Origin: an uncultured Desulfotomaculum sp.
Lineage (GTDB): Bacteria; Bacillota; Desulfotomaculia; Desulfotomaculales; Desulfotomaculaceae
Length of the DNA stretch: 32,187 nt
NCBI GenBank assembly: GCA_946411205.1
Contig: CAMKDG010000031.1
Location: 1-32,187, forward strand
Reading direction: 5' to 3'
Both the position numbers and the translations under genes were made by a program. Numbering within the stretch: position 1 is the first letter of the stretch; every line of letters begins with the position of its first letter. Positions 1 through 32,187 of this stretch are shown in pieces. A model generated the notes under the pieces. It did no database searches, had not been told where the DNA came from, and saw only the letters and a program-made list of their open reading frames with translations.

Positions 1-1147
1 GTCCCACCACCGCCACCCGCCCGCCCTGGGGGATGGCTAGGTTGATATTCTGCAAGGCATAGGTTTTATTCCGATCATAACTAAAGCTTAGTTCCTCTAT
101 CGTAAGCTCAAAGCTACGGGGGCTGCTAGCAATATTCGTAGGGGCGACCTGTGCGCGTCCACCGTTTTGCGGCAACACAAACTCACTGACTGTTGGTTTG
201 GTGGTGGTAATGCTAAACAATCGCTTGGCTGCTGCGAGGCTTTCCTCCAAATAGTGCCAGGTCAGCGGTAAATTGCCCACAGCTTCAAAACTGCTAAGTA
301 CCCCCAAGGCCAGTACCGCCAAGTAGACGCCTTTGATTTCACCGGTTGTCACCAGGGGTATCGACAAAACCAGGATTGACCACAGGGCCAAGTGCATAGT
401 TAAACCATGCAATGCATTGGCCAAGCCAGACAAAATCGCTGTTTTTCCCTGGAGGTCAATCAATTTACCACTTATTTGGCTCACCTTCTCTTGCATTGCT
501 TGTCTTTGCCCATAAGCGATAATTTCTGTCATGCCCTGGATACTATCCACCAACCTAGCGTTCATTTGTGCTCTCAGCGCTACCATCTGTCTACCTAAGC
601 CGCGTCCCCATAGTCTTACTCCTAAAGGTAGGATCAGCCCGGCAACTACAAAGAAAAACAAGTACAGATACGTAAGTTTAACCGCAAATTGGCTATAAAA
701 GGTAATCATCAGTATCAGTATGAGCACCGCTACCAGTGGTGGTGCTAACACCCGTAGGTAGAAATTTTTTAGTACCTCCACATCAGAGACAATACGACTT
801 AATAGGTCACCACTATGCTGCGTTTGCAAGCGGGCTGGCGCCAGTGGCTCCAGAGCTTGGTAAAACCACACCCGCAGTTGGCTCAGTAAGCGAAAGGTTA
901 CGTCATGGGAGAAATAGCGCTCTAGATAACGAAAGACTGCCCGAGCAATACCAAAGAACCTCACTCCGACAATGGCCACCATGAGTTCTGCCACAGAGGG
1001 GTGCAGGGCTGCTTTAGAGATTAAATACGCTGAGGTTGTCAGCAGACCGACATTGCTGCCCACCGTGAGAAAGCCCAACAGCACAGCCCACAACATGCGC
1101 TGCCAATAAGGGCTAACAAATCTGACCAGGCGTAAAAAATCCCTCAT
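1..1147 (-). CDS. cydC: CydC, ABC transporter subunit for cytochrome bd assembly (3' part outside window)
   Basis: CydC is half of the heterodimeric CydDC ABC exporter in the inner membrane, which exports reduced thiols (cysteine/glutathione type) and is needed for assembly of cytochrome bd. The frame opens with ATG at 1147 (MRDFLRLVRFVSPYWQRM...) and stays open to base 1 for 382 codons. It covers the transmembrane domain and the first strands of the nucleotide-binding domain; the window cuts it just at the Walker A loop (the last visible residues are VAVVG). The TGA of cydD overlaps this ATG as ATGA, so the two are translationally coupled. The assignment rests on the CydC-like transmembrane region and the position after cydD. 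The C-terminal ATPase motifs cannot be checked here. Confidence 0.88.
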   Translation of the reverse strand, partial: MRDFLRLVRFVSPYWQRMLWAVLLGFLTVGSNVGLLTTSAYLISKAALHPSVAELMVAIVGVRFFGIARAVFRYLERYFSHDVTFRLLSQLRVWFYQALEPLAPARLQTQHSGDLLSRIVSDVEVLKNFYLRVLAPPLVAVLILILMITFYSQFAVKLTYLYLFFFVVAGLILPLGVRLWGRGLGRQMVALRAQMNARLVDSIQGMTEIIAYGQRQAMQEKVSQISGKLIDLQGKTAILSGLANALHGLTMHLALWSILVLSIPLVTTGEIKGVYLAVLALGVLSSFEAVGNLPLTWHYLEESLAAAKRLFSITTTKPTVSEFVLPQNGGRAQVAPTNIASSPRSFELTIEELSFSYDRNKTYALQNINLAIPQGGRVAVVG

Positions 1148-2886
1148 GCCAATTCACCTCGATAGGCCGTCACCAGTCGGTGATATAGCCCTTGTCTTGC
1201 CAGCAATTGTTCATGCCGCCCTTGTTCAACCACCCGTCCCTGATCCAGTACCAGGATGTGGTCGGCCTGATAGATGGTGGACAGACGATGGGCAATAAGC
1301 AAAACTGTACGTCCCCGCAGTAAACGACTCAGTGCCTCCTGAACCAGTTCTTCAGTGGCAGGATCCAAACCAGTGGTAGCTTCATCAAGAATTATCAGGG
1401 GGGCATCCTTTAAAAAAGCCCGGGCAATGGCTACGCGTTGGGCCTGCCCGCCGCTTAGACGGGTCCCCCCTTCTCCCACCGGTGTTTGGTAACCCTGGGG
1501 TAATTCATTGATAAACTGGTCGGCACCGGCCAACTTGGCTGCTGCTGCTATTTCTGCCAGCGTAGCCCCCGGCCTGCCCATCCCAATATTTTCCGCCACT
1601 GTACCGTAAAAAAGATAAGGGTTCTGGGGCAAAAAAGCCACTTGGCTGCGCCACTCATCAGCATCTAATTGCTGGAGGGGGATACCATTCACAGCCATGC
1701 CTCCCCCGCTGGGTTCAAGAAAGCGTAATAATAACTGGGCAATGGTGGTTTTGCCAGCACCACTGGGGCCCACCAGCGCCACCACCTGCCCTGGTAGCAG
1801 TTCAAAGGAACACCCCTGTAAGACCGGTTGATCTGTACCGACATAGGTAAAATTGACATTTTGCAGGGAAATATGACCCGGACGACCACAGGTCGTCCCT
1901 ACATTACCACCATATGTTGTCGGGTGAGGGACTGGCAAAGGCTGCCCTAACACTTCAAAAATGCGATTGGCTGCATTCACCCCGGCCATCGCGGCATGAA
2001 ACTGGCTGCCTAAATTTCTCAGGGGTAAATAAAACTCCGGTGCCAGTAGCAAGAGAAAAAAAGCCTCTTGAAAGGGAATTCGATCGTAGACCAAACGTAA
2101 TCCCAGGGCCACTGCCACCAGAGCAGTACTGATCGTGGAGAGCAGTTCCAGTACCAAGGCCGATAAAAAAGCGACTCGCAGTACCCCTAGGGTCGTTTTG
2201 CGAAAATCATCACTAATCCTGGCAATTACGCGAACTTGGTCTTTGCTGCGTCCAAAGATTTTTAAGGTAGTTAGGCCCTGTAGCACATCTAAGAAATGGG
2301 CACTCATCCGGCTCATGATATCCCACTGTTTTTTCGTCAGGTGATCTGCCCATTTACCAATGAGAATCATAAAGAAGGGGATTAAAGGAGCGGTAAAAAG
2401 AAGGATGATGCCGGAGGTTAGATCAATCGGCAACACAAAGAACAGGATGAGCAACGGAATAAGAGCAGCTAAAGCCACTTGAGGCAAATAACGGGCAAAA
2501 TAATCCTCCAGGGCTTCTACACCCTCGGTCATCAGATTTACCAGCTCACCCGTACGTTCTCCCCGGGCATGGACTGGGCCCAGTGACAGTAAGTGCTGGA
2601 GCAGTTGCATCCGTAAGGCACCCTTAATTTGAGCAGCGGCTCGCTGGGCTATTACCTCGGTAAGCCAGCTTACTACTGCCCGGAGAAGGATCACACCTAC
2701 TAAAAGCAACAACCCGTTCCAGACCTGAACAAGGGTTTGCTGGTTTAAAAAAACCGCATTGATGACACTGGCCAGGGTTGTCGCTTGCAAAACAATCAGC
2801 AGCCCGGTACAGAGTCCCAAACTAATTGTCAGTGCCAAATACAGGCGAACCTTCTTGGCTTCCCCCATGAGTCGCTTATCAATCAT
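1144..2886 (-). CDS. cydD: CydD, ABC transporter subunit for cytochrome bd assembly
   Basis: First half of the CydDC thiol exporter: an N-terminal six-helix ABC exporter domain (about residues 15-310) and a C-terminal ATPase. Visible motifs are Walker A GPSGAGKTT, signature LSGGQAQRVAIARAF, Walker B LIILDEATTGLD and the switch His in LIAHRLS. The start is ATG at 2886 (MIDKRL...), giving 580 aa, because a GGGGGA ribosome-binding sequence sits 7 nt upstream; the frame is open 12 codons further but has no Shine-Dalgarno there. The gene has its own promoter-like sequence (2955-2983) and a strong hairpin in its short leader. It lies 132 bp downstream of cydB and is coupled to cydC by an ATGA overlap. 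Confidence 0.92.
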   Translation of the reverse strand: MIDKRLMGEAKKVRLYLALTISLGLCTGLLIVLQATTLASVINAVFLNQQTLVQVWNGLLLLVGVILLRAVVSWLTEVIAQRAAAQIKGALRMQLLQHLLSLGPVHARGERTGELVNLMTEGVEALEDYFARYLPQVALAALIPLLILFFVLPIDLTSGIILLFTAPLIPFFMILIGKWADHLTKKQWDIMSRMSAHFLDVLQGLTTLKIFGRSKDQVRVIARISDDFRKTTLGVLRVAFLSALVLELLSTISTALVAVALGLRLVYDRIPFQEAFFLLLLAPEFYLPLRNLGSQFHAAMAGVNAANRIFEVLGQPLPVPHPTTYGGNVGTTCGRPGHISLQNVNFTYVGTDQPVLQGCSFELLPGQVVALVGPSGAGKTTIAQLLLRFLEPSGGGMAVNGIPLQQLDADEWRSQVAFLPQNPYLFYGTVAENIGMGRPGATLAEIAAAAKLAGADQFINELPQGYQTPVGEGGTRLSGGQAQRVAIARAFLKDAPLIILDEATTGLDPATEELVQEALSRLLRGRTVLLIAHRLSTIYQADHILVLDQGRVVEQGRHEQLLARQGLYHRLVTAYRGELA

Positions 2887-2914
2887 TGAAGTTTCCCCCA
2901 TAGTACATAACAAA

Positions 2915-2939
2915 CGGGGCAAAGTTAGTACTTGCCCCG
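2915..2939 (-). terminator. Hairpin in the cydD leader, possible attenuator
   Basis: An 8-9 bp GC-rich stem (CGGGGCAAG pairing with TTTGCCCCG) with a short loop is followed on the minus strand by TTTGTT. It lies after the predicted cydD promoter and before the cydD ribosome-binding site. It could end read-through from cydAB, attenuate cydDC, or simply stabilise the 5' end. The T-run is weak, so the terminator function is uncertain. Confidence 0.5.
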
Positions 2940-2954
2940 CTTAGCTCTTTCCCT

Positions 2955-2983
2955 ATTATACCTAATTTTTCCTTTGTTGATAA
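2955..2983 (-). promoter_or_regulatory. Predicted sigma-A promoter of cydDC
   Basis: TTATCA (2978-2983) and a perfect TATAAT (2955-2960) are separated by 17 bp, on the minus strand just downstream of cydB. Transcription would begin near 2948, directly before the hairpin at 2915-2939. This suggests that cydDC can be expressed apart from cydAB. Confidence 0.6.
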
Positions 2984-3018
2984 GTCTGCGCAGGCAAACT
3001 GAGTATTGAGGGTGCTTT

Positions 3019-4023
3019 CTAATAATGGAGATGTTTATCCGTTACCCGGTGACGGAACACCCAGTAGGTCCAGGCTTGGTATAGCAGGACAATGGGAACC
3101 ATAGTGAGAGCTACCACGGTCATGACCTTTAAGGTGTACGGACTGGAAGAAGCATTATAAATGGTTAGACTCCAGTCGGGATTTAGATTGGAAACCATCA
3201 CCCGGGGGAATAACCCCCAGAACATGGCCACAGTAAAGAAGACAATGGTTAATCCGTTGGCAATGAAAGCCCAACCATTGCGACCGCTCTTAAGCAGCAA
3301 CCAAGCTAACACCAGAAAGAGAGCGGAGCCCACAAAGACTACCGCAGCACCGGCTTTGGCAAACAAATCGGTATTAGTGTAGGTTAAAAGTGCCAGTACC
3401 AGCACCACTGGAATGGTCAGAAGACCCACTCTGGTTGCCACTCGACGGGCACGCTCTACTATGACACCTTCGGTCTTTAGGGTGAGGAACAAGGCCCCAT
3501 GCAAAGTAAAGACCAGCAAGGTGGTCAAGCCGCCCACCAAGGTATAGGGACTCAGCAAATTCCAGAAGCCGCCTACATATTGCATGTTGGCATCAATGGG
3601 TACTCCCTGCAGCAGATTGGTGACCGCCACACCCCAGAGCAAGGCAGAGAGAAAACTTCCGATAAAGATCATCCAATCCCAAAGATTACGCCAAGCGGGA
3701 TTACGGTCGCTGCTACGAAACTCAAAGGCTACGCCACGGACGATCAAACCAACCAAGATCACGAACAAGGCCAGGTAAAAACCACTGAACAGCGTAGCAT
3801 ACCAGTTGGGAAAGGCGGCAAACAATGCACCGCCGGCAGTTATCAGCCAAACTTCATTACCATCCCACACCGGGCCAATACTATTGATAATGACCCGTCG
3901 TTCGTTATCGTTTTTACCAAGGAAGGGCAATAACATACCCACGCCAAAATCGAACCCTTCGAGAAAGAAAAAGCCAATGAACAGGACTGCTACGAGAATA
4001 AACCAGAGGATGTTTAAGTCCAT
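3019..4023 (-). CDS. cydB: Cytochrome bd ubiquinol/menaquinol oxidase subunit II
   Basis: CydB is the second integral membrane subunit of the bd-type quinol oxidase, which reduces O2 to water without proton pumping. The 334-aa product is almost entirely hydrophobic with about eight to nine membrane helices. It has the typical CydB start (FFLEGFDFGVGMLLPFLG, about residues 19-36) and GPVWDGNEVWLITAGGALFAAFP (about 50-72), which is highly conserved in the family. The ATG overlaps the end of cydA by 10 bp, so the two subunits are co-translated. The length is normal for the family. Confidence 0.96.
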   Translation of the reverse strand: MDLNILWFILVAVLFIGFFFLEGFDFGVGMLLPFLGKNDNERRVIINSIGPVWDGNEVWLITAGGALFAAFPNWYATLFSGFYLALFVILVGLIVRGVAFEFRSSDRNPAWRNLWDWMIFIGSFLSALLWGVAVTNLLQGVPIDANMQYVGGFWNLLSPYTLVGGLTTLLVFTLHGALFLTLKTEGVIVERARRVATRVGLLTIPVVLVLALLTYTNTDLFAKAGAAVVFVGSALFLVLAWLLLKSGRNGWAFIANGLTIVFFTVAMFWGLFPRVMVSNLNPDWSLTIYNASSSPYTLKVMTVVALTMVPIVLLYQAWTYWVFRHRVTDKHLHY

Positions 4024-5402
4024 AAAGACGCCTCCTTCGGGGAAGATTTCTGAGCACCCACAGGTACCGATTCATCCGGTCCTTGTTTAATAAATTTTAC
4101 CAGCAGGTAGAAATCAGCTACAGCCAGCAAGCCATAAATTACGGTAAAACCAATCAGGGTGGTCAGAATTTCTCCCGTAGATACGGCAGGGGATACGGCA
4201 TGCTCCACCTTTTGTAGCCCGTAGACCATCCAGGGCTGGCGACCTACCTCGGCCATATACCAGCCTGTGAAATTGGCCAGATAGGGAACCGGAATACTCC
4301 AAAGCAGGGCCTTGAGCACCAGGGGTGTCCTTTCCAGCTTACCGGTTTTCCACAGATATAAGGTTAGCAGGGTAATCAGTACCATCCAGCTACCGGCTGC
4401 CACCATAATGCGGAAGCTCCAGAAAATCGAAGTTACCGGCGGAATATAGTTCCCCGGGCCATACTGAGCCTCGGCTTCAATCTGTAGATCCCGTAAACCT
4501 TTTACCTCACCACTAAAGCTATTATAGGACATGAAGCTCAGTACTCCGGGAACGGAGATTTCAAAGGAGTTCTTCTGGTTTGCCTCATCCACCACTGCCA
4601 GCACGTTAAAAGGTGCGGGATCGGCAGTTTCCCAATGAGCCTCTGCCGCAGCCATTTTCATCGGCTGCGTTTTTACCAGGTACTGCCCCTGGGTGTGACC
4701 AACGGTGGTTACCAACAGAACACTGATAAAACCAAATACCAAGGCGATGTTAAAGGAGCGTCGGAATAAGTCCACTTGATTTTTGCGTAATAAATGATAA
4801 GCACTGATACCCAGGACAAAAAAAGCACCGGTACAAAAACCACCTAATACGGTGTGGGGGAATTGATAAAATACATGGGGATTGGTAATCAGAGCAAAGA
4901 AATCAGTCATTTCCGCACGGCCGTTGCGCAGGACATAACCCAGCGGATTCTGCATAAAAGAGTTAGCAATTAAAATCCACAGGGCCGATAAATTACTGCC
5001 AATGGCTACCATCCAAATACTCAAAGCGTGCACTTTCTTCGGCAATTTATCCCAGCCAAAGACCCAAATCCCCAGAAAGGTAGACTCCAGGAAGAAAGCC
5101 AACAACGCTTCAATGGCCAAAGGAGCACCGAAAATATCGCCCACAAAACGAGAATACTCCGACCAGTTCATCCCAAAGTGAAATTCTTGGACAATACCGG
5201 TAACCACACCCATGGCAAAGTTAATGAGAAACAGTTTGCCAAAGAATTGGGTCATCTTTTTATAGGTTTCGTTCCCTGTCCGCACATACATGGTTTCCAT
5301 GATGGCTACCAAAACGGATAATCCTAAGGTAAGTGGAACAAAGATAAAGTGATAGAGCGAAGTAACACCAAACTGCCATCTGGCCAGTAGTAGTTCACTC
5401 AT
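4014..5402 (-). CDS. cydA: Cytochrome bd quinol oxidase subunit I
   Basis: CydA carries the three hemes (b558, b595, d) and the quinol-oxidation site. The axial His of the high-spin site is visible at residue 18 (LYHFIFVPLTLG), the acidic proton-path region in ALLAFFLESTFLGIW (about 95-110), a heme b558 His region in VGHTQGQYL, and the hallmark GWYMAEVGRQPW late in the protein. At 462 aa it is shorter than the E. coli enzyme, as expected for the short Q-loop form common in Firmicutes. The start ATG at 5402 follows a GAGGGGGGA ribosome-binding site. It has a strong promoter with an overlapping perfect inverted repeat and a leader of about 300 nt, both listed separately. Confidence 0.97.
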   Translation of the reverse strand: MSELLLARWQFGVTSLYHFIFVPLTLGLSVLVAIMETMYVRTGNETYKKMTQFFGKLFLINFAMGVVTGIVQEFHFGMNWSEYSRFVGDIFGAPLAIEALLAFFLESTFLGIWVFGWDKLPKKVHALSIWMVAIGSNLSALWILIANSFMQNPLGYVLRNGRAEMTDFFALITNPHVFYQFPHTVLGGFCTGAFFVLGISAYHLLRKNQVDLFRRSFNIALVFGFISVLLVTTVGHTQGQYLVKTQPMKMAAAEAHWETADPAPFNVLAVVDEANQKNSFEISVPGVLSFMSYNSFSGEVKGLRDLQIEAEAQYGPGNYIPPVTSIFWSFRIMVAAGSWMVLITLLTLYLWKTGKLERTPLVLKALLWSIPVPYLANFTGWYMAEVGRQPWMVYGLQKVEHAVSPAVSTGEILTTLIGFTVIYGLLAVADFYLLVKFIKQGPDESVPVGAQKSSPKEASLWT

Positions 5403-5485
5403 GGGTTTCCCCCCTCAATGGTTAATCAGTTCATAAAATAAGTTCTCAAGCTTCGCTGCTTTTTTACACTTTCTGAAAAAGTATA

Positions 5486-5559
5486 AGAAAAACTAAGTCT
5501 TCCGCCTACCTCTAAAGACTCTCATGTCCTTTAGAGTATGGCGTAAGCCAAGTTTTTCT
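5486..5559. repeat. Short element with inverted ends, similar to one at 27931-27983
   Basis: The segment begins AGAAAAACT and ends AGTTTTTCT, a perfect 9-bp inverted repeat. On the plus strand it reads AAAAACTAAGTCT, a pyrimidine/GCC patch, CTTTAGA and then GGCGTA in order. The same order of words recurs at 27931-27983. This suggests a small dispersed intergenic repeat, though two diverged copies are thin evidence. Confidence 0.35.
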
Positions 5560-5613
5560 AAAAGTAACCATGCGCAACTTGCCTCCTTTCAACTTGTCCT
5601 TTAGTCTCTAAAG
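5510..5613 (-). promoter_or_regulatory. Structured cydA leader with alternative stems
   Basis: Four matching segments lie in the cydA 5' untranslated region. In transcript order they are CTTTAGAG (5606-5613), CTAAAG (5599-5604), CTCTAAAG (5529-5536) and CTTTAGAG (5510-5517). The first can pair with either the second or the third, and the third with the first or the fourth, so two exclusive folds exist. One fold would enclose the ribosome-binding site and start of the small reading frame at 5512-5571. No known riboswitch signature was recognised. Confidence 0.4.
5512..5571 (-). CDS. Possible 19-aa leader peptide upstream of cydA
   Basis: A short frame reading MVTFRKTWLTPYSKGHESL begins with ATG at 5571, 10 nt after a very strong GAAAGGAGG ribosome-binding site (core 5582-5587), and stops with TAG inside the last repeat of the stem-forming segments. 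The product has no recognisable domain. It could couple translation to the alternative leader folds, or be chance. The strong Shine-Dalgarno is the only direct support. Confidence 0.35.
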   Translation of the reverse strand: MVTFRKTWLTPYSKGHESL

Positions 5614-5672
5614 TATCACGTTCATTTCCAGAATAAAAGTAAGTTTATGGTTTAGTACCCTTTTTGTAAGAA

Positions 5673-5709
5673 ATATTTAATGTATACCTTTTTGGTATAC
5701 ATTAAATAT
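5673..5709. promoter_or_regulatory. Perfect 16-bp inverted repeat, candidate cydA operator
   Basis: ATATTTAATGTATACC (5673-5688), five T, then its exact reverse complement (5694-5709). Each arm contains GTATAC, and the repeat overlaps the -10 box and extends across the expected start point of the cydA promoter, the classical place for a repressor. The sequence does not match Rex, FNR or Fur operators. The GTATAC core is reminiscent of GntR-type sites, but the regulator is unknown. Confidence 0.65.
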
Positions 5710-5733
5710 ACTCCACCCAATACCATCTGTCAA
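5705..5733 (-). promoter_or_regulatory. Strong sigma-A promoter of the cyd operon
   Basis: A perfect TTGACA (5728-5733) and TATATT (5705-5710) with a 17-bp spacer on the minus strand. The start would be near 5698, inside the inverted repeat at 5673-5709, giving a leader of about 300 nt before cydA. Confidence 0.8.
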
Positions 5734-5779
5734 TTACCATCAGCCATGGGAAACCTTACATTTTTATTACGGCAAAAAT

Positions 5780-5830
5780 ACATAAAATAAAATAAGCAGG
5801 GTGCTGTCGATTTGTCTGACAACACCCTGC
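5780..5830 (-). terminator. Rho-independent terminator after mutS2
   Basis: GCAGGGTG and CACCCTGC (5796-5830) form a long stem with an inner TGTC/GACA extension, followed on the minus strand by TTATTTTATTTT. It closes the U32-mutS2 operon and separates it from the cyd promoter. Confidence 0.85.
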
Positions 5831-5844
5831 CTTTGATATCGGCT

Positions 5845-8193
5845 TTATTTCAAATCAACCACCGTAGCTCCGGTACCGCCTTCCCCCGTCTCTCCCAAGC
5901 GGAAGGATTTTACCCGGGGATGATTTTTCAAGTCTCGCTGCACTGCCGCCCTGAGTGCCCCGGTACCTTTACCATGGATTAGAATGACACTGCTAAGGCC
6001 AGCCAAAAAAGCATCGTCCAAATATTTTTCAATCTCCAGCAGTGCTTCATCACCAGTCATTCCCCTAAGGTCTAAACTGGTACTGATGCTCTGGGCTTTA
6101 TCCATCAGGACCTTGCCTACTTTACTCTCCCCGGTGGTAACTCGGGTTTCTTTTACAATGCGAAGTTCCTTCAAGGGCACCGTTAGCTTCATAATGCCCA
6201 CCTGCACCTGCACATTGCTGCCGGAGACACTAACCACATAGGCCTTCTGGTTGTATTTCGGCAGGAACACCTCTTCGCCGGGTTTTACCTGCCGAGGTAT
6301 ATCCCCAGTACCTGTCCGTTCCGGCACTTTGGCTGCAACCTTTGAAGTAACCTGTTGCAGTTTGTTACGAGCCTGATGAATGGCTTCCTCCCGGTTCTTG
6401 CCGCTTTCCTCAGCCAGCTTGGTTCGTAACTCCTTGACAGCCTCCTCGGCATCCAGGCGGGATTGTCGTACCAGCTTACTGGCTTCTTCCTGGGCCTTAG
6501 CCAAGATGCTCTCTCGCTTGGCCCTCAATTCCTCTTCTAGTTTCCGGTATCTTTCCTGCAGCTTCTCACTGTCTCGGCGCAAAGCTGCCGCTTCTTCTCG
6601 ATCTTTATCCGCTGCCTGCTGGGTTTGTTCCAGCTTGTTGATTAAATCTGCTACCTGTACCTGTTCGGTGGTCAGGAAGTTTCGGGCTTTATCGATGATA
6701 TCCGGGGTTAAGCCCAGTCGTAAGGATATCTCAAAGGCATTACTACGACCGGGTCGCCCAATGAGCAAGCGGTAGGTTGGGCGCAGCGTTTCCACATCGA
6801 ACTCCACACTGGCATTCTCCACACCGGGGGTGGTATAAGCATAGTTCTTTAATTCACTGTAGTGGGTGGTGGCGATAGTGCAAGCCCCCCGGCTATACAG
6901 TTTCTCCAAAATAGCCCGGGCCAGGGCAGCCCCTTCGGTGGGATCGGTGCCCGCACCTAACTCGTCCATCAGCACCAAAGATCCTTCACCCACTTGATCA
7001 AGAATCCTCACAATATTGGTCATATGGGAGGAAAAGGTACTGAGGGATTGCTCAATGCTTTGTTCATCACCAATGTCCGCAAAAACCTGCCGAAAAACAC
7101 CCATTTCCGTACCTGCCTCAGCCGGCAGATGCAGACCGGCTTGGGTCATCAGAGCAAAAAGTCCCACAGTTTTCAGGGTTACGGTTTTCCCCCCGGTGTT
7201 CGGCCCGGTAATCACCAGGGTTTGAAAATTCTTACCCAAGGAAATGGTGGCAGGCACTGCATCACCGGGAAGTAGTGGGTGACGGCCTTTTTTGATATCT
7301 ACTTTGGCCCCTTCAATAATTATGGGGCTCCAGGCATTACTCTTTAGACTATAGCGGGCTCGGGCCATAATAAAATCCAATTCGCCCAGTGCCTCCAAGG
7401 CGGTGGCAATTTCTTCGGCCACTGCGCTGACACCGCTGGATAGTTCCGCCAGAATCCGTAGAATCTCCTGTTTTTCCCTGGCCATCAACTGCCGTACTTC
7501 GTTGTTGGCTTCCACCACCGGCATGGGCTCAATAAACAGAGTGGCTCCACTGGCCGATTGGTCGTGGACAATGCCGGAAATTTGATTGCGGTGTTCCTGT
7601 TTTACCGGTACTACATACCGGTCATTACGAATGGTAATAATGGACTCTTGTAAATATTTTTGGTTATCGCTGGAACGGATAATACTTTCCATGCGTTCCC
7701 GGATGCGGTTTTGGGAGCGACTGATCCCCCGACGAATCTGCTGCAGTTCCGGGGAGGCATCATCAGCAATTTCGCCACCGGGCAAAATGGCCTGAAGAAT
7801 GTTTTTTTCCAACTGCGCTTGATTGGTTAAAGCCTCGGCAAGCTCGGCCATTAACGGGTAACGATCGTTCTTTTCACTAAAAAACTTCTTTACCTGGCGG
7901 GAAGCTGCCAGGGTTTCTCCCACAGCGAAAAGTTCCTCCGCTGAGAGCACAGCATAGCGGGCTGCCCTCTTGAGGGTTCCCTTGATATCATGCCATCCGG
8001 TTAACTCCGCCAGTGGTTCCAAGCGCAGCAGTTCCCTGCCTTCGGTGGTTTCGGCCTGCCAGCGTTTAATTTGCAATGGGTCGGTGCTGGGTACCAGTTC
8101 CAAAACCCTTTGCTGCCCTAATGGGGACTCTGCCAAGGCTGCCACCCGTTCTAATACTTTATCAAATTCCAAACGTTTTAAGGTACGTTCCAT
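5845..8193 (-). CDS. mutS2: Endonuclease MutS2
   Basis: MutS2 is a MutS paralogue. In Firmicutes it acts in recombination control and in rescue of collided ribosomes (MutS2/RqcU), not in classical mismatch repair. The 782-aa protein (the family is about 785) has a MutS core and clamp, an ATPase with Walker A GPNTGGKTVTLKT and Walker B LVLMDELGAGTDPTEG, a long charged coiled coil (about 510-630), and a C-terminal Smr nuclease domain starting at LDLRGMTGDEALLEIEKYL with the HGKGTG motif. The ATG at 8193 has AAGGAG 7 nt upstream. It lies 11 bp after the U32 gene, so they are co-transcribed, and is followed by a good terminator. Confidence 0.97.
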   Translation of the reverse strand: MERTLKRLEFDKVLERVAALAESPLGQQRVLELVPSTDPLQIKRWQAETTEGRELLRLEPLAELTGWHDIKGTLKRAARYAVLSAEELFAVGETLAASRQVKKFFSEKNDRYPLMAELAEALTNQAQLEKNILQAILPGGEIADDASPELQQIRRGISRSQNRIRERMESIIRSSDNQKYLQESIITIRNDRYVVPVKQEHRNQISGIVHDQSASGATLFIEPMPVVEANNEVRQLMAREKQEILRILAELSSGVSAVAEEIATALEALGELDFIMARARYSLKSNAWSPIIIEGAKVDIKKGRHPLLPGDAVPATISLGKNFQTLVITGPNTGGKTVTLKTVGLFALMTQAGLHLPAEAGTEMGVFRQVFADIGDEQSIEQSLSTFSSHMTNIVRILDQVGEGSLVLMDELGAGTDPTEGAALARAILEKLYSRGACTIATTHYSELKNYAYTTPGVENASVEFDVETLRPTYRLLIGRPGRSNAFEISLRLGLTPDIIDKARNFLTTEQVQVADLINKLEQTQQAADKDREEAAALRRDSEKLQERYRKLEEELRAKRESILAKAQEEASKLVRQSRLDAEEAVKELRTKLAEESGKNREEAIHQARNKLQQVTSKVAAKVPERTGTGDIPRQVKPGEEVFLPKYNQKAYVVSVSGSNVQVQVGIMKLTVPLKELRIVKETRVTTGESKVGKVLMDKAQSISTSLDLRGMTGDEALLEIEKYLDDAFLAGLSSVILIHGKGTGALRAAVQRDLKNHPRVKSFRLGETGEGGTGATVVDLK

Positions 8194-8204
8194 ATCCTAG
8201 CTCC

Positions 8205-10751
8205 TTATAGGACTCCCCGGTAATAATGTCCTTTGGTAATGCCTGCGGTGCTAATTCCGGCCAAATCTTCTTTGGCCTCTTTATCTTTCCGTTCGTCCCG
8301 GATCCCGTGCTGGTAGCGGTTGATGGCTTTATGGTAATGATTAACGGTTTTGGCTACGTAACCATGATCGTTATTTTTGGCTTCGATGCGCAGCACCGAG
8401 ATGCCGGCTTCCAGCAGGGTCGGCACATCTTCAATGACGCAAAGTTCTTTGGCATTAAACAAGTGCATGCGGCAATACTGATCCACCTCCAGGGGGAATA
8501 CCAAACCCATCCGGTCCTTGAGACCACAGGTTTTGTTATGACAAGGCCCGGAACATCTTTTCCCGGTGCTTAATCCCCCCAGAATACTGCCCACCGGACA
8601 ATATTTGGTGTTCATCAGGGGTAGTGCCCCCTGCACAATAGCTTCCAAAGGCATCGGTCTGGTGCCCGCTAGCTCCTGAATTTGTCGCATGGTTAATTCC
8701 GGGGATAAAACCGCCCGCTCCACTCCCTGCTCTTTTAAATAATGCAGGGTGGTGGAATTAAAAACATTGAGCGTAAAATCGCCAATCACCGGTTTATCGC
8801 TGTACTCTTTAAGCAGCTTAAGCAGCCCCAGATTTCCCACCAAAATTCCGTCCAAGGGTAGTTCTTTGATTCCCTCCAATAGGGAGGTAAAGGCCTTTAG
8901 TTCCTGATCATGGAGGATTCTCGGTGAGTTCAGCACCAAAGCTACACCGTTTTTCTGGCAAAACTCCAGCCCTGCCTCCAGTTCCTTCTGTTTGATAATT
9001 CCTTTGGAACGGTAACTTTCGCCGCCAAAATAAACGATATCAGCACCGTAGCTGACCGCTGCCTCCAAAGAAGTAAGATCGGTTACATTGACAGCCAACG
9101 TAGGCTGAGTTTGTTTCGGTCCGGTCATCGTGGCAAGTTCCCTTACGGAATACTGCAGGCGCTCCCGAAAAATATGCTCCGCCACACCAGAACGCCGCTG
9201 GCGTCTTGCCCTTTTTTGTTCCAAATCAGCCAACACGCTGCGACGCAGTTCGTTAATTTCCCGCATCGGCAGGATTACATTACCTTGTAAATCAACTTGC
9301 AATTCTCCCAGGGCAAAGGGCGTATTTCCTAATCGGTTCAGTTGGTCCTGCAAGAACTCCCCGGTTAAGGGTCGTTTCACGGCTTCCTGCCCCAACTCTT
9401 CGCTGTGACCTTCCGCAGTTAAGCCGCTATCATCGGTAACTCTCATATACATGGGTTCGTCGATTTTAGCCCTGACGAAAAATTCCAGGGGAATTTTTTT
9501 AGTTTCCCGGCTGGAAGTAAAGGTTTCTCTGGCTCGTTCCATTAACTCAGCATCGTGGGTTTTAAAAACTCGGTCACCGGGTCGGATTTTGCCTGGGATG
9601 GCTAAGCCAACCAGTGTACCGGCCTCGGCAGATTCAGCGGGTTTGCCGTATACCAGCATACTGCTAACTTCAATGCCTGTGCGACCACCTTCGCTAACCC
9701 ATACTTCGATACCATCTCCCAGCCGCAGGGGTTCCTCCAGCAGGATTTCCAAGGTTTTATGCTTAGCGTTAAAGCCCTTGACGCGTCCCAGTCGCAGGCC
9801 GCGGTTATTGGGCCGTTTATAACTCATCAAATCTTTACCGGGGTTACCAAGAAAATAGCCCGGGCTGAAATCTCTGTTAAAAATTTGAGCTAGTTCACGG
9901 GCTTCATTCTCCTGCACAAAGAAACCTTCGCTGTCTGCCAAAGCTCGGTCAATTAAATTTCGATAGGTCCGGATCACTGTAGCCACATATTCCGGCCGCT
10001 TCATGCGACCCTCAATTTTGAAGGAATTAATCCCCGCTGCCATAAGCTGGGGAATCTGAGCACTGGTGTTAATATCCCGGGGGCTTAATAAATACTCGCC
10101 TACCTGGGCGGGGTCTGCCAGGTTACGCCCCCGCTCGTCCACCAACTGGTACTGCAAGCGACAGGGTTGGGCACACTTACCCCGATTACCACTACGGCCG
10201 CCGATCATACTGGACATCAGGCATTGACCGGAGTAGCAGACACAAAGCGCCCCATGAATAAAGGCTTCTAAATCTGCTCCAGTCTCCCTTTTAATGGCGG
10301 CAATTTCCTCTAGCTCCATCTCTCTGGCCAAGACGATACGGTCGAAACCAGACTGCTGCATTAACTGTACCCCAGCGGTATTGTGGACAGTCATTTGGGT
10401 GCTGGAGTGAATGGTTAGTTCAGGAATGGTTTCCTTGGCCAGCTTAGCCAAACCTAAGTCTTGAAGGATCGCAGCATCCACTCCAACATTATGCAGGAAG
10501 TGGAGGAAGCCCAGGGCTTCCTCCAGCTCATGATTCGCTACTAAAATATTGACGGTGACATAGATTTTGACCCCGCGGATATGGGCGTATTCCACTGCCC
10601 TTGCTAGCTGTTGATTATCAAAGTTACTGGCTGACTGCCTGGCATTGAACAGCTTACCACCCAGGTAAACGGCATCGGCGCCATTTTGCACCGCTGCCAC
10701 CAGGGCTTCCCAGCTACCTGCCGGCGCCAGCAACTCGGGTCTTTGGGTCAT
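8205..10751 (-). CDS. Peptidase U32 family protein with two U32 modules (RlhA-like)
   Basis: Members of family U32, such as RlhA and TrhP, act in prephenate-dependent hydroxylation of rRNA or tRNA, not as ordinary proteases. The 848-aa product contains a first U32 module (about 1-300) with the signature HGALCVCYSGQCLMS and GNRGKCAQPCRLQY. A middle segment of DUF3656 type follows (about 390-520), then a second, degenerate U32-like module (about 560-800) with its own cysteine set (KYCPVGSILGG, CSGPCHNKTCGLKDR, DQYCRMH). Both cysteine sets could hold an Fe-S cluster. ATG at 10751 is preferred over the upstream TTG, because the TTG lies within the TTGGAGGT ribosome-binding site. It sits between the NIF3-like gene and mutS2. 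The exact RNA target is not certain. Confidence 0.85.
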   Translation of the reverse strand: MTQRPELLAPAGSWEALVAAVQNGADAVYLGGKLFNARQSASNFDNQQLARAVEYAHIRGVKIYVTVNILVANHELEEALGFLHFLHNVGVDAAILQDLGLAKLAKETIPELTIHSSTQMTVHNTAGVQLMQQSGFDRIVLAREMELEEIAAIKRETGADLEAFIHGALCVCYSGQCLMSSMIGGRSGNRGKCAQPCRLQYQLVDERGRNLADPAQVGEYLLSPRDINTSAQIPQLMAAGINSFKIEGRMKRPEYVATVIRTYRNLIDRALADSEGFFVQENEARELAQIFNRDFSPGYFLGNPGKDLMSYKRPNNRGLRLGRVKGFNAKHKTLEILLEEPLRLGDGIEVWVSEGGRTGIEVSSMLVYGKPAESAEAGTLVGLAIPGKIRPGDRVFKTHDAELMERARETFTSSRETKKIPLEFFVRAKIDEPMYMRVTDDSGLTAEGHSEELGQEAVKRPLTGEFLQDQLNRLGNTPFALGELQVDLQGNVILPMREINELRRSVLADLEQKRARRQRRSGVAEHIFRERLQYSVRELATMTGPKQTQPTLAVNVTDLTSLEAAVSYGADIVYFGGESYRSKGIIKQKELEAGLEFCQKNGVALVLNSPRILHDQELKAFTSLLEGIKELPLDGILVGNLGLLKLLKEYSDKPVIGDFTLNVFNSTTLHYLKEQGVERAVLSPELTMRQIQELAGTRPMPLEAIVQGALPLMNTKYCPVGSILGGLSTGKRCSGPCHNKTCGLKDRMGLVFPLEVDQYCRMHLFNAKELCVIEDVPTLLEAGISVLRIEAKNNDHGYVAKTVNHYHKAINRYQHGIRDERKDKEAKEDLAGISTAGITKGHYYRGVL

Positions 10752-10784
10752 GGGGGGTACCTCCAATCAGCGGAAAATAGTATC

Positions 10785-10826
10785 TACTAATCCGCTTTAG
10801 GGGAACTAATTAAATGCGGATTAGTA
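10785..10826. repeat. 11-bp perfect inverted repeat upstream of the U32 gene
   Basis: TACTAATCCGC (10785-10795) and its exact complement GCGGATTAGTA (10816-10826) flank a 20-nt loop in the 87-bp gap between the NIF3-like and U32 genes. No T-run follows on either strand, so it is not a standard terminator. It may be an operator, an RNA-processing stem or a leader structure. Confidence 0.5.
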
Positions 10827-10838
10827 TAACAAACGTCG

Positions 10839-11792
10839 TTATCTTTGGATTCTGGTTAGGCCGGAGCAAGCGAGGATTTCTACACCTTGCTTGGCAATTT
10901 CGTCTAATAGTAAGTTCATGCCCAAGGAGTCACTGGCCATATGGCCGGCTATAATCACATTCACATGGTGCTTCTCTGCTTCTTTGCGATGATTTTCGCT
11001 GATATGCATAACTACCAAAGTGCCGACTCCGGCTACAGCCAGCTTGGCATAGGCGTCTAGGGAACCGCTGGTACCACCGGTCATATCGACAAATACTTTA
11101 CCTGCCCGGCGATCCTTGGCACCTACCACAATGGTGGGACCTGCGCCGGTTTTGACAGCCTCGGCATATTCGGGAATCTCTTTTAGTACCTTGACGATAT
11201 CCCCCAGGGTATCGGCGTTACTTTCATCTATTTTCTTTTGCACATATTCAGTTACCATATTATCCGCGGGCGTATGGCAGCACATAAAGGAAATATCCAG
11301 CAGTTTGGCAGCATCCACCGCCCGATTATGGTTTAACGGCATCAGTCCCCGACGTACTTCGCCAATGCGGGAAGCCATAATTCCCTCGGCCACGTTAATA
11401 GGTACACCCAGTTGGTACAGTAAATCTTCCTGCAGGTGCATAACATCATAGAGTCCCGCGGTGGCTTTACCTTCGGGGTGGTGAGCCATAATTAAATCAA
11501 TTGGCTGCCCCTTCTCGCTCAGTCGATCCGCCAACACGACTTCCCCAATTTCCATATCGATCCCCACGAGAATTCTCTTAACCTCGCGATCTAAGTCGCC
11601 GTAAAGCACCCTGGTATCACTGTAGGGGTTAAAGTGGCGATCAAGGTCCACTTCTTTCTTTTCCTCTTCCTTTAAATCCTCAATCTTCTTTTTCTCTTTA
11701 GCCAACTGTTTTTGAACCGCTTCCAGGCCCCTGGGATCATGTTCAATACCCATTTTTACAATAAGATCATATATTTGCTGTAATTTCATCAT
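10839..11792 (-). CDS. NIF3 / DUF34-like metal-binding protein
   Basis: This 317-aa protein resembles the NIF3 (NGG1p-interacting factor 3, DUF34) family, a ubiquitous dinuclear-metal-binding fold of unsettled function. Support comes from the metal-ligand-like DLIMAHHPEGK (about residues 99-109), CCHTPADNMV in the middle, and NVIIAGHMASDSLGMN near the C-terminus. The first 55 or so residues are very rich in Lys and Glu, look like a helical or coiled-coil extension, and are not part of the usual fold. The start ATG at 11792 has AAAGGGG 7 nt upstream. It lies between the glycosylase gene and the U32 gene in a run of close minus-strand genes. The family call is moderate and the biochemical role unknown. 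Confidence 0.68.
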   Translation of the reverse strand: MMKLQQIYDLIVKMGIEHDPRGLEAVQKQLAKEKKKIEDLKEEEKKEVDLDRHFNPYSDTRVLYGDLDREVKRILVGIDMEIGEVVLADRLSEKGQPIDLIMAHHPEGKATAGLYDVMHLQEDLLYQLGVPINVAEGIMASRIGEVRRGLMPLNHNRAVDAAKLLDISFMCCHTPADNMVTEYVQKKIDESNADTLGDIVKVLKEIPEYAEAVKTGAGPTIVVGAKDRRAGKVFVDMTGGTSGSLDAYAKLAVAGVGTLVVMHISENHRKEAEKHHVNVIIAGHMASDSLGMNLLLDEIAKQGVEILACSGLTRIQR

Positions 11793-11812
11793 TATTAATC
11801 CCCTTTCGTTAT

Positions 11813-12388
11813 TTACTTCTTAGAGATAAATTTATTTCCCTGAATATAAAACCGCAACGGCAGTTCTGCACCTTCTTTAACACCAATCCTGGTGGTAATA
11901 AAGATTTCCGGTGGCGGCTCCTGGGCGGGTGCAATAAACAGCGGCCCAGTGGTCAGGTCGGCTTTGTTGTGCTCTTTGGTGATGCCCAGGGCTTGCACCA
12001 ACCGGGCCGGGCCCGCACATAATTCATGCAGCCGCTCTCTGCCTCGGCGCTGGCGCATTAGCTCCAGTCCCTCAAGGGGTTCCACCGCTCGAATCAGCAC
12101 TGCTTCTCCTACCCCTGCGGGAGCGGTGACAACATTAAAGCAATAATGCATACCGTAGATAAAATACACATAAACCCGCCCCGGTGGCCCGAACATCACA
12201 CTGTTGCGCGGTGTCATTCCCCTGGCAGCATGACAGGCGGGATCTCCCTGTAGGTAAGCCTCGGTTTCCACAATTTTGCCAAAGGCCAGGCCCTCCGGAG
12301 TATTATGCACCAGTAGGGTACCGAGCAGGTCTTGCGCCACCTGGGTGGTGTCTCTGGCATAAAACTCTACAGGCAACGGCTTTAACAT
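11813..12388 (-). CDS. DNA-3-methyladenine glycosylase (AAG/MPG type)
   Basis: Removes alkylated purines such as 3-methyladenine and hypoxanthine to start base-excision repair. The 191-aa protein matches the compact AAG fold: [36 protein letters not shown] and [17 protein letters not shown], with [11 protein letters not shown] after it. The Glu of KIVETEAY corresponds to the catalytic Glu of the family. ATG at 12388 is chosen, not TTG at 12391: it overlaps the polX stop as TGATG and has GAGGTG 8 nt upstream. The overlap with polX shows translational coupling of two base-excision-repair functions. Confidence 0.93.
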
Positions 12389-14097
12389 CAACGCAACACC
12401 TCGCGCAGTTCATCAAGTTCCAGGGTATTTACCACATCCTGTGGTTCCAGCCAGGCTCGCCGAGCCACTGCCACCCCGTAGATCATTTCATCCAAACGTC
12501 TGGTATCATGGGCATCGGTATTAATGCTAATTTTAACTCCGGTGTCCCTAGCCAAGCGGGTATAGACTTCGTTAATATCCAGGCGATCCGGGGAAGAGTT
12601 AATTTCCAAAATGGTACCTGTTTTAGCAGCGGTTTCAATTAAAGCTTCCACGTCCACAGCATAAGGTTCTCTACGTCCCAGAATACGGCCCGTCAGGTGG
12701 GCAATGATATCCACATGCTCATTTTCCATGGCCTTGGTGATACGATGGGTTATCTCCTTTTTACTTTGCTTAAAGGCGGTATGGACCGAAGCAATGACCA
12801 CATCCATTTGCTCCAGTATTTCATCGGGGTAGTCTAAATCCCCGTTGGGTAGAATATCCATTTCCACACCGGTGAGCAGGGTGAAATCCTTGAACTCTTT
12901 GTTCATTTCTCGAATGATTTGGTGCTGTTCTTGTAGGCGGCTCAGTTCTAAGCCATTGGCGATCTTTAAGGAACGAGAGTGATCTGTGATGGCGGCATAG
13001 CTGTAACCCTTTTGCCGACAGTGTTTGACCACGTCTGTCAGTTCCATAGCAGAATCGCTCCAAGTAGTATGTATATGCAAATCTCCCTTAATATCTGACA
13101 CTTCAATTAAATTTGGCAGACTACCGGCCAGGGCAGCTTCTACCTCGCCCCTGTTTTCTCTCAATTCCGGAGGAATGTAGGACATCCCTAGGGCCTCGTA
13201 GAGCTTTGCCTCTTCTTTGATAGGTAGTATTTCACCAACCGCATTTCTAATGCCGTGATGAGTAAGGTTTAGTCCTTTCCCTTGGGCAACATCCTGTAAT
13301 CGAGCATAATGCTCCTTGCAGCCAGTATTGCGGTGCAAGGTAGAGATATATTCCTCGGGTGGCACCACCTGTAAGTCCACTGCCAACCCCCACCAGGTAT
13401 ATACTCGGATACGATTACTTTGCCTTTCGATTACGTCCTTTACCCTAGGGTGAGTCGCTAAAGCGTCTAACATCACTGTCGGCTCCTCGGCAGCTGCTAC
13501 CAAATCTAAATCTTCTACCGTTTCTCTCCAGCGTCGCGTACTGCCCGCCACGTCCACTTGCCGCACCCCTGGCAACAACCGGAATATAGCCAATAGTTCT
13601 GTTGCCAATTCCCGCGCTACGGAAAGCCGGGTTCTTCCTTGGCGGTTACGCACCATCTCAATGCCGTTCAGAATATCCCACTCCAGTTTCGCACTAAAGC
13701 CCTTCAGATTGCGTACCTTGCGTTCCTTTGCCGCTTGTTCCAATTCATCCAAGCTTGTGATATCCAGTTCTTGAAACAATACCCTAGCACGGTTTGGCCC
13801 AAGGCCGGGTAATTGCTTAATGGTTAGTACTCCTGGTGGAATTTCCTTCAGCAGTTCTTGGTGCTTGGACAATTGACCAGTATCTACAAGTTCTTTAATC
13901 TTTGCCTCAATAGCTTTACCCACTCCGGGGACGGAAGACAATATCCGCCGTCGACAAAGCTCTGCGACCGGAACCTCAAGATTAGCTAACACTTCGGCCG
14001 CTCGACGGTAAGCCCGTATTTTAAAGAAATCTTCTCCTTTAATCTCCAGCAGATCAGACAATTCGGTGAAAATCCAAGCCATTTCTATATTCTGCAT
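12388..14097 (-). CDS. polX: Family X DNA polymerase with PHP domain
   Basis: Bacterial PolX fills gaps in base-excision repair and has a PHP-domain 3'-5' exonuclease/AP endonuclease. The 569-aa product has helix-hairpin-helix elements ([18 protein letters not shown] and [13 protein letters not shown], residues about 55-115) and a nucleotidyltransferase domain ([25 protein letters not shown], with the DLD metal ligands). The C-terminal PHP domain runs from [15 protein letters not shown] through [15 protein letters not shown] and [11 protein letters not shown] at 14097 (MQNIEMAW) fits a GGAG 8 nt upstream; the longer frame has no such site. It follows zapA, an order also seen in Bacillus, and overlaps the glycosylase gene. 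Confidence 0.95.
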
Positions 14098-14159
14098 TAA
14101 CAACGCTCCATTTCTGTATTCACCCTTATTGTGACCCAATCATTGGGAGATTAGCCCAA

Positions 14160-14189
14160 AAATAAAACCCATGATTTTGCTCATGAGTT
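14160..14189 (-). terminator. Terminator at the end of zapA
   Basis: ACTCATGA and TCATGGGT form an 8-bp stem followed by TTTATTTTT on the minus strand. The left arm includes the last codons and the TGA of zapA. It would reduce read-through into polX. Confidence 0.6.
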
Positions 14190-14453
14190 ACTGGAATCTA
14201 CATTGTCCGGATCCATCATTTGCAACAGGTTATCATACTGCTCCTTCAATTTAAGGAGCTCATCCACCAGATTCACCGCTGTTAAAACAGCCACATTGTT
14301 GATGGATAGTTTTGGATTTCTCTGTGTTATTTCCTGCATCTTCTTATTGACCATTTGTGCTACCATGCGCATATATTCTGGGGATTCGTGGCCTCTTAAG
14401 GTGAAGTATTCACCAAAAATTTCGACCTCCACCCTATTTGGCTGCTCGGACAT
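14181..14453 (-). CDS. zapA: Cell division protein ZapA
   Basis: ZapA binds and bundles FtsZ filaments at the division site. The 90-aa protein has the family outline: a short N-terminal beta region (RVEVEIFGEYFTLRGHESPEYMRMVAQMVNKKM) followed by a C-terminal coiled coil (VNLVDELLKLKEQYDNLLQMM). The ATG at 14453 follows AGGGGGG. Its position between pheT and polX is the usual Firmicute arrangement, here interrupted by the radical SAM and pseudouridine synthase genes. A terminator stem overlaps its stop codon. Confidence 0.92.
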   Translation of the reverse strand: MSEQPNRVEVEIFGEYFTLRGHESPEYMRMVAQMVNKKMQEITQRNPKLSINNVAVLTAVNLVDELLKLKEQYDNLLQMMDPDNVDSSNS

Positions 14454-14551
14454 TGTCGCCCCCCCTAAAACCCTTTGCAGTTTGCTATTCGCTATAATTT
14501 GGCAAAATCCTTCATGTCGGTGCGATTTACCTGGGGATTAGAGAAAAATCT

Positions 14552-14580
14552 ATGAAAAATGGACAATATGGGTTTATAAT
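14552..14580 (+). promoter_or_regulatory. Predicted promoter of the pseudouridine synthase gene
   Basis: A perfect TATAAT (14575-14580) lies 17 bp after ATGAAA (14552-14557, four of six matches to the -35 consensus) on the plus strand. It gives the only clear plus-strand housekeeping gene its own promoter. Confidence 0.5.
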
Positions 14581-14625
14581 AAAAACCTACAAAGCCTAAT
14601 GCCAGTCCGTAGGAGGTTCTTCTCT

Positions 14626-15531
14626 TTGACTATAAACAGTAACAATCGAGTCGTTTTCCAGGTAACAACCTTCGAAACAGGTATCTTCATTAAAGACTTT
14701 CTTAAAGCGAAGGATATTTCAGAGAGAGCCCTCAAAAAACTCCGCAACAACGGCAAGATTCTCTGCAACGGCCAGGCTGTTACTTGGCGTCAGGTAGTGT
14801 CTACGGGTGATGAAATTATCCTGGTTTACCCTGCCCCGACAGAAAACCCGTACCTGCCGCCCGAACCAGTACCCTTAAAAATCATCTATGAAGATAGGGA
14901 TATCGTTATTGTCAACAAACAGCCGGGTATTTGTGTTCACCCCACCAAGGCCCACCCCACCGGTACCCTGGCCAACGGTCTGATGGATCATTGGTTAAAA
15001 AATAATGCGCAGGCCAGTTTTCATGCTGTTAACCGAATCGATCGCAATACCTCCGGCCTGGTGCTGATAGCCAAAAATAGCTTTAGTGCACAAAAACTTT
15101 TTTTACAAAAACAACAGCATCTGTTATCTCGCTCCTATCTGGCCTTGGTACAGGGGAAAGTAGCCTCTCGGATAGCTCGTGTGGATCTGCCTCTTGTTAA
15201 ATGTGACGGGCAAACCACCAAACGTCAGGTGGCTGCCAATGGTCAGCGGGCCGTTACCTGTTTTGAAGTTTTAGATTACTTCAGGGACTGTACTTTGCTC
15301 CGGCTAAACCCCGAAACAGGTAGAACCCACCAAATTAGGGTTCACTTGTCCCACCTAGGACATCCCTTAGTGGGAGATGAGCTTTACGGAGGTTCAACAA
15401 AAAGAATCGGTCGGCACTGTTTACATGCCAGTCGATTAAGTTTCTTTCATCCCCGAACAGGTCAAGCCATGATGTTTGAATCACCCTTACCAGCCGATAT
15501 AACTCAGCTAGTGGGATTGTATTTTGGCTAA
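14626..15531 (+). CDS. RluA-family pseudouridine synthase
   Basis: Converts uridine to pseudouridine in rRNA or tRNA. The 301-aa product has an N-terminal S4-like RNA-binding domain (about 20-70: FLKAKDISERALKKLRNNGKI) and a catalytic domain with NRIDRNTSGLVL. In that motif the Asp at about residue 139 is the family's catalytic Asp; the usual first His of HRLDR is Asn here. Later motifs are RLNPETGRTHQIRVHLSHLGHPLVGDELYGG. The start is read as TTG at 14626 because AGGAGG lies 8 nt upstream; the in-frame ATG at 14599 lies before that site and has no Shine-Dalgarno. It converges on the radical SAM gene with only 3 bp between stops. The target uridine cannot be told. Confidence 0.92.
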   Translation: MTINSNNRVVFQVTTFETGIFIKDFLKAKDISERALKKLRNNGKILCNGQAVTWRQVVSTGDEIILVYPAPTENPYLPPEPVPLKIIYEDRDIVIVNKQPGICVHPTKAHPTGTLANGLMDHWLKNNAQASFHAVNRIDRNTSGLVLIAKNSFSAQKLFLQKQQHLLSRSYLALVQGKVASRIARVDLPLVKCDGQTTKRQVAANGQRAVTCFEVLDYFRDCTLLRLNPETGRTHQIRVHLSHLGHPLVGDELYGGSTKRIGRHCLHASRLSFFHPRTGQAMMFESPLPADITQLVGLYFG

Positions 15532-15534
15532 TAC

Positions 15535-16437
15535 CTATCGAAGTTTGGCAAGGATATTCCCTTCAGAGCCTTTTTTTAGATGAGCATCTAAATACTCAGC
15601 CTTAATCGAATGTAAACCATTTTTTAAAGTCGTAAGCATTTCCTCTTTCTTTTCTGGTAGCATCCCGTAAACCGGAATTATATTTGATACATGACGGCCA
15701 TAGAAATAGGTACCCTTTAAATCAAGTTCACTGAGCATTAGAATTTCTTCTTCGACATTTTGACGCAAGGTGTTTTCTTTAAAAATACCCTTTTTTAATT
15801 CTTCTTTAAGCGGACTGCCGTCATCCATGTGTAAAGTAGCGACAAATATAAGATATGGCTTAATTTCATTGAGAAATTTGCTATTTGCTAGGGCATTGTC
15901 ATAACTTTTTTCCCTTCCGGCTGCTCCGATTATAATATTAAGGCTAAAGTCTATGCCCGCATTGGTTAAGCGATTTAATTGTACCTTTGCTTCCTCAATG
16001 GTAAAGCCCTTATTGAAATGCTTAACGACTTCCGGCATAGCAGATTCTAGACCAATATTCAGCTCGTTAATCTTTAAAGCTCTTAATTCCTTTAGTTCTT
16101 CATCGGTTTTATGGATTATGTTTTTTATGGAAGCATACATCGCTATCGTTTCAACTTCAGGTAGGATTTCATTAATTTTAGTTGCTATTAATTTTAATTT
16201 ATTTGCACTCAGGACGAAGGGATCTGCATTTACTAAAAATATCCGGCTTACTTTAGGATACGTTTTTCTTGCTTCTACCAGATCTTTCTCGATTTGTTCC
16301 ATTGATTCGGTCTGAAAAGGAACATCTTGATACATGGTACAAAAGCTACATTGATTATGGCTACATCCCACGGTAACTTGCAATAATAATGAATCTGCTT
16401 CAAATGGAGGACGATAAACAGGATTCGTATATTTCAT
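15535..16437 (-). CDS. Radical SAM protein with CX4CX2C cluster motif
   Basis: A 300-aa radical SAM enzyme of unknown substrate. The cluster motif near residue 30 reads VGCSHNQCSFCTMY. The three Cys are spaced CX4CX2C, not the common CX3CX2C, but the aromatic residue before the third Cys and the downstream fold (IFLVNADPFVL, IAMYASIKNI, ELNIGLESAMPEVVKHFNKG, FSLNIIIGAAGRE) are typical radical SAM beta/alpha repeats. No C-terminal auxiliary cluster motif is evident. ATG at 16437 is preferred over that at 16443 because AAAGGAG is 8 nt from it and only 2 nt from the other. The gene sits between the pheT terminator and zapA, breaking a conserved order, so it may be an insertion. Confidence 0.85.
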   Translation of the reverse strand: MKYTNPVYRPPFEADSLLLQVTVGCSHNQCSFCTMYQDVPFQTESMEQIEKDLVEARKTYPKVSRIFLVNADPFVLSANKLKLIATKINEILPEVETIAMYASIKNIIHKTDEELKELRALKINELNIGLESAMPEVVKHFNKGFTIEEAKVQLNRLTNAGIDFSLNIIIGAAGREKSYDNALANSKFLNEIKPYLIFVATLHMDDGSPLKEELKKGIFKENTLRQNVEEEILMLSELDLKGTYFYGRHVSNIIPVYGMLPEKKEEMLTTLKNGLHSIKAEYLDAHLKKGSEGNILAKLR

Positions 16438-16513
16438 TATCATTTCTCCTTTCCAGAAATAAAAGGAAATTCAATTGCCTTAATGGAAATTACATCTACT
16501 CAAAAGCCACCCC

Positions 16514-16546
16514 AAAAGACCCTAAGCCTCTTGGCCTAGGGTCTTT
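16514..16546 (-). terminator. Terminator after pheT
   Basis: AAAGACCCTA and TAGGGTCTTT enclose a GCC/GGC inner stem (16515-16546), then T residues follow on the minus strand. It ends the pheST transcript 8 bp past the pheT stop codon. Confidence 0.8.
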
Positions 16547-16553
16547 ATGATAG

Positions 16554-18974
16554 CTATTTTCTTAACTCCGCTCCTGTCTGGGCGGTAAGAGACTTGATGA
16601 TGCGCTGCATTTTATCGTTTATTTCTTCATCGGTCAGGGTTCTGTCCGACGCTTGAAATTTCATGGAGAAAGCTACACTTTTAAAGCCTTCGGGCACCTG
16701 GGTACCTTGATACACGTCAAAAATATCCGTGATTTTTAACAAATCACCCCCGGCCTTGGCAATGATAGCCAGCATTTCAGAAGCTGCTACTTCCTGCTTT
16801 ACCAGTACGGCTAGGTCTCGTTCCACAACAGGGAATTTGGTCAATCCCTGGTATTGTTTAACCGGGCGCTGGGTGGCCTGCAATACTTTTAAATCCAGTT
16901 TCATAGCCACAGCACGACCTGGCAGATCGTAGTTCTCATTAACGTTGGGATGCAATTCTCCCACCACACCCAAGAGTTCCCCATTTACTTCAATCTTAGC
17001 ACAGCGTCCGGGGTGGAAGCTGGGATCCTGATGCCGGCTAAAGGTTGCATCAATTACGCCCAGAGATTCCAATAGTTGCTCTGTCACTCCCTTGATATAG
17101 AAGAAATCCATCGGGCGAGCAGGCTGGTTCCAGGTCTTGGGGGTGCTGCCAATGGCCACAGCGGCCAAGACAGGTACTTCCTCCGGCAGCGGCTGACCCT
17201 CTACGGGGTAAAATACCCGGGCAATCTCAAAAATAGCTCCATTCTGTACCCGGCGATTCAAGTTACGCTGTAAGATTTCCAGCAAGCTGGGAACCAGCAC
17301 AGTACGCATGACAGATTGTTCTTCGCTAAGAGGATTCTGCAGTCTGACAACATTACGGAACTTACTATCTGCCGGCAGATTCATTAAGTCAAAGACACGG
17401 GGATGTACAAAGCTGTAGGTAACCACTTCGTAGAAGCCACAGCCAGTCATCACTTCCCGCATCTGCCAATTTAATTGTTGCTCTGCAGTACGGGCACCCT
17501 GGGTAGAATTCCCTGTCGGTAAGGTCTCCGGAATCCGGTTAATGCCATAGAGCCTCGCCACCTCTTCCACTAAATCCCACTCTCCGGTAATATCCGGTCG
17601 GAAGGTGGGAACCGTGACCAACAGATCTTCGCCCTGTTCCTGTACTCGAAACTGTAGACGTTGCATTATTTCTAACATGTCTTGCCGTGGGATTTCTACC
17701 CCCAGCACCCAATTGACGCGAGTTGGACGCAACTGAATGGTTTTTTCGGTAATAGGGCTCGGAAAATTATCGATAACTCCGGCAACCACAGTACCACCAG
17801 CCAATTGCTGCATTAACTCAGCCGCCCGGTTCGCTGCCCTGAGGCAACCATTAATATCGATCCCCTTCTCAAAGCGCATGGAGGATTCAGAACGTAAGCC
17901 TAGGGCTTTTGAGGTACGGCGCACATTAATGGGATGAAAATAAGCCGCCTCTATGAGTACATTCACCGTGTTATCCGTTACTTCACTATCCAAGCCCCCC
18001 ATGACACCGGCCACAGCCACCGGGCCTGCTGCATCGGTAATGGCCAGCATATCGGGACTTAGGGTACGCTCCACGTTATCCAAGGAAACGAGCTTCTCAT
18101 CCTCCTTGGCTCGACGAACAATAATCTGATGATTGGCCAATTTATCGTAATCAAAGGCATGAAGGGGTTGACCCAATTCCAGCATCACATAGTTGGTCAC
18201 ATCTACAATGTTGCTGATGGGGCGAACACCTGCTGCCCGCAGACGGTTTTGCAGCCAGATCGGAGAGGGTCCTATTTTAATCCCTTTAACCAGCCGAGCC
18301 ACATAACGCCGACAAAGTTCCGGGTCCAAAATATCCACCTTAGCCAGATCTGCTACCTTTTCCTCTCCTTCGGTAAACTCAGGTACAGGAATTTTTAATT
18401 CCTGCTTGAGGATCGCTGCCACATCCCGAGCCACACCAATCATATTCAGGGCATCGCCCCGATTGGGGGTGAGATCCAATTCCAGCACCGAGTCGTTTAA
18501 ACCCAGTACCTCTTTGGCATCCAGGCCAATGGCCACAGCCTCGGGCAGGATCAAAATACCCTGTGCCATGTCTGCTGTCAGCAGTTTGCTCTCCATACCT
18601 AATTCCTGGCCGGAGCACAGCATACCCCGGGATTCCACACCGCGTAGCTTGGAGCGTTTAATCTGCAGACCCCCGGCCAATTTGGCCCCTTCCAGGGCCA
18701 CTGGCACCACATGACCCTCTTTTACGTTGGTTGCTCCGGTGACAATTTGCAGGGTTTCTTCCTGCCCCACATCCACCGTGCATACCACTAATTTGTCGGC
18801 ATTGGGGTGTCCTTCAATTTTGAGAATACGTCCCGTGACGACTTTCTCAATGTCTGCCCCTAAGTCCTCCACCACATCCACAGCCAAGCCAGCCAGGGTT
18901 AGTCTGTGGGCTAACTCTTGGGGGTCTATGTCAATCTCTACATAATCTTTAAGCCATTGATAGGAAACGTGCAT
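16554..18974 (-). CDS. pheT: Phenylalanyl-tRNA synthetase beta subunit
   Basis: Beta subunit of the alpha2-beta2 enzyme that charges tRNA-Phe; it carries the editing site and tRNA contacts. The 806-aa protein shows the domains in order: an N-terminal segment (MHVSYQWLKDYVEID), an EMAP-type tRNA-binding OB fold (about 40-150, with GHPNADKLVVCTVDVG), the B3/B4 editing domain, B5 (about 400-475), the catalytic-like core (about 480-700) and a C-terminal ferredoxin-fold anticodon-binding domain (FPVVERDLAVLV onward). ATG at 18974 is chosen because AGGAGG lies 11 nt upstream and the N-terminus matches the family; the frame upstream overlaps pheS. The gap to pheS is 25 bp, and a terminator follows. 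Confidence 0.97.
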   Translation of the reverse strand: MHVSYQWLKDYVEIDIDPQELAHRLTLAGLAVDVVEDLGADIEKVVTGRILKIEGHPNADKLVVCTVDVGQEETLQIVTGATNVKEGHVVPVALEGAKLAGGLQIKRSKLRGVESRGMLCSGQELGMESKLLTADMAQGILILPEAVAIGLDAKEVLGLNDSVLELDLTPNRGDALNMIGVARDVAAILKQELKIPVPEFTEGEEKVADLAKVDILDPELCRRYVARLVKGIKIGPSPIWLQNRLRAAGVRPISNIVDVTNYVMLELGQPLHAFDYDKLANHQIIVRRAKEDEKLVSLDNVERTLSPDMLAITDAAGPVAVAGVMGGLDSEVTDNTVNVLIEAAYFHPINVRRTSKALGLRSESSMRFEKGIDINGCLRAANRAAELMQQLAGGTVVAGVIDNFPSPITEKTIQLRPTRVNWVLGVEIPRQDMLEIMQRLQFRVQEQGEDLLVTVPTFRPDITGEWDLVEEVARLYGINRIPETLPTGNSTQGARTAEQQLNWQMREVMTGCGFYEVVTYSFVHPRVFDLMNLPADSKFRNVVRLQNPLSEEQSVMRTVLVPSLLEILQRNLNRRVQNGAIFEIARVFYPVEGQPLPEEVPVLAAVAIGSTPKTWNQPARPMDFFYIKGVTEQLLESLGVIDATFSRHQDPSFHPGRCAKIEVNGELLGVVGELHPNVNENYDLPGRAVAMKLDLKVLQATQRPVKQYQGLTKFPVVERDLAVLVKQEVAASEMLAIIAKAGGDLLKITDIFDVYQGTQVPEGFKSVAFSMKFQASDRTLTDEEINDKMQRIIKSLTAQTGAELRK

Positions 18975-18999
18975 GGTTCTATAAACCTCCTGAAATGGA

Positions 19000-20037
<1,038 letters not shown>

Positions 20038-20044
20038 TCAGCAT

Positions 20045-20325
20045 GAACAAAATAAAAACCGCCCCTAAAAAAGGGACGGAAATATCCGTGGTACCACCCA
20101 AATTGTTCTCTTAGACCGCAAGAACCACTTACAGGGCAAGCTCTACTTACCCACTTCTGATAACGGTAGAAGAACCGGCGCACCTACTGGTATGTTACCA
20201 TACGTTCAGATCGCAGCTCGGGGGTGAATTTCCGCAGCTCTTCTTTAAGAGAGTTTCCAGTCACGACCCTCTTTCCCTGGAAAGAAACCTACTACGTACT
20301 GCTCCCCTTCATCGCTTACAATATA
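20045..20325 (-). ncRNA. T-box leader of pheST (Phe, UUC specifier)
   Basis: The antiterminator core GGGTGGTACCACGG is present on the minus strand, followed by a terminator (CCGTCCCT with AGGGGCGG, then TTTTTATT; 20050-20081). In stem I the codon TTC at 20226-20228 sits in the context GGAAA-TTC-AC...GAGC. The same context is seen around the Thr codon in the thrS leader, which identifies it as the specifier. It senses the charging of tRNA-Phe and controls read-through into pheS. Confidence 0.93.
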
Positions 20326-20462
20326 TTAGTGTAAAACCAGCCTTCTATATGTCATATAAGCATTGACAGACCCAGTTGCCTCGAACAGCCTCCAAAAAAA
20401 TTCAGCGGTTAACAACAACTAACCACAACCTTTCCTTCTTTTTTGGGGACCTTTCGACACTG

Positions 20463-20491
20463 ATTATATCACATGGCACTGTGCAAAACAA
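20463..20491 (-). promoter_or_regulatory. Promoter of the pheST T-box transcript
   Basis: TTGTTT (20486-20491), a 17-bp spacer and a perfect TATAAT (20463-20468) preceded by an extended TG-n element, just downstream of the SpoU methylase gene. Confidence 0.72.
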
Positions 20492-20497
20492 GAAAGT

Positions 20498-21301
20498 TTA
20501 CTGAATTTTATGCCGTTGGCGTACCACCTCATAGAGCAGGATGGCAGAGGCCATGGCTACATTAAAGGATTCCGCCCGTCCTGGCATGGGTATCGTAACC
20601 TTGCTGTGACGGTACTGAAAAATCTCCGGCCGGGGACCGGCACCTTCATTGCCCACCACCAGCCCCACGGGAATTTTGAGATCTGCAGCAAAAACCGGCA
20701 CTCCGCCAACAGGTTCCCCTACCACTAAGGTAATTCCCACAGAGGTGAGATATTTCAGTGTTTCTTCAACATCCTCTACGGTCACAATGGGTAGGTGAAA
20801 TAAAGAACCCATGGTTGACCGAAGGGTCTTGGGATTATATAAATCCACCGTGCCCTTTAACAAAATCACGCCTCCGGCCCCGGCGGCATCTGCAGACCGG
20901 ATAATGGTACCCAAATTCCCCGGATCCTGTACCCCATCCACCACCACCAACAACGGTTGCCGGCCTGGCGGTAACACATCGGCCAGGGCCATATCCGGCT
21001 GCCACAGAACCGCCAGAACTCCCTGGGGAGTCTCGGTATCGGACAGCTCCTTCATAAGACCGGGGGACACTTGGTAAACTTCAACTCCTTTTTGTACAGC
21101 CAGTTTCAGAAGCTTCGCTCCTCGTTCTCCCACGATCCCTTCTTCTGTATAGAGAAAGGTTTCCGTTCTCCAATGACTGGCCAGTGCCTCTTCCACTAGA
21201 CGGATACCCTCTACAATCAGTTTCCTTTCTTTCTGGCGAAAACTTCTCTGGGCCAATTTCCGTATGTATTTCATTTTAGGATTTTGCGACGATATGATCA
21301 T
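20498..21301 (-). CDS. TrmH/SpoU-family RNA 2'-O-methyltransferase
   Basis: SAM-dependent methylase of the SPOUT class with the trefoil-knot fold, acting on ribose 2'-OH of rRNA or tRNA. The 267-aa protein has an N-terminal substrate-binding domain (RSFRQKERKLIVEGIRLVEEAL). The SpoU motifs are VVDGVQDPGNLGTIIRSADAAG (motif 1), LVVGNEGAG (motif 2) and VTIPMPGRAESFNVAMASAILLYE (motif 3). The exact RNA target is not evident. It lies downstream of rplT, as ysgA does in Bacillus, but behind that operon's terminator, with its own possible -10 box at 21424-21429. Its ATG overlaps the TGA of a small upstream frame. Confidence 0.93.
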   Translation of the reverse strand: MIISSQNPKMKYIRKLAQRSFRQKERKLIVEGIRLVEEALASHWRTETFLYTEEGIVGERGAKLLKLAVQKGVEVYQVSPGLMKELSDTETPQGVLAVLWQPDMALADVLPPGRQPLLVVVDGVQDPGNLGTIIRSADAAGAGGVILLKGTVDLYNPKTLRSTMGSLFHLPIVTVEDVEETLKYLTSVGITLVVGEPVGGVPVFAADLKIPVGLVVGNEGAGPRPEIFQYRHSKVTIPMPGRAESFNVAMASAILLYEVVRQRHKIQ

Positions 21302-21348
21302 GCTATCTCAACCATTTCAAATTTTTCTAGCCAGTCGTTCTTACCCAT
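21298..21348 (-). CDS. Possible 16-aa peptide coupled to the SpoU methylase gene
   Basis: The frame MGKNDWLEKFEMVEIA ends in TGA, sharing ATGA with the methylase start. Upstream of its ATG the same frame stays open to 21495 (65 codons in all) and begins with a strongly hydrophobic stretch, but it has no ATG, GTG or TTG start. This may be a real leader peptide, or the tail of a small membrane protein that lost its start. No domain is recognisable. Confidence 0.3.
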   Translation of the reverse strand: MGKNDWLEKFEMVEIA

Positions 21349-21465
21349 AACTACCAGTCCCCCACATTCCTTTCTAGGAACACCACTTTCATCTGCACCA
21401 ACCTGTTCTGATACCTTACCATGATTATAGTAAAGGAACCCAATAAATACCAGATAAAATATAGT

Positions 21466-21492
21466 AAAGGCATGGTACAGTAACCATGCCTT
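21466..21492 (-). terminator. Terminator after rplT
   Basis: GGCATGGT and ACCATGCC form a perfect 8-bp stem with a 6-nt loop, followed on the minus strand by TTTACTATATTTTA. It closes the infC-rpmI-rplT operon. Confidence 0.65.
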
Positions 21493-21524
21493 CGTTTAAA
21501 TGCAACTTTATAAATTTATACAAA

Positions 21525-21881
21525 TTAAGCTAGGTTAGCCTTTGCTACCTCTACCAGCTGATTAAATGCTTTCGCATCATTTACAGCCAGATCGGCCAGC
21601 ATTTTACGGTTAACCTCTACACCAGCTTTTTTCAAACCATTGATAAAACGGCTGTAGGATAAACCGTTGATACGGGTAGCGGCATTAATACGTGCAATCC
21701 AAAGCTTACGGAAATCACGTTTTTTCTGACGACGGTCTCTGTAAGCATAAAACAGAGCCTTCATAACGGCCTGATTAGCTACCCTAAACAGTTTGCTGCG
21801 GGAAGCTCTATAACCCTTAGCCAGTTTTAAAACTTTTCTATGTCTATTGCGAGAAACCACACTGCTTTTAGCCCGTGGCAT
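21525..21881 (-). CDS. rplT: 50S ribosomal protein L20
   Basis: L20 is an early-binding 23S rRNA protein and the translational or transcriptional repressor of its own operon. The 118-aa product is the normal family length with the standard start ([27 protein letters not shown]), the long basic helix and [12 protein letters not shown]-like centre ([21 protein letters not shown]). ATG at 21881 has AGGAGG upstream. It is the last gene of infC-rpmI-rplT and ends in a terminator. Confidence 0.99.
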
Positions 21882-21919
21882 GATGATTACCTCCTTCTAC
21901 GAGTACAAAAATTCTTGGT

Positions 21920-22114
21920 TTAGTAAGGCAGCAGCCTTCTCAGTTGAACGGCATTGGCCTCAGTGACAATGAGAGACTTGCGCAGATTACGTTTACGTTT
22001 AGCGGTTTTCTTACCGAGAATATGGCTATGGAAAGCATGCCAACCACGGATTTTACCAGTACCAGTCTTTTTAAATCTTTTAGCGGCCCCACGGTGGGTT
22101 TTAATTTTGGGCAT
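21920..22114 (-). CDS. rpmI: 50S ribosomal protein L35
   Basis: A small basic large-subunit protein. Its 64 aa have the family signature [20 protein letters not shown] at the N-terminus and a KxRxLRKS-type basic middle ([12 protein letters not shown]). AAAGGAG lies before the ATG at 22114, only 16 bp after the infC stop, so it is co-transcribed with infC and rplT. Confidence 0.98.
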
Positions 22115-22130
22115 CTAGGGCAACTCCTTT

Positions 22131-22652
22131 CTAGTCTTGTCTTTCATTTTTGGGAGCTAAGATCATAATCATATTTTTACCTTCGAGTTTAGCGTGTCTT
22201 TCAACAGAGCAAATGTCTTTCATATCGTTAGCCAGGCGTTCCAGTAACTTCCTACCCAATTCGGTATGAACAATTTCGCGGCCTCGAAACATAATGGTAA
22301 CCTTTACCTTATCGCCGTCTTTCAAGAAACGTTCGGCATTCTTGGCCTTAACATCATAGTCATGATCCTCAATACGGGGACGCAGCTTAACTTCTTTCAC
22401 CTGGATAATGCGCTGTCTCTTTTTAGCTTCTTTATCCCGTTTGCTTTGCTCATACTTGAACTTACCAAAGTCCATAATACGGCAAACCGGAGGCTTGGCT
22501 TGGGGAGCTACCTCAACCAAATCCAGTTGTTTTTCTTCTGCAATGCGCAGAGCATCTTTCACAGCCATAATACCCAACTGGTTGTTTTCAGCATCGACAA
22601 CCCGTACCTCCCGGGCTCGAATCTCTTCATTAATGCGTTGCTCCTTGGAAAT
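22131..22652 (-). CDS. infC: Translation initiation factor IF-3, ATT start codon
   Basis: IF3 binds the 30S subunit, discriminates against wrong start codons and keeps the subunits apart. The start is ATT at 22652-22650, giving 173 aa (MSKEQRINEEIRAREVRVVDAENNQLGIM...). AAGGAGG lies 9 nt upstream, and this N-terminus matches the family, whereas the nearest ATG or TTG would lose 25 conserved residues. The N-domain (to about 75), the lysine-rich linker (YEQSKRDKEAKKRQRIIQVKEVKLRP) and the C-domain are all present. Unusual AUU/AUA starts allow IF3 to repress its own synthesis, as known for E. coli. It heads the infC-rpmI-rplT operon behind its own promoter and an L20-type leader. Confidence 0.97.
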   Translation of the reverse strand: MSKEQRINEEIRAREVRVVDAENNQLGIMAVKDALRIAEEKQLDLVEVAPQAKPPVCRIMDFGKFKYEQSKRDKEAKKRQRIIQVKEVKLRPRIEDHDYDVKAKNAERFLKDGDKVKVTIMFRGREIVHTELGRKLLERLANDMKDICSVERHAKLEGKNMIMILAPKNERQD

Positions 22653-22680
22653 GTATACTCACCTCCTTAAAAATATTGAT

Positions 22681-22800
22681 AAAATAATAAAAGCGAGTGT
22701 ACAGACACCCGCTCATAAACGCAAGACAATAAAAAATATTGTTTACATTGGTAACCTTACGAACTGTGGTTGTAAGGTGAGAAGCGGGAGGCTTCTACTT
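22681..22800 (-). ncRNA. L20-type autoregulatory leader with terminator upstream of infC
   Basis: On the minus strand a hairpin AGAAGC-ctccc-GCTTCT is followed by ACCTTAC...GTAAGGT. Then comes a terminator-like stem, GCGGGTGT with ACACTCGC (22693-22712), and TTTTATTATTTT. The position before infC and the AGAAGCCTCCCGCTTCTCACC string fit, from memory, the ribosomal protein L20 leader of Firmicutes. There L20 binding promotes termination. Confidence 0.72.
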
Positions 22801-22835
22801 GACTGTAATAGTATTTTGTTTTTAATACCTTTGAT

Positions 22836-22864
22836 ATATTACCACAGTCTGGTTGCGGAGTCAA
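22836..22864 (-). promoter_or_regulatory. Sigma-A promoter of infC-rpmI-rplT
   Basis: TTGACT (22859-22864), a 17-bp spacer and TATAAT-like TAATAT (22836-22841), 16 bp beyond the thrS stop codon. Transcription would begin just before the L20-type leader. Confidence 0.75.
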
Positions 22865-22879
22865 GGATTTGCTACTTCC

Positions 22880-24790
22880 CTAAAAGATAGTCTTATTTTT
22901 AATATCATCTTGCACAGTGTTAATAAACTCATCCACCTGAATAGCACCGATATCGCCCTTCCCGCGCTGGCGAACGGCTACGGCACCTTGTTCCATCTCC
23001 CGATCACCGATGACCAACATATAAGGAATTTTTTGCGTTTGGGCTTCTCTGATTTTGTAGTTGATCTTTTCATTGCGGGCATCCAATTCAACCCGGATAT
23101 CCAGTTCCTGCATCTTTTTCACCACAGCGTTAGCATATTCATGATGCTTGTCGGTAATGGGCATTACCCGTACCTGAACCGGCGCCAGCCAAACCGGGAA
23201 AGCACCGGCAAAGTGTTCTGTAAGAATGCCAATAAAACGCTCAATGCTGCCGAAAACCACCCGGTGAATCATGACCGGACGATGTTTCTGGCCATCTTCA
23301 CCCACATAGGCTAGCTCAAATTTCTCCGGCATCTGGAAATCCAATTGAATGGTACCACACTGCCAGGTACGGCCTAGGCTGTCGGTTAAGTGAAAATCAA
23401 TTTTGGGTCCGTAAAAAGCACCGTCACCTTCGTTGATTTTAAACTTCACCTGCTTGGCTTCCAAAGCATCCCGTAAAGAATTGGTGGCCATTTCCCAGAT
23501 CTCATCGGAACCCATGGATTTTTCCGGGCGGGTGGAAAGTTCTACATGGTATTGTAAGCCAAAGGTGTTATAGAAGTAATCGAACAGATCAATAACCCCA
23601 ATGATTTCTTCCTTGATTTGGCTGGGCAACAAAAAGATATGGGCATCATCCTGGGTAAAGCAGCGTACCCGCATTAGGCCATGCAAAGCACCGGATAATT
23701 CATGCCGATGCACCAATCCCAGTTCACCCCATCTCAGGGGCAGATCTCGGTAGCTATGCATTTTGGCTCTATACACCAAAATACTACCCGGGCAGTTCAT
23801 GGGCTTAACTGCATAATCGCCCTCGTCAATTTTGGTAAAGTACATATTCTCTTTATAATGGTCCCAATGTCCGGACTGCTCCCAAAGCCCTCTGTTTAAG
23901 ATAATGGGTGTACGAATTTCTTGGTACCCCCGTCTTTTGTGCTCTAAACGCCAGAAGCTCTCCAATTCGTTGCGCAGGATCATCCCTTTGGGGTGGAAAA
24001 AGGGGAAGCCAGGACCTTCTTCTTGAATACTGTAAAGATCTAATTCCGCTCCCAGTTTGCGGTGATCCCGGCGCTTAGCTTCTTCAATGCGGAAGAGGTG
24101 CTCATCCAGCAGTGCCTTCTTAGGAAAGGCGGTGCCATAAATGCGCTGGAGCATTTTATTTTTCTCGTTCCCCCGCCAGTAGGCACCGGCAATACTCATT
24201 AGCTTAATGCTCTTTAAGCGACCTGTAGAAGGGACATGGGGCCCAGCGCAAAGATCTTCAAAATCTCCTTGCTGGTAGCAGGAGATAACAGCATCTTCCG
24301 GTAGATCATTAATTAATTCTACTTTATACAGTTCCTCTTGGTTTTGGAAACGCCCCAAAGCTTCCGGCCGGGAGATTTCCAGCCGCTGAAAGGGAATATC
24401 CTCTTTAATAATCTTGCTCATTTCCTCTTCAATTTTCTCCAACTGAGCTGGAGTAAAGGGCTGCGGTACATCGAAATCGTAATAATAACCGTCCTGAATA
24501 GCCGGTCCAATGGCCAGCTTAGCTTCCGGGAAAAGTCTTTTCACAGCCTGTGCCAAAACGTGAGCCGAACTGTGGCGGTAAACTGCACGTCCCTCTTCGT
24601 CATTAAAAGTCAGTAGTTCCACTGCTGCATCTTCCTGCAGTGGGTAGTTTAAATCGACAATTTTTCCGTTTACTTTGCCGGCCAACACCTCCCGGGCCAA
24701 TCCCTGACTGATGCTCTTAGCCACTTCAAGCACAGTGCTACCCGCAGAGTATTCCCGGACCGAGCCGTCCTTAAGTCTTACCTGTACCAT
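22880..24790 (-). CDS. thrS: Threonyl-tRNA synthetase
   Basis: Class II synthetase that charges tRNA-Thr. The 636-aa product has an N-terminal TGS domain (about 1-60), an editing/SAD domain with YRHSSAHVLAQAVKRLFP and the later CAGPHVP motif, and a catalytic core (about 240-530: motif 1 near RRGYQEIRTPIIL, motif 2 RHELSGALHGLMRVRCFTQDDAHIF, motif 3 HRVVFGSIERFIGILTEHF). A C-terminal anticodon-binding domain follows. ATG at 24790 is used because AAGGAG sits 9 nt upstream; the TTG two codons earlier is too close to that site. A T-box leader with a Thr specifier precedes it. The ytxC/thrS neighbourhood resembles that in Bacillus. Confidence 0.98.
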   Translation of the reverse strand: MVQVRLKDGSVREYSAGSTVLEVAKSISQGLAREVLAGKVNGKIVDLNYPLQEDAAVELLTFNDEEGRAVYRHSSAHVLAQAVKRLFPEAKLAIGPAIQDGYYYDFDVPQPFTPAQLEKIEEEMSKIIKEDIPFQRLEISRPEALGRFQNQEELYKVELINDLPEDAVISCYQQGDFEDLCAGPHVPSTGRLKSIKLMSIAGAYWRGNEKNKMLQRIYGTAFPKKALLDEHLFRIEEAKRRDHRKLGAELDLYSIQEEGPGFPFFHPKGMILRNELESFWRLEHKRRGYQEIRTPIILNRGLWEQSGHWDHYKENMYFTKIDEGDYAVKPMNCPGSILVYRAKMHSYRDLPLRWGELGLVHRHELSGALHGLMRVRCFTQDDAHIFLLPSQIKEEIIGVIDLFDYFYNTFGLQYHVELSTRPEKSMGSDEIWEMATNSLRDALEAKQVKFKINEGDGAFYGPKIDFHLTDSLGRTWQCGTIQLDFQMPEKFELAYVGEDGQKHRPVMIHRVVFGSIERFIGILTEHFAGAFPVWLAPVQVRVMPITDKHHEYANAVVKKMQELDIRVELDARNEKINYKIREAQTQKIPYMLVIGDREMEQGAVAVRQRGKGDIGAIQVDEFINTVQDDIKNKTIF

Positions 24791-24814
24791 GATCAAATCT
24801 CCTTTCGGTTGTTA

Positions 24815-25065
24815 GACAATAAAAAACCGCCCCTGAAAAATCAGGGACGGGAAGTTTCCGCGGTTCCACCCTGGTTGGAGTTTGCACTCCCACCTCTAAC
24901 GACAAGTAACGGTGTCTCTCCGGCTTGCATACTTTCATTTCAACAAGCTGCTCCAAGGTGGTTTTTCATTCAGCCACATCGGGAAATGCTTACAGCCTAT
25001 GGCATTTCCTCTCTGGACGAGCATACTGAAGTACTTTTCCTTTTCATAGCGAAGATATTTAATTA
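24815..25065 (-). ncRNA. T-box leader of thrS (Thr, ACC specifier)
   Basis: The antiterminator core AGGGTGGAACCGCGG is followed by a terminator: GTCCCTGA with TCAGGGGC, then TTTTTTATT (24821-24850). The ACC codon at 24960-24962 lies in the same context (GAAAA-ACC-AC...GGAGC) as the UUC specifier of the pheS leader. It senses uncharged tRNA-Thr. Confidence 0.92.
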
Positions 25066-25072
25066 CAGAATC

Positions 25073-25101
25073 ATTATAGAAAAACCTATAGGTAATGTCA
25101 A
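25073..25101 (-). promoter_or_regulatory. Consensus sigma-A promoter of thrS
   Basis: Perfect TTGACA (25096-25101), a 17-bp spacer and perfect TATAAT (25073-25078). The -35 box contains the TGA stop codon of the DUF445 gene. Confidence 0.9.
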
Positions 25102-25703
25102 GTTGAGAGATAAACAATGGCCACTTGTACCAGACCGATCAAAAATCCCAATACTCCACCGATAATTTCAATGTGTTTCAATTCACGGGCAGCCACTGTT
25201 ACAATAATTTTTTCCAAATGCCTAATATCATAAGCATTCATACGTTCTTCCACTAGTTGGGAAAGTTTAACCTTTTCAACGATGCTGCCTCCGGCCTGAT
25301 CTATAATCTGATGAATCACCTGGGGCATTTGCTTCTGCAGCATGTCCCCCATCATTTCCAAAATTACCGTACGAATGGTATTGGGCACCCATAGGGGAAT
25401 CCGCTCAATTACCATGCTACGAATGGAATCGCTGGCAGATGAAGCAATCTTATCTAATATTTCAGGCGACTTCATTTGCTGGATTAAATCCTCCACCTTA
25501 AGCAGCTCATTTTCTACCACTTCACCGATACTTCTGGCCAACTCCCCCCTTCTCTTGGGCACCACACCTTGAATTGCCCAGGGTAAGCCAAACAAGCGCA
25601 CCGGTTGATAGGGTTTAAAAATAGCTTTTACCGCAATCAAGTTAGTTATCCAGCCAATAAAGGCACCAATGATTGGGATCGATAATACTGTCCACCATTG
25701 CAC
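25098..25703 (-). CDS. DUF445 family membrane protein (short form)
   Basis: A protein of DUF445 type (relatives include Bacillus YheB), of unknown function. The 201-aa product begins with a membrane helix (VLSIPIIGAFIGWITNLIAVKAIF), then the conserved GLPWAIQGVVPKRRGELARSIGEVVE region, a mostly helical amphipathic middle (about 75-175), and a C-terminal membrane helix (EIIGGVLGFLIGLVQVAIVYL). It is about half the length of YheB-type proteins. GTG at 25703 is taken as the start because TGGAGG lies 9 nt upstream; the ATG 11 codons earlier lacks a ribosome-binding site. It lies between ytxC and thrS; its stop codon is inside the thrS promoter. Confidence 0.8.
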   Translation of the reverse strand: MQWWTVLSIPIIGAFIGWITNLIAVKAIFKPYQPVRLFGLPWAIQGVVPKRRGELARSIGEVVENELLKVEDLIQQMKSPEILDKIASSASDSIRSMVIERIPLWVPNTIRTVILEMMGDMLQKQMPQVIHQIIDQAGGSIVEKVKLSQLVEERMNAYDIRHLEKIIVTVAARELKHIEIIGGVLGFLIGLVQVAIVYLST

Positions 25704-25771
25704 CGAGCATGACCTCCATTCGTCAATTAACGACATTAACTATACCAAATTGCCGAAGGAGGTGCAATAAT

Positions 25772-25794
25772 AAAAAACCGCCGGTTAGGCGGTT
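25772..25794 (-). terminator. Terminator after ytxC
   Basis: AACCGCC and GGCGGTT form a short GC-rich stem followed by TTTTTT on the minus strand, 12 bp past the ytxC stop codon. Confidence 0.85.
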
Positions 25795-25806
25795 AGAGTT
25801 AACTCC

Positions 25807-26712
25807 CTATTGCTGATGCTTTTGGCATAATTTGCAACCGTTACATTCACTTACCTTATCTTCAAAAACATTCTTGATGGTATCTAGGGTTGAATCTATT
25901 CCGGGTTGCACACCATAATGAAAAACAATCTTATTCGGAGCAATGGTGATTAAAGCGCTAATTAATAAATCTTCATAATTAATTTCATTGTCCATTACAT
26001 CCAGGATAAAGCCTTCTAAAAACTCACTGTCGATGGGGCGATGATTTTCATCATAGAGCTTATACGTTCCCCTTTCACTGACCAAGACATTGACCAAGGG
26101 CACTTTAGAATCCTGAATTTCCACAAAATATTTTAACAGTTGGATAAATTCCCGGTATTCTCGTTCCATAAGAAATTCGTCTACAGCCTGGTCCACTGCT
26201 TCTTTAATTTCATTAACATATTCTTTTAACCGAAAACGAACAAAGCCGTCAATAACAATACTATTGTTTTGCTCTAAAAATTCTACCAGTCTCTTAATAA
26301 TAAAATGCTTGCGATCCCGGCGGTCCATTTTTCCCGGATACATTTTAACACCATTAGTATAATCCAAGGTATATTGCAGAATGGTTTTCTTTTCTTCCTC
26401 ATTGAAATAATAATAAGTCTCACGAATGATATCCTTTAGCAGAGCCCTTTCCCATTGATTCATGATGATATCGGATAAAATATCTGCTACAAAATGCTTA
26501 AATAAGATTTCTTCATCCTGATGTCTCCCACTGCATAAATTTCCGTTGAAATCACAGGATAAAAATGTGATGTTACCGGCAGGATTTTCAGTCATTTTAA
26601 TTCTAATTCTTTCACCCTCATCGACTCTCAACTCTCTGCCAAGCCGGTCTTTCAACAACTCTATATGCTGGGTGGCACCAATAGAGAGACATTGATTCAT
26701 CTCCTCTATCAC
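25807..26712 (-). CDS. ytxC: Putative sporulation protein YtxC
   Basis: Resembles the YtxC family (annotated as putative sporulation protein) of spore-forming Firmicutes, encoded next to thrS in Bacillus as it is near thrS here. The 301-aa soluble, mainly helical protein includes FIIKRLVEFLEQNNSIVIDGFVRFRLKEY and AVDQAVDEFLMEREYREFIQLLKYFVEIQ in the middle, a region typical of the family. It ends in SECNGCKLCQKHQ with three Cys. The start is GTG at 26712, with AAGGA just upstream; the next ATG four codons later lies directly against a GAGGAG and is less suitable. The biochemical role is unknown. Confidence 0.78.
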   Translation of the reverse strand: MIEEMNQCLSIGATQHIELLKDRLGRELRVDEGERIRIKMTENPAGNITFLSCDFNGNLCSGRHQDEEILFKHFVADILSDIIMNQWERALLKDIIRETYYYFNEEEKKTILQYTLDYTNGVKMYPGKMDRRDRKHFIIKRLVEFLEQNNSIVIDGFVRFRLKEYVNEIKEAVDQAVDEFLMEREYREFIQLLKYFVEIQDSKVPLVNVLVSERGTYKLYDENHRPIDSEFLEGFILDVMDNEINYEDLLISALITIAPNKIVFHYGVQPGIDSTLDTIKNVFEDKVSECNGCKLCQKHQQ

Positions 26713-26874
26713 CCCTTCCTTCTACTATTAGTATATGAGAGGCAATTCTTTGTATACTGGTGCAAAATTGGCGAAAATTTTAAAATACCTTCTTCTACAT
26801 GCATTATAAGCAGAAATCAAGGGTGCTATCCCATGTAAAAATTATGGATCAATCCTGTGCTTGGAGTAAGTAGA
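26713..26874. other. Intergenic region upstream of ytxC, possible sporulation-type promoter
   Basis: No gene is seen. On the minus strand AGTATA, 17 bp and then TATACTA weakly resemble sigma-F/G elements in front of ytxC. The match is too loose to be called a promoter. Confidence 0.2.
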
Positions 26875-27843
26875 TTATTTTTGCAATAGATAGACAACCA
26901 CCACCACGATAAGAGCTACTAATGCTAGAATAGGCTGCCAATTATCCGAAGATTTTTTTTCTAAGGTCGACTGCGATTTCGCTCTGGCTAAAGTGTCTGT
27001 TGGTTGCAAAAAGGATGGTTCCAACATCTGTCTGGTGGACTCTACGATACAGCTTTTAGGAACAAAGGAAGCTCCTTGATACTTTTTCTTTTTATTGTTT
27101 TTTAGCGTAGGACCTAGGATATCTGGGGTGTTAGGACGCTCTAGATAGGTGTATTTTACAAGTGGTTTTTGATTAGGTTTTGCAAATGGTTGAGAAACTG
27201 TCTGGGTAATGCAGGAAGCAGGAATAAAATCCTCTGAACTTTTTGGTTTAGGATAACCTCGTTTACGCTCACTGATAATATCCGGTGACCGGTTAAGGGG
27301 ATTTGGATACGGATTGGTAAAGACCAAAGGCTTTACTTCCAGAGTAAAATGATAAACCGGTGCTGGAGACTCCGTAATACAGCTTAGGGGAACAAATACC
27401 GGAGATTTTTTTCTCTTTTTCCGTGGCTTGCTCTGCTCTAAAAGGATTTGATAACAGGGTTCCTTGGGTTGATGCAAGCTTTGTTTTACAGATTTATTTA
27501 TTTGCTCCTTTGCATAAGGTAATGAAACTACCGGCGTAACACAGCTGGTTGGTACAAATGCCTCTTGAAGTTTCATTTTTTTCTTCTTATTGTACTTTTT
27601 AGCTGCCGGTAACACAGTTTTTCTACAGGTATCGCCGCAGGCTAACGGCAAAGAAATCTCCGTTTGAATACTACTGCTGTCCACAAACAAATCTTTCATT
27701 ACCGGAGACTGCTTCTTTCCACGATATACAATATCCGGTACTTGAACCGGTTCACTGGCTGATGCAAACAAAACGATGTCTCTTTTTTTCTCCACTTGAA
27801 CAGGTTTGACGGTTTTCACATTTTTTTTCTTCTTTCTAGCCAA
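26875..27843 (-). CDS. Unrecognised tail-anchored protein with five Lys-cluster/FVPxSC repeats
   Basis: A 322-aa protein I do not recognise. It begins MARKKKKNVK and ends in one hydrophobic helix (about residues 302-320, WQPILALVALIVVVVVYLL) followed by two residues, so it is probably tail-anchored with its bulk in the cytoplasm. Five repeats of roughly 43-56 residues carry a core F-[VI]-P-x-S-C-[IV] at 53-59 (degenerate, FVDSSSI), 96-102, 150-156, 206-212 and 260-266. Four have the Cys (101, 155, 211, 265). Most cores are preceded by a lysine/arginine cluster, and three repeats contain PDI. No signal peptide or known enzyme motif is present. TTG at 27843 is chosen because AAAGGGGTG lies 6 nt upstream. 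Its place next to ytxC hints at a sporulation role, which is only a guess. Confidence 0.75.
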   Translation of the reverse strand: MARKKKKNVKTVKPVQVEKKRDIVLFASASEPVQVPDIVYRGKKQSPVMKDLFVDSSSIQTEISLPLACGDTCRKTVLPAAKKYNKKKKMKLQEAFVPTSCVTPVVSLPYAKEQINKSVKQSLHQPKEPCYQILLEQSKPRKKRKKSPVFVPLSCITESPAPVYHFTLEVKPLVFTNPYPNPLNRSPDIISERKRGYPKPKSSEDFIPASCITQTVSQPFAKPNQKPLVKYTYLERPNTPDILGPTLKNNKKKKYQGASFVPKSCIVESTRQMLEPSFLQPTDTLARAKSQSTLEKKSSDNWQPILALVALIVVVVVYLLQK

Positions 27844-27930
27844 AAAACCCACCCCTTTTCTTTGGCTTAACAATCTTTTAAAAAGTATATTAAGCTTCCC
27901 TCAGAAAGATATTAACTTTTTGAATTTTCT

Positions 27931-27983
27931 TAAAAAACTAAGTCTCTGCCCAGTCTTTAGAAATCAGCGAAGGCGTAGTTTGC
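27931..27983. repeat. Diverged copy of the short element at 5486-5559
   Basis: On the plus strand it reads AAAAACTAAGTCT, then a GCC patch, CTTTAGA and GGCGTA, the same words in the same order as at 5486-5559 but with a shorter centre. It lies in the divergent gap before the repeat protein and the coiled-coil gene. The remaining 255-bp gap holds no gene that I can support. Confidence 0.3.
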
Positions 27984-28107
27984 TTATGCAAATCAAAAGT
28001 TTTTAATACTTGCTGATTGCTTAAAACAAGATTTTATCTTTTATCCCTGGTAAAAGCACCATTTTTAGGATTGGCTAATAGTATGGAAAAAAAGGTAGGT
28101 GCTTCTG

Positions 28108-28365
28108 ATGCTTAAAGAAATCGAAGAGATACGGCTTGAATCGGAACGTGCGATTAAAGAGTTACGTCAGCATATTTACGGGCTTCAATCCAATTTTTTT
28201 ATGCGCTGGGATGCCAAAGCCACCATTAAAAAGGCAGAAATAAAAATCGAAATGATTCAACAATTATTAGTAAAATTAGAAAGTCTGTCCGAACAAATTA
28301 ACCCGGTGGTTAACGATTTAAAATCTATTATTGGTATCAGAATGGTTAATTCAAGGAAAAAATAA
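28108..28365 (+). CDS. Small coiled-coil protein of unknown function
   Basis: An 85-aa charged, helical protein (MLKEIEEIRLESERAIKEL...). The heptad-like spacing of Leu and Ile, especially in IKIEMIQQLLVKLESLSEQI, suggests a coiled coil. There is no membrane helix, signal peptide or cysteine. The ATG at 28108 has AGGTG 6 nt upstream; a GTG three codons earlier overlaps that site. It is on the plus strand, divergent from the repeat-protein gene, and is followed by a strong terminator, so it is a single-gene transcript. The domain is not recognised. Confidence 0.7.
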   Translation: MLKEIEEIRLESERAIKELRQHIYGLQSNFFMRWDAKATIKKAEIKIEMIQQLLVKLESLSEQINPVVNDLKSIIGIRMVNSRKK

Positions 28366-28378
28366 CATCTAAACATTG

Positions 28379-28415
28379 AAACCGCCTGGCATATCCGATT
28401 ACCAGGCGGTTTTTA
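28379..28415 (+). terminator. Strong terminator after the coiled-coil gene
   Basis: ACCGCCTGG and CCAGGCGGT (28381-28410) form a perfect 9-bp stem followed by TTTTT. Confidence 0.92.
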
Positions 28416-28475
28416 GTGATTTAATGATTTAATTAGAAATTCGTTTATAATTATGAGGCCATGGTTACTTTCGGG

Positions 28476-28556
28476 TTATACTACCTTGGTAAAATAAATA
28501 CAGGCTGCAATTAATAAAAAAACCATACCAATAATAAATTTAATATCAACTTTCAA
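28476..28556 (-). CDS. 26-aa single-helix membrane miniprotein
   Basis: A TTG start at 28556, 6 nt after AGAGGTG, opens a frame of 26 codons. The product starts MKVDIKF, continues with a hydrophobic helix (IIGMVFLLIAACIYF) and ends TKVV. The Lys residues on both sides fit a single membrane span. It is too short for domain recognition. It is divergent from the miniprotein gene at 28671-28754, with a palindrome in between. Confidence 0.55.
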   Translation of the reverse strand: MKVDIKFIIGMVFLLIAACIYFTKVV

Positions 28557-28585
28557 TTTTTTCACCTCTAGACATTGTGTTTACT

Positions 28586-28603
28586 ACTATTTTGCCAAAT
28601 AGT
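28586..28603. promoter_or_regulatory. Palindrome between two miniprotein genes
   Basis: ACTATTT-tgcc-AAATAGT is a perfect 7-bp inverted repeat in the 114-bp divergent gap between 28556 and 28671. It may be an operator controlling both genes. No clear -35/-10 pair was found. Confidence 0.35.
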
Positions 28604-28670
28604 GCACAAATAGAAAAGAGGTTTTTTAGAAAGTATATCGAAACCTAGTGGTACGAAAGGAGGAGATCCT

Positions 28671-28754
28671 ATGGACTTAACCAGTATTGGTTCTTTTTTA
28701 GCCCTAGGTATTATCGTTTTTATCGTATTTAGAATGCTTGGCAAAGGCGGCTGA
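28671..28754 (+). CDS. 27-aa single-helix membrane miniprotein
   Basis: ATG at 28671 lies 7 nt after AAAGGAGGA, an excellent ribosome-binding site. The 27-aa product starts MDLTSIG, spans the membrane once (SFLALGIIVFIVF) and ends RMLGKGG. The acidic start and basic end predict the N-terminus outside and the C-terminus in the cytoplasm. No family is recognised. A bidirectional terminator lies about 100 bp downstream. Confidence 0.65.
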   Translation: MDLTSIGSFLALGIIVFIVFRMLGKGG

Positions 28755-28850
28755 GGCTGCAGATAATTTGTACCTTGTGTACATACTTAGGAAACTATCT
28801 GAACTTTTAGGCATCCCCCTAAAATTTATACTTTAAATTGATGATTTATC

Positions 28851-28887
28851 CCCCAAAAAACACCCTGTGGGTGTTTTTTGGGATTTT
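28851..28887. terminator. Bidirectional terminator between miniprotein and symporter genes
   Basis: A 14-bp perfect stem, CCCAAAAAACACCC and its complement, with a 3-nt loop (28852-28882). It has A/T-rich sequence on both sides and serves both converging transcripts. Confidence 0.85.
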
Positions 28888-30259
28888 ATGCTACCTTTTT
28901 ATTGTCAGGTGAATCTGCATCCTTAGCTGTATGTTCCAGATATCGCTTGGTTTCCAACACCACCACACCGGAAAGTCCTAGCAAAGCGATAAGGTTTGGT
29001 ATCGCCATCAAGCCGTTAACGATGTCCGCCAGCAACCAGATGGCTTCCAGTTTAACAAAGGCACCGGCTGCTACTAAACCAATGAAGATGATGCGATAGG
29101 GCATAATACCCTCAACACCCAAAAGATACTCACAGCAACGCTCTCCGTAATAATTCCACCCCAGAATGGTGGTAAAGGCAAATAACACAATGCCCACCGT
29201 TAAAATCAGCGGACCAATGCCTGGCAATGCTGCAGCAAATGCTTCTTGGGTCATAGCAGCCCCTTTGACATCTCCCGACCAGGCACCGGTAACCACCAGC
29301 GCTAATCCCGTCATAGTACAGATTATAATGGTATCAATAAAGGTACCTGTCATAGAAATAAGTCCCTGTTCTGCAGGCCATTTGGTTTTAGCTGCAGCAG
29401 CAGCAATGGGTGCACTTCCCAACCCAGATTCATTAGAAAATACACCACGGGCCACCCCGTTCCGAATGGCCATCATGACGGTGGCACCTAAAAAACCACC
29501 TGCAGCAGCGGTGCCGGAAAAAGCGCTGCTAATCACTAGCTCAATAGCCCCGGGTAGCTGGTCAGCAAATGTAACGATGACATAACCACAGGCTACTAAA
29601 TAGAAGATGGCCATAAAGGGAACGATTTTAGTGGATACCCTGGCAATACTCTGCAACCCACCCAGGGTGACCAAAGCAACCAATACGGTAATGACAATGG
29701 CTGTGACATAAGTCGGGGTACCTAGGGTTAATTTACAAGAATCCACAATCGAATTAACTTGGGCGAAGGTTCCAATGCCAAAGAAGGCAACCAGCACACC
29801 ACTAACAGCAAACATGATAGCCAGAGGGCGATATTTTTTTCCCAAGCCCCGCTCAATATAGTACATGGGTCCCCCGGAAATCTGACCATTGGCATCGACG
29901 GAGCGGTATTTAACGGCTAACAAACCTTCTGCATATTTAGTGGCCATGCCAAAGAAAGCGGCCACCCACATCCAAAAGATTGCCCCGGGTCCTCCAGCCT
30001 TCACCGCTGTAGCCACGCCTACGATGTTACCAGTCCCTACTGTGGCCGCCAGAGCGGTACACAAAGCCCCAAAACTACTTACATCACCAGAGCCATTATT
30101 CTTGGCCGTAAATATTAACTTTAAAGCCATTGGCAGACGGATCACCTGCAGTAGTTTCAGCCGTAAAGTTAACAAAATCCCCGTTCCCACCAACAAAAAC
30201 AATAATGGTGGTCCCCAGATCAAACTATCCAATTGATCCAAAAACGTAATGTAATCCAT
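28886..30259 (-). CDS. Alanine/glycine:cation symporter (AGCS family)
   Basis: A sodium- or proton-coupled importer of alanine or glycine in the cytoplasmic membrane. The 457-aa product has about 10-11 helices. AGCS signatures are visible: ALAATVGTGNIVGVATAV near residue 80, GGPGAIFWMWVAAFFGMATKYAEGLLAVKYR after it, GGPMYYIERGLGKKYRPLA, and FSNESGLGSAPIAAAAAKT in the second half. ATG at 30259 (MDYITFLDQ) is chosen; the longer open frame upstream runs through the riboswitch terminator. A tandem glycine riboswitch in the leader suggests glycine as the physiological substrate. The gene ends at a bidirectional terminator. Confidence 0.95.
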   Translation of the reverse strand: MDYITFLDQLDSLIWGPPLLFLLVGTGILLTLRLKLLQVIRLPMALKLIFTAKNNGSGDVSSFGALCTALAATVGTGNIVGVATAVKAGGPGAIFWMWVAAFFGMATKYAEGLLAVKYRSVDANGQISGGPMYYIERGLGKKYRPLAIMFAVSGVLVAFFGIGTFAQVNSIVDSCKLTLGTPTYVTAIVITVLVALVTLGGLQSIARVSTKIVPFMAIFYLVACGYVIVTFADQLPGAIELVISSAFSGTAAAGGFLGATVMMAIRNGVARGVFSNESGLGSAPIAAAAAKTKWPAEQGLISMTGTFIDTIIICTMTGLALVVTGAWSGDVKGAAMTQEAFAAALPGIGPLILTVGIVLFAFTTILGWNYYGERCCEYLLGVEGIMPYRIIFIGLVAAGAFVKLEAIWLLADIVNGLMAIPNLIALLGLSGVVVLETKRYLEHTAKDADSPDNKKVA

Positions 30260-30289
30260 TCCATTCTCTTCCTCTCTGTATGTAAATAA

Positions 30290-30326
30290 TAAAATAAAAA
30301 AGAGCCAAACCAAATGATTTGACTCC
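30290..30326 (-). terminator. Expression-platform terminator of the glycine riboswitch
   Basis: GAGTCAAA and TTTGGCTC pair (30301-30325), followed by TTTTTTATTTTATT on the minus strand, between the aptamers and the symporter start. Confidence 0.8.
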
Positions 30327-30393
30327 CATGACCATAAAAGAAGTATCGGAAAAATATAGCGTCCGTGCAAGAGACACCTATATTAGACCTAGA

Positions 30394-30594
30394 ATCCTCC
30401 TCTGTCCTTTTGCCTGAGAGATTTAACAGCAATTTGTATTGCCCCTTCGGCGCCCTAAAACGGGTCTCTCCAGAGTCCTGTCCGCTTGCGGTTCCACTTT
30501 ATTTAGTAAAGACTTAGCATAACTTACGTCTTCCTACAAAAGCACCTGAGAGTATTACTCCTTCGGTGGGCCCGTGGGGCCACTCTCCCGCAAA
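30394..30594 (-). ncRNA. Tandem glycine riboswitch
   Basis: Two aptamers follow one another on the minus strand. The first (about 30515-30594) contains GCGGGAGAGTG, CACCGAAGGAGTAA and CTCTCAGG. The second (about 30394-30487) contains GGACTCTGGAGAGACC, GGCGCCGAAGGGGCAA, CTCTCAGGCAAAAGGACAGAGG-type pieces. These conserved strings and their order are the glycine riboswitch hallmark. A terminator follows (30290-30326), so glycine acts on transcription of the symporter gene. Whether it turns it on or off cannot be read safely. Confidence 0.95.
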
Positions 30595-30629
30595 CATCAT
30601 CCAATCCTTTATTAAATTGTGCAATTATC

Positions 30630-30657
30630 ATTGTACATCTTTTTAGACATTATACAA
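30630..30657 (-). promoter_or_regulatory. Candidate promoter of the glycine riboswitch transcript
   Basis: TTGTAT (30652-30657), 16 bp and TACAAT (30630-30635), giving a start near 30621, about 25 nt before the first aptamer. The -35 is a weak match. The rest of 30658-30833 holds no gene I can support. Confidence 0.4.
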
Positions 30658-30833
30658 TATGTTAGTTTAAAGTTTATATATTCAAACATTTATCCATTCC
30701 AGATGGATATGGATTAAAAAATCTTTCACAACCTAATCGTATAAAAACCAAGTCTGTCTGATGCCTTGAAAATAGGGACTTAGAACAGAGGTCTTGCCGA
30801 TCCCTGTTTTAAGCTAGGATAGGCAAAATTTAG

Positions 30834-32187
30834 TTAAATTGCATTGAACACTTTCGTCAATTCAAGTCCTTTTTTGTAATAGGAATCCATTTCTTCCTTG
30901 CTGACCATGCTGCCCCCTGTAGCCCAGGCAATATGAGAAGCATTATGCATCTTATCGGTCAAACGGTGCTGCTCGAGATACATTTTTCCTGCATCCTCAC
31001 TTAAAAGCTTGACAACTCCGGGCAGTCCGGCCAGGGCGGAAGGCTCGAGGAAAATTTTTTCGCTGTCCGCCAATGTACAGAGAAGAATATATAATTGCTC
31101 ATCCTGCACGGTGTAAACTCCGCTGATCAAGTTTTCCAATGTCCTGCCGACAAAGCCGGAAGGTCTTCCCACCGCCAGACCGTCAGCATCAGTAATATTG
31201 TCAATTCCCAGATCCTGGACGCATATTTCATTATGCATTCCTGTCATTAAGCCCAACAGCATGCCAGCGGAATGAGTTGGCTCGGCAAAGAAGCAATGCA
31301 CATTGTCCTGAAACATTAATTTTAATCCGAATGTGATACCGCCCGGCGCTCCGCCTACTCCGCATGGAAGATAAACGAATAGCGGATGTTCTTCATCTAC
31401 TGTGACACCCATTTCTTCCAACTGCTTTTTCAGCCTGAAGGCAGCTACGGAATACCCTAAAAACAAGTCCTTGGAATTTTCATCGTCGATAAAGTAATTA
31501 TTCGGGTCCGTTTCGGATTGCTTTCGTCCCTGCTCCACCGCAACGCTGTAATCAGAAGCATATTCTACGACGACGACTCCGCGGCTTCTCAGAAGATCCT
31601 TCTTCCATTGCTTTGCATCGGCCGACATATGAACGTAGACACGAAATCCAAGTTTTGCGCTGATGATCCCTATGCTGAGGCCAAGATTTCCGGTAGAACC
31701 CACAGAGATAGAGTAGTTGGAGAAAAAGGCTCTGAATGCATCGCTGTTAAGGATAGAATAATCATCGGTTTCCGCCAGCATATGATTTTTAATTGCCAGT
31801 TCCTCTGCGTGCTTGAGCACCTCGTATATTCCACCCCTTGCTTTGATGGAACCTGAAACAGCCAGGTGGCTGTCCGCCTTTAAATAGAACTCTCCCTCGA
31901 TTTCCTGCGCAAAGATGCTTTCCAGCCTACTTTTCATATTCTCAATGCAAAACAAGGGCGATTCGATGATTCCGTTGCTGGCCTGGGTTTCGGGAAAGGC
32001 TTTTGCCAGGAAGGGCGCAAACCGTCTCAACCTGTCTTCTGCATCTCTGGCATCGGCTTCCGTCAAGGAAATCTTTTGCATCGCGTCCTCATATTTTTGG
32101 TACTTCGAATTTATCCATAACATCTCTTCAGTTGCCATCAGTTTGCTCATTAATGGGAAATCCTGCTTTAAGGCTGCTTTCGTTTTT
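30834..32187 (-). CDS. dsdA: D-serine ammonia-lyase (5' end outside window)
   Basis: A pyridoxal-phosphate enzyme that deaminates D-serine to pyruvate and ammonia. The PLP-binding lysine motif [33 protein letters not shown] and [20 protein letters not shown] (phosphate-binding glycine loop) are visible, as is the N-terminal block [25 protein letters not shown] shared with E. coli DsdA. The first ATG in the window is at 32150, but the frame stays open to the window edge. The 12 residues before it (ending KQDFPL) continue into [14 protein letters not shown], which resembles the E. coli segment YPLVKDLVALKETTWFN. The true start therefore probably lies beyond 32187, and the PLP lysine at 103 from that ATG also argues for about 15 missing residues. 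Confidence 0.93.

Follow-up and report, generated by a model that had tools for sequence, protein, structure and literature searches.

The DNA analyzed here is a single stretch of 32,187 nucleotides (the window) from a genome of the genus Desulforamulus, to which D. aeronauticus is the nearest among the genomes searched. On the reverse strand lies a gene for a protein that repeats the core F-[VI]-P-x-S-C-[IV] and ends in a predicted membrane helix, followed downstream on the same strand by ytxC (Table 1). The coordinates, strand and frame that a preliminary description had read from the letters alone, including a TTG start behind AAAAGGGGTGGG, all proved correct. As this start is common to all seven Desulforamulus copies, the ribosome-binding site ahead of it is conserved and the frame is under purifying selection, the reading frame is a real gene, found in one copy per carrier genome. 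In comparison with the D. aeronauticus copy, whose product is 82% identical to the window protein, dN/dS is 0.34 for the whole gene and 0.47 for the tail, and the corresponding value for the adjoining ytxC is 0.04. The FVPxSC gene thus evolves fast yet remains constrained by purifying selection.

Table 1. Positions in the window of the FVPxSC gene, its encoded features and the neighboring elements
Feature	Position	Strand	Remarks
FVPxSC-repeat protein CDS	26875..27843	-	322 aa + stop; TTG start 27841-27843; stop 26875-26877
Ribosome-binding site AAAAGGGGTGGG	27848..27859	-	near-identical in 7/7 Desulforamulus copies
TTAATATACT, -10-like element	27884..27893	-	exact in 6/7 Desulforamulus copies; one mismatch in L006
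ATCTTT, at fixed distance from TTAATATACT	27905..27910	-	present in 7/7 copies as well as in gene-less G004 and G006; no match to the sigma consensus strings tried
Degenerate first core FVDSSSI, residue 53	27667..27687	-	without Pro and Cys; Cys in 4/7 Desulforamulus proteins
Core FVPTSCV, residue 96	27538..27558	-	KKKK ahead; motif scan
Core FVPLSCI, residue 150	27376..27396	-	RKKRKK ahead; motif scan
Core FIPASCI, residue 206	27208..27228	-	motif scan
Core FVPKSCI, residue 260	27046..27066	-	PDILGP..KKKK ahead; last unit; motif scan
C-terminal membrane helix, residues 303-321 (predicted tail anchor)	26881..26937	-	hydropathy, AlphaFold
ytxC (PF08812, E 1e-77)	25807..26712	-	downstream of FVPxSC gene
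Promoter-like element of ytxC, GTATACA ... CATATACT	26730..26757	-	upstream of ytxC

Repeat array and tail helix

The FVPxSC protein is a repeat protein, with several homologous units per chain that are conserved among species. Four of the five cores previously proposed for the window protein are strict, and the first is the degenerate copy; with this copy included, the cores are spaced 43-56 aa apart. When the window protein was shuffled 200,000 times, one strict core arose in 50 shuffles and two in none, as compared with the four observed. The fuller repeat unit spans ~54 aa and can be written [PD]-[IV]-x-G-P ... [KR]3-4 ... F-V-P-x-S-C-[IT]-[TI] ... S-x-P-Y. The three PDI motifs described earlier are found at residues 36, 187 and 240, and "several" was a generous count for Y-x(3)-LE, of which there are two exact instances (residues 131 and 164) and one Y-x(2)-LE (residue 231).

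Across the 11 homologous proteins, 53 units were picked by a regular expression, which passes over variant cores, FVPPQC in L005 among them. Of these units, 51 have Cys at core position 6 and 44 have Pro at core position 3, counts that are biased because both positions belong to the search expression. Positions -9 and -8, which are not part of that expression, hold Lys or Arg in 45/53 and 40/53 units, respectively, so that the basic cluster noted ahead of the cores keeps a fixed register throughout the family, although in the window protein it is weak ahead of the first and fourth copies. Of the 76 cysteines in alignment A1, which has nine proteins, 43 belong to cores, and repeats and cysteines alike persist in homologues as distant as 22% identity. 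Among the seven Desulforamulus proteins, units at the same position are more alike (0.47 for the last unit, 0.37 for the penultimate) than are different units within one protein (0.22), indicating that the array is old and that each unit is separately maintained; the last unit is also more alike between species than the penultimate one. Relative to D. aeronauticus, dN/dS in the five cores is 0.16 vs 0.52 in the 12 residues preceding them, values that come from few sites. This difference argues that the conserved core, rather than bulk charge, is the functional part of the repeat.

The single C-terminal helix that had been described is borne out by hydropathy, for which the best 19-residue stretch of the window protein scores 2.61 and ends two residues from the C-terminus (the next best elsewhere reaches 0.86), and by AlphaFold, which models the helix at residues 303-321 (block pLDDT 82 and 91). 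Hydrophobicity peaks in a stretch that stops 1-3 residues short of the C-terminus in 10 of the 11 homologues, and the same 10 have the lone hydrophobic helix at the C-terminal end that predicts insertion as a tail anchor. The exception is the D. aquiferis copy (L007), whose open frame stops ahead of the helix; because this is a draft genome in which the ytxC match likewise falls into two pieces, the missing helix is possibly an assembly error.

The repeat-bearing arm is of a very different character. The pI of the 11 homologues ranges from 9.9 to 10.6, and 9/11 arms fall on the disordered side of the charge-hydropathy boundary. Structure prediction had been proposed as a way to learn whether the cores fold; the AlphaFold model, computed from an 11-row alignment, has no confident fold in the repeat array (mean pLDDT 49.6, pTM 0.13) and is confident only for the helix; one-turn helices at the last three cores are of low confidence and unreliable. 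According to the positive-inside rule, the basic side of a membrane protein stays in the cytoplasm, and the high pI together with the C-terminal helix would therefore place the basic arm there.

Distribution and gene neighborhoods

The window protein matches no family in Pfam, NCBIfam or PHROGs, and searches with all 11 members return isolated matches, each in a single member (best E 0.019 in NCBIfam, 0.11 in Pfam and 0.086 in PHROGs). A profile search of the PDB with the family gives no match at E<=1. The earlier proposal of a new family is thus supported: no described family matches convincingly, and neither of the two results named in advance as counting against it, a confident family hit or homologues with unconserved repeats and cysteines, has turned up. 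In the literature searched, no paper brings together tail-anchored, sporulation, forespore and coat, and, judging by titles and the beginnings of abstracts, none of the papers found there on Desulforamulus spores is about this protein. Searches of phage, plasmid and viral-contig collections, one of them with a reach limited to close relatives, found no homologue.

Homologues occur in 11 of 113 whole genomes of the order. An HMM of these 11 finds the protein in 5 of 398 genomes across the phylum, all of them already known carriers. The carriers, which include D. aeronauticus, D. putei and D. aquiferis, comprise 7 of the 9 Desulforamulus genomes, with the window genome counted, and four genomes from family f3, of which three belong to genus g4 and one to g20; the gene is missing from at least two other members of f3 (G045 and G079). 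A profile of the single repeat, built from 41 of the 53 units, gives 3-5 matches in each carrier and isolated matches only elsewhere. In the order, at E<=0.05, it matches 17/113 genomes, namely the 11 carriers and six genomes with seven isolated matches; in the phylum, at E<=0.01, it matches 12/398, namely five carriers and seven genomes with one match each. The 14 non-carrier matches were considered as wider relatives and are read as chance. Eight were translated, through nine loci of which two coincide; seven of these fall in open frames of 41-132 aa that hold no array, and one (G230) falls in a 378-aa enzyme-like frame. The remaining six sit in frames of 27-76 aa.

It had been asked whether homologues occur only in spore-formers. 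SpoIVA and SASP genes are present in 11/11 carriers, in agreement with this expectation, but also in the 3/3 non-carriers tested, so that their presence does not discriminate. The FVPxSC gene is not essential for sporulation, because 2/9 Desulforamulus, at least two f3 and nearly all other searched genomes are without it.

In Desulforamulus the gene sits between a small conserved ORF and ytxC, the latter adjoining it in 7/7 carriers. The anticipated proximity to ytxC is thus general within this genus but is seen in 0/4 f3 carriers, ytxC lying there on a different contig. Expression of ytxC in C. perfringens is confined to sporulation, and deleting the gene gives fewer spores and almost abolishes germination (PMC9332280, excerpted text). 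The small ORF (88 aa, window 28099-28365, + strand, opposite to the FVPxSC gene) stands beside the locus in 9/9 Desulforamulus genomes; it was found in 0/5 f3 genomes searched, and its Pfam matches are weak and sub-threshold only. The two gene-less Desulforamulus genomes, G004 and G006, retain this ORF and ytxC as flanks. Between them ATCTTT...TTAATAT remains (TTAATATACT is exact in G004, with TTAATAT only in G006), G004 also keeps a Shine-Dalgarno-like trace, and the FVPxSC gene is gone. The empty site of G006 holds a 35-aa ORF with a hydrophobic C-terminus (L063 1783-1887, +), which might be left over from the tail anchor. In a ytxC tree of 12 genomes, constructed without G007, where the gene is split, and without G045, for lack of an extracted frame, G004 and G006 fall in two places, giving two changes on the best tree, of which the well-supported branches force only one.

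Family f3 represents a different setting. In 4/4 copies the FVPxSC gene stands head-to-head with a seven-gene glycan operon encoding a Gfo/Idh/MocA oxidoreductase, a FemAB/GNAT protein, a glycosyltransferase with DUF3880, LpxC, a DegT aminotransferase, WbqC and an ATP-grasp protein, the families having been assigned by Pfam/NCBIfam on the L066 copy and the other f3 copies matched to it by eye. The aminotransferase is PseC/LegC-like, below the curated cut-off, and the DUF3880 glycosyltransferase is one that we take to resemble CgeB. In genomes G032 and G020 of family f12, CotE (PF10628) genes and an APH-type kinase are found at a distance of 1-3 kb from the operon. The CotE genes beside the kinase are at L087:2431-5100 in G032 (two CotE) and L086:3072-4857 in G020 (one scanned). 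When upstream regions were scored against sigma consensus strings, sigma-K gave 9/9 for the G032 operon and for one G032 cotE (with 1 and 2 of 100 shuffles, respectively, scoring as well) and 8/9 for the second cotE (5/100).

Other genes occupy the place beside the operon elsewhere. In family f5 (G075 and G028), the gene right ahead of the operon (L088:6726-7496 and L089:7070-7576, both +) ends in a long Lys/Asp/His/Cys repeat tail, of KDHKDCKEHKDHKEPP type in G075, and fills the slot that the FVPxSC gene has in f3. The CotE proximity in f12, the sigma-K-like promoters of G032 and these repeat-tail genes together suggest that the glycan operon is linked to the spore and has a slot taken by repeat proteins. 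Directly ahead of the operon in G032 is the gene for an Asn/Thr-rich protein with no Pfam match (L087:12776-13651, -), and an ORF likewise without identification is found at the corresponding place in G020 (L086:13117-13524). In G006, only short fragments resembling glycan-operon genes are seen (L092, about 9378-10413).

Two stronger claims about the operon were set aside. The case for its control by sigma-K is weak, since sigma-A suits the first G032 cotE at least as well (11/12, 0/100 shuffles) and the f3 operon upstream regions, at 7-8/9 for sigma-K, do no better than shuffles (34-94/100 as good), with no significant sigma-K or sigma-E match in these regions. Nor do gene and operon strictly co-occur: LpxC, used as the operon marker, is present in 6/11 carriers (2/7 of those in Desulforamulus) vs 6/102 non-carriers (one a fragment), the f3 genomes are close kin, and G045 of f3 has the operon without the FVPxSC gene.

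Promoter regions

Four sigma models were scored on the upstream regions of the 11 FVPxSC genes, so that single p-values near 0.05 are meaningless. The sigma-E spacing is given, and the conservation of sigma-E recognition residues through Bacillus and Clostridium is argued, in PMC517825 (excerpted text). Three of the four f3 genes carry GAATATT-N13-CATTTATT, which scores 14/15 for sigma-E (0, 0 and 1 of 100 shuffles as good), three hits that are homologous, hence not independent, and that come from 44 model-by-gene tests. The fourth copy (L023) scores 12/15 at the corresponding place. The -35 element starts 50-51 bp ahead of the start codon, which is the spacing of the spoIVA promoter; in f3, spoIVA itself scores 14/15 for sigma-E in 4/5 copies. 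Such sites are rare in the f3 loci, where 8 positions out of 150,768 score >=14 to the sigma-E consensus. Among 101 ORF upstream regions in these loci, only that of the FVPxSC gene in L067 reaches 14, the L065 and L066 sites having been left out of this count because mechanical ORF calling placed these two starts too far upstream.

A match of this kind is missing from Desulforamulus. For its FVPxSC upstream regions, the window included, none of the four models clearly beats shuffles (best sigma-E 11-12/15, with 7 to 96 of 100 shuffles as good). The Desulforamulus spoIVA genes have TCATAAA-N13-CATATATA in 8/9 copies read. The element ahead of ytxC recurs as CATATACT upstream of 8/8 other Desulforamulus copies of that gene, and its window version scores 13/15 for sigma-E (21/100 shuffles as good) and 11/12 for sigma-G (3/100). 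The preliminary guess of a spore protein is consequently left with indirect evidence, consisting of the f3 operon, the CotE proximity in f12, the f3 sigma-E-like sites and the ytxC neighborhood, and without a sigma match in Desulforamulus. This promoter mismatch is the main gap in the spore reading.

Possible roles and known systems

The reading that we favor, with belief and doubt about evenly weighed, is that the FVPxSC protein is a mother-cell, membrane-tethered, disordered and multivalent scaffold of the spore coat. Transcription would take place in the mother cell under a sigma-E type of control, the tail would insert in the outer forespore membrane, and the basic, flexible arm would extend into the cytoplasm of the mother cell, the site of coat deposition. 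Each basic patch with its hydrophobic FVPxSC core would form a docking motif present in three to six copies per chain, enabling one chain to gather several copies of a putative coat (or coat-glycan) partner near the membrane. After mother-cell lysis and spore oxidation, the array could become locked by disulfides through its cysteines. In f3, the protein may work with the adjacent glycan operon.

Three other roles must be weighed, each of which we regard as unlikely. The protein could be a spore-surface structural glycoprotein modified by the f3 glycan operon, like the crust proteins of B. subtilis, with the tail anchor transient or used for sorting. Its head-to-head position in all four f3 copies and the presence in the operon of the DUF3880 glycosyltransferase, LpxC, WbqC and a sub-cut-off PseC/LegC-like aminotransferase would suit such a role, which sits poorly with the five of seven Desulforamulus carriers that have no LpxC and with the f3 genome that has the operon and not the gene. 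Of similarly low probability is a membrane-bound adaptor outside sporulation, in which FVPxSC docks a soluble enzyme and the ytxC and glycan-operon neighborhoods arise by chance. The narrow distribution, the different neighbors in the two families and the want of a sporulation consensus in Desulforamulus are what such an adaptor would lead one to expect; chance would, however, have had to place the gene beside spore-linked genes in two unrelated places and ahead of it, in f3, a sigma-E-like site seldom seen elsewhere in these loci. Also improbable is a tether, vegetative or in the forespore, for an acidic polymer (DNA, RNA, polyphosphate or anionic lipid) bound by the basic patches with FVPxSC as spacer, since the net positive charge, the fixed register of the basic cluster and the lack of a recognized sporulation promoter in Desulforamulus are countered by a non-basic core that, on few sites, varies least, the reverse of pure charge binding, and by f3 elements spaced like those of spoIVA (sigma-E) and not like those of SASP genes (sigma-G, judged by eye from 12 of 30 SASP loci, L093-L104).

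Under the favored coat-scaffold reading, a bolder and distinctly more tentative proposal is that the protein typifies a new spore morphogenetic class, in which a disordered multivalent arm with a C-terminal anchor in the outer forespore membrane would use Lys-patch/FVPxSC units to recruit coat- or glycan-assembly proteins before being locked by disulfides. Such a class might be a clade-specific addition to, or partial replacement of, the known coat-basement organizers. To our knowledge, little is known of coat assembly in spore-forming Firmicutes beyond model species. For the environmentally important spore-formers that reduce sulfate, the FVPxSC protein would offer a way to study coat attachment at the outer forespore membrane and the tie between the coat and a spore-linked glycan pathway (LpxC, WbqC and the DUF3880 glycosyltransferase), and the repeat profile and carrier list make the coat reading open to spore proteomics.

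Comparison with known systems illustrates both likenesses and departures. YtxC (PF08812), the product of a sporulation gene, is a neighbor in Desulforamulus and not in f3, and the FVPxSC protein contains no YtxC match. In the crust system of B. subtilis, the gene for the structural protein CgeA lies next to glycan genes (cgeAB-cgeCDE; PMC7439481, excerpted text), much as the FVPxSC gene does in f3. What sets the f3 operon apart is its LpxC, WbqC, FemAB and ATP-grasp genes, and it is missing from most Desulforamulus carriers; here, CgeA was compared by description. The C. difficile proteins CdeC and CdeM, described as cysteine-rich exosporium proteins of which CdeC is reported, by title, to self-assemble (PMC7677010 and PMC6101409), are likewise cysteine-bearing morphogenetic proteins of a spore layer. 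In the FVPxSC protein, by contrast, the core cysteines are single and ~54 aa apart and a tail anchor is added, and no homology appears in Pfam, NCBIfam or the PDB, the comparison with CdeC being again by description.

Among the key determinants of outer-coat pattern in B. subtilis is CotG; the serine/lysine repeats of CotG and CotB are phosphorylated by CotH (PMC7821199, excerpted text). The FVPxSC unit differs from these in its near-invariant Cys and its FVPxSC core, the protein has a membrane tail and no repeats of the serine/lysine type, and Pfam and NCBIfam give no CotG or CotB family match. As a protein of lysine-bearing repeats, it would nonetheless work most like these repeat-rich coat proteins or the cysteine-bearing CdeC, while being placed with neither.
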